This document shows, one piece after another, positions 1-64,000 of a stretch of DNA of 64,000 bases (its first letter is position 1; the number at the start of each line of letters is the position of its first letter). Source of the DNA: Aurantiacibacter xanthus (GTDB lineage: Bacteria > Pseudomonadota > Alphaproteobacteria > Sphingomonadales > Sphingomonadaceae); assembly GCF_003584015.1 (NCBI RefSeq), contig NZ_QXFM01000113.1, forward strand, positions 62,001 through 126,000. The letters run 5' to 3'. The position numbers and the translations under genes were made by a program. The notes beneath the pieces are model-generated. The model was not told where the DNA came from, ran no database searches, and saw only the letters and a program-made list of their open reading frames with translations.

Positions 1-518
1 TTCCCGATGCCATCGAACTGCTGGTGCGCGGCCTGCGTTCGGGCCTGCCGGTGTCCGAGACGCTGAGCGTGGTGGCAACCGAAGTGCCCGGACCGGTCGG
101 CGCGGAGTTCCGCAGCGTGGTCGAACGCATCAAGATCGGGCGCACGATGGAAGAGGCGCTGCAGGAAACCGCCGACAAGCTGAACACACCCGAATTCCAG
201 TTCTTCGTCATCACGCTGGCCATCCAGCGCGAAACCGGCGGCAACCTCGCCGAAACGCTCTCGAACCTGTCGGACGTGCTGCGCAAGCGTGCGCAGATGA
301 AGCTCAAGATCAACGCGATGAGTTCGGAATCGAAGGCTTCGGCCTATATCGTCGGCGCGCTGCCGTTCATCGTGTTCATCCTGATCTACTGGATCAACCC
401 CGGCTACATCGGTGGCTTCTTCACCGAAGACCGCCTGATCGTGACCGGCATCGGCGGGCTGATCTGGATGACCATCGGCGGCTTCATCATGGCCAAGATG
501 GTCAGCTTCGAGATCTGA
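1..518 (+). CDS. tadB: Tad pilus assembly inner-membrane protein TadB (5' truncated)
   Basis: C-terminal part of a type II secretion system F-domain protein; the reading frame is already open at base 3, so the gene begins outside the window. About 171 residues remain: the end of the cytoplasmic F domain, with the family-typical stretch QRETGGNLAETLSNLS, then two membrane segments near the C-terminus (AYIVGALPFIVFILIYWI and LIVTGIGGLIWMTIGGFIM). TadB is an inner-membrane platform protein that works with TadC and the TadA ATPase to extrude Flp/Tad adhesion pili. The next gene is a second F-domain protein only 19 bases away, which is the tadB-tadC order and supports the assignment over a general secretion GspF. 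Confidence 0.9.
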   Translation, partial: PDAIELLVRGLRSGLPVSETLSVVATEVPGPVGAEFRSVVERIKIGRTMEEALQETADKLNTPEFQFFVITLAIQRETGGNLAETLSNLSDVLRKRAQMKLKINAMSSESKASAYIVGALPFIVFILIYWINPGYIGGFFTEDRLIVTGIGGLIWMTIGGFIMAKMVSFEI

Positions 519-537
519 GCGAGGAAGGACAAGGCAC

Positions 538-1545
538 ATGTCACAGGGCGGACCCACCCTCCTCGGCGTCGACATCATTCTGGTCGGCTCGGTGCTTGCG
601 GCCATCGCCGCGATGGCGGTGATCTTCGCGATCTACACCGCCATCACCGTGAAAGACCCGATGGCCAAGCGCGTGAAGGCGCTCAACGCCCGGCGCGACG
701 AGCTGAAGTCGGGCATGATGTCGCACAGCTCGCGCAAGCGGCAGAGCCTCGTGCGCCGCTCCGACACCACCGACAGGATGAAAGACACCCTGCAGGGCAT
801 GAAGGTGCTGCAGGAAAGCCAGGTCAAGGACATCCAGCAGAAGCTGGCGCAGGCGGGCTACCGCAACAAGGAGCTGGCGGTCGTCATTATCTTTGCCCGC
901 ATGGTGCTGCCGATCGTGCTTGGCCTGATCGGCGTGGTGATGTTCTACTGGTCCGACATGTTCCCCGACTGGGGCAGCTTCAAGCGCTTCCTCGGCTTCG
1001 CGGGGCTGGTGATCCTCGGCTACAAGGGCCCCGAACTGTACATTTCGAACATCGCCGCCAAGCGGACCAAGGCGATCCAGAAGGGCCTGCCCGACGCGCT
1101 CGACCTGCTGGTGATCTGCGCCGAGGCCGGCCTCACGGTCGATGCCGCGTTCAACCGCGTCGCCCGCGAACTGGGCCGCGCCTATCCCGAACTGGGCGAC
1201 GAATTCGCGCTGACCGCGATCGAGCTGTCGTTCCTCACCGAGCGCCGTCAGGCCTTCGAGAACTTCGCCTATCGCGTCGACCTCGATGCGGTGCGCGGGG
1301 TGGTCACAACCATGGTGCAGACCGAACGCTACGGTACGCCGCTCGCCTCGGCGCTGCGCGTGCTCTCGGCCGAATTCCGCAACGAACGGATGATGCGCGC
1401 AGAAGAAAAAGCGGCCCGCCTGCCCGCGATCATGACCGTGCCGCTGATCATGTTCATCCTGCCGGTGCTGTTCATCGTGATTCTCGGCCCGGCGGCCTGT
1501 TCGATCGCCGATGCCTTCTCGGGCGGCGGACCGGGCGCCAACTAG
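538..1545 (+). CDS. tadC: Tad pilus assembly inner-membrane protein TadC
   Basis: 335 residues, typical TadC length. An N-terminal membrane segment (about 10-35), a charged cytoplasmic stretch, membrane helices at about 115-140, a type II secretion F domain (about 185-310, containing LPDALDLLVICAEAGLT) and a C-terminal hydrophobic segment (MTVPLIMFILPVLFIVIL). The ATG follows a GAGGAAGG ribosome site and lies 19 bases after tadB, so the two are co-translated. It forms the inner-membrane platform of the Tad pilus with TadB. It is the last gene of the operon visible here; a convergent MarR gene follows 27 bases later. Confidence 0.92.
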   Translation: MSQGGPTLLGVDIILVGSVLAAIAAMAVIFAIYTAITVKDPMAKRVKALNARRDELKSGMMSHSSRKRQSLVRRSDTTDRMKDTLQGMKVLQESQVKDIQQKLAQAGYRNKELAVVIIFARMVLPIVLGLIGVVMFYWSDMFPDWGSFKRFLGFAGLVILGYKGPELYISNIAAKRTKAIQKGLPDALDLLVICAEAGLTVDAAFNRVARELGRAYPELGDEFALTAIELSFLTERRQAFENFAYRVDLDAVRGVVTTMVQTERYGTPLASALRVLSAEFRNERMMRAEEKAARLPAIMTVPLIMFILPVLFIVILGPAACSIADAFSGGGPGAN

Positions 1546-1572
1546 CGACCCCGCCCCGCGCGGCAGGGACGG

Positions 1573-2052
1573 CTATTCGATCCCGAAGTTGTCGCTCACG
1601 ATATCGTCGGCATCGACGATCTCGGACTGCCGGTGCAGCCGGTCGAGCATCGCGCGGAAGGTGTCGAGTTCGGCATCGCTGAACCCGGCGCAGATGCGCC
1701 GCTCCATCTCGCGCGCGAGCGGCATGATCTGCCCGTGCATCTCGCGCCCCGAGGCAGTCAGATCGAGCAGGTGCGAACGGCCGTCCTGCGCGTTGGGCGT
1801 ACGCTCCACCAGCCCGCGATCTTCCAGCACCTTGCAGGCCCGGTTCACCGCCACCTTGTCCATCAGCGAGAGCCGGGTGAGATCGCGCTGGGTAATCGTG
1901 CCGAAATCGCCCAGCAGCGCCATCACCCGCCATTCGGGCACCGAAAGCCCCCAACGGGCGCGATATTCCTGCGCGATCCTGCCGCTCACCGCATTCGAGG
2001 CGATGGAGAGCTGATAGGGCAGAAACCGAGCGAGAGGAGCCATTTGTTGCAT
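1573..2052 (-). CDS. MarR family transcriptional regulator
   Basis: 159-residue winged-helix regulator. The MarR core is visible: an N-terminal dimerisation helix, WRVMALLGDFGTITQRDLTR (helix-turn-helix entry), recognition helix around MDKVAVNRACKVLEDRGLV, and the wing RTPNAQDGRSHLLDLT. I chose the ATG at 2052 because an AAGGA site lies 9 bases upstream; an upstream in-frame TTG at 2058 would sit only 3 bases from it. A dyad TTGCATAGGCAA overlaps this start codon and is probably its own operator. The ligand and other targets are unknown. It is convergent with tadC and is followed upstream by mtnP on the same strand, ending 56 bases away. Confidence 0.9.
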   Translation of the reverse strand: MQQMAPLARFLPYQLSIASNAVSGRIAQEYRARWGLSVPEWRVMALLGDFGTITQRDLTRLSLMDKVAVNRACKVLEDRGLVERTPNAQDGRSHLLDLTASGREMHGQIMPLAREMERRICAGFSDAELDTFRAMLDRLHRQSEIVDADDIVSDNFGIE

Positions 2053-2059
2053 AGGCAAC
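2046..2059. promoter_or_regulatory. Candidate MarR operator overlapping the marR start codon
   Basis: Perfect dyad GTTGC-ATAG-GCAAC covers the ATG of the adjacent MarR gene. TTGC...GCAA half-sites with a short AT-rich centre are typical MarR-family binding sites. The position suggests autorepression by blocking transcription or translation initiation. Seen in sequence; the function is inferred. Confidence 0.5.
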
Positions 2060-2108
2060 TATCCTTCAACAACTTGCGCAAAATTGCAAGTATCGCTCGT
2101 AAGGTGTC

Positions 2109-3011
2109 TCAATCCGGCAATGTCTGGAACAATCGCCCGGCCACGGCATCGAGCCTTGCCGCCCCGCTTTTCCGCAGGTTTTCGCGGGCCGAAACGATAG
2201 CGGTATCAAGCACGGTATCGATCGGGCTGGCCGGGCGCGTTTCGGGCAGCAGACCGGCCAGTCCGGCGATCAGCGCGCGGGCCTTGTCGGCATTGGCGTG
2301 CATCACTTTGAGGATTTCGGCGATATCCACATCGGCGTTGCTTTCGCGCCAGCAGTCGTAGTCGGTGACCATGCCGACCAGTGCATAGGGCAGCTCGGCT
2401 TCGCGGGCGAGCCGCGCCTCGGGCATGGCGGTCATGCCGATCACCTGCCCGCCCCACTGGCGATACATGTGGCTTTCAGCGCGGGTCGAGAACTGCGGCC
2501 CTTCGATGGCGACATAGGTGCCGCCCGTATGGACCCTGGCCCCCGCCTTGTCCGCCGCCGCGCCCGCCAGTTGCGACAGGCGCGGGCAGACCGGATCGGC
2601 GAGCGGCACATGGGCGACGACGCCCTCCCCGAAGAAGCTGCGCTCGCGACCCAGCGTGCGGTCGATCAACTGGTCGACCACCACGAAATCGCCCGGTGCC
2701 ATCTCTTCGGCGAGCGAGCCGATGGCGCTGATCGCCAGCACATCGGTCACTCCGCAGCGCTTGAGCGCGTCGATATTGGCGCGATAGTTGATCTCGGACG
2801 GAGCCAGCCGGTGCCCAGTGCCATGGCGGGCGATGAAACTGAACCGGACGCCGCCGACATAGCCGGTGGTGATGGGACCGGACGGCTCACCAAAGGCGCT
2901 GGCGACGCGGATTTCCTGCGCCTCTTCGAGCACACCGTGTTCATAGAGGCCCGAACCGCCGATGACGCCGATGTGCCACCTGGCGTCGGGCTTGGTTGTC
3001 GTGTCGGGCAC
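2109..3011 (-). CDS. mtnP: S-methyl-5'-thioadenosine phosphorylase
   Basis: Phosphorolysis of methylthioadenosine to adenine and methylthioribose-1-phosphate, a step of methionine salvage and polyamine by-product recycling in the cytosol. 300 residues from a GTG start at 3011 preceded by GGAG; the open frame runs on to 3251 but that extension has no family similarity. Visible PNP/MTAP family motifs: GVIGGSGLYE (phosphate loop) near residue 13, RHGTGHRLAPSEINYRAN (substrate/phosphate contacts), IEGPQFSTRAES, and MTAMPEARLAREAELPY. The MTAMPEA motif favours MTA over guanosine-type substrates. The gene stands alone; a divergent TonB receptor starts 320 bases away. Confidence 0.93.
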   Translation of the reverse strand: MPDTTTKPDARWHIGVIGGSGLYEHGVLEEAQEIRVASAFGEPSGPITTGYVGGVRFSFIARHGTGHRLAPSEINYRANIDALKRCGVTDVLAISAIGSLAEEMAPGDFVVVDQLIDRTLGRERSFFGEGVVAHVPLADPVCPRLSQLAGAAADKAGARVHTGGTYVAIEGPQFSTRAESHMYRQWGGQVIGMTAMPEARLAREAELPYALVGMVTDYDCWRESNADVDIAEILKVMHANADKARALIAGLAGLLPETRPASPIDTVLDTAIVSARENLRKSGAARLDAVAGRLFQTLPD

Positions 3012-3331
3012 AGTATTCTCCAGTCTGACTTCGGGGTGGCGAAAGAGTGACACTGGCATAGCCGTCGCCGTGGTCGGCTTTCCAGCGCGTTTTGGCGAGG
3101 GGAAAGACAGGCGTGCCGTGCACGTGCTAACATTGTGGTGAATCTGCAACAGATCCGGAGCAATCTTGCAGTGCGGCATGATATAAATTGAAACTAAACC
3201 GTTATTAACGCAATCCCCCGTATATGTGAACGACACCTGACTGATCGCCACGCAACAGAGTTGCGGCCGAAACAGCAGCGATTCACGTTATTCGGGTCAC
3301 AATTCTGGCCGCTTACTAGGGACTGCAACCT
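3012..3331. other. Intergenic region with divergent promoters of mtnP and the TonB receptor
   Basis: A 320-base non-coding stretch, clearly AT-richer than its surroundings around 3180-3230 (ATATAAATTGAAACTAAACC). It must hold the promoter for the receptor gene and probably that of mtnP. I could not identify a convincing -35/-10 pair, Fur box or riboswitch. An AGGGAC stretch just upstream of the GTG at 3332 can serve as ribosome site. Confidence 0.45.
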
Positions 3332-6300
3332 GTGAAGCTTCAAACCATCCTCAAGGGCGCCAGCGCGCCGATTGCTCTTTCCGTCGCACTGATGGCTTCG
3401 CCGTCTTTCGCGCAGGACAGTGAAGCATCGACCACCGTCGTCGAAGAAGAGAGCGTCATCACCGTTACCGGCTCGCGCCTACGCAAGCCGGAACTCGAAT
3501 CGACCGTTCCGGTCACGAACTTCGGTGGCGACCAGATTTACAAGCGTTCCAGCCCCAACATCGGTGAAGCGCTCAACAGCCTGCCCGCGCTGCGCAGCAC
3601 CTATTCGCAGTCCAACCCGGATCTCGGGATCGGCGTGGCCGGCCTGAACCTGGTTGACCTTCGCGGTCTCGGAGCCCAGCGCACGCTGGTGCTCGTGAAC
3701 GGTCGCCGCCATGTGCCGAGCGATCTTCAGGTCACCGCATCGGCAGTCGACATCAACACCATTCCCAGCGCCCTCGTCGAACGCGTCGAGATCGTGACCG
3801 GCGGCAACTCAGCCATTTATGGTTCGGACGCCATCGCCGGTGTTGTGAACTTCGTCATGAAGGAAGACTACGAAGGCGTGAACGTCCGCGCCGGCATCGG
3901 TATGCCCGAATTCGGCGCCGGCTCGAACCAATATGTGTCGGCCATCGCCGGCAGCAATTTCGCTGGCGGACGCGGCAACGTCACGCTGGCGCTTGAGTAC
4001 ACGAACCAGGATCGTGTCTTCGCATCGGACGTGCCGTGGCGCCGGAAGAACTCCGGCTGGGCAACTGTTGACGTGGATACCGACTCGCCAAGTGATGGGA
4101 TTCCCGATCGTCGTTTCTACGATGATCGGCGCGGTGCCACCATCTCGCGTTATGGCCTCGTGCCCTTCCTGCAGCCTGCGCCCAAAGCGGCTTGCGGCGG
4201 CACTTCGCTGACTGGTGCAGCCTTCAACTGCGATTACATTTTCCAGCCTGACGGCACCCTCGTGCCCGTTACTTTCGACGAACGTCTGGGTACTGGTACC
4301 TTCGGCACCTACATTGGTGGCAACGCGGACACCGGCCAGGAAGGCCGCCAGGTCTCGGTTTACCCCGAAAGCCATCGTTACGTCGCCAATCTGTTCGCCA
4401 AGTACGAAATCAGCCCGGCCGCCGAGCTGTTCCTGGAAGGCAAGTACGTTCGCGCTGAAGCCACCGGCTCCAACTCGGGCCCGGCGTTCAACCAAGGCCA
4501 GTACATCACCTTCAACGATGATCGTGCACGCCTGCGCCTCGATAACCCGTTCCTGAGCGGGCAGGCTCGTCAGATCATCTCCGAACAGCTGATCGCTTCA
4601 GGTCTGCACAACGATCTGGTGCCGGTTTTCGGCGCCCTCGGGGCCGATGATCTGGCTGCAATCGCCGATGGAAGCTATCGCTTCGCCATCGCCAAGAGCT
4701 TCGAGGATCTGGGCATCCGCGACGAAGATGCAGTGCGCGAAACCTATCGTGCCGTTGTCGGCGTCCGCGGCGATCTCAGCTCCAACCTCAACTACGAAGT
4801 TGCAGCTACCTACGGTCGCACCAACGAGGCCATCAGGGTTCTTGGCAACGTCAACGTGCAGCGCCTGATGATGGCGCTTGATGCGGGGGTCAATCCGGCC
4901 ACCGGGAACATCGAGTGTCGCGCCAAGTTCGACCCGAGCGCGGCCTTCGTATCGCCCGACGTCGATGCCGATGGCGGTGCGGCAACGCTTGCTGGCGATA
5001 TCGCCGCCTGCGTGCCCTACAACCCGTTCGGCATGCCGGACAATGCAGCGGCAGCCAATTACATTGTCTCCAATGCGGGCAACAAGGGCCATCTGGAGCA
5101 GATCGACGTTCAGGCATTCATCGCTGGTGACACCGGCCAGTTCTTCGAACTGCCCGGCGGCCCGGTGGCCTTCGCGATCGGTGCCGAATACCGCCGCGAG
5201 AACGCCTACTTCAAGGCGGACGACATCATCAACTCGGGGCTGACCTTCGCCAACGCGTTGCAGACCTTCGATCCGGATCCCACCGAAGTGAAGGAAGTGT
5301 TCGGCGAACTCGACCTTCCGCTGCTCAGCAACAAACCCTTCTTCGAAGAGCTCGGCCTGACCGCAGCCGGTCGTCTGTCCGACTATGGCGGCGCCACGGG
5401 TACGGTCTTCGCGTGGAACATTGGCGGTTGCTGGTCGCCGGTGCGCGACATCATCTTCCGGGCCAACTACGGCAAGGCGGTGCGTGCTCCGAACTACACC
5501 GAGACGCAGTCTCCCCTGACGCAGAACTTCGCTACGATGGAAGACCCCTGTGCGCCTGCGCGTATCAACGCCAACCCGAACCGTGCAGCCAACTGCGCGG
5601 CTGCTCTGGGCGCGAATCTCGACAACCCGGCTTACCAGAACTTCGTCGCAGGCCAGTACTCGCTTGAAACTCTGTCGGGTGCCAACCCGCTTCTCACCGA
5701 AGAGAGCTCGAAGTCGCTGACCGTCGGTGCGGTGTTCCAGCCGCGCTGGGTTCCGGGGCTGGCAATCACGGTCGATTATTACGACATCGACGTGACCGAC
5801 GTGATTGTGAACGTGGGTGCCCAGACCATCGTGGACCAATGCTACGATCTGCCGACGCTCGACAACCAGTTCTGTGCCCAGTTCAAGCGTAACAACACCT
5901 CGGAACTCGGCCCGAATGGCGAACAGCCCGGCACGATCATCAAGCAGTCGCTCATCGAAGGTCCGCTCAACTTCGCGCGGCGCCAGCGTCGCGGCATCGA
6001 TTTTGACGTGCAGTACAACTACGAAGTTGCTCCCAACGTCTTCATCAACAGCCGTGCTTATTACACGCACACGCTGAAGGTCGCCAACTACACCGATCCG
6101 GTGAACCCGGCATTCGTGAACATCTTCCGCGGTGGGCTGGGTGATCCGATCGACGAGGTGGTGTTCGATCTCGACGTGACCTTCAACAACTTCACGGTTG
6201 GCTATGGCGCTCACTACATCGGCCCGATGTATCTGGGTGACTATGAGTTCTACAACTCGATGAACGGCAATCCGCCGACCAACCCCGACGCGTACCCGCG

Positions 6301-6511
6301 GCAGAAGTACCCCTCGGTGCTGTACCACGATGTGCGCCTGGCTCTGAAGGCTGACAAGCTCGGCCCGGCAACTTCGGGTGAGTTCTTCATCGGTGTCGAC
6401 AACCTGTTCGACAAGCACCCGCCGCTCGGTGCCACCGGCCTGACAGAGAACAGCGCGATCTTCGACGTGTGGGGCCGCCGCTTCTACGCCGGGTTCAGCC
6501 TGGACTTCTAA
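3332..6511 (+). CDS. TonB-dependent outer-membrane receptor
   Basis: 1059 residues with a GTG start. Signal peptide of about 27 residues (SVALMASPSFAQ, cleavage after AFAQ-like motif), then a TonB-box-like VITVTGSR, the plug domain (about 55-175, with VERVEIVTGGNSAIYGSDAI and GVVNFVMK) and a long 22-strand beta-barrel that ends in a terminal aromatic residue (FYAGFSLDF), as needed for BAM-mediated insertion. Length is above that of siderophore receptors (about 700) and matches the large sphingomonad receptors often used for oligosaccharides, peptides or aromatics. No substrate-specific gene is adjacent, so the ligand is unknown. A strong bidirectional terminator follows. Confidence 0.93.
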   Translation: MKLQTILKGASAPIALSVALMASPSFAQDSEASTTVVEEESVITVTGSRLRKPELESTVPVTNFGGDQIYKRSSPNIGEALNSLPALRSTYSQSNPDLGIGVAGLNLVDLRGLGAQRTLVLVNGRRHVPSDLQVTASAVDINTIPSALVERVEIVTGGNSAIYGSDAIAGVVNFVMKEDYEGVNVRAGIGMPEFGAGSNQYVSAIAGSNFAGGRGNVTLALEYTNQDRVFASDVPWRRKNSGWATVDVDTDSPSDGIPDRRFYDDRRGATISRYGLVPFLQPAPKAACGGTSLTGAAFNCDYIFQPDGTLVPVTFDERLGTGTFGTYIGGNADTGQEGRQVSVYPESHRYVANLFAKYEISPAAELFLEGKYVRAEATGSNSGPAFNQGQYITFNDDRARLRLDNPFLSGQARQIISEQLIASGLHNDLVPVFGALGADDLAAIADGSYRFAIAKSFEDLGIRDEDAVRETYRAVVGVRGDLSSNLNYEVAATYGRTNEAIRVLGNVNVQRLMMALDAGVNPATGNIECRAKFDPSAAFVSPDVDADGGAATLAGDIAACVPYNPFGMPDNAAAANYIVSNAGNKGHLEQIDVQAFIAGDTGQFFELPGGPVAFAIGAEYRRENAYFKADDIINSGLTFANALQTFDPDPTEVKEVFGELDLPLLSNKPFFEELGLTAAGRLSDYGGATGTVFAWNIGGCWSPVRDIIFRANYGKAVRAPNYTETQSPLTQNFATMEDPCAPARINANPNRAANCAAALGANLDNPAYQNFVAGQYSLETLSGANPLLTEESSKSLTVGAVFQPRWVPGLAITVDYYDIDVTDVIVNVGAQTIVDQCYDLPTLDNQFCAQFKRNNTSELGPNGEQPGTIIKQSLIEGPLNFARRQRRGIDFDVQYNYEVAPNVFINSRAYYTHTLKVANYTDPVNPAFVNIFRGGLGDPIDEVVFDLDVTFNNFTVGYGAHYIGPMYLGDYEFYNSMNGNPPTNPDAYPRQKYPSVLYHDVRLALKADKLGPATSGEFFIGVDNLFDKHPPLGATGLTENSAIFDVWGRRFYAGFSLDF

Positions 6512-6540
6512 GCGAGATTTCCTGTCAAGGCAGGCAAAGA

Positions 6541-6580
6541 AAGAGGGGCGGAAGGTTCAGACCTTCCGCCCCTCTTCTCG
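6541..6580. terminator. Bidirectional rho-independent terminator between the TonB receptor and clpB
   Basis: Perfect 16-bp stem (AAGAGGGGCGGAAGGT / ACCTTCCGCCCCTCTT) with a TCAG loop, flanked by T-rich tracts on both strands (CTCGTTT on plus, TTTCTTT on minus). It lies between the convergent ends of the receptor gene and clpB. Confidence 0.9.
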
Positions 6581-6633
6581 TTTGCGGCGGCGGCCGCGAT
6601 GGGGCCGTCCGCCGCTCTTCTATTCAAGCTTGA

Positions 6634-9213
6634 TCAGACGACGCTCAACACCAGCTCGCCCTCACCCTCGTCGACCTTCACCGTCGAGCCATCGGGCACC
6701 TTCCCGGCAAGGATCATCTCAGCGAGCGGGTCCTGCAAATACCGCTGTACCGCCCGCTTCAAGGGCCGCGCACCATAAACCGGATCGTACCCCACCCGGC
6801 CCAGCCACCTGAGGCCCGCCTCGGTCAGGTCGAGCGTCACCTTGCGCTCGTCGAGCAGCTTCTGCACCCGGCCGACCTGGATTTTCACAATCGGCGCCAT
6901 GTGCTCCTGCCCCAGACGGTGGAACAGGATGATCTCATCCAGCCGGTTCAGGAACTCGGGGCGGAAATGCGCCCGCACCGTCTCCATCACCTGCGGCTCC
7001 ACGTCCGCCACCTTCTGATCGTCGCCCAGGTTCGACAGGTACTGGCTGCCGAGGTTGCTGGTGAGGATGATCAGCGTGTTCGAGAAATCGACCTGCCGCC
7101 CCTGCCCGTCGGTCAGCCGCCCGTCGTCGAGCACCTGCAACAGCACGTTGAACACATCGGGATGGGCCTTCTCGACCTCGTCGAACAGCACCACCTGATA
7201 GGGCCGGCGCCGCACCGCCTCGGTCAGCACCCCGCCCTCGTCATAGCCGACATAGCCCGGAGGCGCGCCGATCAGGCGGCTCACCGCGTGCTTCTCCATG
7301 AACTCGCTCATGTCGATGCGCACCATCGCGTTGTCGTCGTCGAACAGGAAGGCGGCGAGCGCCTTGGTCAGCTCGGTCTTGCCGACGCCGGTGGGGCCGA
7401 GGAACAGGAAGCTGCCCAAAGGCCGCCCCGGATCCTGCAAGCCCGCCCGCGCCCGGCGCACGGCTTTCGACACGGCCTTCACCGCGTCCTCCTGCCCGAT
7501 CACGCGCTGGCCGAGCACCGCTTCCATCTTCAGCAGCTTTTCGCGCTCGCCTTCGAGCATCTTCTCGATGGCGACCCCGGTCCAGCGGCTGACCACCGAG
7601 GCGATGTCGTCCTCGGTCACCTCTTCCTTGAGCAGGGCGTTCTGCGTCTGCCCCTCGGCTTCGGCGAGCTTCTTCTCCAGTTCGGGGATGCGCCCGTAAG
7701 ACAGCTCCCCCGCCTTGGCGAGATCGCCCGCGCGCTGCGCCTGTTCGAGTTCGATCCGCGCCGCGTCCAGCTCTTCCTTGATCCGCGCCTCGGCGTGGAT
7801 CTTGTCGCGCTCGTTCTGCCAGCGGGTGGTCAGCTCGGACGACTTCTGCTCCAGATTGGCCAGTTCCTCGCGCAGGCTGGCGAGCCGGTCCTTCGAAGCG
7901 GCATCGCTCTCCTTGGTCAGCGAGTGCTCCTCGATCTTCAACTGGATGATGCGCCGGTCGAGCCCCTCGATCTCCTCGGGCTTGCTCTCCACCTCCATGC
8001 GGATGCGGCTGGCGGCCTCGTCCATCAGGTCGATTGCCTTGTCGGGCAGGAAACGGTCGGTGATGTAGCGTTCGGACAGCTTCGCCGCCGCCACGATCGC
8101 GGCATCGGTGATGCGCACGCCGTGGTGCAGCTCGTACTTCTCCTTGATCCCACGCAGAATCGAGATCGTATCTTCCACCGAGGGTTCGTCCACGAACACC
8201 GGCTGGAACCGGCGCTGCAAGGCGGCGTCCTTCTCGACATACTTCTGGTATTCGTCGAGCGTGGTCGCGCCGATGCAGTGCAGCTCCCCCCGGGCGAGCG
8301 CGGGCTTCAACAGGTTGCCCGCATCCATCGAGCCTTCCGACGCGCCCGCGCCGATCAGCGTGTGCATCTCGTCGATGAACAGGATGATCTGGCCATTGGC
8401 GCCCTTCACCTCGTCGAGCACCGACTTCAGCCGCTCCTCGAACTCGCCGCGATACTTCGCGCCCGCGATCATCGAGCCCAAGTCGAGGCTCATCAGCGTG
8501 CGGTCCTTGAGGCTGTCGGGCACGTCGCCATTGGCGATGCGCAGCGCGAGGCCTTCGGCGATGGCGGTCTTGCCGGTGCCGGGTTCGCCAATCAGCACGG
8601 GGTTGTTCTTGGTGCGGCGAGCGAGGATCTGCACCGTGCGGCGGATTTCCTCGTCGCGCCCGATCACCGGGTCGAGCTTGCCGTCCTTGGCCGCCTGCGT
8701 CAGGTCGCGGGCGTACTTCTTCATCGCGTCATAGGCGCTTTCGGCAGAGGCGGTGTCGGCGGTGCGCCCGCCGCGCAGCTCGTTGATCGCGGCGTTGAGC
8801 GCCTCCGCCGTCAGCCCCGCATCGGCCAGCGCCTTGCCTGCGGCGGTGGTCTTGGCCAGCGCCAGCGCCATCAGCAGCCGCTCGACCGTGACATATTCGT
8901 CGCCCGCCTTCTGCGCGACCTGCTCGGCCTGGTCGAGCACGCGCACGGCATCGTTGTCGAGCCCCGGCGTCTGCTGCGCCCCGCTGCCCGAAACGGCGGG
9001 ATGCTTGGCCAGCGCCGCATCGACCGCGTCGACCGCGCGCGCGGGATTGCCCCCGGCGCGCTGGATCAGCCCGGCGGCCATGCCCTCGCTGTCTTCGAGC
9101 AAGGCCTTGAGAATGTGGTCCGGGCTGATGCGCTGGTGGTTCATGCGGATCGCCACGGTCTGCGCGCTTTGCAGGAACCCGCGCGCGCGGTCGGTGAATT
9201 TTTCGAGATTCAT
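6634..9213 (-). CDS. clpB: ATP-dependent disaggregase ClpB
   Basis: 859 residues, the usual ClpB length. Clp N domain (1-145), first AAA+ module with Walker A GEPGTGKT near 205 and Walker [13 protein letters not shown], a coiled-coil middle domain (about 410-525, rich in E/K/R) that distinguishes ClpB from ClpA/ClpC, and a second AAA+ module with GPTGVGKTE near 605. It rescues aggregated proteins with DnaK after heat stress. Start ATG preceded by AGGGG. A sigma-32-like promoter with an internal dyad lies just upstream. Large open frames on the other strand are codon-bias shadows. Confidence 0.98.
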
Positions 9214-9240
9214 GGTGTACCCCTAATCCTTTCTCCGCCG

Positions 9241-9268
9241 AGATAGTGTTGCATAATGGCAACACAAG
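9241..9268 (-). promoter_or_regulatory. Candidate sigma-32 promoter of clpB with internal dyad
   Basis: Read on the minus strand: CTTGTG (9268-9263), 14 bases, CACTATCT (9248-9241), about 28 bases before the clpB ATG. This resembles alphaproteobacterial RpoH promoters (CTTG ... CYTATNT). Between and overlapping the two boxes is a perfect inverted repeat GTGTTGC-N6-GCAACAC (9246-9265), which could be an operator. rpoH itself is in this window. Confidence 0.45.
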
Positions 9269-9425
9269 CCCGAGGCGCAAATAAATGTCCCGGCTCTATT
9301 TGGGGAGCGCGATGGCGGGGTAAAGCCCCGCAGGCGCGCTTGTCGCATAAGAGCCCTATCGCATTCTTGTGATGGTCATATTTTCGTCTCCCAGCTGAAA
9401 CGTAAGGCCCGCATAGCGCCCCCTT

Positions 9426-10094
9426 ATGGCTAGCACAGCACAACCCGCAGACCTCCAGACCACCTCGGTCACCGCCGCCTACGATCGCTGGGCCCCGGTT
9501 TATGATATGGTGTTCGGCAAGGTCTTTACCGAAGGCCGTTCCGACGCGATCCGCGCCGCCGAAGCAGCGCTCCCCGAAGGTGGACGCGTGCTTGAGGTGG
9601 GCGTCGGCACGGGCATTTCCCTGCCGCACTATCAGCGCAGCACGCGGCTGGTGGCTGTCGATCTTTCCGATGCGATGCTCGACAAGGCGCGCGCGCGCAA
9701 GGCGCGGCTGGAGCTCGACAATGTCGAGGACATCCAGGTGATGGACGCCGAGGCCATGCGCTTTGAAGACGACAGCTTCGAAGTAGTGATGGCGCAGTAC
9801 ATCATCACCTCTTGCCCCAACCCCGAGCGCGCGCTCGACGAATTCGTGCGCGTTGCCAAGCCCGGCGGCGATATCATCATCACCACCCGCATCGGCGCGA
9901 ACCTCGGCCTGCGCGGGCGGATCGAGAAGTTCCTGATGCCGCTCACCACGAAGCTGGGGTTCCGCACAGAATTTCCTTATACTCGTTATGAGAATTGGGC
10001 TAAGATGAACGGACGTGTTGAGTTGGTGGAGAACACAAGTTTGCCACCTCTTGGACACTTTTCCATGTTGAGATACCGCAAACTGGCGGAATGA
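9426..10094 (+). CDS. pmtA: Phosphatidylethanolamine N-methyltransferase, Rhodobacter type
   Basis: 222-residue class I SAM-dependent methyltransferase of the PmtA family that methylates phosphatidylethanolamine stepwise towards phosphatidylcholine at the inner membrane. Motif I LEVGVGTGISLPHY (about 57-70), motif II acidic residue in VAVDLSDAMLDKA, and a post-I region QVMDAEAMRFEDDSFEVVM. The tail ESMLRYRK-like end with HFSMLRYRK is typical of the family. Psd, which makes the PE substrate, lies 2.8 kb downstream. The alternative is a generic UbiE-like methyltransferase, but the N-terminal YDRWAPVYDMVFG and overall layout match PmtA. The next gene starts 54 bases on. Confidence 0.85.
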   Translation: MASTAQPADLQTTSVTAAYDRWAPVYDMVFGKVFTEGRSDAIRAAEAALPEGGRVLEVGVGTGISLPHYQRSTRLVAVDLSDAMLDKARARKARLELDNVEDIQVMDAEAMRFEDDSFEVVMAQYIITSCPNPERALDEFVRVAKPGGDIIITTRIGANLGLRGRIEKFLMPLTTKLGFRTEFPYTRYENWAKMNGRVELVENTSLPPLGHFSMLRYRKLAE

Positions 10095-10148
10095 CTTAAA
10101 ATCTCCTTGTCATAACCTGGACACGGATATTCGGACGGAGTGCAAAGA

Positions 10149-10751
10149 ATGACCGGTTTTCGCGAACAACTGCGCGAACAGCGCTGGGACGACCACCGCT
10201 ACTATCACCAGTCGATCATCAATCAGGCGCTGCACTTCTTCAGCGCCTGCACCTTCCTGCTGAGCTATGTGCTGGTATGGAACTACCCCTGGCTGGCCGC
10301 GCTGCTCGCATGGGGCTTTGCGATGGTCAGCCGGCAGGCCGGGCACTTCTTCTTCGAGCCGAAGGGTTATGACCACGTCAACGAGGCGACGCACGAGCAC
10401 AAGGAAGAGATCAAGGTTGGCTACAACCTGTTCCGCAAGGTGATCCTGATGGGCCTGTGGGCGATCTCGCCTGTGGTGCTCTATGTCTATCCGAGCTTCT
10501 TCGGCCTGTTTTCCGAGCCCTTCACCACGGCGCGGACGTTCTTCGAGAATCTGGGCATGATCTGGCTGGGCCTTGGCGTGGGCGCGCTGGTGTTCCGCAT
10601 GGTGCAGCTGTTCTTCATCCGCGATGTGGAGACCGGCATCGTGTGGGTGACGAAGATCATCACCGACCCCTTCACCGACTTCAAACTTTACATGAAGGCG
10701 CCCGGTGAATGCGCGAAGGCGGCGGTGGCCTGGCGGCCGTCGCGGGGGTGA
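10149..10751 (+). CDS. Mpo1/DUF962-like integral membrane protein
   Basis: 200 residues with three or four membrane helices (about 28-48, 50-62, 98-120 and 135-160). The ATG at 10149 was chosen because GGACGGAG lies 8 bases upstream; a GTG at 10140 overlaps that site. Spaced residues HQSIINQALH and SRQAGHFFFEP resemble the H-x(5)-N-x(3)-H and Q-x(2)-GH-x(3)-E signatures of the Mpo1/DUF962 family; yeast Mpo1 is an Fe(II) dioxygenase of fatty-acid alpha-oxidation. That placement is by eye and tentative. Location next to pmtA suggests a lipid-related role. Confidence 0.6.
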   Translation: MTGFREQLREQRWDDHRYYHQSIINQALHFFSACTFLLSYVLVWNYPWLAALLAWGFAMVSRQAGHFFFEPKGYDHVNEATHEHKEEIKVGYNLFRKVILMGLWAISPVVLYVYPSFFGLFSEPFTTARTFFENLGMIWLGLGVGALVFRMVQLFFIRDVETGIVWVTKIITDPFTDFKLYMKAPGECAKAAVAWRPSRG

Positions 10752-10831
10752 TTTCCCGGCTGAGTTAGCGAATTGAGAGGCCGGGGCGCTGAGGGGGCGC
10801 TCCGGCTCTTTATACGCACTGCCTCCACCCA

Positions 10832-10867
10832 CTTCGTCACCCCGGGCTTGACCCGGGGTCCCGCTCC
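10832..10867. repeat. Palindromic repeat (CCCCGGG-CTTGA-CCCGGGG), left flank of the GIY-YIG gene
   Basis: 36 bases around the palindrome CCCCGGGCTTGACCCGGGG, abutting the stop codon of the GIY-YIG gene. It is repeated in inverted orientation at 11182-11218, with nearly all positions matching. Confidence 0.85.
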
Positions 10868-11167
10868 TTACACGAGCAAGTCGAACAGATCGCGCCAATC
10901 CGGGTTAGCCTGCTCAATCAGCGCGAACTTCCAATCACGCCGCCAGCGCTTCACGCGCTTTTCGTGGGTGATGCAGTTGCCGATGGTGTCGCCACGTTCG
11001 GCCCATACCAGCCGCTTGAGACCATAACGCGCGCAAAAGTCCGATCCAACGCCCCGCCGGTGTTGGTCGATGCGCGAGGCGAGATCGGCGGTCATGCCAA
11101 CATACATGGCACCGCGATAGCGGTCGGCCATGATGTAAACCCAGCCGCCTTTCTGCTCACGATCCAT
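10868..11167 (-). CDS. GIY-YIG nuclease family protein
   Basis: 99-residue single-domain GIY-YIG nuclease. The catalytic GIY and YIG elements appear as VYIM (about 11-14) and MYVG (21-24), followed by a conserved Arg in LASRIDQHRRG. This family comprises small putative structure-specific DNA nucleases of unsettled role. The gene is exactly bracketed by two inverted copies of a palindromic repeat (10832-10867 and 11182-11218), so gene plus repeats form a 387-bp cassette lying between an Mpo1-like gene and a PLP enzyme gene. A second GIY-YIG gene at 60360 is also repeat-flanked. No partner enzyme is visible. Confidence 0.88.
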   Translation of the reverse strand: MDREQKGGWVYIMADRYRGAMYVGMTADLASRIDQHRRGVGSDFCARYGLKRLVWAERGDTIGNCITHEKRVKRWRRDWKFALIEQANPDWRDLFDLLV

Positions 11168-11181
11168 TGCGCGAGTTCAAG

Positions 11182-11218
11182 GGAAGCGGGACCCCGGGTC
11201 AAGCCCGGGGTAACGGAG
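11182..11218. repeat. Palindromic repeat (CCCCGGGTCAAGCCCGGGG), right flank of the GIY-YIG gene
   Basis: Inverted copy of the element at 10832-10867, lying 14 bases upstream of the GIY-YIG start and ending 4 bases before the stop codon of the downstream minus-strand PLP enzyme. Confidence 0.85.
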
Positions 11219-11222
11219 CGGC

Positions 11223-12875
11223 TTAGCTTCGCCCCATTTTCGCCCGCAAACTCTCGCGCAAAATCTGCCGCTTCAGGTCCTTGTTCGTCACGCCGTCTCC
11301 ACTCCACGCCCAGCCGTCAGCCTCGAACGCCCGGGCCGCCGCGACATAGCGGTCCGCCACTTCGCCGAACTCCGCATCGCCATAGGCAAAGGAGAAGATG
11401 AACCGCCCCGAGCCGGTCCAGCCGGTCGCGAGGCCCTCGGCGCGCAGATAGAACTGGAACATCCAGTTGTAGCGCGACGGCCTGGTGTAAAACGTGCTCC
11501 ACACCGTACCGAGATTGCTCACGCACGGACTCAAACCCTCGGCCTCCAACCGCGTATTCAGCGCTTCGGCGCGCGCGTTCCACTTCTCGTCCACGCCCGC
11601 GTAGGCCGCATCGGCCTCGGCGCTGGCGTGCCATTGCAGGAACTGGTCCATCGCCCCCATCACGCTGGGGTGCGAGTTGAAGGTTCCGCGCGCGAAGCAG
11701 ATGTCGGCGGGGCGGTCGTCGCGAAAACGCTTCATCAGATCGGCGCGCCCGCACAGCACACCCACCGGATAGCCCCCGCCCAAAGTCTTGCCGTAGGTCA
11801 CCAGATCGCCCTGCACGCCGAAATATTCGCTCGCGCCGTGTTTCGCGAGGCGGAAGCCGGTGAAGACCTCGTCGATGATCAGCACCACGCCCGCCCTGGT
11901 GCAGACCTCGCGCAGCCGCGCCAGCCAGGCCGAATAGGCAGCCCGGTCTACCCCGGCGCGGCGGCTAGAATCGACCAACGCCGAATCGCCCGGAGCGTTC
12001 GCATTCGGGTGCATCGCCTGCAACGGATTGACCAGCACGCAGGCAATGTCCTTGCGGCTCGCCAGCACCTTGAGCGTCTGCTCGCTCATATCGGCCAAGG
12101 TGAGCGTGCGGTCAGCCGAGACGGGGTTGCCCACCCCCGGCTGCACGTCGCCCCACCAGCCGTTGTAGCTGCCGGCAAAGCGCACGATCCGCTGGCGCCC
12201 GGTGTGATACTGCGCCAGCCGCACCGCCTGCATCACCGCCTCGGTGCCCGACATGTGGAAGCTCACCGCATCGAGCCCGCTGATCGTCTTCAGCCGTTTC
12301 ACATTCTCGGCCACCACCGGGTGCAGCCCGCCCAGCACCGGACCGAGCGCCGCCACCGTCTCCTCACCGCGCTGCATGAACGCCTTGTAGGCATCGGTGC
12401 CGAGCAGGTTCACGCCATAGGAACCGCCGAGGTCGTAAAACCGATTGTCGTCGAGGTCGGTCAGCATGACCCCGTCGCTGGCGGCGTAAAAGTTGCCCGA
12501 GGCCAGGGCCTCGCGCACCACGCGGCTGAATGGGAACGGCACCCGGTAGGTACCGGTGAAGGCGATGTCAGGGATAGAGTCGCGCATTTCCGCCGAGGCC
12601 GCCGCGCTCTTGGGAAACCGCTCCTTGAACAGGGCAGAGAGCCGCGTGAACCCAGCCTCACGCTGCGCCACCACGTCGGCAGGCGCGCCATCGGCGGCGA
12701 AAAACTGGTCGCGGTCGAAATCATAGAACGGGAGCATCCGGCTCATCCGCTTGGCCATGCGCACGTGGCCGACCAATCCCTTGTGCTTGGCCCGGCTCAG
12801 TTGCAGCCGCTTGGGCAGCTTCACCGCAAGCACCGCGACGGCAGCGGCACCGGCAAGCCATGGGGCGATTGTCAT
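11223..12875 (-). CDS. Membrane-anchored class III PLP-dependent aminotransferase (glutamate-1-semialdehyde aminomutase-like)
   Basis: 550 residues. A single N-terminal membrane helix (WLAGAAAVAVLAVKL), a basic linker, then a fold-type I class III aminotransferase domain from about residue 110. Visible: SFHMSGTEAVMQAVRLAQ (cofactor phosphate region), FAGSYNGWWGD, the Asp of LIIDEVFTGFR that contacts the pyridine nitrogen, and the Schiff-base Lys in YGKTLGGGYPVG. It is longer than HemL (about 430) because of the N-terminal extension, and the domain resembles aminotransferase modules of lipopeptide megasynthases, so it is unlikely to be the haem enzyme. It is divergent from psd with 66 bases between starts. 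Substrate unknown; a role on an acyl or lipid substrate is inference. Confidence 0.75.
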   Translation of the reverse strand: MTIAPWLAGAAAVAVLAVKLPKRLQLSRAKHKGLVGHVRMAKRMSRMLPFYDFDRDQFFAADGAPADVVAQREAGFTRLSALFKERFPKSAAASAEMRDSIPDIAFTGTYRVPFPFSRVVREALASGNFYAASDGVMLTDLDDNRFYDLGGSYGVNLLGTDAYKAFMQRGEETVAALGPVLGGLHPVVAENVKRLKTISGLDAVSFHMSGTEAVMQAVRLAQYHTGRQRIVRFAGSYNGWWGDVQPGVGNPVSADRTLTLADMSEQTLKVLASRKDIACVLVNPLQAMHPNANAPGDSALVDSSRRAGVDRAAYSAWLARLREVCTRAGVVLIIDEVFTGFRLAKHGASEYFGVQGDLVTYGKTLGGGYPVGVLCGRADLMKRFRDDRPADICFARGTFNSHPSVMGAMDQFLQWHASAEADAAYAGVDEKWNARAEALNTRLEAEGLSPCVSNLGTVWSTFYTRPSRYNWMFQFYLRAEGLATGWTGSGRFIFSFAYGDAEFGEVADRYVAAARAFEADGWAWSGDGVTNKDLKRQILRESLRAKMGRS

Positions 12876-12941
12876 ACGCGTTCCTTATTCGTGGTCTTAA
12901 GGCGAATCCCAATGGGGTCGCGCCCTTGCAATCGGACATTT

Positions 12942-13778
12942 ATGAGTCAGGCATATGTCAATTTCCTGCTGACCAACCGAATCCCGCGCCACGCGCTGAC
13001 GCGGTTCATGGGCTGGTTCAGCAAGATCGAGTTTGCCCCCGTGCGGATCGTGTCGATCGCGCTGTGGAAGGCGTTTTGTGCGGTCGACATGAGCGACAGC
13101 AAGGAGACCCGCTTCACCAGCCTGCATCAGGCCTTCATCCGCCAATTGAAGGACGGCGCGCGCCCGATCGACCCCGATCCCGCCACGCTCACCAGCCCGT
13201 GCGATGCGATTGTCGGCGCGTTCGGAAGGGTGGAGCGCGGGATGGCCTTGCAGGTGAAGGGCATGCCCTATCCCGTCGCCGACCTGTTCGGCTCAGCCGA
13301 CGAGGCCGCCGCGTTCGAAGGCGGCTGGTATGTCACCTTGCGGCTGACAGCGGGGATGTACCACCGCTTCCACGCCCCGCACGACGTGGTGGCCGAGCAG
13401 TTGCGCTACATTTCGGGCGACACCTGGAACGTGAACCCGCCCACCCTCGCCCGGATCGAGCGATTGTTCTGCCGCAACGAACGCGCCCCGCTCACCGTGC
13501 GGATGCAGGCAACCGGCGAGCGCGTGGTGTTGGTGCCGGTGGCGGCGGTGCTGGTCGCCTCGATCCGGCTGCCATGGCTGGACGAGCGCTTTTCGATCCG
13601 CCGCGGCGGCGCGCGCACCGAGCCATTGGACCACGCCTTTGCCAAGGGCGAGGAAATGGGCTGGTTCGAGCATGGCAGCACGATTGTGGTCTTTGCCCCA
13701 TCGGCCTGGGCTCCGGTGGCGGGGCTTGAGACGGGGCGGACGATCCGGCTGGGGGAGCCGTTGTTACAGCGGCTTTAG
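12942..13778 (+). CDS. psd: Phosphatidylserine decarboxylase
   Basis: 278 residues. Converts phosphatidylserine to phosphatidylethanolamine at the inner membrane. The proenzyme self-cleaves within an LGST-type motif to make a pyruvoyl prosthetic group; here it is HGSTIVVF near residue 245, as in E. coli-type Psd. The region DMSDSKETRFTSLHQAFIR and the central VKGMPYPVADLFG also match the family, as does YHRFHAPHD. The open frame extends far upstream but only the ATG at 12942 fits the family start. It supplies PE for pmtA in the same region. Confidence 0.93.
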   Translation: MSQAYVNFLLTNRIPRHALTRFMGWFSKIEFAPVRIVSIALWKAFCAVDMSDSKETRFTSLHQAFIRQLKDGARPIDPDPATLTSPCDAIVGAFGRVERGMALQVKGMPYPVADLFGSADEAAAFEGGWYVTLRLTAGMYHRFHAPHDVVAEQLRYISGDTWNVNPPTLARIERLFCRNERAPLTVRMQATGERVVLVPVAAVLVASIRLPWLDERFSIRRGGARTEPLDHAFAKGEEMGWFEHGSTIVVFAPSAWAPVAGLETGRTIRLGEPLLQRL

Positions 13779-13784
13779 ATCGTT

Positions 13785-13996
13785 TGGGGCGCTCGCAGAG
13801 GCGCAGAGGCGCAGAGGAGTCTGGTCCTGCGCCGCAGGCTTTCAATTTGTTCGCGCAGAGAGCGCAGAGAGCGCAGAGGTGTTGGAGGGGCACGAAATCT
13901 CTGCGTCCTTTGCGATCTCTGCGCGAAAAACAATCTGCGCCTGCGGCGCGGACAAAAACTCTGCGCCTCTGCGCCTCTGCGAGCGCCCCAAACGCA
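13785..13996. repeat. Nested inverted-repeat element, GCTCGCAGAGGCGCAGAG family
   Basis: Outer arms TTTGGGGCGCTCGCAGAGGC (start) and its complement at about 13960-13993 match over about 33 bases. Inside are further complementary pairs (GCGCCGCAGGC with GCCTGCGGCGC, and runs of GCGCAGAGA with TCTCTGCGC). It fills the gap between psd and the M16 peptidase gene and could fold into one long hairpin. A shorter relative lies at 27300-27375. Confidence 0.85.
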
Positions 13997-14031
13997 CTGG
14001 CATAGGCGACAAACCCTGCTATTGGTTTCGC

Positions 14032-16902
14032 ATGAAAACTGTCTTCCGGCGCACGCTGCCGTTCGCTTTTCTCGCCCCCTTCGCGCTGGCCGCCAGCGCC
14101 ACGCTCGCGCAGACCGCTCCACCGACCGCCGAAATCACCGCCCCGGGCGACACCTCGCTCACTGCGCTCGTCGATCAGGTGCAGATCCCCTACGAGCGCT
14201 TCACGCTCGAAAACGGCCTCACCACGCTGGTCCACACCGATCGCAAGGCGCCCATCGTCGGTGTCACCGTCTACTACCGCGTCGGTTCACGGCACGAACC
14301 GCGCGGACGCACCGGCTTTGCCCATCTGTTCGAACACCTGATGTTCGGCGGCAGCGAGAACGTCGAGAATTTCGACATCCCGCTCGAAGCCGCAGGCTCG
14401 ACCTCCACCAATGGCTCCACCTGGTACGACCGCACCAACTATGTCGAAACCGTGCCCACCGGCGCGCTCGATCTGGCGCTGTTCATGGAGAGCGACCGCA
14501 TGGGCTATCTGCTCGGCGCGGTCAGCCAGGAGAAGCTCGATAACCAGCGCATGGTGGTGCAGAACGAGAAGCGGCAGGGCGACAACCAGCCCTACGGCCT
14601 CGTCGATTATCTGATGGCCGATGGGATGCTCCCGGTCGGCCACCCCTATCGCCACGCCACCATCGGCTCGATGGCCGATCTCGAGGCCGCCAGCCTCACC
14701 GACGTGCAGGACTGGTTCCGCTCCAACTACGGCCCCAACAACGTGGTGCTGGTGCTGGCGGGCGATATCGACGCCGCCACCGCGCGCCCGATGGTCGAGC
14801 GTTGGTTCGGCGCCATCCCGCGCGGGCCCGAAGTGGCCGAGGCCCCCGGCGGCCCCGTAACGCTCGCCGCCCCGGTCAGGCAGGTGGTGACCGATCAGGT
14901 TCCGGCCACGCATATCTACCGCACCTGGACCGGGCCCGAAATGACCAGCCCGGATGCGATTCCGCTCACCGTGGGGATGTATATCCTCGGCGGCCTCGCC
15001 TCCTCGCGGCTCGACAACGCCATGGTGCGCGGCGACGAGATCGCCACCTCAGCCTCGGCCTATTCGCTCGGGTTCGAGAAGATGAGCCAGCTCATCACCA
15101 TGGTCGAGGTGAAAGACGGGGTCGAACCCGAAGAGGCCGAAGCCAAGCTCGTCGCCGAGACCGAACGGCTGGTCACCGAAGGCCCCACCGCCGACGAACT
15201 CGAACGCGCGAAGACGACGCTCATCGCCTCCACCGTGGGCGGGCTGGAGCGCGTCGGCGGGTTCGGCGGCAAGGGCATGGTGCTGGCCGAGGGCGAACTC
15301 TACACCGGCGATGCCGATCACTACCGCAAGGAACTGGAGGCGATTGCCGCGCTCACGCCCGCGCAGGTGCAGGGCGCGCTTGAACGCTGGCTGTCGCGCC
15401 CGGCCTATACGCTCTCGGTGGTGCCCGGCCAGCGCACGCTCGATGGCGCGACCATGGGCGGCTGGGGCGACGAAGACCTCTCGCCCCCGCCCGCACCCGA
15501 TGCCCGCGCCCCCGTCGAAGTCACCCGCACCGCCCCGCCACGCGAAGCCCCGCCGGTGCTGCCGGTGGGCGAACTGACCTTCCCTGCGGTCGAGCACGCC
15601 ACGCTGTCGAACGGGATCGAGGTCGTGCTCGCGCGCCGCGAGGCCGTGCCGATGGTGTCCATGACGCTGACCTTTGCCGCCGGTTCGGTGGTCGATCCGG
15701 CCGATGCCGCCGGTCGTCACGAAACGATGATGGACCTCCTGACCGAGGGCACCACCACGCGCAGCGCGCTCGATATCGCCATCGCGCAGGAAGAGCTGGG
15801 CAGCTCGCTTAGCGCCGCTGCTGGCGTGGAGACCTCGCAGGTGACGCTCACCACGCTCACCAGCAACCTTGCCCCCTCGGTGGCACTGATGGCCGACGTA
15901 ACGCTCAACCCCGCCTTCCGCGCCGAGGACGTCGCGCGGGTGAAGGAACAGCGGCTGGCCGAAATCGCGCAGGAGCTGGCCTCGCCCGGCAGCCTTGCAA
16001 GCAAGGCCTTCATGCCGCTGATTTACGGTGCGGACCACCCCTATGCCCACGCCTCGTCCTCGGGCGATGCTGCGGTGGTCGAGGCGCTGACCCCGGCGGT
16101 GCTCAAGGCCGAGCATGACCGCTGGCTGCGCCCCGACCTCGCGCAGATCACCGTCGTGGGCGATGTGTCGATGCCTGAGCTGGTCGCCGCGCTCGAAGCC
16201 GGGTTCGGCGGCTGGAAGGCCCCCGCAGCCCCCGCCCCGACCCGCCATATCGACGCCCCCGCCCCTGCCCCGCACGCGCAGATCGTCGGCGTTAACCGGC
16301 CCAATTCGCCATCAAGCTACCTGATGCTCGGCCGGGTCACGCCGCTGGTGGGCGAGCCCAATGGCATCGAGGTGATCGAGACCGCCAACGAAGTGCTCGG
16401 CGGCGGCTTCCTCTCGCGCCTGATGGGCGACCTGCGCGAAACCAAGGGCTGGACCTATGGCATCGGGTCGAGCATCCCCGCCGCCACCGGCCAGCGCCGC
16501 TTCACCATCGCCACGCAGGTGCAGGCCGACCGCACCGGCGATTCGATCGTCGCCATCGTCGATCAGCTCAAGGCTTTCCCGGCCACCGCGCCGGTCGATC
16601 CGGTCGAACTGCAACGCGTGACCGACGGCAACGTGCGCGGCCTGCCCAACCGCTTCGAGACCAACGGACAGGTACTCGGCGCGCTGGTCAGCAACCGCGT
16701 GCTTGGCCGCGACATCCGCTATCAGGCGCAGCTGCCCGACATTTATCGCGCGATGGACGCGGCCATCATCAACGCCGCCGCCGCGGACTATCTCACGCCC
16801 GACAACCTCACCATCGTGGTGGTGGGCGACCGCGAGACCGTCGCGCCGCAGCTCGAACAGCTCGGCATGGAGGTCACCTGGCTCGACGCCGAGGCGCTCT
16901 AG
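14032..16902 (+). CDS. Periplasmic M16 zinc metallopeptidase with two M16 domains
   Basis: 956 residues. Signal peptide (FAFLAPFALAASATLAQ), an N-terminal catalytic M16 domain with the inverted zinc motif HLFEH near residue 102 (GFAHLFEHLMFGG) and the distal Glu in the QRMVVQNEKRQ region, then a second, apparently non-catalytic M16 half starting near 520 (the HETMMDLLTEGT stretch shows the degenerate site). This is the fused pitrilysin/PqqL-like form common in sphingomonads. It probably degrades peptides in the periplasm. The ATG at 14032 gives the signal peptide directly; the frame is open further upstream through the repeat element. A palindromic repeat follows the stop codon. Confidence 0.9.
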   Translation: MKTVFRRTLPFAFLAPFALAASATLAQTAPPTAEITAPGDTSLTALVDQVQIPYERFTLENGLTTLVHTDRKAPIVGVTVYYRVGSRHEPRGRTGFAHLFEHLMFGGSENVENFDIPLEAAGSTSTNGSTWYDRTNYVETVPTGALDLALFMESDRMGYLLGAVSQEKLDNQRMVVQNEKRQGDNQPYGLVDYLMADGMLPVGHPYRHATIGSMADLEAASLTDVQDWFRSNYGPNNVVLVLAGDIDAATARPMVERWFGAIPRGPEVAEAPGGPVTLAAPVRQVVTDQVPATHIYRTWTGPEMTSPDAIPLTVGMYILGGLASSRLDNAMVRGDEIATSASAYSLGFEKMSQLITMVEVKDGVEPEEAEAKLVAETERLVTEGPTADELERAKTTLIASTVGGLERVGGFGGKGMVLAEGELYTGDADHYRKELEAIAALTPAQVQGALERWLSRPAYTLSVVPGQRTLDGATMGGWGDEDLSPPPAPDARAPVEVTRTAPPREAPPVLPVGELTFPAVEHATLSNGIEVVLARREAVPMVSMTLTFAAGSVVDPADAAGRHETMMDLLTEGTTTRSALDIAIAQEELGSSLSAAAGVETSQVTLTTLTSNLAPSVALMADVTLNPAFRAEDVARVKEQRLAEIAQELASPGSLASKAFMPLIYGADHPYAHASSSGDAAVVEALTPAVLKAEHDRWLRPDLAQITVVGDVSMPELVAALEAGFGGWKAPAAPAPTRHIDAPAPAPHAQIVGVNRPNSPSSYLMLGRVTPLVGEPNGIEVIETANEVLGGGFLSRLMGDLRETKGWTYGIGSSIPAATGQRRFTIATQVQADRTGDSIVAIVDQLKAFPATAPVDPVELQRVTDGNVRGLPNRFETNGQVLGALVSNRVLGRDIRYQAQLPDIYRAMDAAIINAAAADYLTPDNLTIVVVGDRETVAPQLEQLGMEVTWLDAEAL

Positions 16903-16928
16903 CGTCTGATGACATTGCATCGAAACCC

Positions 16929-17020
16929 AAAGCCCTTCCCCTGTGGGGAAGGGTTGGGATGGGGGTTCCACGCCAACCACCGTCGAGCCCCCCCAGCCCC
17001 TCCCCAAGGGGAGGGGAGCA
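16929..17020. repeat. Palindromic repeat, CCCTTCCCC/CCCCTCCCC family, copy 1
   Basis: Two hairpins in series: AGCCCTTCCCCTGTGGGGAA and CCCCTCCCCAAGGGGAGGGG, joined by a conserved middle (GGGTTGGGATGGGGGTTCCA ... CGAGCCCCCC). It sits 26 bases after the M16 stop codon and runs up to the ribosome site of the next small gene. Confidence 0.9.
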
Positions 17021-17057
17021 GGGTATCATCAGGCTCTCAAAGCAAGGACAACAGACA

Positions 17058-17363
17058 ATGTCAGTCGCCGGAACTTACGAATTCGCCGTGAACACCCCGA
17101 TGGGCGCGCAGTCGGGGACCATGACCGTGGTGCCCGATGCCAGCGGCACCGCCTTCACCGGCGTGATCGACGGCTCGCTGGGCCATATCGAAGTGGAAGA
17201 CGGCACCATCCTGGGCGACACGCTGACCTGGTCGATGCGCATGTCCTCGCCGATGCCGATGGGGCTCGATTGCGAGGCCGTGGTCAGCGGCGACAGCGTG
17301 GAAGGCAAGGTGCGCGCCGGGATCTTCGGCTCGATGGCACTGACCGGGCGCAAGATCGCCTAG
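17058..17363 (+). CDS. Small conserved hypothetical protein (beta-rich)
   Basis: 101 residues, no signal peptide, membrane segment or catalytic motif visible. Alternating hydrophobic pattern with many Gly/Thr/Ser (TYEFAVNTPMGAQSGTMTV, GTAFTGVIDGSLG, AVVSGDSVEGKVRAGIFG) suggests a small beta-barrel or sandwich, lipocalin-like at most. Related hypothetical proteins are common in sphingomonads. The ATG at 17058 follows AAGGACAAC. Copies of the same palindromic repeat family lie immediately before and after the gene. Function not recognised. Confidence 0.7.
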   Translation: MSVAGTYEFAVNTPMGAQSGTMTVVPDASGTAFTGVIDGSLGHIEVEDGTILGDTLTWSMRMSSPMPMGLDCEAVVSGDSVEGKVRAGIFGSMALTGRKIA

Positions 17364-17381
17364 CGCGGGATGACGCCTCAC

Positions 17382-17475
17382 AAAGCCCTTCCCCTTGGGG
17401 AAGGGTTGGGATGGGGGGGCCACGCCAGCCAGCCTCGAGCCCCCACCCCCGGCCCCTCCCCAAGGGGAGGGGAGC
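17382..17475. repeat. Palindromic repeat, CCCTTCCCC/CCCCTCCCC family, copy 2
   Basis: Same two-hairpin layout as at 16929 (AAAGCCCTTCCCCTTGGGGA ... CCCCTCCCCAAGGGGAGGGG). It lies between the convergent ends of the 101-residue protein gene and trmL and may act as a bidirectional transcription block. Confidence 0.9.
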
Positions 17476-17483
17476 ATGGTCGA

Positions 17484-17942
17484 TCAAGTAAACTGCCCGC
17501 GCACCGCCTGATAGGCCGCCGCCGCCACCGTATTCGCCAGATTGAGCGAGCGCACCTTGTCGCTGCGCATCGGCAGGTTTACCATCTGCGCCCGGTGTGC
17601 AGTGACGATCCCATCGGGCAGGCCCTTGGTCTCGCAGCCGAACACCAGATAGGCATCGTCCGGATAGGCGGGATCGTAGAAACTGCGCTCCGCATATTCC
17701 TCGAACAGGTAGAGCTGATCCTCGCGCGGCGCGCGCTCAGCAACGAACTCGTCCCAACTGGCGAACTCGGCCAGCCGGATATGCTGCCAGTAGTCGAGCC
17801 CCGCCCGCTTCAGCCGCGTATCGCTGATGGTGAAGCCGAGCGGATGGATCAGCACCAGCTCAAGGTCGAGCGCCACGCAGGTGCGCCCGACCGCGCCGGT
17901 GTTGCCGGGGATCTCCGGGTGGACGAGGACGATGGCAGTCAT
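17484..17942 (-). CDS. trmL: tRNA (cytidine/uridine-2'-O-)-methyltransferase TrmL
   Basis: 152-residue SPOUT methyltransferase that 2'-O-methylates the wobble base 34 of tRNA-Leu isoacceptors. Family motifs: HPEIPGNTGAVGRTC at the N-terminus (motif 1), the central FGCETKGLPD (motif 2) and the C-terminal MRSDKVRSLNLANTVA (motif 3, knot). Length matches E. coli TrmL (157). It ends at a palindromic repeat and starts 23 bases after the gatB stop, so it is probably the last gene of the gatC-gatA-gatB transcription unit. Confidence 0.92.
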   Translation of the reverse strand: MTAIVLVHPEIPGNTGAVGRTCVALDLELVLIHPLGFTISDTRLKRAGLDYWQHIRLAEFASWDEFVAERAPREDQLYLFEEYAERSFYDPAYPDDAYLVFGCETKGLPDGIVTAHRAQMVNLPMRSDKVRSLNLANTVAAAAYQAVRGQFT

Positions 17943-17965
17943 GCGGCGACCGGCCCGGCCCTCGC

Positions 17966-19461
<1,496 letters not shown>

Positions 19462-19465
<4 letters not shown>

Positions 19466-19791
19466 TTGCTTTCCAAAAATTCGATCGTTTTCTGAAATTC
19501 TGCTTTCAGCATATCGGCTCTGCTGCCTTTGACATCTATGTCCGAAAGAGCGCGAATAATGAGGTCCGAGTACTCCGGGAACTTTCGCAACTCGTACGAG
19601 ACAGCCATATTTCCTAACACCGACTCTCCAGCAGTCCCAAGCGTACCCATAAGCGCGTGAAACTTCTCGAACTCGCGAAATTCCTGCTCACGCCGCTGAT
19701 TCTTAACATGCTGGACTGCGGACCAAGCCAAAGCCATCAGCGGAATGACTAATCCCAGCCAAGCTATGACTTGATCCCAAGTGTAGCTCAC
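19462..19791 (-). CDS. Small membrane protein of unknown function nested between gatA and gatB
   Basis: 109 residues from a GTG at 19791, with GGAG 8 bases upstream. One N-terminal membrane helix ([19 protein letters not shown]), then a charged, probably helical cytoplasmic part ([14 protein letters not shown]...). Its start overlaps the gatA stop (GTGA) and its stop overlaps the gatB start (ATGA), so it is perfectly fitted into the operon. G+C is about 50%, against well above 60% in the flanking genes, with A/T-ending codons; this points to horizontal acquisition. I recognise no family. It may be an orphan or an inserted small effector; nothing ties it to tRNA amidation apart from position. 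Confidence 0.8.
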
Positions 19792-21272
19792 CACCACTTC
19801 TCCGGCTGCGCATCGAACCCGCTGCGCTGTTCGATTGCCAGCCCTGCGTTGAGGACCATCTGCTCGTCCATCGCCTTGCCGACCAGTTGCAGGCCGAGCG
19901 GCAGGCCCTTGGCGTTCAGCCGCGAGGGCACGCTCATCGCGGGCAGGCCGGCAAGGCTGGCGGGGACCGAGAACACGTCGTTCAGATACATCGCCAGCGG
20001 ATCGTCGAGCTTGTCGCCCAGCGGGAACGCGGCGGTCGGCGTGGTCGGGGCGAGGATCACGTCGCACTTGTCGAAGGCCTCGTTGAAGTCGCGCTGGATC
20101 AGCGTGCGCACCTTCATCGCCTGCGTGTAATAGGCGTCGTAGAACCCCGCCGACAGCACATAGGTGCCGAGCATGATGCGGCGCTTCACCTCGGGCCCGA
20201 ACCCGGCGGCGCGGGTGGCGGCGTACATGTCCTGTAGCCCCGCCCCCTCGGGCAGATCGCGCAGGCCGTAGCGCACCCCGTCATAGCGCGCGAGGTTCGA
20301 GGAAGCCTCGGCGGGCGCGACGATGTAGTAGGCCGGCAGAGCATACTTGGTGTGCGGCAGGCTCACGTCGACCACCTCTGCGCCCGCGTCCTTCAGCCAG
20401 GCGATGCCGTCGTCCCAGCTGGCGAGGATTTCGGCGTCGGTGCCGTCCATGCGGTATTCCTTCGGGATACCGACCTTCTTGCCGCGCAGGTCGGCATTGA
20501 GCGCTCCGGCCCAGTCGGGCACCGGCGCATCGAGGCTGGTCGAATCCTTCGGGTCGAACCCGGCCATCGCGCCGAGCATCACCGCGCAGTCCTCAACCGA
20601 GCGCGCCATTGGCCCTGCCTGATCGAGCGAAGAGGCAAAGGCCACGATGCCCCAGCGCGAGCAGCGGCCATAGGTCGGCTTGATGCCGCTGATGCCGGTG
20701 AAGGCGGCAGGCTGGCGGATCGAGCCACCGGTGTCGGTGCCGGTCGCCGCCGGGGCGAGCCGCGCCGCAACCGCCGCCGAGGAGCCGCCCGACGAGCCGC
20801 CCGGAGCCAGCACCGCGTTGCCGCCGTCGTTCGCCTTCCACGGGTTGGCGACATTGCCGAAGTGGCTGGTCTCGTTCGAGGAGCCCATCGCGAACTGGTC
20901 GAGGTTGAGCTTGCCGAGCATGCCCGCGCCCGCGTCCCACAGCTTCTGGCTGACGGTGCTTTCGTACTCGGGCTTGAAGCCTTCGAGGATCGCGCTGGCG
21001 GCGGTGGTCTGCACGCCGCGCGTGGCGAACAGGTCCTTCATGCCGATCGGCACGCCCGCCATGGTGCCCAGTTCCTCGCCCGCCGCGCGCTTCGCATCCA
21101 CCGCATCGGCGGCGGCGAGCGCGTGCTCGGGGGTGGTGACGATAAAGGCGTTGAGATCGGCGGCGGCGGCGACATTGGCGTTGAACGCCTCGGCCACTTC
21201 GCGCGCGGTGAAGTCGCCGGCGGCCACGCCGTCGCGGATGGCTTTGACGCCGAGGTTGGTCAGATCAGACAC
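19788..21272 (-). CDS. gatA: Aspartyl/glutamyl-tRNA amidotransferase subunit A
   Basis: 494 residues. Amidase-signature hydrolase that releases ammonia from glutamine for GatB. The Ser-cisSer-Lys triad is visible: Lys in [14 protein letters not shown], and the serines of [16 protein letters not shown] and [17 protein letters not shown] start at 21272 is used; its GGAG ribosome site lies exactly at the edge of a palindromic repeat inserted between gatC and gatA. The stop overlaps the start of the small membrane protein gene. Confidence 0.97.
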
Positions 21273-21280
21273 ATATTTCT

Positions 21281-21374
21281 CCGCTCGTGCTGAGCTTGTC
21301 GAAGCACTGCTTTTCTTTGAGCGCAGCGCTGGAAGAACAAAGGCAATCCTTCGACAAGCTCAGGATGAGCGGGG
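21281..21374. repeat. REPIN-like element (CTGAGCTTGTCGAAGG family), copy A
   Basis: Two inverted arms, GCTCGTGCTGAGCTTGTCGA and its counterpart TCGACAAGCTCAGGATGAGC, separated by about 45 bases (TTTTCTTTGAGCGCAGCGCT...). It lies between gatC and gatA inside the operon and borders the gatA ribosome site. Confidence 0.9.
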
Positions 21375-21395
21375 AAGGATGCTTGGGCATGGCGA

Positions 21396-21698
21396 TCACT
21401 CGATCACCTTCGGCACACCGAAAAAGCCGTGCTCGGCCACCGGCGCATTGGCCAGCACCTCGGCCTGCTTGCCGCCACCGGTGAGCGGATCGGCGTCGAC
21501 TACGTCGTCGCGCAGGCGCAGATGTTGCGGGATCACGGCGGTCATCGGTTCGACCGAGGAGGTATCGACCTCGCCCAGTTGCTCGACAAAGCCGAGGATC
21601 GCGTTGAATTCGGGCACGAAGTGGTCGAGGTCGCCCTCGTCCACCTTGATGCGGGCAAGCGAGGCGATTTTCGCCACCTGTTCACGGGTTACGGACAT
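21396..21698 (-). CDS. gatC: Aspartyl/glutamyl-tRNA amidotransferase subunit C
   Basis: 100 residues, usual GatC length. Starts [20 protein letters not shown], followed by [21 protein letters not shown] and [20 protein letters not shown], all family hallmarks. GatC tethers GatA to GatB. First gene of the gatC-gatA-(unknown)-gatB-trmL unit; a REPIN-like element separates it from gatA. Confidence 0.97.
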
Positions 21699-21745
21699 GA
21701 GGCTGCGTTAGCGCCGGGGCGCGGCGGCATCAAGCGGGCGCAGCG

Positions 21746-23476
21746 CTATTTGAACGGCGCACCCACCGGCTTGCCGTCGACATAGACCCGGCGGACAGTC
21801 TCCTCGCGCACTTCCACCGCGCCATCGTCGGCCATCGACGGGTCCGCCAGAGGCTCGTCCGCGTCGGTCATCGGGGCGAAGAACTGCTCCAGTTCGCCGC
21901 CTTCGGCCATGGCCAGATGCACCGCATCGCGCCCGTCGACGAGAATGAAGTGGCGGCGGCCATCGGCCATCGTCTCCAGTTCGAGCACATGGCACGTCGT
22001 TCCGCAGCGCCAGCCTTCGCGGCGCAGCAGCGCGGCAAAGGCATCGCGCGCCGCCTTGTCCTCGGGCACCCCGCGCAGATTGGCGCGGCGCTCTTCCACC
22101 GGAGTGGTCGCAAATTCGTAGGGACGCCCCTTCATCGCCTTGGCCTCGGCCGCCAGCCTGGCGACCTCGCCCTCACCCTTCGCCAGCTTCGCCAGCGCCG
22201 CGCGCCCGGCATCGCCGAAGTTCCAGCGCAACGCATCGAAATCGAAGTCCTCCGCCGTGACCTTCCCGGCCTCCAGCCGCGCCACCTGATTGCGGGCGGA
22301 CAGCGCGCCGAAATCCCAGAACGGCAGCGCCAGCACCAAGGCTACCACACAGACGCCCGCAGCAAGATGCAGGTTCGCATCGCGCATCCGCGCGCTCCAC
22401 ATAGCCTTGCGGCCACGGATCAGCGCCACCCAGCAGGCCAGCCCATAGGCGCAGGCCACCGCAATCGCGATCAGCGCCCAGATGCGCTCGGGCGACAGGC
22501 CGTGCTGGTCGATGCGAATGCCGAGCGAGATCGCCGCGAACGCCGACAACGGCAGGATCAGCCCCGCCAGCAGCGCCGCCGCGATCTGCATGATCCGGCT
22601 GGGCGAACGGTCCTCGTCCGAATCGCGGATGATCGCATTGGCGAGAATGAAGGCCCCGGCAGCGCAGGTGAGCAGGATCGGCGTCGCCGAATCGGTCGCC
22701 TCCCACAGCGCCTTGCCGCCCGAGGCGAGCAGGATCGCGAGGAACACCAGCAGCGCCGCGGCAAAGGGCACGGCGAGGATCGCGAAGACCAGCATCACCA
22801 CCTTCTGCAGCGCGCCGATCACCTTCAAATTGTTGCGAATCACCCCGAGGCCAGCACCGAAGGTGCCGCCCGACCAGGCAAGGCCAAACGCATCCTCGCG
22901 CATCAGCTTGCCGATGGCCTCGATTCCGACCAGCCCGAACAGCCCGTCCATCAGCACCAGCGCCAGCCACGAGAGGCCGACAAAGGCCAGCGCGCCGGCT
23001 CCGCTGACCGCATCGGCCCAGACGTGGAAATGGCTGGTGCGATAGTCGGTCGCCAGCCGTTTGCGGTGAAAGTCCGCCTGAAACAGCGGCAGCGCCAGCA
23101 ATGCAAAGAAGCACCCGGCGGCAAAGGCGAACTCGACACCCGAGCGATGCCCCTCGGCGGCCACCACCTGCCAGGCGATCCCGCCCATCACGAGGCCGAG
23201 CAGGCCCGAAAACACCAGCGGCTCGACCAGCTTGTTCGCGCGCAGGGTAAAGCCCATGGCGAGCGCGAAGAACACGATCAGCGCCACCATCCCCGCCGCA
23301 GCCGGGCTTTGCGGCGAATGATCACCGGTAATCAGATGAATCAGCAGCCCGGCCAGCGCACCCAGCCCGGCCAGCAGCCAGGGCCGCGCGGCCCAATCCT
23401 CAATCAGGCCGCCATCCTCGATCACTCCGGTATCAGCGTGGAGGGACGTCTCGTCCATCCGGCCTGTCTCCTGCAA
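21746..23476 (-). CDS. DUF4153 multi-pass membrane protein
   Basis: 576 residues. About 10-11 hydrophobic helices from residue 32 to 410 (for example GLGALAGLLIHLI, ALIVFFALAMGFTL, FAILAVPFAAALLVFLAIL), followed by a soluble C-terminal region of about 170 residues with several Trp/Cys (EGWRCGTTCHVLELE). The layout and motifs such as DFHRKRLATDYRTSHFHVWAD fit the DUF4153 family of unknown function. It starts 6 bases downstream of the FKBP gene's end on the same strand, so they may be co-transcribed. Confidence 0.8.
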   Translation of the reverse strand: MQETGRMDETSLHADTGVIEDGGLIEDWAARPWLLAGLGALAGLLIHLITGDHSPQSPAAAGMVALIVFFALAMGFTLRANKLVEPLVFSGLLGLVMGGIAWQVVAAEGHRSGVEFAFAAGCFFALLALPLFQADFHRKRLATDYRTSHFHVWADAVSGAGALAFVGLSWLALVLMDGLFGLVGIEAIGKLMREDAFGLAWSGGTFGAGLGVIRNNLKVIGALQKVVMLVFAILAVPFAAALLVFLAILLASGGKALWEATDSATPILLTCAAGAFILANAIIRDSDEDRSPSRIMQIAAALLAGLILPLSAFAAISLGIRIDQHGLSPERIWALIAIAVACAYGLACWVALIRGRKAMWSARMRDANLHLAAGVCVVALVLALPFWDFGALSARNQVARLEAGKVTAEDFDFDALRWNFGDAGRAALAKLAKGEGEVARLAAEAKAMKGRPYEFATTPVEERRANLRGVPEDKAARDAFAALLRREGWRCGTTCHVLELETMADGRRHFILVDGRDAVHLAMAEGGELEQFFAPMTDADEPLADPSMADDGAVEVREETVRRVYVDGKPVGAPFK

Positions 23477-23482
23477 ATCCGC

Positions 23483-24064
23483 TTACTGCGGCGCACCTTC
23501 GGGTGCGGGCGCCGCAGCACCTGCGGCACCGGCGGCGGGCGGCATCTGCTGCTGCATCGCCTGCATCATGCGGTTGTAGCGCGCCTCAGCCTCTTCACGG
23601 GTCATGAAGTCGACCATCTCGACATCGAACACGAGGTCGGCATTGGGCGGGATCGGCGCGCCCGGAGGCGGCGATGCGCCATAGGCCATGTCGGACGGGA
23701 TCTCGACCGTGTACTTGCCGCCCTTCTGCATCTGCACCATCGCATCGCGGAAGCCGGGGATCACCTGATCGAGCGCCATCGGCGCGCCATCGGGCAGAAT
23801 GCCGGGCACCGGCCAGGCGGCCGGCTGCGACTGGTCGAACACGGTGCCATCGGCGAGCTTGCCGGTATATTTCACGAAAACCACGTCGGTCGGACCGGGG
23901 TGTTCGCCGGTGCCTTCGGTGATGGTGTCGATCGAGACGCCCGCGGGCAAGGCCGCATAGGCCACCCCTGCGCCCAGCGCGATGGCAGCGGCAACGCCCA
24001 GCCACAGCTTGGTCATCGAGCCCTTGGCAATCGGCTGCAGCGGAACGCGGGTGACTTCGGTCAT
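23483..24064 (-). CDS. Membrane-anchored FKBP-type peptidyl-prolyl isomerase
   Basis: 193 residues from the ATG at 24064 (GAGGA 10 bases upstream). A signal anchor at about 17-35 (LWLGVAAAIALGAGVAYA) places the domain in the periplasm. The FKBP fold follows: FVKYTGKLADGTVFDQS, ALDQVIPGFRDAMVQMQKGG, DMAYGASPPPG, IPPNADLVFDVEMVD. The C-terminus is a Met/Gln-rich then Ala/Pro-rich tail (MQAMQQQMPPAAGAAGAAA). It accelerates proline isomerisation during folding of exported proteins. It is downstream of rpsU with a terminator between, and 6 bases upstream of the DUF4153 gene. Confidence 0.92.
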   Translation of the reverse strand: MTEVTRVPLQPIAKGSMTKLWLGVAAAIALGAGVAYAALPAGVSIDTITEGTGEHPGPTDVVFVKYTGKLADGTVFDQSQPAAWPVPGILPDGAPMALDQVIPGFRDAMVQMQKGGKYTVEIPSDMAYGASPPPGAPIPPNADLVFDVEMVDFMTREEAEARYNRMMQAMQQQMPPAAGAAGAAAPAPEGAPQ

Positions 24065-24180
24065 GAATCGGGTGTCCTCAAAAGCAATGGGGCGCGCAAG
24101 GTTCAGGTCCCCGCCCCTTTGGCCCAGTGGGATAACTTGTTCAAGCGGTTCCGCCCCGTACCGCATCGGCTTCATGGCAA

Positions 24181-24210
24181 AGAAAAAGCGGGCCGAAACC
24201 GACCCGCCCT
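24181..24210 (-). terminator. Rho-independent terminator of rpsU
   Basis: On the minus strand: GCGGGTCG-GTTT-CGGCCCGC followed by TTTTTCT. It lies 26 bases after the rpsU stop codon and overlaps the 5' untranslated region of the FKBP gene. Confidence 0.75.
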
Positions 24211-24235
24211 CTCTGCCGTAAAGCTGGCTCAGCGC

Positions 24236-24442
24236 TTAGCGCGAACCGTCACGCTCGGTGCGCTTGCGCTCCATCTTGCGGGCGCGGCGCACGGCGGCAG
24301 CCTTCTCGCGGGCGCGCTTTTCGCTCGGCTTCTCGTAGTGGCGGCGCAGCTTCATCTCGCGATAAACACCTTCCCGCTGAAGCTTCTTCTTCAGGGCACG
24401 AAGGGCCTGTTCGACGTTGTTATCGCGGACGACGATTTGCAT
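24236..24442 (-). CDS. rpsU: 30S ribosomal protein S21
   Basis: 68 residues, typical S21. Starts [20 protein letters not shown], with the basic [15 protein letters not shown] core and a very basic tail. S21 sits near the 3' end of 16S rRNA on the platform and helps initiation. Alone in its unit, with a terminator downstream. Confidence 0.98.
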
Positions 24443-24600
24443 AAACCTGAACCACCTTTTCTAAGCTCAAAAACGGCGAGAACCCGCGGATCAAGGCGCG
24501 GGGTGCACCATAGTAAATCAACGAAAAACGCGCCGAATCCGCTGGGGAGTTCAGCTACTCTGGGGCGCGGATATGCGAATCACGGGCAAAATGCAAGACA

Positions 24601-25266
24601 TCAGCCGCATCGCGCCAACAAGGCGGCCCGGTCGAGGATGGCAATCCGGCCATATCCGCTCCGGATCAGGCCCGCGCCGACAAGGCCGCGCAAGAGGCGC
24701 GACACCACTTCGCGCGAAGTTCCCAGATGGCTCGCCAGCCGCTCGTGCGGCAAGCCGATCACGCCTTTGTCGTCGGCCAGATCGAGCAGCAACTGCGCCA
24801 GCCGGGCTTCCAGCGGCAGGCGGATGACCTGTTCCAGCGTGGCCAGCAGGCGAAACAACCGGTCTGACGCCTGTTCGAACAGCGCGCGCACGAATTGCGG
24901 GTCCTGCTGCGCCAGTTCGCGCGCCGCCGCGCCGTCGAGCACCAGCAGGCTCGCGCCTTCGTCCTCGGCATTGGCCCAGGCGGGATAGTGCATCTGCGAA
25001 AACAGGCAGTTGAGCGCGAGGATGCAGCTCTCTCCCGGACAGAGGCGGTAAAGCGTGCCCTCCTGCCCCTCGGCATCGAGATAGTGCACCCGCACGCATC
25101 CGGCTTCGACGAAATAGACCCCGCTCACGCTATCGCCGGGGCTCAGCAAGGTCTCGCCCGCCCCGGCAGAGAGGCTGTGGACACGCTGCGCCAGCAAGGC
25201 ACGCGATGACGGCGACAGGTCGCCGGCAAAGGGAATGGCTGACAACAGCGTGTCCGTATCTTTCAT
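24601..25266 (-). CDS. Crp/Fnr family transcriptional regulator
   Basis: 221 residues: cyclic-nucleotide-type beta barrel (about 15-115), dimer helix (120-145) and a C-terminal winged helix (170-220) with LASHLGTSREVVSRLLRGL as recognition region. Three cysteines are clustered in the sensor (YRLCPGESCILALNCLF), which might sense redox or metal; there is no N-terminal Fnr cysteine cluster, so it is not a classic Fnr. ATG preceded by GAGGAGCGG. It lies 11 bases after the DUF4242 gene, so the two form an operon. The ligand is unknown. Confidence 0.88.
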   Translation of the reverse strand: MKDTDTLLSAIPFAGDLSPSSRALLAQRVHSLSAGAGETLLSPGDSVSGVYFVEAGCVRVHYLDAEGQEGTLYRLCPGESCILALNCLFSQMHYPAWANAEDEGASLLVLDGAAARELAQQDPQFVRALFEQASDRLFRLLATLEQVIRLPLEARLAQLLLDLADDKGVIGLPHERLASHLGTSREVVSRLLRGLVGAGLIRSGYGRIAILDRAALLARCG

Positions 25267-25277
25267 CGTTCCGCTCC

Positions 25278-25574
25278 TCAGGCCGCCTGTGCGCCCAGCA
25301 GCATATTGAACGAGGAGATGTCGGTCACCTCGGTAATCGAATCGAAGGTCATGCCCACGCGCTCGTGCGCCCGGCGCACCGCCTCGGCATCGGGCGCCAG
25401 CGACACGCAGAAGACACGCCCTTCTCCGAGGCCTGCATGGGCGCGCAGGCTGGTCACGCCCTCGGCGCGGCAGGCCTCGGCATATTGTTCGTAAACGCCG
25501 CGGAACTGGGCTTCGGTGAGGCCTTCGGGCAGGGTGCCATTGGCACTGTCATGGATATCGATGAACATCTTCAT
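25278..25574 (-). CDS. DUF4242 domain protein (SCO4226-like)
   Basis: 98 residues from the ATG at 25574 (MKMFIDIHD). A ferredoxin-like fold is expected: MFIDIHDS (first strand), RGVYEQYAEACRAEGV (helix), GRVFCVSLAPDAEAVRRAHERVG (strand-helix). The FCVSLAPD-x-EAV pattern is typical for DUF4242; a Streptomyces member binds nickel. It heads an operon with a Crp/Fnr regulator 11 bases downstream, so it may be a sensed stress protein or an accessory to that regulator. Confidence 0.72.
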   Translation of the reverse strand: MKMFIDIHDSANGTLPEGLTEAQFRGVYEQYAEACRAEGVTSLRAHAGLGEGRVFCVSLAPDAEAVRRAHERVGMTFDSITEVTDISSFNMLLGAQAA

Positions 25575-25711
25575 GGTCGCTATTCCTTGCTGCGCGGGAT
25601 TGCGCGGTGCCCCGTCTGCCACTGCGCGAGGGCCGAGACTGGAACATGAGTCACAATCTTCTGACGCGACACCGGGATGACGCGCGAGCGATCTGCCGCT
25701 AAGGGCATGCG

Positions 25712-26134
25712 ATGATCTCCACCCCTCCGCCGCTTTATGCCTCGCTTTCGGTGGCCCTTGGCGGCGGCATCGGCGCGCTGCTGCGCTATCAGCTGGGCCG
25801 CGCGCTCACCCATCTGGCCGGGCCGCAGACGATGCTCGGCTTCCCCTGGGCCACGCTGGCGGCAAATGTGATCGGCAGCCTCGCCATGGGCGTGCTGGCC
25901 GGATGGCTGGCCCGCCACGGGCCCGACCTGCGCGATGGCGGCGAACAGGTGCGGCTGATGGTGGGCGTCGGCCTGCTCGGCGGGTTCACCACTTTCAGCT
26001 CGTTCAGCCTCGAAATGATGCTGCTGATGGACCGGGGCGACAATGCGCTCGCCTTCGTCTACGGCTCGGTCTCGATCATGGCTGGGCTGGCCGGACTCTA
26101 TATAGGCCTTATTGTAATGCGGTTGTTTGGATGA
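25712..26134 (+). CDS. crcB: Fluoride ion channel CrcB/FluC
   Basis: 140 residues with four membrane helices. Family marks: GGGIGALLRYQLGR near the N-terminus, TLAANVIGSLAMGV (the Asn of the pore) and GLLGGFTTFSSFSLE (Na+-binding break and Phe box). It exports fluoride as an antiparallel dimer. Its TGA overlaps the ATG of the downstream rluC gene (ATGA). No fluoride riboswitch is recognisable upstream. Confidence 0.95.
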   Translation: MISTPPPLYASLSVALGGGIGALLRYQLGRALTHLAGPQTMLGFPWATLAANVIGSLAMGVLAGWLARHGPDLRDGGEQVRLMVGVGLLGGFTTFSSFSLEMMLLMDRGDNALAFVYGSVSIMAGLAGLYIGLIVMRLFG

Positions 26135-27267
26135 CTACGGACCAGTCGGCGGAAAAGGTCCGCCAGTTCACCATTGCCGAGGATGACGACGGCGTCCGGC
26201 TTGACCGCTGGTTCAAGCGGCACCTGCCGCAGGTCGGCTTCGGCACGGTCTCGCGCTGGGCGCGCACCGGGCAGCTGCGCGTCGACGGCAAGCGCGCCAA
26301 GCCGGAAGATCGGCTCGCCACGGGCCAGGTGCTGCGCGTGCCGCCCGGCGGCGAGGATGCCCCGCGCACCCAGCGTCAGAAGCGCGAGCTGAGCGAGGCC
26401 GAACGCCACGCGGCCGAGGACATGCTGATCCACCGCAGCAAGGCGGCGCTGGTGCTGAACAAGCCGCCGGGGCTCGCCACACAGGGCGGCACCAAGACCC
26501 ACCACCACGTCGATGGCCTGCTCGACGCCTTTGTCGAGGGCGATGAGCCCCGCCCGCGCCTCGTCCACCGGCTCGACAAGGATACGAGCGGAGTGCTGCT
26601 GGTGGCGCGCACTCCGGGAAGCGCGGCGTTCTTTTCCAAGCGGTTCTCCGGCCGCAGCGCGAAGAAGATCTACTGGGCGCTGGTGGTCGGCGTGCCCGAA
26701 GTGCACGAGGGGACAATCGAGGCCCCGCTCGCCAAGCAGCCCGGCTCGGGCGGCGAGAAGATGCACATCGACGAGGAAAACGGCCAGCCCGCCAAGACGG
26801 TCTACCGCGTGGTCGAACGCGCGGGCAACGCGGCGGCCTGGGTCGAGCTGCAACCGTTTACCGGGCGCACCCACCAGCTGCGCGTGCACATGGCGGCCAT
26901 CGGCCACCCGATCGTGGGCGATGGCAAGTATGGCGGGCAGGATGCGTTCCTCACCGGTAGCGTCAGCCGCAAGATGCACCTCCACGCGCGCCGCCTGATC
27001 ATCGACGCGCCGGGTGGCGAGAAGCTCGACGTGACCGCCGATCTGCCCGAGCACTTCGCCGCCTCGATGGAGCAGCTCGGCTTCGACATGTCGCTAAGCG
27101 AGGCCGCGCCGGTCGCCGCCCCGCCGCCCGAGCGCAGCCGCGAAGAAAAGAAGCAGGCCGCTCGCCAGCACGCCAAGCAATATCGCAAGGCGCGCAAGGG
27201 CGAACGCCGCGGGCGCCGGTCGGGATCGGAGAGCAAGTCTGCGCCCAAGGGGCGGCCAAAACGATGA
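26131..27267 (+). CDS. rluC: 23S rRNA pseudouridine synthase, RluC/RluA family
   Basis: 378 residues from the ATG overlapping the crcB stop. N-terminal S4 RNA-binding domain (about 15-70, VRLDRWFKRHLPQVGFG), then the RluA catalytic domain with the active-site Asp in HRLDKDTSGVLLVAR and the FTGRTHQLRVHMAAIGHPI motif. The C-terminal about 50 residues are an added, strongly basic tail (SREEKKQAARQHAKQYRKA and more), absent from E. coli RluC (319 residues). It probably modifies 23S rRNA; the exact positions cannot be told from sequence. Confidence 0.88.
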   Translation: MTTDQSAEKVRQFTIAEDDDGVRLDRWFKRHLPQVGFGTVSRWARTGQLRVDGKRAKPEDRLATGQVLRVPPGGEDAPRTQRQKRELSEAERHAAEDMLIHRSKAALVLNKPPGLATQGGTKTHHHVDGLLDAFVEGDEPRPRLVHRLDKDTSGVLLVARTPGSAAFFSKRFSGRSAKKIYWALVVGVPEVHEGTIEAPLAKQPGSGGEKMHIDEENGQPAKTVYRVVERAGNAAAWVELQPFTGRTHQLRVHMAAIGHPIVGDGKYGGQDAFLTGSVSRKMHLHARRLIIDAPGGEKLDVTADLPEHFAASMEQLGFDMSLSEAAPVAAPPPERSREEKKQAARQHAKQYRKARKGERRGRRSGSESKSAPKGRPKR

Positions 27268-27299
27268 GCAAAGCCCGCGCCGCAGGCGCCTTCCGGATT

Positions 27300-27375
27300 T
27301 TACGCTCGCAGAGGCGCAGAGGCGCGGAGATTGAGCGCAACTCCTCTGCACCTCTGCGCCTCTGCGAGCGCAAAA
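27300..27375. repeat. Inverted repeat, GCTCGCAGAGGCGCAGAG family, short copy
   Basis: Arms ACGCTCGCAGAGGCGCAGAG and CTCTGCGCCTCTGCGAGCG flank a short loop (GATTGAGCGCAACTC). It is the same sequence family as at 13785-13996 and lies between rluC and the HAD gene within the operon. Confidence 0.85.
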
Positions 27376-27412
27376 TGGGTGCCCTACCTGCGGCGCAGGG
27401 AGGGATCGCCCG

Positions 27413-28066
27413 ATGACCGTCCGCCTCGCCGTGTTCGACTGCGACGGCACCCTGTCGGACGGACAGGCCGGTGTCGTGCGCGCAATGGACACGGCCTTTG
27501 CCGAACAGGGCCTGCCCGCCCCCGATCACCACACGGTGCGCCGCATCGTCGGGCTGAGCCTGCCGCAAGCCATGCGCGAACTGGCCCCGCAGGCCGACGA
27601 CGACGCCGTGCACGACCTCGTCGACAGCTACAAGGCCGCCTTCCGCGCCATGCGCGCGGACGGCTCGCTCAAAGAGCCGCTGTACGACGGCATTCCCGCG
27701 CTGCTCGCACGGCTCCACGCCAAGGGCTGGACGCTCGGCGTCGCCACCGGCAAGTCCGACCGGGGGCTCGCCAGCACGCTTGCCGCCAATGGCCTCACCC
27801 ACCTGTTCGGCCCGCTCCACACAGCCGACCGCCATCCCTCCAAGCCCAGTCCGGCGATGTTGCAGGCCGCGATGGACGATTGCCTCGCCGCGCCGGAAAA
27901 CACCGTGATGATCGGCGATACGGTCTACGACATCGTGATGGCGCAGAGCGCGGGGGTGCGCGCCATCGGGGTCAACTGGGGCTATCACGAGGTCGACGAA
28001 CTGCTCAACGCCGGGGCCGAGGCCGTGGCCACCTCCATGGCCGAGCTGGAAGAGATGATCGGATGA
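27413..28066 (+). CDS. HAD-superfamily hydrolase (phosphoglycolate phosphatase-like)
   Basis: 217 residues. HAD motifs: nucleophile FDCDGTLSD (motif I), VATGKSDRG (motif II), the Lys in HPSKPSPAML (motif III) and MIGDTVYDIVMAQ (motif IV). A helical cap sits between motifs I and II, so it is subclass IA, close to Gph or pyrophosphatase PpaX. The substrate cannot be fixed by sequence. The stop overlaps the start of the next gene. Confidence 0.88.
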   Translation: MTVRLAVFDCDGTLSDGQAGVVRAMDTAFAEQGLPAPDHHTVRRIVGLSLPQAMRELAPQADDDAVHDLVDSYKAAFRAMRADGSLKEPLYDGIPALLARLHAKGWTLGVATGKSDRGLASTLAANGLTHLFGPLHTADRHPSKPSPAMLQAAMDDCLAAPENTVMIGDTVYDIVMAQSAGVRAIGVNWGYHEVDELLNAGAEAVATSMAELEEMIG

Positions 28067-28308
28067 GCCAGCAACGCAAACTCGATCCTGCACCCGATCC
28101 GGCACCCGATCCTGCTCAGGGCCGCTGGGTCATGCTGCAACTGATGCGCCTTGGCGGCGTGATGCTCGCCGTGGGCGGGCTGGTGATTATCGGCGGCGCG
28201 ATCAAGGGGCCCCCGGTGCTCGGCTATGGCCTGCTCGCGTTCGGCCTGTTCGAGTTCTTCGTGATGCCCGTGATGATGGCCAGACGCTGGAAGACGCCTG
28301 AAGAATGA
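28063..28308 (+). CDS. Small two-helix membrane protein
   Basis: 81 residues. An N-terminal repeat of Asp-Pro-Ala (DPAPDPAPDPAQ, encoded by tandem 12-base units), then two membrane helices (MRLGGVMLAVGGLVIIGGAI and VLGYGLLAFGLFEFFVMP). It overlaps the HAD gene upstream and the ATP12 gene downstream by 4 bases each. No family recognised; the same position in a rluC-HAD-ATP12 cluster suggests a conserved sphingomonad operon member. Confidence 0.8.
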   Translation: MSQQRKLDPAPDPAPDPAQGRWVMLQLMRLGGVMLAVGGLVIIGGAIKGPPVLGYGLLAFGLFEFFVMPVMMARRWKTPEE

Positions 28309-28997
28309 AGCGGTTTTACAAGAATGCCGCCGCCGCCCGCATCGACGGCGGCTGGCAGGTGCAGCTCGACGGACGCGGGATCAGGACACAGGGCGGCGGC
28401 CAGCAGGTCGTCCCCACCGAAGCCGTGGCACAGTTGCTGGCCGGCGAATGGGCCGCGCAAGGCGACAAGATCGACCCGAAAAGCTTCGTGTTTCGCGATC
28501 TGGCCGATCTCGCGCTCGACACCATTGCGAACGACCGCGCGGCGACCGTGGCCAAGCTGCTCGCCTATGCCGAGACCGACACCCTGTGCTACCGCGCCGA
28601 ACCGGGCGAGCCGCTGTTCGAACGACAGGACGCGCTGTGGGAGCCGCTGGTGAAAGCCTGCGAACAGCGCCACACCGCGCGGTTCGAGCGGATCAGCGGG
28701 ATCATCCACCGCCCGCAGCCCGAAACCACCATGGCCGCGCTGCGCACCCGGCTGGAGCGCGAGAGCGACTTCACGCTGGCCGCGCTGCTTACCCTCGCCT
28801 CGCTTTCGGCTTCGCTGATCGTGGCGCTGGCGGTGCTGGAAGAAGGCGAGGCAGAACGGCTGTTCGCCGCCGCCAATGCCGAGGAAGACTGGCAGGCCGA
28901 GCTATGGGGCTCTGACTGGGAAGCGGAGAAAGTGCGCGCACTGCGGCTTGAGGCATTTCAGCGCGCGGCGGAGTTTGCTGCGGCTGTGCGCACTTAG
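28305..28997 (+). CDS. ATP12 family F1-ATPase assembly chaperone
   Basis: 230 residues. Matches the alphaproteobacterial/mitochondrial ATP12 family, which binds free F1 alpha subunit before assembly. Seen: KRFYKNAAAARIDGGWQVQL at the start, LDGRGIRTQGG, LAGEWAAQGDKIDP, DLALDTIANDR, and the conserved ETDTLCYRA(E)PGEPLFERQ. Last gene of the fluC-rluC-HAD-TM-ATP12 run. Two copies of a REP-like repeat follow. Confidence 0.92.
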   Translation: MKRFYKNAAAARIDGGWQVQLDGRGIRTQGGGQQVVPTEAVAQLLAGEWAAQGDKIDPKSFVFRDLADLALDTIANDRAATVAKLLAYAETDTLCYRAEPGEPLFERQDALWEPLVKACEQRHTARFERISGIIHRPQPETTMAALRTRLERESDFTLAALLTLASLSASLIVALAVLEEGEAERLFAAANAEEDWQAELWGSDWEAEKVRALRLEAFQRAAEFAAAVRT

Positions 28998-29000
28998 CAA

Positions 29001-29130
29001 ACACCCGCTCGCCCTGAGCTAATACCAACACCCGTTCGCCCTGAGCTTGTCGAAGGGCTGTTCTTCACTTTTGGCCTTGCGCGCCAAGATAAGGGCAATC
29101 CTTCGACAAGCTCAGGATGAGCGGTGTTTG
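29001..29130. repeat. REPIN-like element (CTGAGCTTGTCGAAGG family), copy B
   Basis: A broken half-copy (ACACCCGCTCGCCCTGAGCT, 29001-29020) followed by a full inverted pair: CGCCCTGAGCTTGTCGAAGG at about 29037 and CCTTCGACAAGCTCAGGATG at about 29100. It lies between the convergent ends of the ATP12 gene and the Mla lipoprotein gene. Confidence 0.9.
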
Positions 29131-29199
29131 GGATTGGCTCAATGACTCAGAGCGGTCGGGTGCGAACTTGGTTCAATGCCTCACCCCAAGCAAACAACC

Positions 29200-29838
29200 T
29201 CAGTCCACCCAGGCCGCCACATCGGCCGCCACCGCATTGGTCGCTTCGTTCAGCGCGCGGCCCACGTCGAGCGCCTCGGGACGCACACCTTCCACGCGGT
29301 GCTCGAAGCGCTGCGTGCGCAGATCGCCCATCGCGTTGGCCATCACCGCATCGAACACCACCACGGCCGAGCGGCTCGGCGCATCATAGCCCATTTCGAC
29401 CAGCTCGCCGGTCAGCTGCACGGGTGCGGCATAGGCAAGGTCGCCGCCGTCGACCACGAACCGCTTGCCGCCCGCGCGGATGGTCTCGGCCAGCACGTTG
29501 CGGAACAGCTTGGCGGGCTTCTCCACCCAGAACGCGTCTTGCAGATAGGCGAGCGAGCTGTCCGTGGTGCTGACCGGAATCCGGTTCACGTTGAGACGCT
29601 GCGACGTGCTCGGCTCCATCACCGCCAGCGTCGCGTTGATCGCGCCTTCGCGGACCGCTCCGGCCTCGATCCGGGCCTGCGGGGTCAAGGTCAGCAGCTG
29701 CTCGGGCGGATCTTCGCCGAAGCTGATGCAACCGCTCAGCAGCGTGGCTCCGGCCACAGCCGCCAGCAGTGCGGAAAAGCGCCGCGGCATCGCGGAGGTG
29801 CGGCTCATCGCCCAATGGCTCATCTCAGACACTCTCAT
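29200..29838 (-). CDS. ABC-type transport auxiliary lipoprotein
   Basis: 212 residues. Lipoprotein signal with lipobox LLSGC at about 34-38, so the mature protein is membrane-anchored in the periplasm. The rest fits the PqiC/ABC-transport auxiliary family that accompanies MCE transporters (VNRIPVSTTDSSLAYLQDAFW, FRNVLAETI). Its start overlaps the stop of the MCE gene (ATGA), making it the last gene of a four-gene lipid transporter operon. It probably connects the MCE ring to the outer membrane. Confidence 0.87.
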   Translation of the reverse strand: MRVSEMSHWAMSRTSAMPRRFSALLAAVAGATLLSGCISFGEDPPEQLLTLTPQARIEAGAVREGAINATLAVMEPSTSQRLNVNRIPVSTTDSSLAYLQDAFWVEKPAKLFRNVLAETIRAGGKRFVVDGGDLAYAAPVQLTGELVEMGYDAPSRSAVVVFDAVMANAMGDLRTQRFEHRVEGVRPEALDVGRALNEATNAVAADVAAWVD

Positions 29839-30782
29839 GGTTCATAGTCCGGCAGCTTGGTCCCGCCCACCAGAGCGCCCGCGCCGTTGGTTTCGAGGCG
29901 CTCGGTGAGGTTGCGCAGCGTCTCGCTGGTGCGGCGCATATCCTGCAAGGTGGCGCTCGCCGCTGGCAGGGTGTCGCGCTGCAACTGGGTGGTCACCGGC
30001 TCGACATCGGCCAGCGTGGCCTGAAGCTGGTCCGCCGCGCCCTTCGCACTGCGCAAGGTGGTGCGCAGTTCGGCGGCCAGCGCCTCGCCTTCGCGGCCCA
30101 GCATCCCGTTCGCCGTGTTGAGCGTGCCTTCGAAGGCCGCCAGCGTGCGGGTCGACTGCGCCAGCGTACCCTGCAACTCGCGCATGGCGACCTGCACTTC
30201 GGGCGCGGTCTGGGCGAGGTTGGCGCTGATCTGGTTGGTGTTCTTCAGGATGCCCGCGATCGATTCCTGATTGTCGTCGTCAAGCACGCGGCTGAGGCGA
30301 TCGGTCAGCGTGGCCAGCCGTTCGAGCAGCAGCGGCGCGCTGGTGAGGATCTCGCCCAGCGCACCGGGCGCGGGCGGGATCACCGGCACGCCTTCGGGGC
30401 AATCGGTGGTCTGGCACGAGATCGGCGGCTGGTTCGAACGCCCGCCATCGAGGCTGATGTTCGAAACGCCGGTGAAGCTGGCCGAGACGGTGGCCGTGGT
30501 GCCCACGAGAATGGGGGTCTGGCCCTGCACATTGATGCGGACCTTCACGAATTCCGGGTCCTTGTCCCAGATCGAGATGTCAGCCACCTGCCCCACGGGC
30601 ACGCCCGAATAGGTGACGACCGAGCCCTTGGCCACGCCGCCGACCGACTGGCCGAAGAAGATATCGTATTCCTTGTTATTCTGCTGATCGAGCCGGGCCA
30701 GCCAGACGAAGAAGATCGCCGCCGCCGCCAGCAACAGCAGCGTGACAATTCCGACCCAGACGTGATTGGCTCTCGTTTCCAT
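29835..30782 (-). CDS. mlaD: MCE/MlaD-family phospholipid-binding protein
   Basis: 315 residues. An N-terminal membrane anchor (VGIVTLLLLAAAAIFFVWLA), then one MCE domain (about 35-130: DIFFGQSVGGVAKGSVVTYS, VPVGQVADISIW) and a long C-terminal alpha-helical region (about 160-300) that in relatives forms a channel for lipids. Works with the adjacent permease and ATPase to move phospholipids between inner and outer membrane. It begins 9 bases after the ATPase gene. Confidence 0.92.
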   Translation of the reverse strand: METRANHVWVGIVTLLLLAAAAIFFVWLARLDQQNNKEYDIFFGQSVGGVAKGSVVTYSGVPVGQVADISIWDKDPEFVKVRINVQGQTPILVGTTATVSASFTGVSNISLDGGRSNQPPISCQTTDCPEGVPVIPPAPGALGEILTSAPLLLERLATLTDRLSRVLDDDNQESIAGILKNTNQISANLAQTAPEVQVAMRELQGTLAQSTRTLAAFEGTLNTANGMLGREGEALAAELRTTLRSAKGAADQLQATLADVEPVTTQLQRDTLPAASATLQDMRRTSETLRNLTERLETNGAGALVGGTKLPDYEP

Positions 30783-30791
30783 TGCCCGCCC

Positions 30792-31697
30792 CTATGAACC
30801 CTGCGGGTCCGTGTTGTCCAAATGTTTCCCCGCGGCTGCGGTTCCCTGCGCCTTTGCCGCCTCGAAGGTGCCCTGTGCGGCGCGGGCGCGCGGGCCCTTG
30901 AAATATTCCTCGATCCACGGGTGCCCGCTTTCGAGCAGTTCGGGGATCGTGCCCACGGCCACCACCTTGTGATCGGCCAGCACCGCCACCCGGTCGCAGA
31001 TGGCATAGAGCGTATCGAGATCGTGGGTGATCAGGAACACCGTCAGCCCGAGCCGGTTGGTCAGCTCGCGCGTAAGATCGTCGAACTTGGCCGCGCCGAT
31101 CGGGTCGAGCCCGGCGGTCGGCTCGTCAAGGAACAGCAGTTCGGGGTCGAGCGCGAGGGCACGGGCAAGCCCGGCGCGCTTGCGCATCCCGCCCGACAGC
31201 TCCGAGGGATACTTGCTGGTCGCGGTTTCTGGCAGGCCGGTGAACACCACCTTGTAGCGCGCGATCTCGTCGAGCAGCTCCTGGCTCAGCTCGGGATAGA
31301 ACTGCTTGAGCGGAACCTGCACGTTTTCGGCCACGGTCAGCGTGGAGAACAGCGCCCCGCCCTGAAACAGCACGCCCCAGCGGTTGCGCACGCCGATCAC
31401 TTCATCGGGCTCGGCATCGGTGATGTCGTGGCCGAACACCTCGATCGTGCCTTCGTCGGGCACTTGCAGCCCGATGATCGAGCGCATCAGCACGCTCTTG
31501 CCGGTGCCCGATCCGCCGACCACGCCGAGGATCTCGCCGCGCCGCACGTCGAGGTCCAGCCCCTCGTGGACGACCTGATCGCCGAAGGCATTGCGCAGGC
31601 CGCGGATGCGGATCGGATACTTGCCCTCGAACCGCTCGGTTTCGGGCAGGTCTTCCGCGTCGGCAGGAGCCGGGGTGACGATGTCTTCTTCGCTCAT
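30792..31697 (-). CDS. mlaF: Lipid ABC transporter ATP-binding protein MlaF-type
   Basis: 301 residues. Walker A VVGGSGTGKSVL near 60, Q-loop, signature LSGGMRKRAGLARALAL, Walker B ELLFLDEPTAGLDP, and the H-loop LITHDLDTLY. Alphaproteobacterial MlaF has this N-terminal extension and C-terminal tail. It powers MCE-dependent lipid transport. It starts inside the end of the permease gene (4-base overlap). Confidence 0.94.
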   Translation of the reverse strand: MSEEDIVTPAPADAEDLPETERFEGKYPIRIRGLRNAFGDQVVHEGLDLDVRRGEILGVVGGSGTGKSVLMRSIIGLQVPDEGTIEVFGHDITDAEPDEVIGVRNRWGVLFQGGALFSTLTVAENVQVPLKQFYPELSQELLDEIARYKVVFTGLPETATSKYPSELSGGMRKRAGLARALALDPELLFLDEPTAGLDPIGAAKFDDLTRELTNRLGLTVFLITHDLDTLYAICDRVAVLADHKVVAVGTIPELLESGHPWIEEYFKGPRARAAQGTFEAAKAQGTAAAGKHLDNTDPQGS

Positions 31698-32809
31698 CCC
31701 CAGCCGATCTCGGTGAAGAACACCGCAAAAAACGCGTCGAGCACGATCACCATGAAGATCGCCTGCACCACCGCCTGCGTGGTGCGCAGCCCCACTTCCT
31801 CGGCATTGCCCTTGACCTGCATGCCCTGATAGCAGCCCGAAATCGCCACGATCAGCCCGAACACCGGCGCCTTGACCATGCCGACATAGAAGTCGTGCAG
31901 CGGCACCACTTCCTGTATTCGCGCAAGGAAGGTGAGGAACGGGATGCCGAGCATCACGTCACCGATCACCGCGCCGCCGATAATCGCCACCACGCTGGAG
32001 AAGAACCCCAGCAGCGGCATCATCAGCACCGCCGCAAGGATGCGCGGCAACACCAGCGCTTCCGCCGGGGAGACGCCGATGGTGCGCATCGCGTCGATTT
32101 CCTCGGTCAGCTTCATCGTGCCGATCTGCGCGGCAAAGGCGCTGCCCGAGCGGCCCGCGACCATGATCGCCGTCATCAGCACGCCCAGTTCGCGCATGGT
32201 GATACGGCCAACGAGGTTCACCGTCAGCGTTTCGGCCCCGAACTGCTGCAACTGCACCGCGCCCTGCTGCGCGATGACGATGCCGATCAGGAAGCTCATC
32301 AGGCCGATGATCGGCAGGCTCGATACGCCCACCAGCTCCATCTGCCGCACCAGCGCCTTGCCGCGAAAGCGCCGCGGGTGGCGGATGGTGCCGAACATGG
32401 CGGCGATTACCGCGCCCAGAAAAGCGATCGTGGAGTAAACGCCCTGAAACCAGTGGACGACCTTCTCGCCGGTAAATTCCGGCACGCGGGTGAAGAAGGG
32501 GAGGCGCGGCGGTTTCACGTCGGCGCTGGTCTGCGTCTCGCGCACGGCTTCCATCAGCACGTCGGCCTGTTCGCTGGCGCCGACAACCACTGCGTTATGC
32601 GCGTCGACAAAGCGCTGCACCACCCAGGCACCGACCGTGTCGACCTCCGTCACCTCGCTGAGGTCGACGGTCTGCACCGGCTCTTCGATGGCGCGCAGCT
32701 GCGGGTCGAGCTTGCCGATGGAGGATACGCGCAAAGGCCCGCTGATGGCGACGGTCAGCCGCCCGCCTGCCTCCTCGATCGTAAAGTCCGCCCACTCACG
32801 CATGGGCAC
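31694..32809 (-). CDS. mlaE: Lipid ABC transporter permease MlaE-type with N-terminal STAS domain
   Basis: 371 residues. The first ~95 residues form a STAS domain ([36 protein letters not shown]), the position held by the separate MlaB in E. coli. It is followed by the MlaE permease with 5-6 helices and the conserved [20 protein letters not shown] and [19 protein letters not shown]. First gene of the operon, divergent from valS. Confidence 0.94.
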
Positions 32810-32897
32810 GCTATGCGGCCAAATGCGCGCGCTTACAAGCGCTGCACTGCGTCATCCCCATTGCCCTTGCGATAAGCCGCTGGCAAAGGCTGGCCCC

Positions 32898-35873
32898 ATG
32901 ACCCGCGAACTTGACAAGACTTTCGACCCCGCCGCCATCGAGACGAAATGGTATGCCCACTGGGAAGAAACCGGCGCCTTCCGGCCCGAGCGCCCGGATG
33001 CCGAGCCCTTCACCATCGTCAATCCTCCGCCCAACGTCACGGGCTCGCTGCATATCGGTCATGCGCTGGATAACACACTGCAGGACATTGTGATCCGGTA
33101 CGAGCGCATGAAAGGCAAGGATGCGCTGTGGGTGGTCGGCACCGACCACGCCGGGATCGCCACGCAGATGGTGGTCGAGCGGCAGATGGAAGCCGCTGGC
33201 GACAAGCGCAGCAACTATTCGCGCGAAGAGTTCATCGAGAAGGTGTGGGAGTGGAAGCACGAGAGCGGCGGCACGATCACCCGCCAGCTGCGCCGCCTCG
33301 GCTGCTCGATGGACTGGAGCCGCGAGCAGTTCACGATGGACCCGCACTTTACCCGCGCGGTGGTGAAGGTGTTTGTGGACCTCTACAACAAGGGCCTGAT
33401 CTACCGCGACAAGCGGCTGGTAAACTGGGACCCCAAGCTGAAGACCGCGATCTCCGACCTTGAGGTCGAGACGCAGAACCTCAACGGCGGGTTCTGGCAC
33501 TTCAAATACCCGCTGGCCGATGGCGTAACGCTCGACGATGGTCGCGACTATATCGAGGTCGCCACCACCCGGCCCGAGACGATGCTGGCCGATATGGCCG
33601 TGGCGGTGAACCCGGAGGACGCGCGCTACAAGTCGGTTGTGGGCAAGTTCGTGACGCTGCCGATCACCGGACGGCGCATCCCCATCGTCGCCGACGAACA
33701 TGCTGATCCCGAGCTGGGCAGCGGCGCGGTGAAGATCACGCCGGGGCACGATTTCAACGACTTCGAAGTGGGCAAGCGCGCGGGGATCAAGCCGGCCGAG
33801 ATGCTCAACATGCTCGATGCAGATGCCAACGTGTGTCAGACGGCGGACGGGCTGGTGCCCGAGGACTATATCGGCCTGCACCGCTTCAAACGCGATGGCG
33901 AGGACGGCGCGCGCGAAAAGGTCGTGGCGGCGCTGAAGGCCGAGGGCCTGCTGATCCCGCATGCGGCCAAGACCAAGAAGGGCGAAGAAGTCGAGCACGA
34001 CGCCGAGCCGCGCGTGATCGCGACGCCCTTTGGCGACCGTGGCGGCGTGGTGATCGAGCCATGGCTTACCGACCAGTGGTATGTCGATGCCGAGAAGCTG
34101 GCCGGTGCGCCGATTGAGGCGGTGAAGTCGGGCGAGATCGAGATCGTGCCCAAGACGTGGGAGAAGACCTTCTTCAACTGGATGGAGAATATCCAGCCTT
34201 GGTGTGTTTCGCGCCAGCTGTGGTGGGGGCACCGGATTCCGGCTTGGTACATTTTCAATCACATCACCCTTGAGACCGAAGTGTTCGTCACTGACAGCCG
34301 CGATGAGTTCGAGACGCTCGCGAAAGCGAAACACCCAGCCATCAAGGAGTTCGTCTATTTCGACAATCGCAACGATGCGCTCTCCTATGAGCCTGCGGAT
34401 GGCAATCCTGCCCACGTTGCACTCGCTTACCGCGACACTGACGTCCTCGACACATGGTTCTCCTCCGCGCTCTGGCCCTTCGCCACGCTCGGCTGGCCTG
34501 ACAACGACCCCACCTCCGCTCGCCCTGAGCCTGTCGAAGGGCTGCTTTCCAATTCGAACGCAACACAGGAAGAAAAGGACAGTGCTTCGACAAGCTCAGC
34601 ACGAGCGGACGTGGGGGTTGGTGGCTCAGCACGAGCGGATGTCGGTTCAGGCTCGCTTTACGAAAAGCACTATCCCAACAACCTGCTCGTTTCGGGCTTC
34701 GACATCCTGTTCTTCTGGGATGCGCGCATGATGATGATGGGGATGCACAACACCGGCCAGATCCCATGGCCGCGCCTCTATCTCCACGGGCTCGTGCGCG
34801 CGGCGGACGGCTCGAAGATGTCGAAATCGAAGGGCAACGTGGTCGATCCGCTGATCCTGATCGACAAATATGGCGCCGACGCGCTGCGCTTCTTCATGGC
34901 CGCGATGGAAAGCCAGGGCCGCGACATCAAGATGGATGAAAGCCGCGTCGAAGGCTATCGCAACTTCGCCACCAAGCTCTGGAACGCCACCCGCTTCTGC
35001 CAGTCGAACGGCATTGGCGCTTCGGCCAGCCTTGCCGCGCCGGAAGCGAAACTGGCGGCAAACCAGTGGATCATCGGCGAAGTCGCACAGACGGTCGAGG
35101 CGCTGGATAAAGCCATGGCCGAGCTGCGCTTCGATGCCGCGGCCAACACCATCTACCAGTTCGCGTGGAGCCGCTTCTGCGACTGGTATCTGGAGCTGAC
35201 CAAGCCCGTGTTCGCGGGCGATGAAAGCAGCCCTGCGGCGGTGGAAACCCGCGCGGTGGCCGGTTGGGCGCTCGACCAGATTCTGGTGATGCTGCACCCG
35301 TTCATGCCCTTCATCACCGAGGAACTGTGGCACGCGCAGGGGACACGCCCCTACGACCTGATCCTCGCCCAGTGGCCCGAACCGCAGGCCTCGGTCAGCA
35401 AGGACGCGACCGACGCCATCGATTGGGTGATCGCGCTCACCACCGCCACCCGCGCGGCGAAGAACGAGCTGGGCATTGCGCCGGGCGCAAAGCTCGCCGC
35501 CTTCTGCCCCGCCCCGAGCGACCTCGCCAAACGCGTGGTCGAGCGCAGCGCGGCGGCGATCGAGCGGCTGGCGCGCCTCACCCCGGTGGAGTTCGCCGAG
35601 GCTCCGGCGGGCGCGGCGATGCAGGTGACGGCGATGGACGACGTGTTCCTGATCCCGCTTGAGGGCGTGGTCGATCTCGATGCCGAGAAGGCGCGTCTGG
35701 AAAAGGCGCTGGCGGCCTCGCAGAAGGAGTTCAAGAGCCTCGACGGACGGCTGTCGAACCCGGCCTTTGCCGAGAAGGCCAAGCCCGAAGCGGTCGAGAA
35801 GGCCCGCGCCGATCATGCTCACCACGCGGGCGAGATCGAGCGGCTGACGGCGGCCTTGGCGCGGTTGGGGTAA
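32898..35873 (+). CDS. valS: Valyl-tRNA synthetase carrying a repeat-encoded insertion
   Basis: 991 residues. Class Ia synthetase with the HIGH motif in [14 protein letters not shown] (near 50), the editing CP1 domain, the KMSKS loop ([13 protein letters not shown], near 635), anticodon-binding domain and a C-terminal coiled coil ([19 protein letters not shown]). Start at the ATG 32898; the frame is open further upstream without homology. Residues about 538-586, between ATLGWPDND and [11 protein letters not shown], are an in-frame insertion translated from a palindromic repeat ([20 protein letters not shown]...). In relatives these blocks are joined by only a few residues. The reading frame stays intact, so the enzyme is presumably functional. 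Confidence 0.97.
34514..34641. repeat. REPIN-like element (CTGAGCCTGTCGAAGG family) inside valS, copy C
   Basis: Arms CCGCTCGCCCTGAGCCTGTC (34517) and TTCGACAAGCTCAGCACGAG (about 34586) with a 45-base centre, plus an extra half-motif GGCTCAGCACGAGCGGATG (34623-34641). The insertion keeps the valS frame and has no stop codon in that frame. Confidence 0.9.
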
Positions 35874-35881
35874 CGAACCTC

Positions 35882-36033
35882 CACCCGCTCGCCCTGAGCT
35901 TGTCGAAGGGCTGTCTTTCTTCTTCCGAGCACTACGCTCAAAGAAAAGGACAATCCTTCGACAAGCTCAGGATGAGCGGGGGTGGTGTTTGGCTCAGGAT
36001 GAGCGGGGTTGGTGTTTGGCTCAGGGCGAGCGG
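35882..36033. repeat. REPIN-like element with tandem tail units, copy D
   Basis: A full inverted pair (CGCCCTGAGCTTGTCGAAGG at about 35889; CCTTCGACAAGCTCAGGATG at about 35955), then the tail unit GGCTCAGGATGAGCGGGG with a GTTGGTGTTT linker repeated twice more, about 27-base spacing. It lies 8 bases after valS. The remaining intergenic bases up to 36166 show nothing recognisable. Confidence 0.9.
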
Positions 36034-36166
36034 ATGAGGTTCTTGATCCATGGCGGATTTCCTACAAGCCACACCCTGTGGCATGAACCAAACAATGACC
36101 CGCCCCAGCCCCCCTCGCACCAAGGCCCAACAGCGCCAAACGCCGCGCAAAAAGTTTCCGCTCAGG

Positions 36167-36190
36167 ACAGTGTCACACCTGTCACACCTT
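36167..36190 (+). promoter_or_regulatory. 24-base motif ACAGTGTCACACCTGTCACA... upstream of queE
   Basis: A direct repeat of TGTCACACC. 23 of 24 bases recur at 61267-61290 upstream of chpT in the same orientation. It ends 11 bases before the queE ATG and overlaps the ribosome-site region. The role is unknown: operator, RNA element or another repeat family. Confidence 0.5.
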
Positions 36191-36201
36191 GAGGCAGCCT
36201 C

Positions 36202-36936
36202 ATGGCGCTAGTCCTCGCCACGCAGGCCCCCGGAGAGCCCGAGATCTTCGCCTCCCTCCAAGGCGAAGGCCCGAGCACCGGCACCCCGGTCGCCTTCGTC
36301 AGGCTGTCGCGCTGCAACCTCGCCTGTGTCTGGTGCGACACCCCCTACACCTGGCACTTCGCCGATGACGAGCGCCCCCACCGCGACAACACCACCTACG
36401 ACCGCAAGGCCAACCAACTCACCCTCGACGAGGCCGACGTCGCCGCCCGGATCGCGGCGCTCGGACAGAAGCGGCTGGTGATCACCGGCGGCGAGCCGAT
36501 GCTGCAAGGCGGTGCGCTCGCCACCATGCTCGAACACCTGCCCGCGATGACGGTAGAGATCGAGACCAACGGCACCACCAAGCCCCCCGCCCGGCTCGAC
36601 GTGCGGATCGACCAGTTCAACGTCAGCCCCAAGCTCGCCCATTCGGGCAACCCGGCAAGCCTCGCGCTCAAGCCCGCAATGCTCGACTTCTGGGCCAGCG
36701 AGCCCCGCGCCGTGCTCAAGTTCGTGATTGGCGCGCGCGAGCACATCGACGAGGTGTTGGCGCTGGTCCGCCGCCACATGATCGCGCCTGCCAAGGTCTA
36801 CCTGATGCCCGAGGGCACCGACAGCCAGACCCTGCGCGAGCGCGAGAAGTGGCTTGCCCCGATCTGCCTCGCGCACGGCTTTCGCATGAGCGACAGGATG
36901 CACATTCACCTGTTTGGCGATACACGCGGAACTTGA
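36202..36936 (+). CDS. queE: 7-carboxy-7-deazaguanine synthase
   Basis: 244 residues. Radical SAM enzyme making 7-carboxy-7-deazaguanine in the queuosine/preQ0 pathway. The [4Fe-4S] cluster motif is CNLACVWC (CX3CX2C) near residue 33, preceded by SLQGEGPSTGTPVAFVR as in QueE; the GGEP motif (VITGGEPMLQ) binds SAM, and TVEIETNGTTKPP follows. Start ATG with GAGG 7 bases upstream. No other queuosine gene is nearby. Three bases separate it from a MATE exporter gene. Confidence 0.95.
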   Translation: MALVLATQAPGEPEIFASLQGEGPSTGTPVAFVRLSRCNLACVWCDTPYTWHFADDERPHRDNTTYDRKANQLTLDEADVAARIAALGQKRLVITGGEPMLQGGALATMLEHLPAMTVEIETNGTTKPPARLDVRIDQFNVSPKLAHSGNPASLALKPAMLDFWASEPRAVLKFVIGAREHIDEVLALVRRHMIAPAKVYLMPEGTDSQTLREREKWLAPICLAHGFRMSDRMHIHLFGDTRGT

Positions 36937-36938
36937 CT

Positions 36939-38411
36939 ATGTCCGATTCGCCAACAGAAGTGGCCACGAAGCCACCAGCCCGGATGCGCGGTGATCTCAC
37001 CTCGGGACCGATCCCCAGGACGCTGCTGATGTTCAGCCTGCCAGCGCTGCTCACCAACGTGCTGCAATCGCTGTCGGGCACGGTGAACTCGATCTGGGTC
37101 GGGCGGCTGATCGGCGAAGAGGCGCTGGCCGCCACCGCCAATGCCAATATCGTCATGTTCCTCGTCAGCTCGGCGGCCTTCGGCTTCGGCATGGCGGGCA
37201 CGGTGCTGATCGGACAGCGCTTCGGCGGGCGCGACCTTGATGGAGCGCGGCGCAGCTTCGGCTCGGTGGTGGGCTTCTGCGCGATGCTGATGCTGGTGAT
37301 CGCCGCTATCGGCTATGCCGGCGCGGGCCCCCTGCTGCGCCTTCTGGCGACGCCCGCAGGGGCCTATCCGCTGGCGCTGGTATACCTCCAGCTGATCTTC
37401 CTCTCGATGCCGTTCATGATGGTGTCGATCATCCTCTCGATGGGCCTGCGCGGCACGGGCGATGCGAGCACGCCGCTGATCTTCATGGGTGTGACCGTGG
37501 CGCTCGATACGGTGCTCAACCCACTGCTGATTGCGGGCTATGGCCCGTTCCCGCAGCTCGGCATTGCGGGCTCGGCACTGGCGACGATCATCTCGGCCAT
37601 GATCTCGTTCATCGCGATGGTGACCTACGTCTACGTCAAGGATCTGCCCTTGCGGCTGCGCGCGAAGGAGCTGCGTTACCTCTGGCCCTCGAAGGAGGAG
37701 CTGACCTTCATCCTCACCAAGGGTCTGCCGATGGGCGCGCAGCTGCTGGTGATGAGCAGCGCGGGGATCATCGTGGTCGGCCTCGTCAACCGCGAGGGGC
37801 TGCTGACGACGGCAGCCTATGGCGCAACGATGCAGCTGTTCAACTACATCCAGATGCCCGCCATGGCGATCGGCGGCGCGGTCTCGGCGATGGCGGCACA
37901 GTTCATCGGCGCGCGGAAGTGGGACGGGCTCGACAAGGTGACCAAGGCCGGGTTGCTGCTCAACTTCAGCTTCACCGGCGTGGTGACCGTGCTGCTGCTG
38001 CTGTTCGACCGCCCGGTGCTGGTGCTGTTCCTCGGGCCCGACAGCCCGGCAGTGCCGATTGCGCAGCACATCCAGCTATTGGCGAGCTGGAACTTCATCC
38101 TGTTCGGGGTGACGATGGTCTATACCGCCACGATGCGCGCGGCAGGCGCGGTGTGGATACCGCTGGTGGTGGTGGCCGTGGCGCTGTTCCCGGTGCGTCT
38201 GGGCTTCTACGAGCTGACCTACCGGTGGCTCGAAGCCGATGCGATCTGGCTGAGCTTCCCGGTCGGCGCGGCGGTTGGCCTGTTGCTGGGCTGGTACTTC
38301 TACCACCACTTCAACTGGCGCAGCGCGGCAGGCGCGCAAAGCCCGGAACTGGCGGCCGAGGGTGCCCATGCCGAGGGGCAACCCACCGGTCGGATGAGCG
38401 CGGACCTCTAG
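36939..38411 (+). CDS. MATE family efflux transporter
   Basis: 490 residues, twelve predicted helices in two homologous halves. N-terminal half PRTLLMFSLPALLTNVLQSL and VNSIWVGRLIGEEALAA, second half LPMGAQLLVMSSAGIIVVGL, both typical of MATE/NorM-DinF. It exports drugs or metabolites in exchange for Na+ or H+; the substrate is not evident. The ATG lies 2 bases after the queE stop. Its end overlaps the convergent HerA-like gene by 4 bases. Confidence 0.93.
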   Translation: MSDSPTEVATKPPARMRGDLTSGPIPRTLLMFSLPALLTNVLQSLSGTVNSIWVGRLIGEEALAATANANIVMFLVSSAAFGFGMAGTVLIGQRFGGRDLDGARRSFGSVVGFCAMLMLVIAAIGYAGAGPLLRLLATPAGAYPLALVYLQLIFLSMPFMMVSIILSMGLRGTGDASTPLIFMGVTVALDTVLNPLLIAGYGPFPQLGIAGSALATIISAMISFIAMVTYVYVKDLPLRLRAKELRYLWPSKEELTFILTKGLPMGAQLLVMSSAGIIVVGLVNREGLLTTAAYGATMQLFNYIQMPAMAIGGAVSAMAAQFIGARKWDGLDKVTKAGLLLNFSFTGVVTVLLLLFDRPVLVLFLGPDSPAVPIAQHIQLLASWNFILFGVTMVYTATMRAAGAVWIPLVVVAVALFPVRLGFYELTYRWLEADAIWLSFPVGAAVGLLLGWYFYHHFNWRSAAGAQSPELAAEGAHAEGQPTGRMSADL

Positions 38412-40111
38412 CTGCCCTGCGCGCGCCAGCGCTGGACGGTGCGGTGGACCATCTCCTCCTCGCCGCCGCTCTGGCTCCACAGCTCGACGAAGCTGGGGTC
38501 GTCGGAGGCGGGGCGCTTGGACTCCTCGAGCGCATCGAAGTTGACGCGCATCGGGATCGACACGCCCTCGCCGCAGATGATGCACTCGCGGTTGCGCAAG
38601 GCGGGCACCGAATCGAGGAAGCCGCGCGCGCCTTCGGGCATGGCGGCCTTGACGAAAGCCTGATCGCGCTCGTTGTTGAGGCGCATCGAGATGATCGTGC
38701 CGCACTGCGAGAGCACGCCCTCGGCAAGGTCCGACGGTCGCTGGGTGATAAGGCCCAGCGAGATGCCGTACTTGCGGCCCTCCTTGGCGATGCGCGAGAG
38801 GATACGGCCGACCGAGTTGCCGTCGGAGTTGCGCTCGTTCGGCACGTAGCGGTGGGCCTCCTCGCACACGAGCAGGATCGGCGTGGTGCGCTCGCCCCGG
38901 CTCCAGATCGCGAAGTCGAACACCATCCGGCTGAGCACGGCAACCACGGTGCGGGTGATGTCCGAGGGCACGCCCGAAACGTCGATGATCGACACCGGCT
39001 TGTCGGAACTGGGCAGACGGAACACCTTGGCGATGAAGTCGGCCATGGTGTCGCCCACCAGCATGCCGGAGAACATGAACTGATAGCGCGGATCGGCGCG
39101 CAGTTCCTCGATCTTGGTCTTGATCCGCATGTAGGGCGCGGTGGTGGTCGCCTTGTCGAGCTTGCCCATCTCGTCCTGCAGGATGTTGGTCAGGTCCGAG
39201 AGCAGGTAGGGGATCGGCGAATCGACGGTGATCTTGCCGAGCCCCTGCGCCAGCCGGTTCTTCGACCGCGCCGCCAGCAGGCACTTGGCGAGAATGTCCT
39301 TGTCTTCCTGAAGGTCGTTGCCGGCGGAGCGCAGCAGCACCTCGCAGTGCTCCTCGAAGTTCATCAGCCAGTAGGGCATCTGCAGGTTGGAAACATCGAA
39401 GATCATGCCGGTGTTGCGGAAGGCGGCGGCATATTCGCCGTGGGGGTCGATCATCGCGATATGGCCCTGCGGCGCGGCCTGACAGATGCGGTGCAGGATC
39501 AGCGCCGCGCCGGTCGACTTGCCGGTGCCGGTCGAGCCGAGCAGCGCGAAGTGCTTGCCCAGCATCGCATCGACATAGATCCCCGCGCGGATGTCGCGGG
39601 TAGGATAGACGGTGCCGACCTGGATCGAACGGCGCCCATCGGAAGAGTAGATCTGCCGCAGATCGTCGGACGAAGCAGGAAAGATCTCTGCACCCGGAAC
39701 CGGATAGCGCGTCACACCGCGCCGGAACCCATAGAGCTTGCCGGTCAGCCGTTCCTGTAGCCCCTCGCCCATGAAATCGATGTGGGCGACGATCACGTTG
39801 CCGTCGCCGCGCCGGTCCTGCCGCTGGTCGCGCACCGAACCCAGCAACCAGCCCTCGCTGGTGCGCACCTTGATCTGGCTGCCCACCTGCCCGGCCAGCG
39901 CGACCGAGGGGTCGGCATCGGCCATACAGGCATTGAGCTGCATCAGATCGAGCGCAATGGCCGCCCCCGCACCCGATACCTCCAGCACGCAGCCAATGGG
40001 CTGCGCATCGAGATCGTGTCCCTCGTCAGGCGAAGCGGGAGCCGTGTGCGGATCGGCAGCCGGGCTATGCGGCTGTGCGCCGTCGAAGAAATTGTGGCGC
40101 ATGTCGGTCAT
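38408..40111 (-). CDS. HerA-like DUF87 ATPase
   Basis: 567 residues from the ATG at 40111 (an in-frame ATG at 40147 adds 12 residues). N-terminal HAS-barrel-like region (about 40-170), then a HerA/FtsK-type motor with Walker A LLGSTGTGKSTGAALIL (about 200), Walker B ILLVCEEAHRY, and GLITQRPSDLAEGVLSQCGT, a sensor-like stretch seen in HerA. HerA proteins are hexameric DNA translocases that act with NurA; no NurA is adjacent, so the role here is open. Confidence 0.87.
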   Translation of the reverse strand: MTDMRHNFFDGAQPHSPAADPHTAPASPDEGHDLDAQPIGCVLEVSGAGAAIALDLMQLNACMADADPSVALAGQVGSQIKVRTSEGWLLGSVRDQRQDRRGDGNVIVAHIDFMGEGLQERLTGKLYGFRRGVTRYPVPGAEIFPASSDDLRQIYSSDGRRSIQVGTVYPTRDIRAGIYVDAMLGKHFALLGSTGTGKSTGAALILHRICQAAPQGHIAMIDPHGEYAAAFRNTGMIFDVSNLQMPYWLMNFEEHCEVLLRSAGNDLQEDKDILAKCLLAARSKNRLAQGLGKITVDSPIPYLLSDLTNILQDEMGKLDKATTTAPYMRIKTKIEELRADPRYQFMFSGMLVGDTMADFIAKVFRLPSSDKPVSIIDVSGVPSDITRTVVAVLSRMVFDFAIWSRGERTTPILLVCEEAHRYVPNERNSDGNSVGRILSRIAKEGRKYGISLGLITQRPSDLAEGVLSQCGTIISMRLNNERDQAFVKAAMPEGARGFLDSVPALRNRECIICGEGVSIPMRVNFDALEESKRPASDDPSFVELWSQSGGEEEMVHRTVQRWRAQGS

Positions 40112-40210
40112 CGGCAGTTTCCGCTCCAAACACTTTGGATTGGTCAACGGATAGCGACCGGCTGGTTAAAATCGCGTCAAAATCAAGGCCCCGCCCCTTG
40201 GGGCCATCCG

Positions 40211-41062
40211 CTAGACGATTGCGAACAGACGCCCCGCCGCCCAGCCCATGAACAGCGACATGCTGATCGCGAACAGGCCGTAAAGAAACGAATTGTCCTG
40301 CGACTGGTTGGCGATGGCGAGCTCCACGCCTTCCTTGTGCACCACCAGTTCGCGGCTGTTCGAGGCGATCACCCGGCCTTTGAGAACCGCGAAGGTCTCC
40401 GCCGTATATTCGCCCGGCCTCACGTTCGAAGGGATCGGCAGACGCACCGAATAGAGCACGCCCTCCTCCAGATCGACCGCACCGTCGAACTGGTTGTAGA
40501 GCCCCTGCCGCTGGCGCAGGTCGACGAGGCCGGAGGAAAACCGCGCCTGTTCCTCGGGATCGATGGTGCCGGTGGGCGAAAGCTGGATATAGTCGAGGCC
40601 GAACTCGTAGATCGCCGCCGTGCGCGGATCGACGATCTCGGACACCGGGCTCGACGAGGCCATGGCGTAGAAGCTGGGCACCGAGCGATAGTCGGTGCTG
40701 GCGGCGTTGACCCAGATGCCGGCGATCTGCTCCTTCTCGCGCAGGGTGATCGGCTCGGTCGGGCCCTTGAGCACGACCACGATGTCGTAGTCCTCCGCCG
40801 CGCGCCGCCCGCGTGGGTCGAGCAGCGCGCCGTACAGCAGCAACTCGGTGCCAGTGAAGCCCTGCCGCAACACGATATCCTTCTGCGAGGCGCCCACGAC
40901 AAGGATCGGATCGCGCCCCTGCGCATGGGCTGGAGAAGTAAGCAGCACGGCGAAAAGGAGCGCCACCACCGCCAACGGCCCGAAGGGCCGCAAGGCCGAC
41001 CGGCCGCCCGCAGGTGCCCCGGAGCCAAAGGCGGAGGGAACAGCGCCGAGGATACCCATCAC
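40211..41062 (-). CDS. TIGR02186 family membrane protein
   Basis: 283 residues. Signal peptide or N-terminal helix (LAVVALLFAVLLTSPAHAQ), a periplasmic beta-rich domain (VGASQKDIVLRQGFTGTELLLYG, PRGRRAAEDYDIVVVLKGP) and one C-terminal membrane helix (GLFAISMSLFMGWAAGRLFA). This architecture and the partner match the TIGR02186 family that accompanies TauE/SafE permeases in alphaproteobacteria. Its start overlaps the stop of the upstream permease gene (4 bases). Function unproven, possibly part of an anion export complex. Confidence 0.87.
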   Translation of the reverse strand: MMGILGAVPSAFGSGAPAGGRSALRPFGPLAVVALLFAVLLTSPAHAQGRDPILVVGASQKDIVLRQGFTGTELLLYGALLDPRGRRAAEDYDIVVVLKGPTEPITLREKEQIAGIWVNAASTDYRSVPSFYAMASSSPVSEIVDPRTAAIYEFGLDYIQLSPTGTIDPEEQARFSSGLVDLRQRQGLYNQFDGAVDLEEGVLYSVRLPIPSNVRPGEYTAETFAVLKGRVIASNSRELVVHKEGVELAIANQSQDNSFLYGLFAISMSLFMGWAAGRLFAIV

Positions 41063-41973
41063 AAAGGCACCACCGAATAGACCTCGTCGGGCCGGATGGT
41101 GAGGCCGAAGGCCATGCGCAGCGCGATGGCCAGCACGATCGAGGCGAGGATCAGGCGCAGGATCTCGGGCTTGGCCACCTGCGCGATACGGGTGCCGTAT
41201 TGCGCGCCCGTCACCGAGCCGACCAGCAGCAGCCCCGCCAGCACGATATCGACCGCATGGGTGGTGAACGAGTGCACCATCGTCACCAGCATGGTGATGA
41301 ACAGGATGTTGAACAGGCTGGTGCCGACCACCACCCGCGCGCTCATCCCGAGGATATAGAGCATCGCAGGCACCATCATGAAGCCGCCGCCCACGCCCAT
41401 CAGCATGGTCAGAATGCCAACGATCAGCCCCAGCAGCCCCGGCGCGAGCGGCGACACGTAGATGCCCGAAGCATAGAACCGCATCCGATAGGGCAGCGCA
41501 GCGATCATCGGGTGGTGGCGGCGCTTGGCAGCCCGCTTCTTGGTGCCGAAGCGGGCCGGCTTCAACTCGGCCAGCGCCTCACGCATCATCAGCCAGCCGA
41601 TTGTGCCGAGCAGCAGCACATACAGCAGGTTGATGACCACATCGATCTGGCCAATCGCCTGCAACAGCGAGAACAACCCGGCGCCCACCAGCGCGCCGCA
41701 CAGGCCGCCCGCGACCATCACCGCGCCGATCTGGAAGTCGACGCCCTTGTTGCGCATGTGTCCGAACACACCCGAAACGCTGGCCCCGGTCACCTGCGTG
41801 GCGGCGGAGGCGGCGGCAACAGTGGGCGGAATGCCGTAGAAGATCAGCAGCGGCGTGGTCAGAAACCCGCCACCGACGCCGAAAATGCCCGACAGGATGC
41901 CCGTGCCAAAGCCGAGCATGACGATAAACAGGCCGTTTACCGACAGATTGGCGATGGGAAGGTAGACATCCAT
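41059..41973 (-). CDS. TauE/SafE family permease (putative sulfite/organosulfonate exporter)
   Basis: 304 residues with about eight helices in two repeats: MLGFGTGILSGIFGVGGGFL and IVGILTMLMGVGGGFMMVPA are the two Gly-rich signature hairpins of TauE/SafE. Exports small anions such as sulfite or sulfoacetate in characterised relatives; substrate here unknown. It is translationally coupled to the TIGR02186 gene. Confidence 0.93.
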   Translation of the reverse strand: MDVYLPIANLSVNGLFIVMLGFGTGILSGIFGVGGGFLTTPLLIFYGIPPTVAAASAATQVTGASVSGVFGHMRNKGVDFQIGAVMVAGGLCGALVGAGLFSLLQAIGQIDVVINLLYVLLLGTIGWLMMREALAELKPARFGTKKRAAKRRHHPMIAALPYRMRFYASGIYVSPLAPGLLGLIVGILTMLMGVGGGFMMVPAMLYILGMSARVVVGTSLFNILFITMLVTMVHSFTTHAVDIVLAGLLLVGSVTGAQYGTRIAQVAKPEILRLILASIVLAIALRMAFGLTIRPDEVYSVVPL

Positions 41974-42027
41974 AGCAGCGGCCTATCGCATGGCAGGCCT
42001 GAGGCAAAGGTGAATGCCGCGCTGCGG

Positions 42028-43155
42028 CTAAAAACCTGCTGACAGTGTGAGCGCAGGGCCACTTGCAGGCTCGGCATTGCCCGCCACGCGCACCCTGTAG
42101 TCCGCAGAGAGGCGACCGTAGACCTCGTCGCTCACGCGAAAACTGGCGCTGACGGTGGGGCCGACATCGAGTCGCCGGGTGCCCTTCTGCGCCCCGGCCC
42201 ATGCCCCGCCGCCCGCCGACAGGGCAAAGCCCTCGCTCCGCACCAGGGCGCGGGTGATCCGCATCTGGGCATCGACGAAGCCGGTCGCGAAATCGCCCCC
42301 GACCCAGCCCGCCTGCGCATAGGCCTCGCCCACCATCGAGGCCGGAAGCGCAAAGGGCGCCAGTTCAGTGACCGCAAAAACCGCCGGACGCAGCTCGCTC
42401 GTTCCGTCACGCAGGCTCACGCGGGCCTCGGCTGCCAGTCGTAGCGGCACATCGGGCACAGGCCGCGCCGAGAGGCCAGCGGCCAGACCGTCTTCGCGCG
42501 GGCCTTCAAGCGCAGAGGTGGCGCGGATGTAAAGCTGCGGACGATGCCCGCTCTCGGGCGCCAGCCGGTAGGCCAGCACCACACCGGCCTGACTGCGGCC
42601 ATAGTTCGGGGTGGTCGCCGCCTGTTGCCCTCCGGCATTGCTATCGCGCCAGAACAGCCAGCTGCTCGCCGTCCAGCGCGACTGCGCGGCAGGCCTCGGA
42701 GCGAACACCGGATCACCCGACGGGCCAGCGGATGCGACTGCGGACGGACGGCTCACGCGAGGCACTGGTTCGCTCGCCTGCGCTGGCTCGGGCGAGAGCC
42801 GTATCAGGCGTTTGGAGTACGGTGCAGGTTCGCCGGGATACACAACAACCGCCGTCTTCGCGGAGTGCAGGGTTTCGCGGCTCATTCGGCCAAGCTCGAT
42901 CCTGACCAGCGGGCGAAAATCCGTCTCAAGACGGGCGTAGCGCGCGGTAATGGCTCCGTCACCGTCACGCCCTGTCCTGGCCAACCGCCTCGGCAGCGCG
43001 GCAAGCGCGCCGGGGATGGTCCACTCCGCCTGGGCCTGCGAGAGCATCAGCGGCGATTGCCAGAACGCCAGCCGCAGGGAGACCCACACAGCCAGAACCG
43101 CGACCATGGCAACCACCGGTTGCCCTCGTACGGTTTCCGTTCCGACCGCGATCAT
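42028..43155 (-). CDS. NfrA-like outer-membrane protein (C-terminal domain type)
   Basis: 375 residues. An N-terminal hydrophobic segment (VVAMVAVLAVWVSLRLAFW), a Pro/Ala/Ser-rich linker, and a C-terminal half of alternating amphipathic strands with Gly and aromatic residues (GVVLAYRLA, QLYIRATSAL, VDAQMRITRALV, GRLSADYRVRV) ending in LTLSAGF, an outer-membrane barrel-type end. It resembles the C-terminal domain of NfrA, the phage N4 receptor. It starts within the last codons of the NfrB-like glycosyltransferase gene (4-base overlap). Tentative; TPR repeats typical of E. coli NfrA are missing. Confidence 0.62.
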   Translation of the reverse strand: MIAVGTETVRGQPVVAMVAVLAVWVSLRLAFWQSPLMLSQAQAEWTIPGALAALPRRLARTGRDGDGAITARYARLETDFRPLVRIELGRMSRETLHSAKTAVVVYPGEPAPYSKRLIRLSPEPAQASEPVPRVSRPSAVASAGPSGDPVFAPRPAAQSRWTASSWLFWRDSNAGGQQAATTPNYGRSQAGVVLAYRLAPESGHRPQLYIRATSALEGPREDGLAAGLSARPVPDVPLRLAAEARVSLRDGTSELRPAVFAVTELAPFALPASMVGEAYAQAGWVGGDFATGFVDAQMRITRALVRSEGFALSAGGGAWAGAQKGTRRLDVGPTVSASFRVSDEVYGRLSADYRVRVAGNAEPASGPALTLSAGF

Positions 43156-44585
43156 TTCACGACCTCGCCAAGCTTCCGCCCCGACTGCGGCGAGTTGTCG
43201 CCGAAGGCGCGCGCCGGGTGAGCGTCATGCTCGGTCTTGTCCCAGGTCGGCGCAGCCCCGCGCAGCGTGCGCAGATAGGCGAACAGCGCCCGCCGCCCGG
43301 CCATGATGGCCACCACATTGGCCACCGGAATGCGCATCACCGCACGCAGTCCCTCGGTCCGGCCATATTCGCGCGCGGTGAAGGCATAGCGCATGGCCCC
43401 GCGCCATACGAAGCTGGCTACGTTCAGCCCCAGCAGCCACAACAGCAGCGCATCGGGCTTCCAGGCCACACCCAATCCAAACTGCCTGAGCAGGAACGAC
43501 AGCGTTCCGAGCACCAGCAGCAGATAGCCGCTGAACAGCACCAGCGCCGCGAACGGCCCGCGCCGGTCGCGCAGGCGCATCCACCATTCGCCAAGGCCCC
43601 GGCTCCAGCCGAGCCGGTCCCAGCCCTGCAACGCAATGCCGTGCACCCAACGCGACTTCTGCTGCACCGCCGAAGCAATGTCGGACGGGAAATAGGCCCG
43701 CGTGGCAACCAGCACACCGGCCTCGTCGCGCACGCGCAGGAACCGCGAACGCCCGCCAGCCAGTGCGACTCGCAGACCCAGCTCGTAGTCCTCGGTCAGC
43801 GAGCGTTCCGCAAAGGGGCCGCTCTTGCTGCGCTGGCGCTCCATCTCCGACAGCATCCCGCGTTCGAATGCGCAGCCGACCCCCGCTGCGGGTAAACCCG
43901 TAGCCAGCGCCGCGCGCACGACCATGCCCTTGCCGTGGGCCTCGGCAAATTCCTCGCAATAGTGGCTGCCGATCCAGCGGCTGTCGGGCTGCGGCACGGG
44001 AAGGACCGGCAATTGCACAAACTCCGCCCGCTCGATGGCCCGGTCGAGCAGCGGCAGCGCCGCCGGATCGACCATGTCCTCGGCATCGTGCAGCAGCACC
44101 ATGCGCACCTGACGGCCCGTGCGCTGCTCGTCCTGGGTCATCGCCTCATAGATGCGGTTGAGGCAATCGGCCTTGCTGGTCGGCCCGTGCTTCGTATTGA
44201 CCACGATGCGCAGGCGCGGATCGCCGTTGGCGGCGCGCATGGCCGCCTCCAGCGTCGCCGAATCGTTGGCATAGCAGCCAACGTAGATTCGCAGGTCCTC
44301 GTGAGGCCAGGCCGATAGCGCGTGGGCGATGGTATGGCCGATGACCTTGTCTTCGCGCCAGGCCGGAATCATCACCACCGCCAGCCCGGAAAGTTGACGA
44401 TGCGGCAAATCGCGCGTCGATAAACGGAGCGTTCGCAGTTCTCCGCGCCATCGCTTGTAGAAATAAATCAGATCAACCGCGAACTCATCAGCCGCCCCGA
44501 TAAGAAAGAACACTCCTGCGAAGAGCAGAAGTTCATACTCGACTAAAGCCAGCCATTGCCCGACTGACCAAAGGTCGCTCCCCAT
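43152..44585 (-). CDS. NfrB-like membrane glycosyltransferase (GT2)
   Basis: 477 residues. N-terminal helix (YELLLFAGVFFLIGAADEF), a GT2 domain (about 65-300) with LHDAEDMVDP (DxD-like), LTEDYELGLRVAL (catalytic Asp) and QQKSRWVHGIA (QxxRW of processive synthases), then three or four membrane helices. This matches the glycosyltransferase part of NfrB, which makes a secreted polysaccharide used by phage N4. E. coli NfrB has about 745 residues with a C-terminal c-di-GMP-binding MshEN domain; that domain is absent here. Coupled to the NfrA-like gene. Confidence 0.82.
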   Translation of the reverse strand: MGSDLWSVGQWLALVEYELLLFAGVFFLIGAADEFAVDLIYFYKRWRGELRTLRLSTRDLPHRQLSGLAVVMIPAWREDKVIGHTIAHALSAWPHEDLRIYVGCYANDSATLEAAMRAANGDPRLRIVVNTKHGPTSKADCLNRIYEAMTQDEQRTGRQVRMVLLHDAEDMVDPAALPLLDRAIERAEFVQLPVLPVPQPDSRWIGSHYCEEFAEAHGKGMVVRAALATGLPAAGVGCAFERGMLSEMERQRSKSGPFAERSLTEDYELGLRVALAGGRSRFLRVRDEAGVLVATRAYFPSDIASAVQQKSRWVHGIALQGWDRLGWSRGLGEWWMRLRDRRGPFAALVLFSGYLLLVLGTLSFLLRQFGLGVAWKPDALLLWLLGLNVASFVWRGAMRYAFTAREYGRTEGLRAVMRIPVANVVAIMAGRRALFAYLRTLRGAAPTWDKTEHDAHPARAFGDNSPQSGRKLGEVVK

Positions 44586-44725
44586 GAATGAGCCCCCTCA
44601 TTACAGTAGGGAATTATATGTAGATGATAATCGCGGACTACTCAACGTAGGTCAGGAGAAAATTCCGTTGCGCGAAGGGCGCGGGGCTTGCAATCGATCC
44701 CGCATCTGCGAAATGTGGCCGCGAG

Positions 44726-45952
44726 ATGAACCAGCCCTCCCTGATCACCACCGCCGTCCGCCCGTTCAAGGCCCTGTTCAAGGCCGATAGCTTCGAAGGC
44801 ATCCTCCTTATCGCAGTTGCAGCATTGGCGATGATTATCGCCAATTCGGGGGTCAGCCACGCCTATCACGAGCTGTTCCACGGCTACCTGTGGTCGAAGG
44901 AGGCGTTCAAGCTGAACACCATGCACCTGTGGATCAACGACGGGTTGATGGTGATCTTCTTCTTCGTCGTCGGGCTGGAAGTGAAGCGAGAGCTGATCGC
45001 GGGCAACCTGTCCGATCCCAGGCAGCGCAACCTGCCGGTGCTGGCCGCCATCGCCGGCATGGCCATGCCCGCCGCCGTCTACATGTTTCTGGCCGGCGGC
45101 GAACCGGGCCTGCAACGCGGCTGGGCGATCCCCGCCGCGACCGACATTGCCTTTGCCATGGGCGTCATCGGCCTGCTCGGCACCCGCGTGCCCGCTCCGC
45201 TGCGGCTGTTCCTGCTGACCGTCGCGATTGTGGACGACATCGGGGCGGTGCTGATCATCGCGGTGTTCTACACCGCCAACCTCTCGCTCGCCTGGCTGGC
45301 CGCGGCTGCCGTGGTGCTGGGCGTGATGGTGGCGCTGGGCCGCTTTGGTGTGACCCGGCTGTGGCCGTTCATCCTCGCCGCGCTGGTGCTGTGGCTGTGC
45401 GTGCTGTTCTCGGGCATCCACGCGACCATCGCCGGGGTGCTGGCAGCGCTGACCATTCCGATGAAGAAGCGCGACGGCAACTCGATGCTCGAAGATGTCG
45501 AGCACGCGCTGGTGCCGTGGAACGCCTATCTGGTGGTGCCGGTGTTCGGCTTTGCCAATGCCGGGGTCGACCTGTCGGACATCGGGCTGGAGAACCTGCT
45601 TGACCCGCTGCCGCTGGGCGTGGCCGCCGGGCTCGTGATCGGCAAGCAGCTCGGTATCTTCTCCTGTGTGCTGGCCGCGGTGAAGGTGGGCCTCGTGCAG
45701 AAGCCGAAGGACTGCACCTGGGCCGAAATCTGGGGCGTGTCGATCCTGTGCGGGATCGGCTTCACGATGAGCCTGTTCATCGGCGAACTGGCCTTCCCCG
45801 GCGCGGGCGACGTGATGCGCCTGCTGCGCGAAGAGGCCAAGATCGGCATCCTCGTCGGCTCGGTGATCAGCGCGCTGCTTGGCTACGGCGTGCTGCGGCT
45901 GGTGACGAAGGTGCGCCCGGAATACGACGATCCGAACGATCCGATTGTCTGA
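44726..45952 (+). CDS. nhaA: Na+/H+ antiporter NhaA
   Basis: 408 residues, twelve helices. Antiport Asp pair in LTVAIVDDIGAVLIIAVFY and the unwound-helix motif PAATDIAFAMGVIG, plus VVGLEVKRELIAG near the N-terminus. It exchanges Na+ for H+ at the inner membrane for pH and salt homeostasis. Start ATG after GCCGCGAG; the 140 bases to the divergent NfrB-like gene are AT-rich (GGAATTATATG around 44610) and probably hold promoters of both. Confidence 0.97.
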   Translation: MNQPSLITTAVRPFKALFKADSFEGILLIAVAALAMIIANSGVSHAYHELFHGYLWSKEAFKLNTMHLWINDGLMVIFFFVVGLEVKRELIAGNLSDPRQRNLPVLAAIAGMAMPAAVYMFLAGGEPGLQRGWAIPAATDIAFAMGVIGLLGTRVPAPLRLFLLTVAIVDDIGAVLIIAVFYTANLSLAWLAAAAVVLGVMVALGRFGVTRLWPFILAALVLWLCVLFSGIHATIAGVLAALTIPMKKRDGNSMLEDVEHALVPWNAYLVVPVFGFANAGVDLSDIGLENLLDPLPLGVAAGLVIGKQLGIFSCVLAAVKVGLVQKPKDCTWAEIWGVSILCGIGFTMSLFIGELAFPGAGDVMRLLREEAKIGILVGSVISALLGYGVLRLVTKVRPEYDDPNDPIV

Positions 45953-46835
45953 TTTGCGGGCACTGCGCCGTTTGCGCCGGGCCTTCATCGTCGGACTGGC
46001 ATCGCTCGCAGTGGCCGGATGCGGCAATGCGGACGAGAACTGGGCTGCTCACGAACAGGCATCCGGGCCAGCGCCTTACGATCCTGCGCCGATAGAGTTT
46101 TTCCAGCGGCCTGCGACACTCGCCGAAGCGCGTGCGAGCGGCAAGCCGATGCCGCTGCTGGTGCTGATCGAAAGTGCGCGCTGGAGCCCGATGACAGGTT
46201 CGGATTCGCCGCGTCTTGCCCTCTATGACGATGGCCTCGTCATCTACCGCACCAAGGCCGGGTTCCGACAGGCGCGGCTCAATGCGCAGGAGCAGAGCGA
46301 TCTGCTGGCCATCACGAACGATTTCGACCCCGCTGAGAGGGCAGGCCGTTATGCTCTCGCGGATAGCGATGTGATGCGGCACGAACTCTCGCTGCTGCTC
46401 TATCGCGAAGAGCCTGTGTTCATCTCGTCCTTCGGCTTCCTCAACGACGGGACAGGCTCTGTGCATCTGCCGAAGGATCTACGCAGAGCCTACTCGAGGC
46501 TGCTCGACTATTCCCATCCGCAGGCGCAGCCATGGCTGCCGGAGTTCGTCGAGGTGATGATCTGGCCCAATGACCATGCGCGCGAGGACGTGATCGCCTG
46601 GCCTGCGAGCTGGCCCGGCCTCGATGATGCGCGCACGGTCCGCACCGGCGACGGTTACAGCCTCTACCTGCCGTCCGGCGAACTGGGCGAACTGCGCCCA
46701 TTCATCGCATCGCGCAGACCGCGCGGAGCCATCGAGCTGGGCGGCATGAAGTGGTCCGTCTCGCTGCGCTACCCCTTTCCGATGGAGCAGCTCTGGGTCG
46801 CACCCAATCCGGAGCAAGACGCTCCGGATCCGTAG
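45945..46835 (+). CDS. Lipoprotein of unknown function
   Basis: 296 residues if begun at the TTG at 45945, inside the end of nhaA; a TTG at 45954 is also possible and neither has a good ribosome site. Lipobox LAVAGC at about 21-26 gives a membrane-anchored periplasmic protein. The body is rich in Trp/Pro and contains VLIESARWSPMTGSDSP, LYDDGLVIYRTKAG and MIWPNDHAREDVIAWP. No family recognised. Position suggests co-transcription with nhaA. Confidence 0.78.
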   Translation: MSDLRALRRLRRAFIVGLASLAVAGCGNADENWAAHEQASGPAPYDPAPIEFFQRPATLAEARASGKPMPLLVLIESARWSPMTGSDSPRLALYDDGLVIYRTKAGFRQARLNAQEQSDLLAITNDFDPAERAGRYALADSDVMRHELSLLLYREEPVFISSFGFLNDGTGSVHLPKDLRRAYSRLLDYSHPQAQPWLPEFVEVMIWPNDHAREDVIAWPASWPGLDDARTVRTGDGYSLYLPSGELGELRPFIASRRPRGAIELGGMKWSVSLRYPFPMEQLWVAPNPEQDAPDP

Positions 46836-46837
46836 AA

Positions 46838-47149
46838 TCAGGCCTTCGCGAGCGGCGCGTTCTCGCCGAGGTCTTCGTACCAGGCCTCGACCTCGCCCTT
46901 CAGCTTGATCGTCAGCGGGCGGCCCTTGCGGTCCATCGCCTTGCCCGCCTGCACGCGCACCCAGCCCTCGGAAATGCAATATTCCTCGATATCGCGCCGT
47001 TCGCGGCCCTTGAACCGGATGCCGACGCCGCGCTGCAGCTTCTCGCCATCGAAATGCGGACTGCGCGGGTCGATCGCGAGGTGATCGGGCGGCACGTCCG
47101 CAGCAGCGGGGGTGGCCGGGGTCGTTTCGGGAGTTTGCTCTTCGCTCAT
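46838..47149 (-). CDS. DUF3297 family protein
   Basis: 103 residues. A low-complexity N-terminus (PETTPATPAAAD), then the compact domain PDHLAIDPRSPHFDGEKLQR, VGIRFKGRERRDIEEYCISE, VRVQAGKAMDRKGRPLTIKLKG typical of DUF3297, a small family found in proteobacteria. Function unknown; cytosolic. Convergent with the lipoprotein gene, 2 bases between ends. Confidence 0.88.
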   Translation of the reverse strand: MSEEQTPETTPATPAAADVPPDHLAIDPRSPHFDGEKLQRGVGIRFKGRERRDIEEYCISEGWVRVQAGKAMDRKGRPLTIKLKGEVEAWYEDLGENAPLAKA

Positions 47150-47209
47150 GGGGCAAGGCCCCTATAACGCCGCCCGGCGCGTGGCAATGCCGATCCGTAC
47201 CCTTCGTGC

Positions 47210-47236
47210 TTGCCCTTTGTCGCGCCGCGCTTTAAG
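47210..47236 (+). promoter_or_regulatory. Candidate promoter of tRNA-Leu
   Basis: TTGCCC (47210-47215), 15 bases, TTTAAG (47231-47236). The segment CGCGCCGCGC in the spacer and the surrounding bases closely match the rnpB promoter region at 63292, supporting a shared strong promoter type. The tRNA would have a leader of about 50 bases. Confidence 0.5.
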
Positions 47237-47292
47237 GGCGCGGCTTCGATTTTTGCGGGGTGGCTTGCCACCTTGCAGCTCATCGTCGGGCC

Positions 47293-47377
47293 GCGGGCGT
47301 GGCGGAATTGGTAGACGCGCTGGTTTTAGGTACCAGTATCGCAAGATGTGGGGGTTCGAGTCCCTTCGCCCGCACCA
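47293..47377 (+). tRNA. tRNA-Leu (anticodon UAG)
   Basis: 85 bases. Acceptor stem GCGGGCG/CGCCCGC (7 bp), D arm with AATTGGTAGAC, anticodon arm CTGGT-TTTAGGT-ACCAG with UAG in the loop, a class II variable arm, T arm GGGGGTTCGAGTCCC-like, discriminator A and an encoded CCA. UAG reads CUN leucine codons. 88 bases upstream of trigger factor. Confidence 0.96.
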
Positions 47378-47464
47378 GTTCCGGTTGACGCCCCGATACC
47401 CGGTTATCGGATGCGGGTGTTCGTGCCCGGTCCGCAGCAATTAGAAGGCCTGAAAGAACCAGAT

Positions 47465-49054
47465 ATGGCAATGCAGATCGTCGAAACCACCAATGAAGGC
47501 CTCAAGCGCGCCTATACCCTGACCATCCCCGCCGGCGACATCGCCGACAAGGTCGGCGCGGAGATCAAGAAGATCGCTCCGCAGGTGCGCATGCCCGGCT
47601 TCCGCCCCGGCAAGGTGCCCGCCAACCTCGTGAAGAAGATGCACGGCGAGGCGATTCACGCCGACGTGCTCAACAACACCCTGCGCGGCGCGATCGACGA
47701 GCTGATGGCCGAAAAGAAGCTGCGCCCCGCGCTCCAGCCCAAGGTCGACATGGCCGACGGCTATGAGCAGGGCAAGGACGCCGAGCTGACCGTCGAGCTG
47801 GAAGTGCTGCCCGAGATCGAGGTGCCCTCGCTCGAAGGCCTGAAGCTCGAAAAGCTCACCGTTGCCGTCAGCGACGAGCAGGTCGAAGAGGCACTGGGCA
47901 AGATCGCCGAGGGCCAGAAGAGCTACAAGGACGCCGCCAAGACCAGGAAGGCCGCCGAGGGCGATCAAGTCATCATCGACTTCGTCGGCTCGGTCGACGG
48001 CGTCGAATTCGAAGGCGGCAAGGCCGAAGACGCTCCGCTGGTGATCGGCTCGGGCCAGTTCATCCCCGGCTTCGAAGAGCAGCTGACCGGCGTGAAGACC
48101 GGTGAGGAAAAGACCATCACCGTCACCTTCCCCGAAGACTATCCAGCCGAGCACCTGAAGGGCAAGGAAGCCCAGTTCGCGATCACCGTGAAGCAGGTGA
48201 AGGTCGAAGCCGAAAGCAAGATCGACGAGGACTTCGCCAAGTCGCTCGGCCTTGAGAGCCTCGAACAGCTCACCGGCCTCGTGAAGGGCCAGCTGGAGCA
48301 GGAAAGCGCCGGGCTCACCCGCACGCAGATGAAGCGCCAGCTGCTCGATACGCTGGCTGCCAGCCACGATTTCCCGGTGCCGCCGACCATGGTCGAGGCC
48401 GAGTTCGAGCAGATCTGGCAGCAGCTCGAAGCCGAAGCCGCGCGCGAGGAAGATCCCGAAGCCGCCAAGGCCGAGATCGAAGCCGAGAAGGACGACTACA
48501 AGCGCATCGCCGAACGCCGCGTGCGCCTCGGCCTGCTGCTGAGCGAAATCGGCCAGGCCAATGGCGTCGAGATCAGCCAGCAGGAAATGGGCATGCTGAT
48601 CCAGCAGGCCGCGCAGCAGTATCCGGCCGCTCAGCGTCAGCAGTTCGTGGACTACGTCCGCAACGAGCCGATGGCGCAGGCCCAGCTGCGCGCTCCGCTC
48701 TATGAGGACAAGGTCGTCGACTTCCTGTTCGACAAGGCCGACGTCACCGAGCGCGAAGTGACCCGCGAGGAAATCGAAGCCGCGATCGAGGCCGACGAAG
48801 CCGGCACCGAAGAGAAGAAGCCCGCCGCCAAGAAGGCTCCGGCCAAGAAGCCGGCTGCGAAGAAGGCCCCGGCCAAGAAGGCGGCTGACGCTGACGGCGA
48901 GGCGGAAGCCAAGCCTGCGGCCAAGAAGGCTCCTGCGAAGAAGGCACCCGCCAAGAAGGCTGACGCCGATGCCGAGGCCGCTCCGGCCAAGAAGGCACCC
49001 GCGAAGAAGCCTGCTGCGAAGAAGGCTCCGGCCAAGAAGGCTGACGCCGAGTAA
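47465..49054 (+). CDS. tig: Trigger factor with a lysine/alanine-rich C-terminal tail
   Basis: 529 residues. Ribosome-binding domain (1-140, including the signature MPGFRPGKVPANLVKKM), FKBP-like PPIase domain (150-240, VDGVEFEGGKAEDAPLVIGS), and the helical C-terminal chaperone domain to about 445. E. coli Tig has 432 residues; here about 80 extra residues form repeats of the type KKAPAKKPAAKK, resembling histone H1-like tails. The body is a ribosome-associated chaperone and PPIase. ATG at 47465 or 47471. tig-clpP-clpX order is conserved, with a terminator after tig. Confidence 0.97.
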   Translation: MAMQIVETTNEGLKRAYTLTIPAGDIADKVGAEIKKIAPQVRMPGFRPGKVPANLVKKMHGEAIHADVLNNTLRGAIDELMAEKKLRPALQPKVDMADGYEQGKDAELTVELEVLPEIEVPSLEGLKLEKLTVAVSDEQVEEALGKIAEGQKSYKDAAKTRKAAEGDQVIIDFVGSVDGVEFEGGKAEDAPLVIGSGQFIPGFEEQLTGVKTGEEKTITVTFPEDYPAEHLKGKEAQFAITVKQVKVEAESKIDEDFAKSLGLESLEQLTGLVKGQLEQESAGLTRTQMKRQLLDTLAASHDFPVPPTMVEAEFEQIWQQLEAEAAREEDPEAAKAEIEAEKDDYKRIAERRVRLGLLLSEIGQANGVEISQQEMGMLIQQAAQQYPAAQRQQFVDYVRNEPMAQAQLRAPLYEDKVVDFLFDKADVTEREVTREEIEAAIEADEAGTEEKKPAAKKAPAKKPAAKKAPAKKAADADGEAEAKPAAKKAPAKKAPAKKADADAEAAPAKKAPAKKPAAKKAPAKKADAE

Positions 49055-49080
49055 GCCTCGCGCTCACCAACACCACGAAG

Positions 49081-49108
49081 GGGCGGCCCCGCGAGGGGTC
49101 GCCCTTTT
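49081..49108 (+). terminator. Rho-independent terminator after tig
   Basis: GGGCGGCCCC-GCGA-GGGGTCGCCC (one mismatch) followed by TTTTCG, 26 bases after the tig stop codon. Confidence 0.85.
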
Positions 49109-49327
49109 CGTTTGCTCCGATGCTGCCCGGCCTCCCGGTCGGTCTGTGCAAGTAAAAATACGTATACAGCCGCGAGCAGGAACCAAGCCGGTCTGCTGGC
49201 AAAAGGGCTCGGCGCTCGGGTCGCGGGCCGGTCAACTTGACAGTGATGCACAGCTCCAGGGGCCAAGCCTCTTGAACATCACGCGGCCAAACGCGACATA
49301 GCGTTCGGATCACACGAAGGGATATTC

Positions 49328-50011
49328 ATGTTCGACGTTTTCGGCGACGCCAAGGACCGTTTCCACTCCGACCCCATTACTGGCGCTCTCGTACCTGTCG
49401 TGGTCGAATCGACCAGCCGCGGCGAGCGCAGCTTCGACATCTTCAGCCGCCTGCTGCGCGAACGCATCGTGTTCGTGACCGGACAGGTGGAAGACAACAT
49501 GGCCTCGCTGATCGTGGCCCAGCTGCTGTTCCTCGAAAGCGAGAACTCGCAGGATATCTCGATGTACATCAATTCGCCCGGCGGCGTGGTGACGGCCGGC
49601 ATGGCGATCCACGACACCATGCAGTACATCAAGCCCAAGGTGCGCACCGTGTGCATCGGTCAGGCCGCATCGATGGGTTCGTTCCTGCTCGCCGCCGGTG
49701 AGCCGGGCATGCGCGTAGCGCTGCCGAATGCGCGGATCATGATCCACCAGCCCTCGGGCGGCGCGCGCGGCATGGCCTCGGACATCGAGATTCAGGCCAA
49801 GGAAATCCTCCGCATCAAGGCGCGGATGAACGACCTCTACGTGAAGTACACCGGGCAGGATCTCGCCACGGTGGAGCGCGCGATGGATCGCGACACCTTC
49901 CTCGAAGCCGACGAAGCCAAGGAATTCGGTCTCGTCGACGCGGTCTTCGCGCATCGCCCCAAGGGCGAGGAAGACAGCACGAGCGAAGGTTCGGGCGGCG
50001 CTCCGGAATAA
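49328..50011 (+). CDS. clpP: ATP-dependent Clp protease proteolytic subunit
   Basis: 227 residues. Ser protease with the catalytic Ser in [16 protein letters not shown], His in [13 protein letters not shown] and Asp in the [16 protein letters not shown] region; [20 protein letters not shown] at the N-terminus. A tetradecameric peptidase chamber served by ClpX. Ribosome site GAAGG before ATG 49328. The 270 bases between tig and clpP hold the tig terminator and presumably the clpP promoter (a TTGACA lies near 49236, without a clear -10 box). Confidence 0.98.
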
Positions 50012-50021
50012 GATATCGGCG

Positions 50022-50057
50022 CAGTGTCCCGAAACCGGTCAGACCGGAGGGACACTG
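50022..50057. other. Stem-loop between clpP and clpX
   Basis: CAGTGTCCC/GGGACACTG (9 bp) encloses CCGGT-CAG-ACCGG (5 bp). There is no T-tract, so it is not a classical terminator; it may stabilise clpP mRNA or regulate clpX expression. Confidence 0.6.
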
Positions 50058-50221
50058 TAGCCATTTGGCAACCGTGTGCGTTCAGCATCCCTCAAGCCGC
50101 GCTGAAATAGGCTGATGGGAATTGATCTTGCGCACACGGGGCCTAGACTGCCCTATTCGACTCTCCCGTCCGGCAGCGGCCGCCACGGCAGGGCAACAAG
50201 GGCTCGCACTGGACAAGGATT

Positions 50222-51493
<1,272 letters not shown>

Positions 51494-51542
51494 TCGCGGG
51501 CTGCCTCGCCTCCCACCCGGCCCATAATCGTCGGACTTTCGC

Positions 51543-51568
51543 GCAGGCCCCCTCGGGGGCCTGCTTTT
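51543..51568 (+). terminator. Rho-independent terminator after clpX
   Basis: GCAGGCCCC-CTCG-GGGGCCTGC perfect 9-bp stem followed by TTTT, 49 bases after the clpX stop codon. Confidence 0.9.
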
Positions 51569-51641
51569 GCGCGTCTGCCTGTAACTGACGCGCCCCATGC
51601 CGCGTGCATGGACGGCGCGCGGTTATAGAAGGAGACAACCC

Positions 51642-51827
51642 ATGTCCACCAACGCCCAACTCGCCGCCAAGCTGCTGCGCGATGCCTCGATGTTCTTCCG
51701 CCAGGTCGGCGAGCAGAACCCGCCGGTGGCCGAGCAGATGAACCAGAACGCCGCCGCCTACGAGCAGGTCGCGCAGATGGTCGAGGCCGATCCGCTCGGC
51801 GCGCTGCCCGATGCGGCCGAAGCCTGA
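51642..51827 (+). CDS. Small conserved hypothetical protein
   Basis: 61 residues, entirely helical by appearance (AQLAAKLLRDASMFFRQVG, AEQMNQNAAAYEQVAQMVE), no membrane segment. Strong GAAGGAGA ribosome site 7-8 bases before the ATG. Followed by a palindromic repeat. No family with known function recognised; the clean start site and codon use support it as a real gene. Confidence 0.8.
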   Translation: MSTNAQLAAKLLRDASMFFRQVGEQNPPVAEQMNQNAAAYEQVAQMVEADPLGALPDAAEA

Positions 51828-51849
51828 TGGCCCTACGCTGAGCCACCTT

Positions 51850-51944
51850 GCTCCCCTCCCCTTGGGGAGGGGCCGGGGGTGGGGGTGCGACGCTGCTTGG
51901 CGTAGAACCCCCATCCCAACCCTTCCCCACAGGGGAAGGGCTTG
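51850..51944. repeat. Palindromic repeat, CCCTTCCCC/CCCCTCCCC family, copy 3 (reverse orientation)
   Basis: CTCCCCTCCCCTTGGGGAGG first, CCCTTCCCCACAGGGGAAGG last, i.e. inverted relative to the copies at 16929 and 17382. It lies between the small hypothetical gene and the convergent SDR gene. Confidence 0.9.
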
Positions 51945-52014
51945 GCGAGACAATGCTATGTCAGCCCGCTCAAGCGAACCGAGCGAACAATAGGTCAGGT
52001 GCCGGGAGCAGGCG

Positions 52015-52779
52015 CTACCATGGCGCCTGCACCTTGGTCGCGTGGTTGCCGCCATCGGCCCACAGGCTGCTGCCGGTGACGAAGCTTGCCATGTCGGAGA
52101 GCAGGAACAGCGCCGCCTGCGCGACCTCCTCCGGTCGGGCGATGCGGCGCATGGGGTGAAGGCCTGCCGCCCAGGCCTTGTTCTCCTCGCTGCCGGCCAT
52201 GGCCGTGTCCGTCCCGCCGGGCAGCAGCGCATTGGCCCTGATGCCCATATGCGCGTAGTCTGCAGCAAGCGATTTCACGAGCCCCGTAAGCCCGGCCTTG
52301 GCGCTGGCGTAGGCGCCCATACCGGGCAGCGCCACGCTGTTGCCGACAAAGCTGGAAGTGAACACCAGCGCCCCGCCCTCGCCCGCCAGCATCGCCGGGA
52401 CCTGCGCACGCACCGCGTGATGCGCGGCGACAAGGTTTACGGCCAGCACCTCGGCGAAGTCCGCCGGGGCGATGTCGGCCAAGGGCGCCATCGGCCCGAC
52501 CATACCCACGTTGTTGAAGGCCCCGTCGAGCCCGCCGAAAGCATCCTGCGCCGCCGCGACGCAAGCCTCGTGCGTCGCGGCCAGCGCAACATCCCCGCTC
52601 ACGCAGTGCACCTCGCCGCCGAGCGAAGAGACCTCCTCCGCCACTGCGGCCAGCCGCTCGGCATTGCGCGCGCACAGGATCAGGTGCGCGCCCTCGCGGG
52701 CGAACAGCAAGGCTGCGGCATGGCCGATCCCCGAGCTGGCTCCGGTGACGATCAGGCGGCGTTTGGCAAGTAATGACAT
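52015..52779 (-). CDS. Short-chain dehydrogenase/reductase
   Basis: 254 residues from the ATG at 52779 (GAGGAAA 7 bases upstream). Cofactor motif VTGASSGIGHAAALL, NNVG near 90, catalytic Ser/Tyr/Lys in TSSFVGN and AYASAK, and the C-terminal GSSLWADGG that closes the active site. A classical NAD(P)(H)-dependent SDR, nearest to 3-oxoacyl-ACP reductase or 2,5-dichloro-cyclohexadienediol dehydrogenase types; substrate unknown. Confidence 0.9.
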   Translation of the reverse strand: MSLLAKRRLIVTGASSGIGHAAALLFAREGAHLILCARNAERLAAVAEEVSSLGGEVHCVSGDVALAATHEACVAAAQDAFGGLDGAFNNVGMVGPMAPLADIAPADFAEVLAVNLVAAHHAVRAQVPAMLAGEGGALVFTSSFVGNSVALPGMGAYASAKAGLTGLVKSLAADYAHMGIRANALLPGGTDTAMAGSEENKAWAAGLHPMRRIARPEEVAQAALFLLSDMASFVTGSSLWADGGNHATKVQAPW

Positions 52780-52911
52780 AGCTGGTTTCCTCATCTGGTG
52801 ATGAGGGCCGCCTAAGCTGCAGCGCGCCACCGGGCGTCCATATTCCTGCGCTCAAACGCGGATTTTACATTTTCTTTTGCAACCCATTTTCATCGCCGCT
52901 ATTCAGGTCCG

Positions 52912-53814
52912 ATGGACCTGCCCGATCCCACCTTGCTGGCGATCCCCGCCTTCATCGTGACCATGCTGGCCGAGGCATGGCTTGGGCGGCATGGCGGGCG
53001 CGTGCGCTACACCGGCAGCGACACGTTCACCTCACTTTCTCTCGGCATCGGCAGCGTGCTGGCAGGGCTGATCACCGGCGGCGCGGTGCTCGCCATGGCC
53101 AACGCGGTCTATGCGCACCGGCTTTTCGAGATCGGCTATGTCTGGTGGGCCTGGCCGTTCGCCTTCGTGCTCGACGACCTCGCCTATTACTGGTTCCACC
53201 GCACGGCACACCGCGTCCGCTGGTTCTGGGCCGCACACGTGGTCCACCATTCGAGCGAGCACTACAACCTGTCGACCGCGCTGCGGCAGACATGGACCGG
53301 CTTTATCGCGCTGTCGTTCGTGTTCCGGCTGCCGCTGTTCCTCATCGGCTTTCCCCCGCCCATGGTGTTCTTCCTCGTCGGGCTGAACCTCATCTACCAG
53401 TACTGGATCCACACCGAGGCGGTGACCCGGATGCCGCGCTGGTTCGAGGCGGTGATGAACACGCCCTCGCACCACCGCGTGCACCACGGCACCAACCCGC
53501 GCTATCTCGACGCCAACTTCGCGGGCGTGTTCATCGTGTGGGACCGAATGTTCGGCAGCTTCGTCCCCGAGGACGACCACGACCCGATCCGCTACGGCAT
53601 CGTGAAACCGCTCGAACGCACGGGCGGGATCACGGGCGTGCTGTGGGCCGCATTTCACGAATGGGTCGGCATCGCGCAGGACCTGTGGCGCGCGCCATGG
53701 CGGGCCAAGCTCGGCTACCTGCTGCGGCCGCCCGGCTGGAGCCACGACGGCTCGCGCGAGACCTCCGACATGATCCGCGCCCGCTGGCAGGCAGAGCGCG
53801 AAGACCGCGACTAG
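52912..53814 (+). CDS. Sterol desaturase / fatty acid hydroxylase family protein
   Basis: 300 residues with four membrane helices. The eight-histidine di-iron pattern is visible: WFHRTAHR, HVVHHSSEHYN, and HHRVHHGTN. Members hydroxylate or desaturate sterols, carotenoids or fatty acyl groups using O2. Substrate not determinable; carotenoid or sphingolipid/lipid hydroxylation would be typical for this group. Its end overlaps the convergent GFA gene by 4 bases. Confidence 0.9.
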   Translation: MDLPDPTLLAIPAFIVTMLAEAWLGRHGGRVRYTGSDTFTSLSLGIGSVLAGLITGGAVLAMANAVYAHRLFEIGYVWWAWPFAFVLDDLAYYWFHRTAHRVRWFWAAHVVHHSSEHYNLSTALRQTWTGFIALSFVFRLPLFLIGFPPPMVFFLVGLNLIYQYWIHTEAVTRMPRWFEAVMNTPSHHRVHHGTNPRYLDANFAGVFIVWDRMFGSFVPEDDHDPIRYGIVKPLERTGGITGVLWAAFHEWVGIAQDLWRAPWRAKLGYLLRPPGWSHDGSRETSDMIRARWQAEREDRD

Positions 53815-54302
53815 CCCCCGCCCGCCTCACGTCGGGCCATCAGCGCCAGCATGCGCTCCACCCGGTCAGCGGGCAGCAGGCTGCGGAAATCATAGCTCTG
53901 CGCGAACTGCGGGATGCCTTCCGGAAAGACGACCCATGGCATGGCGCTTTCGGTAAAGATCACCGCGTCAGGCGTAATCGCACCGGGCTGGTCAAGCGTG
54001 CCGACCCGCAGACCCAGCCCCAGCCGGCCGAACCGGGGATAGATGCTCCACAGCGCAGTGCCGCATTCCCGGCAGCGACAGATCAGATGCGGGCCGCCGC
54101 TGCCCGAGACCACCATATGCTCGCTCAGCCTGCCTTGCAGCACCTCCAGCCGTTGCGATTCGTAAAAGGCGTTGACCACACCGGTCGAGCCGGTCTGCAA
54201 CTGACACAGGCGGCAATGGCAGTTGTTGGTGAAGATCGGATCGCCCCGCACCCGATATCGCACATAGCCGCATGCACAGCCGCCCCCTCGCGCTACCTCC
54301 AT
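53811..54302 (-). CDS. GFA-family (CENP-V/Gfa domain) protein
   Basis: 163 residues. Zinc-binding cysteines in GGCACGYVRYR, NNCHCRLCQLQTGS and ICRCRECG are typical for the glutathione-dependent formaldehyde-activating (Gfa) fold, with FVLPEG-like FPEGIPQFAQSYDFR near the C-terminus. Most homologues have unknown substrates, so true formaldehyde activity is uncertain. Stand-alone. Confidence 0.9.
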   Translation of the reverse strand: MEVARGGGCACGYVRYRVRGDPIFTNNCHCRLCQLQTGSTGVVNAFYESQRLEVLQGRLSEHMVVSGSGGPHLICRCRECGTALWSIYPRFGRLGLGLRVGTLDQPGAITPDAVIFTESAMPWVVFPEGIPQFAQSYDFRSLLPADRVERMLALMARREAGGG

Positions 54303-54398
54303 CGTTTTCCCCTGGCACCCCGCCCGCCAGATCAGCGGAACCGCGCCGCCAATATACCATTGACAGTCCGCTTATCCAACAGGGTGATGCGGGGAAGC

Positions 54399-54905
54399 TC
54401 AGGCGGGTTCGAAATGCTCCTCTTCGAGCACGGTGCGCGCGGCGCAATAGAGCCGCTCGACCGCCAGCGCGGCCTGAACCTTGTCCTCTTCGGGCAGCAG
54501 GGCGCCGATCGCCTGCTCGCTATCCTGCGCGATCTTCGCCATGGCATCGCAGATCGTCTGCCCCATCGGCGTGAGGCGGATCGCCAGCGGGCGCGGCGCA
54601 GGCTTGGCGGGCCGGGCAATCAGGCCGCGGGTGGTGAGCATCTTGACCATCCGGCTGATCTGCCCGCAATCGCGGCTGAGGTTGCGCGCCAGATCGCCCA
54701 GCGTGATCGGCCCATACGACCGCACCTGCGCCAGCAGACGATAGTGGATTTCGGTCAGGCCAAAGCTGTTCCGGAAGCTGGTGGAACGACAGCGCACCAC
54801 GGCCTCGCAGGCCATGATCAGGCGATCGGACAAGGCTTCGGCCTGGGCTTTGGCTTGGACTTGGGAGGCATCGGTCTGGTCGAACGAATGGTCGGCGGCA
54901 GTCAT
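54399..54905 (-). CDS. MarR family transcriptional regulator
   Basis: 168 residues from the ATG at 54905 (AAGGA upstream). Winged-helix core: FGLTEIHYRLLAQVRSYGP, LGDLARNLSRDCGQISRMVK (helix-turn-helix) and the wing PAPRPLAIRLTPMG. Two Cys occur in the first part (MACEAVVRCRS). Targets unknown; the adjacent divergently placed genes are a GFA protein and a CDF transporter. An AT-rich dyad TTACGGTAA lies upstream near 55030. Confidence 0.88.
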   Translation of the reverse strand: MTAADHSFDQTDASQVQAKAQAEALSDRLIMACEAVVRCRSTSFRNSFGLTEIHYRLLAQVRSYGPITLGDLARNLSRDCGQISRMVKMLTTRGLIARPAKPAPRPLAIRLTPMGQTICDAMAKIAQDSEQAIGALLPEEDKVQAALAVERLYCAARTVLEEEHFEPA

Positions 54906-55079
54906 GATCGGTCCTTTCACGAAAGGCCGCTGCTGCTGCGCTCTGCGGAAGCCCCCACTCCGCGCACGCGGGCCGCGGCCCGGTATGGAAGCGATCATGC
55001 CGAGACCGCCGCAGGCCGACAGGTAAATTACGGTAATGCGCGCCGGTGCAACGGTTACACCCGCGTTACTTCGCCTCGT

Positions 55080-56030
55080 TCAGGCGCATCCGTCGCAGGT
55101 CTGGCTGCTGTTCTCGATCTGGAAGGTGGTGTGGCCAATGGCATGATGATGCTCAAGTTCGTGCGCTGCCTCGCGCAGGAATGCATCGCCCGGATGGCCG
55201 CCCGGCATCACCAGATGGGCGGTGAGCGCGGTCTCGGTCGTGCTCATGGCCCAGATGTGGACATGGTGGACTTCGCTCACCCCCGGCAGGCTCTCCAGCT
55301 GCGCCACCACGGCTGCCTCGTCGACCCCGGCGGGAACTCCGGCCAGACCGAGCTTCACGCTGTCTTTCAGCAGCCCCCAGGTGCCCCAGCCAATCACCAC
55401 CACGATCACGAGGCTGACCAGCGGATCGACGATCACCGCACCGGTGAGCAGGATCACCACGCCCGCCACCACCACACCGACCGACACCAGCGCATCGGCC
55501 GCCATGTGCAGGAAGGCGCCGCGCACGTTCAGATCGTCGTGCTGGCCGCGCAGGAACATCAGCGCGGTGATCGTATTGATGACGATGCCCACGCCCGCCA
55601 CCCAGATCATCGTCCAGCCTTGCGGCTCGACCGGGTTGAACAGCCGGTGCACCGTCTCGAACAGGATCGCCCCGATCGCGATCAGCAGCAGCATCGCATT
55701 GGCGAGCGCGGCAAGAATGGTCGAGCTTTTGAGGCCATAGGTAAAGCGCGCGGTGGCGGGCCGCTTGGCCGCAACGCTCGCGCCCCAGGCGATGATCAGG
55801 CCGAGCACGTCGCTGAGGTTGTGCCCGGCATCGGCCACCAGCGCCATCGAGCCGGAGATATAGCCATAGATCGCCTCCACCGCGACGAACACGGTGTTGA
55901 GAACGATGCCGATGGCAAAGGCGCGCCCAAAGTCCTTCGGCGCGTGCGAATGGCCATGCGAATGCCCGTGTTCGTGGCCATGGCTGTGCCCATGGCTATG
56001 GCTGTGCCCGTGAAGATGCGCCCCGCTCAT
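55080..56030 (-). CDS. Cation diffusion facilitator (Zn2+/Co2+ efflux, CzcD-type)
   Basis: 316 residues from the ATG at 56030. The N-terminus is a dense histidine run (HGHSHSHGHSHGHEHGHSHG) for metal capture. Six helices follow, with metal-site residues in VADAGHNLSDVLG and FLHMAADALVSVG (HxxxD). The C-terminal cytoplasmic domain (about 225-310) has VHHVHIWAMS and ends with CDGCA, possible extra ligands. Exports divalent metal in exchange for H+. It follows mtgA by 4 bases. Confidence 0.94.
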   Translation of the reverse strand: MSGAHLHGHSHSHGHSHGHEHGHSHGHSHAPKDFGRAFAIGIVLNTVFVAVEAIYGYISGSMALVADAGHNLSDVLGLIIAWGASVAAKRPATARFTYGLKSSTILAALANAMLLLIAIGAILFETVHRLFNPVEPQGWTMIWVAGVGIVINTITALMFLRGQHDDLNVRGAFLHMAADALVSVGVVVAGVVILLTGAVIVDPLVSLVIVVVIGWGTWGLLKDSVKLGLAGVPAGVDEAAVVAQLESLPGVSEVHHVHIWAMSTTETALTAHLVMPGGHPGDAFLREAAHELEHHHAIGHTTFQIENSSQTCDGCA

Positions 56031-56034
56031 CGCA

Positions 56035-56739
56035 TCACCCGTAGACGCAAGCGTCGAGCCCGTCACGTCGCACGACGCCGATCCGCGCCCGGATCGTATT
56101 GCCATAGCGCCGGGTGAAGCCGCCCGGATTGACCACCGCGCGCTTCTTCGGGCTCGGCAGGGCCGCCGCCATCCGGGCCGCCTCGCTTGCGCTCAGCTTC
56201 GCTGCCGAATGCTGGAAATAGCGCTCGGCCCCCGCAGCCACGCCATAGGTGCCGATCCCCGTTTCGGCGACGTTGAGATAGACCTCCATGATCCGCCGCT
56301 TGCCCCACAGGTGCTCGATCAGGAAGGTGAACCAGGCCTCCAGCCCCTTGCGGAAGAAACCGCCGCCCTGCCACAGGAACACGTTCTTGGCGGTCTGCTG
56401 GCTGATCGTCGATCCGCCGCGTTCGCGCTTGCCCGCCATGCGCTCCTCCAGCGCCTGCTCGATCGCCTCTGCATCGAAGCCGCTGTGCGAGCAGAACTTG
56501 CCATCCTCTGCGGCAATCACGGCGGAGACCATGTTGCGGTCGATCCGCGAGAGCGGTTCCCAGTCGCGGGTAAAGCCGTTCTCGTCCATCAGCATGGTGG
56601 CGGTGACGGGCACCGGCACAAAGCGCCACAGGCCCACCGCCAGCAGGCTCAACACCACGAAAGCCACGATAAGCCGGGCGAGCCAGATAAAGATGCGCGA
56701 GACCATATGCCCGCAGTCATAGCGGGCTGGCGTCGCCAT
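56035..56739 (-). CDS. mtgA: Monofunctional biosynthetic peptidoglycan transglycosylase
   Basis: 234 residues from the ATG at 56739, chosen for its GGTGGA site; an ATG at 56706 is the alternative. One N-terminal membrane helix (WLARLIVAFVVLSLLAVGLW), then a GT51 domain with the catalytic Glu in VIAAEDGKFCSHSGFD, RGGSTISQQTAKNVFLW and the second Glu in VYLNVAETGIGTYG. Polymerises lipid II into glycan strands. Its stop is 4 bases before the CDF gene start, so they are co-transcribed. Confidence 0.95.
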   Translation of the reverse strand: MATPARYDCGHMVSRIFIWLARLIVAFVVLSLLAVGLWRFVPVPVTATMLMDENGFTRDWEPLSRIDRNMVSAVIAAEDGKFCSHSGFDAEAIEQALEERMAGKRERGGSTISQQTAKNVFLWQGGGFFRKGLEAWFTFLIEHLWGKRRIMEVYLNVAETGIGTYGVAAGAERYFQHSAAKLSASEAARMAAALPSPKKRAVVNPGGFTRRYGNTIRARIGVVRRDGLDACVYG

Positions 56740-56828
56740 GGAAATCCACCAGCTGCACACTCTTGCAACGTCGCCCGATTGCGGCACTATGCCCGCTTCC
56801 ATCGGTCGCCTTTGAAGGAATCCTCGCC

Positions 56829-58160
56829 ATTATCCGCATCAGCCTGCTTGCCGCCCTGCTCCTGTCCACCTCGGCTACCCCTGCGCTGGCGCAGGACGCG
56901 GAGATGTCCGCCGCTATCGAGGCCGACTGGGACGGCCACCTCGCCGCCCTGTTCGAGCATTTCCACCGCAACCCCGAGCTGTCGTTCATGGAAGTGAAGA
57001 CCGCCGCGCGCATGGCCGAAGAGCTGCGCGAGGCCGGTGCCGATGTCACCGAGAACGTCGGCGGCACGGGCGTGGTCGGCATGCTGCGTAACGGCGAGGG
57101 TCCGCTGGTGATGCTGCGCGCCGATATGGACGGGCTGCCGCTCAAGGAAGACAGCGGGCTCGCCTATGCCTCCACCGTCACCCAGGTCGATGCCGACGGG
57201 GTCGAATATCCGGTGATGCACGCCTGCGGCCACGATTCGCACATTACCGCGCTGGTCGGCATCGCGCGCTATCTCGCCGCCCACACCGACAAGTGGTCGG
57301 GCACGGTGATGCTGGTGGTCCAGCCGGCGGAAGAACGGCTCGGCGGTGCGCGCGCCATGCTTGAGGACGGGCTTTACGAGCGTTTCGGCAAGCCCGACTA
57401 CGCGCTCGGCTTCCATTCGGCGGCCGGCGCGCCGGTGGGCACGATCAACGTACCCGACAGCAACAACCTCTTCTCGTCGAGTTCCGACGCGGTCGATATC
57501 GTGGTTCACGGGGTGGGCGCGCATGGGGCCTACCCGCATGCCGGGCGCGACCCGGTCTATATCGGGGCCGAGATCGTGACCGGCCTGCAAAGCGTGGTCA
57601 GCCGCGAGGTGTCGCCGTTGCAGCCTTCGGTGATCACCGTCGGCATGTTCAACGCCGGGACCAAGCGCAACATCATTCCCGACCGCGCCGATCTGCAACT
57701 GACCGTGCGCAGCAACGATCCGGCGGTGCGCGCGCAGCTGCTGGAGGCCATCGAACGCGTGGCGGTGAACACGGCGCGCGGCCATGGCATCGCCGAAGAC
57801 ATGCTGCCCGAGGTCATCCGCCAGTATGGCACCCCGCCCGGTATCAACAACGATGCGCTGGCCCGGCGGCTCGATGCGGCATTGCGCGGTGCCTTCGATG
57901 AGGAAACCGTGGTGGTCACCAAGCAGAGCGGGATGGGCGCAGAGGACTTCGCCTATTTCATCACCGAGGAAACCGGCGTTCCCGGCTACTTCTTCTCAAT
58001 CGGCAGCACCCCGCTGGAAGACATCGAGGCGGCGGCCAATGGCGGCCCTGCCGTGCCTTCACACCATTCGCCGTTCTTCCGCATCGACGGCGAGGCCACG
58101 GTGACGCTCGGCGCCAAAGCGCTCATCACCGCCGTGATGGACCTCGCCCCGCCGCAATAA
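56829..58160 (+). CDS. Secreted M20 amidohydrolase, apparent ATT start codon
   Basis: 443 residues from an in-frame ATT at 56829 that lies 8 bases after AAGGAA and begins a complete signal peptide (IRISLLAALLLSTSATPALAQ). No ATG or GTG exists before the signal; the only other start in frame, a TTG at 56763, lacks a ribosome site. The M20D domain has HACGHDSHITALVGIARYL, VQPAEERLGGARAML, VHGVGAHGAYPHAGRDP (dimer domain) and GMGAEDFAYF. Relatives hydrolyse N-acyl amino acids or hippurate-like amides with a di-metal site; the exported form is periplasmic. A palindromic repeat follows the stop. Confidence 0.85.
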   Translation: MIRISLLAALLLSTSATPALAQDAEMSAAIEADWDGHLAALFEHFHRNPELSFMEVKTAARMAEELREAGADVTENVGGTGVVGMLRNGEGPLVMLRADMDGLPLKEDSGLAYASTVTQVDADGVEYPVMHACGHDSHITALVGIARYLAAHTDKWSGTVMLVVQPAEERLGGARAMLEDGLYERFGKPDYALGFHSAAGAPVGTINVPDSNNLFSSSSDAVDIVVHGVGAHGAYPHAGRDPVYIGAEIVTGLQSVVSREVSPLQPSVITVGMFNAGTKRNIIPDRADLQLTVRSNDPAVRAQLLEAIERVAVNTARGHGIAEDMLPEVIRQYGTPPGINNDALARRLDAALRGAFDEETVVVTKQSGMGAEDFAYFITEETGVPGYFFSIGSTPLEDIEAAANGGPAVPSHHSPFFRIDGEATVTLGAKALITAVMDLAPPQ

Positions 58161-58163
58161 ACG

Positions 58164-58257
58164 AAAAAGCCCTTCCCCTCGGGGAAGGGTTGGGATGGGG
58201 GTTCGAGGCGAGAGGCGGAGCCCCCACCCCCGGCCCCTCCCCACGGGGAGGGGAGTT
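58164..58257. repeat. Palindromic repeat, CCCTTCCCC/CCCCTCCCC family, copy 4
   Basis: AAGCCCTTCCCCTCGGGGAA then CCCCTCCCCACGGGGAGGGG. Directly after the M20 gene and before the rpoH terminator. Confidence 0.9.
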
Positions 58258-58262
58258 GAAAG

Positions 58263-58302
58263 AAAAAGGGGCGCGGAAGGCTTATCCCTCCGCGCCCCAT
58301 TT
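58263..58302. terminator. Bidirectional terminator between the M20 gene and rpoH
   Basis: GGGGCGCGGA/TCCGCGCCCC, a perfect 10-bp stem (58268-58277 and 58289-58298). On the minus strand it is followed by TTTTTCTTTC, a strong terminator for rpoH; on plus by ATTTTCG. Confidence 0.85.
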
Positions 58303-58324
58303 TCGTGTCTTAGTGCCGGAAAGC

Positions 58325-59227
58325 TCAGGCCATTCCGGGCAGCAGCTTCTCGCCGGCGATCCGCTGCATCGCCTTTTGCAGCTTCTCGAACGCGCGCACC
58401 TCGATCTGGCGAATGCGCTCGCGGCTCACGTCGTAAACCTGCGACAGCTCTTCGAGCGTCTGCGGGTTCTCGGTCAGCCGCCGTTCGGTGAGAATGTGCT
58501 TCTCGCGGTCGTTCAGGCTGTCCATCGCTTCGAGCAACATCTCATGCCGCACCTCGGCCTCTTCGGCGTCGGCGACGGTCTCGTCCTGCAACGGACGGTC
58601 GTCGGTCAGCCAGTCCTGCCACTCGCCCGAGCCTTCCTCGCCATTGCGCATCGGCGTGTTGAGCGAGCCGTCGCCGCCCATCATCATCCGCCGGTTCATG
58701 TTGATCACTTCCTGCTCGGACACGCCGAGGTCGGTCGCGATCTTGGTCACGTCATCGGGATGCAGGTCGGAGTCTTCGTAGGCCTCGAGCTGCTTCTTCA
58801 TCCGGCGCAGGTTGAAAAACAGCTTCTTCTGCGCAGCGGTGGTGCCCATCTTGACGAGGCTCCACGAGCGCAGGATGAACTCCTGCATGCTCGCCTTGAT
58901 CCACCACATGGCATAGGTCGCAAGGCGGAACCCCCGATCGGGCTCGAACTTCTTGACGCCCTGCATCAGGCCGACATTGCCTTCGGAAATGAGATCGGAC
59001 ACGGGCAGGCCATAGCCACGATAGCCCATCGCGATCTTCGCCACGAGGCGCAGGTGCGAGGTGACGAGCTGCGCGGCAGCTTCGGGGTCTTCGTGTTCCT
59101 GATAGCGCTTGGCGAGCATATATTCCTGCTCAGCCGTCAGCACCGGGAATTTCTTGATTTCGGCCAGATAGCGGTTGAGGCTCTGCTCACCGCCAAGGGC
59201 TGGCACGCTGGGTCGGACTTGGCTCAC
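58325..59227 (-). CDS. rpoH: RNA polymerase sigma-32 (heat-shock) factor
   Basis: 300 residues from a GTG at 59227 (AAGGGAACA upstream); the frame is open further but homology starts here. Region 2.1-2.4: SHLRLVAKIAMGYRGYGLPV, LISEGNVGLMQGVKKFEPDR, FRLATYAMWWIKASMQEFIL; the RpoH box QKKLFFNLRRMKKQL; region 4 with YDVSRERIRQIEVRAFEKL. Directs transcription of heat-shock genes such as clpB and possibly clpP here. Terminated by a strong hairpin. Confidence 0.97.
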   Translation of the reverse strand: MSQVRPSVPALGGEQSLNRYLAEIKKFPVLTAEQEYMLAKRYQEHEDPEAAAQLVTSHLRLVAKIAMGYRGYGLPVSDLISEGNVGLMQGVKKFEPDRGFRLATYAMWWIKASMQEFILRSWSLVKMGTTAAQKKLFFNLRRMKKQLEAYEDSDLHPDDVTKIATDLGVSEQEVINMNRRMMMGGDGSLNTPMRNGEEGSGEWQDWLTDDRPLQDETVADAEEAEVRHEMLLEAMDSLNDREKHILTERRLTENPQTLEELSQVYDVSRERIRQIEVRAFEKLQKAMQRIAGEKLLPGMA

Positions 59228-59362
59228 TGTTCCCTTACCTTTCTTCTGCGTCGACCGCCGATGCCGGACCCCTGCTGGGCATCTCGGCTCTGGGGCCACC
59301 GGGGACACTCCCGCAGGAGTATTCTGCCGTTATAGGAGCTTTGCACGCGGTGTGTGTGCATT

Positions 59363-60361
59363 TCATCGATCAGAACCACCAAGTTCGTCGATGAGTTCCC
59401 GCATGTCAGCCGGCAATTCGGTCGCAAATTGTATCGTCTCGCCGGAAATGGGGTGGACGAAGCCGAGACTCGCGGCATGCAAGGCCTGGCGCGCAAAACC
59501 GAGGTTGCGGATCGTGCTGCGGAGGGCTGACGGATCGCGTCCATAGACAGGATCTCCCAATAGCGCATGGCCGATTGACGAAAGGTGAACCCGTACCTGG
59601 TGGGTCCGCCCTGTTTCGAGCCGACATTCGATGAGACTCGCATGATCGAGCCGTTCGATCAGCTTGTAATGGGTGATCGCATGCTTGCCACGCGAGGAAT
59701 TGTTGTCGAGCACCGCCATTTTCTTTCGATCACGGTCGGACCGGCCGAGGCGGGCGTTTATGGTGCCCTCGGCAGGGCTCGGACAGCCGCCGCAAACCGC
59801 GAGATAGCGCCGCTCGATCGAGTGGTCGGCGAATTGCTTGGCCAGCCCCTCATGCGCGACATCGCTTTTGGCGACCACGAGCAGGCCCGAGGTGTCCTTG
59901 TCGATGCGGTGGACGATACCGGGCCGCGCCACCCCGCCGATGCCGCTCAATTGGCCCGCGCAGTGGTGCAGCAGCGCGTTGACGAGCGTGCCATCGGGAT
60001 TGCCCGCCGCCGGGTGGACGACCATTCCGGCGGGCTTGTCGACCACGATCAGGTGCGCGTCCTCGAACACGACGGCGAGCGGGATAGCCTGTGGACGAGC
60101 CTGTGGATCGTCCGGGGGCGGAAGGTGGATAACAAAGCGCGCGCCCGCCTGAACCTTGGCCGAGGGGGAGCTGGCGGGCTTGCCCGATATTTCGACCTTT
60201 CCCTCGGAAATCAGTGATTTGATGCGTTCGCGCGACAGATCGCTCGCTTCGGCGAGGGCCTTGTCGAGGCGGCCATCGGCGGTGATGGTTCCAGAGACAA
60301 TTCCGGACTCCGCCAGTCCTGAGCTTGTCGAAGGACTGTTTTTCTCTTCTAATCGGGCCAT
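59363..60361 (-). CDS. rluD: 23S rRNA pseudouridine synthase RluD
   Basis: 332 residues. S4 domain (about 30-80: GRLDKALAEASDLSRERIK) and RluA catalytic domain with HRIDKDTSGLLVVAK (catalytic Asp) and GRTHQVRVHLSSIGHALLGD. The only in-frame ATG upstream of the S4 domain is at 60361. Residues about 8-16 (NSPSTSSGL) are encoded by a REP-like repeat, so the N-terminus has been rewritten by the repeat. Its ATG overlaps, on the opposite strand, the ATG of the GIY-YIG gene (palindromic CATG). Confidence 0.94.
   Translation of the reverse strand: MARLEEKNSPSTSSGLAESGIVSGTITADGRLDKALAEASDLSRERIKSLISEGKVEISGKPASSPSAKVQAGARFVIHLPPPDDPQARPQAIPLAVVFEDAHLIVVDKPAGMVVHPAAGNPDGTLVNALLHHCAGQLSGIGGVARPGIVHRIDKDTSGLLVVAKSDVAHEGLAKQFADHSIERRYLAVCGGCPSPAEGTINARLGRSDRDRKKMAVLDNNSSRGKHAITHYKLIERLDHASLIECRLETGRTHQVRVHLSSIGHALLGDPVYGRDPSALRSTIRNLGFARQALHAASLGFVHPISGETIQFATELPADMRELIDELGGSDR
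60311..60338. repeat. REP-like half-element (CTGAGCTTGTCGAAGG family), copy E
   Basis: CAGTCCTGAGCTTGTCGAAG plus GACTG. It lies inside the 5' end of rluD and 20 bases upstream of the GIY-YIG start. A near-identical copy with similar following bases recurs at 60648. Confidence 0.85.
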
Positions 60362-61181
60362 GCCGTTCTGGACCTACATGCTGCACTGTCGCGGGGGCAA
60401 GCTCTATACCGGCCACACCGACGATCTGGAGCGCCGCGTCGCGCAACACAAGACCGGGGCGATTGCGGGCTTCACGCGCGATCACCTGCCCGTGGAACTG
60501 GTGTGGTCGCAAGAGTTCGTGACGCGGGAAGAGGCCAAGGCGGCGGAACAGCAGATCAAGGGTTGGTCCAAGGCGAAGAAGCTGGCCCTGATCCGGGGGG
60601 ACTGGGGGAGAATTTCGCACCTCGCCCGCAACAGGCAAGACACCACCCCCGCCCGTCCTGAGCCTGTCGAAGGACTGCCTTCCACTTCTGAACTTGCGAT
60701 GCCTTACAATCCGGCGGACGGAGAAAAGAGGGAAAGCAGCCGTTGGGCCTGCGGCCCCTCTGCGAGTCCGACAGGCTCAGGGCAGTCGGATGTGGTGCTG
60801 GCGGATGCAGCCGCCGAGCAAATCCGCACCCACGCCCGTCTCACCGCCCCGCTCGAATGCTGCGGCCTCCTGCTCGGCGAGGGCGCCGCGATCACCGATG
60901 CGCGCCCGGCCCGCAACGTCCACCTCTCGCCGCAAACACATTTCGAGATCGACCCGCAGACGCTGATCGACGCCCACCGCGCCGCCCGCGCCGGCGGGCC
61001 GCAGGTGCTCGGCTATTACCACTCACACCCGCGCGGGCCCGCCCAGCCCTCCGCCACCGACCGCGCCATGGCCGCGCGCGACAGGGCGATCTGGGCCATC
61101 GTCGCGGGCGACCAGATAACCCTTTGGCGCGACGACGAAAGCTGTTTCACCCCGCTTTCCTACAGGCTCGCAACGGGGTAG
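60360..61181 (+). CDS. Fusion of a GIY-YIG nuclease and a JAMM/Mov34 (M67) metalloprotease through a repeat-encoded linker
   Basis: 273 residues in one frame. Residues 1-90 are a stand-alone-type GIY-YIG domain (YMLHC and LYTG elements, then DDLERRVAQHK). Residues about 97-142 are encoded by REP-like repeats and their centre ([18 protein letters not shown]...; SASPTGSGQS). Residues about 145-273 are a JAMM metalloprotease with E166 in LECCGLLLG and zinc motif YYHSHPRGPAQPSATD (H221, H223, D234). Relatives of these domains are normally separate proteins; translation of the second could also start at ATG 60699 or GTG 60792. Whether one fused protein or two are made is open. Ends 133 bases before chpT. 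Confidence 0.8.
   Translation: MPFWTYMLHCRGGKLYTGHTDDLERRVAQHKTGAIAGFTRDHLPVELVWSQEFVTREEAKAAEQQIKGWSKAKKLALIRGDWGRISHLARNRQDTTPARPEPVEGLPSTSELAMPYNPADGEKRESSRWACGPSASPTGSGQSDVVLADAAAEQIRTHARLTAPLECCGLLLGEGAAITDARPARNVHLSPQTHFEIDPQTLIDAHRAARAGGPQVLGYYHSHPRGPAQPSATDRAMAARDRAIWAIVAGDQITLWRDDESCFTPLSYRLATG
60648..60679. repeat. REP-like half-element, copy F, in the GIY-YIG/JAMM linker
   Basis: CGTCCTGAGCCTGTCGAAGG followed by ACTGCC; direct repeat of copy E, including a similar downstream CTTCT...ATGCC. Confidence 0.85.
60764..60789. repeat. REP-like half-element, copy G (inverted relative to F)
   Basis: GAGTCCGACAGGCTCAGGGC then AGTCGG; inverted against copy F with an 84-base centre, together resembling a REPIN. 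Confidence 0.75.
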
Positions 61182-61216
61182 AGGCGCACTCGATGGATCG
61201 TGTCCATGCCCCTGCT

Positions 61217-61258
61217 GCCGCGCAATTTTGCCAAGGCGGGTGGTGGCGCGGCTTTTTT
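61217..61258 (+). terminator. Candidate terminator after the JAMM-encoding region
   Basis: GCCGCGC/GCGCGGC 7-bp stem with an inner GCC-AA-GGC hairpin, followed by six T residues. It would separate the fusion gene from chpT. Confidence 0.55.
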
Positions 61259-61266
61259 GCCCTAGA

Positions 61267-61290
61267 ACAGTGTCACACCTGTAACACCTT
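61267..61290 (+). promoter_or_regulatory. 24-base motif ACAGTGTCACACCTGTAACA... upstream of chpT
   Basis: 23 of 24 bases equal those at 36167-36190 upstream of queE. It lies 24 bases before the chpT ATG. Confidence 0.5.
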
Positions 61291-61314
61291 GCTGGAACAG
61301 ACTACCTCCTGACC

Positions 61315-61968
61315 ATGACCTCCTCCACCGATCTTGCCGCCCTCCTCTGCTCGCGCCTGTGCCATGACATGCTCAGCCCCGTGGGCGCGCTCAACAACGG
61401 GCTGGAGCTGCTCGCCGACGAGCGCGACCCCGAAATGCGCGCCCGCTGCCTCGAACTGCTCGAACAGAGCGCGCAGACCACGGCGATGAAGCTCAAGTTC
61501 TTCCGACTCGCCTTCGGGGCGGCGGGCGGCTTCGGCGAACAGGTGCCGGTGGAAGAGCCGAAGGAACTGATCGCAGGCCTCGCCTCGGGCAATGCGCGCG
61601 TCAGCCTCGACTGGGCGCTGGAGGTCAACTCGCTGTCGAAACCGGCGGTCAAGATCCTGCTCAACCTGGCGGCTGTGGGGCTGGAATCGCTGGTGCGCGG
61701 CGGCACCCTGCTGGTCGGCGCCGAACGCAGCGACGGCGCGACCGAAATCGTGATTCGCGCGGAAGGGCCGAAGATCGCCTTCGACGAGAGCATCGGCCGC
61801 GCGCTGGCGGGCCAGCTGCCCGAAAGCGAACTGACCGGCCGCACCGCCCCTGCCCACATGATCCACCTGCTCGCAAGCGAGAACGGCGGCGAACTGCGCT
61901 CCGCCCGCGCCGGGGAGATGCTGGTGCTGGGTGCCGCGCTGCCGCCCGTGCCCGGAATGATCGGCTGA
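61315..61968 (+). CDS. chpT: Histidine phosphotransferase ChpT
   Basis: 217 residues. An N-terminal helical hairpin with the phosphorylated His in LCSRLCHDMLSPVGALNNG and a degenerate GHKL-like C-terminal domain (EIVIRAEGPKIAFD, LLASENGGELRS) that lacks ATP-binding boxes. In Caulobacter ChpT moves phosphate from CckA to CtrA and CpdR, controlling the cell cycle. Motility and pilus genes such as the tad cluster are typical CtrA targets. The stop is 2 bases before the amidase gene start. Confidence 0.92.
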   Translation: MTSSTDLAALLCSRLCHDMLSPVGALNNGLELLADERDPEMRARCLELLEQSAQTTAMKLKFFRLAFGAAGGFGEQVPVEEPKELIAGLASGNARVSLDWALEVNSLSKPAVKILLNLAAVGLESLVRGGTLLVGAERSDGATEIVIRAEGPKIAFDESIGRALAGQLPESELTGRTAPAHMIHLLASENGGELRSARAGEMLVLGAALPPVPGMIG

Positions 61969-61970
61969 CC

Positions 61971-62696
61971 ATGGACGGTGCGCCGCTCGACCCTGCCGAT
62001 CTGGTCGACCGTCATGCCCCCTCGCCCAACTGGAACGAGCGGCAATTGCCGATCTCGATGCTGGTGCTGCACTACACCGACATGGTCGGCAAGGACGCCG
62101 CGCTGGAACGGATGTGCGACCCCGAAGCGCAGGTTTCGGCGCACTACCTGATCGAGGAAGACGGCACGATCATCCAGCTCGTCGATGAGGACAAGCGCGC
62201 CTGGCATGCGGGGCGATCCGTCTGGCGCGGGGTGCACGATGTGAACTCGGCCAGCATCGGGATCGAGCTTGACCATCCGGGCCATACCAACGGCTATCGC
62301 CCCTTCGCCGATGCGCAGATCGCGGCGTTGATCCCGCTGGTTCACTCGATCGTGAAGCGCCACGACATCCCGCGCGCCAATGTGGTCGCCCATTCGGACA
62401 TCGCGCCCGACCGCAAGGTCGACCCCGGCGAACTGTTCCCCTGGGATCGGCTGGCTCAGGTGGGCCTGTGCCTCGCCCGGCCCGAGCGGCTCGATCTGGG
62501 CGATCCGCTCGACAACGACGGTGCGTTCCTGCTCGCGCTTGACCGCTTCGGCTATGACATCACCGACCAGCGCAAGGTGGTCGAAGCGTTCCAGCGCCGC
62601 TGGCGGCCCGAGCAGATCGATGGGGTGATCGACGCCGAATGCCGCGCGATCCTGTTCCAGCTGCTGCTCGACCGCGACCGTGGGCTGACGCGCTAA
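61971..62696 (+). CDS. N-acetylmuramoyl-L-alanine amidase (AmpD-type, Amidase_2 with C-terminal PG-binding region)
   Basis: 241 residues. Zinc ligand His in LVLHYTDM, Glu/His in SAHYLIEEDGTIIQLV and SIGIELDHPGH, HSDIAPDRKVDPG (third ligand site), then a C-terminal helical repeat (about 175-241: FGYDITDQRKVVEAFQRRW) of peptidoglycan-binding type 1. No signal peptide, so it is probably a cytosolic muropeptide-recycling AmpD. Coupled to chpT and followed by a palindromic repeat. Confidence 0.92.
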   Translation: MDGAPLDPADLVDRHAPSPNWNERQLPISMLVLHYTDMVGKDAALERMCDPEAQVSAHYLIEEDGTIIQLVDEDKRAWHAGRSVWRGVHDVNSASIGIELDHPGHTNGYRPFADAQIAALIPLVHSIVKRHDIPRANVVAHSDIAPDRKVDPGELFPWDRLAQVGLCLARPERLDLGDPLDNDGAFLLALDRFGYDITDQRKVVEAFQRRWRPEQIDGVIDAECRAILFQLLLDRDRGLTR

Positions 62697-62720
62697 TGTC
62701 TGATGGCATAGCCTTGACAC

Positions 62721-62817
62721 GCAAAGCCCTTCCCCTTGGGGAAGGGTTGGGATGGGGGTTCCACGCCGGCCAGCGTCGAGCCCCCACCCCCAGCCCCTCC
62801 CCAAGGGGAGGGGAGTA
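62721..62817. repeat. Palindromic repeat, CCCTTCCCC/CCCCTCCCC family, copy 5
   Basis: GCAAAGCCCTTCCCCTTGGG then CCCCTCCCCAAGGGGAGGGG, 24 bases after the amidase stop. Middle segment CCACGCCGGCCAGCGTCGAG matches copies 1 and 2. Confidence 0.9.
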
Positions 62818-62927
62818 AGGCGGATTAGGCGCCAGGGCTTGATCTGAATCATTCCTTCACCCTGCGCCGTGCGGCAAGCCATCCCCGCACGGCTGGCATC
62901 CCGCCCGCCTTATGGAGACTTGCCCCC

Positions 62928-63290
62928 ATGTCGCACACCGAGTTCAAAGACTGGCCCGCCATGGCCGCCAATCTCATCCCCGCCGTCCGCGAGTTGCACA
63001 AGAGCACGCCCGGCGTGATGAAGGCCTTTCGCGAGATGGGCGCCGCCGCGCACGAGGGCGGCGCGCTCGACGCCAAGACCAAGGAGCTGCTCGCCGTCGC
63101 CATTGCCGTCGCGGTGCGGTGCGATCCGTGCATCACCTTCCACGTCGAAGGCGCGCGCAAGCATGGCGCCACCCGCGAGGAAATTGCCGAGACGATGGGC
63201 CTTGCCGTCTACATGGGTGCCGGACCAAGCGCGATGTATGCCGCGCAGGCGCTGGAGGCCTATGACCAGTACACCGACAAGGCGGGCTAG
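62928..63290 (+). CDS. AhpD-like carboxymuconolactone decarboxylase family protein
   Basis: 120 residues, all-helical. The redox pair is in VRCDPCITFHVEGARKHGAT, matching the Cys-X-X-Cys...His pattern of AhpD-like proteins. Ribosome site GGAG 10 bases before the ATG. Probable peroxidase or thiol-dependent antioxidant accessory; no partner reductase adjacent. It lies immediately upstream of the rnpB promoter. Confidence 0.9.
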   Translation: MSHTEFKDWPAMAANLIPAVRELHKSTPGVMKAFREMGAAAHEGGALDAKTKELLAVAIAVAVRCDPCITFHVEGARKHGATREEIAETMGLAVYMGAGPSAMYAAQALEAYDQYTDKAG

Positions 63291-63291
63291 C

Positions 63292-63319
63292 TTGCGCTTG
63301 GCCGCGCCGCGCCTATAAG
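63292..63319 (+). promoter_or_regulatory. Promoter of rnpB
   Basis: TTGCGC (63292-63297), 16 bases, TATAAG (63314-63319), seven bases before the first base of P1. The spacer GGCCGCGCCGCGC matches the tRNA-Leu upstream region. Confidence 0.7.
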
Positions 63320-63326
63320 CGCGCCC

Positions 63327-63757
63327 GTGCCGGGGAGCCGGGCAGCCGCGTGCTTCGACAGGCTCAGCATGAGCGGGTCGATGGTGCGAGGAAAGTCCGG
63401 GCTCCACGAAACGAGGGTGGCGGGTAACGCCCGCCGTGGGCAACCACAGGGAAAGTGCCACAGAGAGTATACCGCCGATGGCCTCCAAAGGGCACAGGCA
63501 AGGGTGAAAGGGTGCGGCAAGAGCGCACCGGGGCGCTGGCAACAGGGCCCGCATGGCAAACCCCACCCGGAGCAAGACCGCATAGGGGTCGCGGGCCTCG
63601 CAAGAGGCAGGGGTGTTTCGCCCCGAGCGACCCGGGTTGGTCGCCAGAGCGCGCCGGGCAACCGGCCGCCCAGACGAATGGCTGCCGCCGCCGATACCTT
63701 CCTGCATGCAGGATAAGGTCGGCGGACACAGAACCCGGCTTACAGGCTCCCCGGCAC
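63327..63757 (+). ncRNA. rnpB: RNase P RNA, type A, with a repeat in the P3 region
   Basis: 431 bases between perfect P1 strands GTGCCGGGGAGCC and GGCTCCCCGGCAC. Universally conserved blocks: GAGGAAAGTCCGGGCTCCAC (after P3), CACAGAGAGTATACCGCC, AAGGGTGAAAGGGTGCGG, and the 3' end ACAGAACCCGGCTTACAG. The RNA is the catalytic subunit that matures tRNA 5' ends. Bases 63350-63378, in the P3 arm, consist of a REP-like sequence (TGCTTCGACAGGCTCAGCAT...). Confidence 0.96.
63350..63378. repeat. REP-like half-element inside rnpB, copy H
   Basis: GTGCTTCGACAGGCTCAGCA followed by TGAGCGGGT; the same sequence occurs at the tail of copies A, C and D. It falls in the variable P3 arm of RNase P RNA. Confidence 0.85.
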
Positions 63758-63777
63758 ACGGATGGCCCGCAGCAACC

Positions 63778-64000
63778 TCAATAGATGCGCGTGGTGATTG
63801 CGCCGTCCTCGTCCTGCACCGTTTCGATAAACCAACGCTCGCCGCCTTCGAGCGCCAGCGCCGTCAGCTTGCCGCTGGCATAGGCCCCGGTGTCGACCCC
63901 GATGCGGTTGGCGCGCACCACGGGATCAGCGACAATGGTGTGCCCGTGCACCACCACGAAACCGAACGGCTCCTCGTGACTGAGAAACGGCTCGCGAATC
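63778..64000 (-). CDS. Metallophosphoesterase (serine/threonine protein phosphatase-like), 5' truncated
   Basis: C-terminal 73 residues of a calcineurin-like phosphoesterase; the start lies beyond the window. The His-rich metal motif VVVHGHTIVADP and RIGVDTGAYASGKLTALALE match the bacterial PrpA/PP1-like and Ap4A-hydrolase-like family. Convergent with rnpB, 20 bases apart. Confidence 0.85.
   Translation of the reverse strand, partial: IREPFLSHEEPFGFVVVHGHTIVADPVVRANRIGVDTGAYASGKLTALALEGGERWFIETVQDEDGAITTRIY

Follow-up and report, generated by a model that had tools for sequence, protein, structure and literature searches.

Palindromic repeats residing in protein genes of Rickettsia are reportedly the subject of papers by Ogata et al. 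These Rickettsia palindromic elements (RPEs), repeats of ~150 bp, lie in frame in unrelated genes, and the available parts of a 2024 review (PMC10969869) give their products as thought to be compatible with function. REPs of the GTAG and CGTC families occur within open reading frames too, mostly as head-to-head dimers (Di Nocera et al. 2013, PMC3733652, in its available sections). The same sections describe the CGTC families of alphaproteobacteria as having no dedicated transposase and report that the REPs of two recB genes of Xanthomonas occupy roughly one common position. For E. litoralis (written 'lithoralis') and S. alaskensis they list TruB and tRNA synthetase genes, without saying which synthetase, and they argue that loops and linkers may tolerate REPs. 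Palindromes that code for protein are a known kind, represented by RPEs and by REPs in genes, and ever since the Rickettsia elements it has been unsettled whether such in-frame palindromes arise by accident or offer a way to new protein sequence. Here we report a palindromic repeat in the valine--tRNA ligase gene (valS) of Aurantiacibacter xanthus, located in a 64,000-nucleotide stretch of DNA that we refer to as the window, and the recurrence of repeats at the same loop of the enzyme (ValRS) in relatives.

A dispersed palindromic repeat inside valS

The valS gene occupies positions 32898-35873 of the forward strand and encodes 991 amino acids, insert included, without an interrupting stop; its start codon is predicted and was chosen by alignment with relatives. 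The product scores 1158 bits against the NCBIfam valine--tRNA ligase profile (cut-off 704) and has the Pfam class I synthetase, anticodon-binding and C-terminal arm domains. Between the WFSS...GWP and KHYPN...SGFDI blocks of the catalytic domain, the variable loop that follows GWP (34500-34655) is 52 residues long where the nearest relatives have 4, in agreement with the loop site originally proposed. Aligned to Thermus ValRS (1gax), the match is interrupted between residues 472 and 479 of the Thermus enzyme. The in-frame insertion of a dispersed palindromic element in valS that had been proposed there is borne out by a frame that is open throughout and by 48 extra codons, that is, 48 residues in excess of the nearest relatives. 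The closest ValRS that we fetched, from A. suaedae (G037), is 94% identical and lacks the insert residues, although its genome contains 36 copies of the 15-base motif of the repeat; this is the reverse of relatives that share the residues but not the repeat. The genome of the window (99.86% complete) holds a single full-length valS, not the second intact copy that would have made this one suspect. Its other matches to ValRS are either partial and 27-36% identical, which by inference would be other synthetases, or are two insert-like places (62-63%). Conservation of the gene together with its copy number suggests that ValRS tolerates the insert. Upstream in the same gene, the stretch from RIPAWY to DTDVLD (34233-34433) has 67 residues compared with about 32 in the two nearest relatives; its length among relatives runs from about 32 to 99 residues, and by eye it is not repeat-derived.

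Folded as DNA, positions 34508-34616 form one long hairpin of 109 nt with a variable central spacer, at -34.9 kcal/mol compared with -16.8 for shuffles (z -7.2). The element itself is as originally predicted at 34514-34641, except that the hairpin starts slightly further left. Its left REP-like unit (34522-34542, forward strand) has a 5-bp stem (GCCCT/AGGGC) and an 11-nt loop, and its right unit (34582-34602, reverse strand) is inverted, as recognized by sequence and by stem covariation over the arms in the genome. The inverted arms that had been noticed are confirmed: CTGAGCCTGTCGAAGG stands at 34525, and its inverted counterpart occupies 34584-34599. Likewise, what had been called a third half-motif (34624-34645, forward strand) proves to repeat the right outer arm (34594-34615) in tandem at a spacing of 30, the two being 91% alike. 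Read from the sequence, the valS insert consists of a 109-nt hairpin whose right arm is followed by a 30-nt tandem copy of itself. An Rfam search returned three matches below gathering scores (mir-4436 once, AaHKsRNA41 twice), which we take as chance and reject as an identity for the element, and megablast of the insert against plasmid records gave no match.

The insert belongs, as had been claimed, to a dispersed family. The CTGAGCCTGTCGAAGG motif has 14 matches in the window at up to 3 mismatches, where 1.01 are expected, and the 16-mer CTGAGCYTGTCGAAGS has 71+75 = 146 exact matches in the 4.38-Mb draft genome (reversed control 0+0). In a genome sample of 61 distinct copies, 42 are inverted pairs, and the commonest distance between their motifs is 74-75 nt. 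Conservation of the arms begins sharply at CCGCTCG, in the arm start sequence CCGCTCG(T/C)C, and weakens inward to a variable spacer. Three stem positions are Watson-Crick paired in 104, 99 and 91 of 104 arms from the genome, compared with shuffled means of 73, 44 and 55, and they covary (C-G/G-C; T-A/C-G/G-C; G-C/A-T). With both halves forming hairpins whose stem pairs covary, REP-like dimer is a fair label. The original description of the element as REPIN-like therefore holds for its anatomy, inverted pairs of hairpin units with covarying stems, but not for a RAYT in this genome, in which a search for a Y1/RAYT transposase gave no matches to PF01797 (the same search found matches in 5 of 14 control genomes). 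We also considered whether the element has a built-in coding potential. This was not borne out, as 42 copies show no excess of open frames (2.48 of 6 per element compared with 2.84 in shuffles) and a pair spacing spread across all residues mod 3.

Other copies lie nearby. A sister element is found just 3' of valS at 35884-36045, with inverted arms at 35884-35918 and 35946-35980, followed at 35965-36045 by outer-arm copies at a spacing of 27 nt (30 in valS); such extra arm copies are seen at 5 of the 61 sampled elements. Paired copies are also located, motif to motif, at 29041-29115 and 21290-21363, and unpaired half-elements at 60319-60333, 60658-60672 and 63353-63367. Elsewhere, an open reading frame with a SnoaL-like domain and a putative start (L009:728-2125, reverse strand) contains an element near its N terminus, in a region that resembles a signal peptide.

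Repeats at the same loop in other genomes

We sampled 149 genomes of the window's family, which we take to be Sphingomonadaceae in the wide GTDB sense, with an 89-residue insert-free query that found matches in 145. A loop insert was scored where the match was split or longer by 18 nt or more; differences of 3 residues or fewer were disregarded. On this basis, 39 of the 145 genomes, the window's own included, have a split or longer match at the loop and 106 have neither, and we fetched sequences for the other 38 of the 39. Palindromic repeats are present in the loop in 36 of the 145 genomes: GC-rich palindromes in 23, of the related kinds CCTCCC n6 GGGAGGGG, CTCTCCC n5 GGGAGAGG and CCTCCCC n5 GGGGAGG, the TCGAGCGAAGTCGAG family in 7, the window's repeat family in 5 and the GTCATTCCGAACTTG family (GTCATTCCGAACTTGTTTCGGAAT element) in one. 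The remaining three are two longer loops that are not palindromic and one split match cut by a contig end (G180), which was left out of the count. Some loops hold single half-elements (L191, L195 and L214, and L112 and L138 among named relatives). Insert positions lie within about four codons of each other. On the matches in this sample, the ValRS loop is a recurrent landing site for palindromic families unrelated in sequence, and its apparent entry by several of them goes beyond what the original prediction saw.

A class-wide search of 142 genomes matched 130, 128 of them outside the family, and most of these 128 matches equal the query in length, with 7 that are 12-21 nt longer, two that are split (G268, G215) and one that begins late (G203). 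The loop insert of G268 (L262), the sole case read outside the family, is long, low-complexity and rich in threonine and alanine, and is not palindromic.

Genomes that carry a repeat family in the loop tend to have more of it genome-wide, as judged by pattern counts in 42 genomes that were picked mostly as carriers (controls 0 or 1 per strand). One-sided rank tests, uncorrected, gave p = 0.011, 0.022, 0.037, 0.003 and <0.001, with carriers divided among the three GC-rich kinds by eye; strict copies number only 0 to 5 in some carriers.

We placed the inserts on a ValRS tree of 158 rows, obtained from 174 proteins after 3 incomplete sequences and 20 duplicates were dropped; 7 rows had been added by hand, two of them among the 3 incomplete. 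Before counting, L183, L184 and L214 were relabelled by hand as class P, which lumps the three GC-rich kinds, L111 as A, and L212 and L215 as none. The loop site shows 44 changes among five states, or 37 as presence and absence, and the inserts form 49 maximal pure clades. Parsimony gives 45 gains at equal cost of gain and loss, and 14 gains with 64 losses when one gain costs five losses, counts tied to a quickly built tree that was rooted at its midpoint, with P as the root state. Because carriers are over-represented among the tree rows, any rate of insertion is drawn from the 145-genome sample only. The window's insert is probably shared with G022, judging from the same DPTSA flank and tandem half-motifs. 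Since the closer G037 is insert-free, as is G014, and the more distant G022 has the insert, losses, gene conversion or repeated gains are called for; sliding identity does not decide whether recombination swapped the loop among close relatives.

The loop is not the only one entered. A motif scan of the 158 ValRS genes, leaving out three strays (L211, plus L178 and L183, which are partial rows), found matches at three loops, located at residues of about 470-479, 500-509 and 690-709 in the numbering of the A. suaedae enzyme, where 500-509 is the loop with the window's insert. The first has a CGTC-type repeat in 4 rows; in L070, L111 and L113 it lies between RIPAWY and DVLDTWF, and reads SRAGGNP ... 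RLRGDD in L070. The third has GC-rich palindromes and the window's family, with carriers L042, L050, L054, L081, L111, L193, L202, L206 and L209; at this site 92 of the 158 rows could be labelled, and 15 of these have an insert; on the other 66 the pattern failed. Some valS genes, such as L111, have inserts in two or three loops. In the window's own genome (G000), the same repeat family is also in frame in DnaE (L247:2501-2576), TrmD (L235:1505-1579) and TruB (L021:1502-1516, with a degenerate right arm). Among TruB loci in relatives, 15 of 30 were readable by pattern and 5 match a repeat: L264, the window's own, and L291 of the same family, L266 of CGTC type, and the GC-rich L292 and L293.

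We located these sites on the model of an insert-free relative (mean pLDDT 87, best PDB match the Thermus ValRS 1gax), the model with the insert being poor, and all three fall at coil segments. The second lies between helices 495-498 and 507-512 and the third between helices 666-694 and 700-720. In the model of the window's own ValRS (mean pLDDT 67) the insert is below 50, which is weak evidence of disorder because the catalytic core is partly poor too.

Reading frame and composition of the inserts

The left arm of the window's family is read as the EPVEG or ELVEG type in all 12 ValRS cases, at two sites, and the EPVEG-type reading is also that of TrmD, DnaE and TruB in the window's genome. 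When the other paired copies in the genome are read, 51 of 78 readings leave the EPVEG frame open and 44 the LSLSK frame. At a single site, a constant phase could result from a fixed target nucleotide; here, two ValRS sites, TrmD, DnaE and TruB share the phase.

For the inserts as a whole, 48 of 52 were long enough for frame tests and 45 of these had another open frame on either strand. Compared with the mean of the other open frames on both strands, the used frame is both more acidic and poorer in order-promoting residues in every one of the 45, and it is less basic in 43. In 56 overlapping stretches of ordinary valS sequence, the used frame is also more acidic in 44, so that part of the acid bias of the inserts is a general coding effect. 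However, in 44 of the same 56 stretches the used frame is higher in order-promoting residues, opposite to the inserts. Hydrophilicity was considered as the selected property and rejected, as the used frame is the most hydrophilic open forward frame in only 16 of 36 cases.

The cleanest comparison is offered by the variable spacer, read in one fixed frame in gene-borne and in other copies of the element. In 13 gene-borne copies, acidic residues make up 19.6% of the spacer, basic ones 7.2% and order-promoting ones 10.2%. The corresponding shares are 5.2%, 17.8% and 27.6% in 39 other paired copies in the window's genome (p = 7e-7, 6e-6 and 1e-7, respectively) and 4.7%, 19.9% and 23.3% in 20 copies from G007, G166 and G125 (p = 1e-5, 6e-5 and 7e-5). 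Four known genic copies were left out, and the copies used for comparison were assumed, with no recourse to annotation, to lie outside genes; the p-values are optimistic because genomes and elements are related. Such a spacer composition is what translation followed by selection on the peptide would predict.

Origin of the hot spot and comparison with known systems

We consider it very probable that a selfish-looking dispersed element is translated as a tolerated loop in ValRS, and that a filter acting on the peptide accounts for its recurrence there. According to this explanation, a non-autonomous palindromic element, a REP-like hairpin pair of about 90-110 bp, would have inserted into valS and would be translated as a disordered, acidic loop of ~48 residues in the catalytic domain, with an effect that we infer to be near neutral. 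Elements may land widely, but survival in an essential gene would need one of few permissive loops, a stop-free frame and an acidic, order-poor peptide. The spacer would afterwards be kept, or shifted further toward an acidic, order-poor composition. Such a filter could have let several unrelated families into the same ValRS loop many times within one bacterial family, and protein-level selection, rather than target preference, would then make the hot spot.

Were the DNA of the loop instead a preferred target of several palindromic elements, the recurrence would reflect mutation. Insert positions within four codons or so, and the constant reading phase of the window's family at the loop, are what such a preference would give. 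Nevertheless, the families using the loop are unrelated in sequence, other loops are entered as well (the first and third ValRS sites, DnaE, TruB and TrmD), and the matching genomes outside the family mostly keep the query length, and we regard this explanation as unlikely. Quite unlikely, in our estimate, is a beneficial insert, in which ValRS or its mRNA draws a function from the acidic disordered loop (solubility, reduced unspecific binding of RNA, or mRNA stability via the hairpin) and the recurrence is adaptive. The convergent acidic, order-poor composition and the strong hairpin, folded as DNA, would fit, but a merely tolerated loop would show a similar composition, the nearest relatives are insert-free, and neither a split nor a clearly longer match is seen in the 106 sampled genomes mentioned above. 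A pseudogene, assembly artefact or misread frame is scarcely credible, as no point in its support was found, the whole gene is open and has no second full-length copy in a nearly complete genome, and the same arrangement is present in 35 other sampled genomes.

A more far-reaching possibility, which we offer tentatively, is that a few loops in core proteins of translation and replication (three in ValRS and one each in TruB, TrmD and DnaE) serve as standing entry ports through which unrelated palindromic repeat families come to be translated. Once inside, the repeats would be moulded by protein-level selection into acidic disordered loops, and free-living bacteria would gain raw material for new segments of protein from them at a measurable rate. 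The family-wide pattern is more interesting than the single valS case, and the two together show how repeats can turn into protein pieces. Many unrelated entries, along with close relatives whose insert-free sites serve as natural controls, allow direct tests of tolerance, of the choice of frame and of selection acting on the peptide. For annotators, PEPVEG- or STSSAR-like stretches in such proteins are repeat-derived.

In the literature within reach, most subscription papers lying beyond it, we found no account of inserts in ValRS, of repeats converging on a single loop or of the peptide signature, and no occurrence of two 14-base forms of the motif; PMC12306157 counts repeats in an Erythrobacter and has, in its available sections, nothing on inserts. 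Entry of one loop by many repeat families, with a signature in frame and composition, is new here as far as we could find. The analogy with RPEs drawn in the original prediction is apt, in that a palindromic repeat sits in frame in a conserved protein gene. The likeness is one of description, and the hosts here are GC-rich relatives of Erythrobacter. Unlike RPEs, several families here converge on one loop of one enzyme, and the window's family has neither an excess of open frames nor a mod-3 spacing of its own. The REPs of Di Nocera et al. share the location within genes. However, the window's family lacks the GTAG tag, its units have a 5-bp stem and an 11-nt loop as opposed to the 8-9 bp and 4-5 nt given for CGTC units, and the ValRS hot spot and the tests of frame and composition reported here have no counterpart in the available sections of PMC3733652. 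Two inverted REP-like hairpins, a short spacer and many dispersed copies are shared with REPINs, although no Y1_Tnp gene was found in the window's genome. Finally, the elements resemble MITEs in being short and having terminal inverted repeats, and differ from them in that neither a parent transposon nor a target duplication was identified, in a search that covered PF01797.
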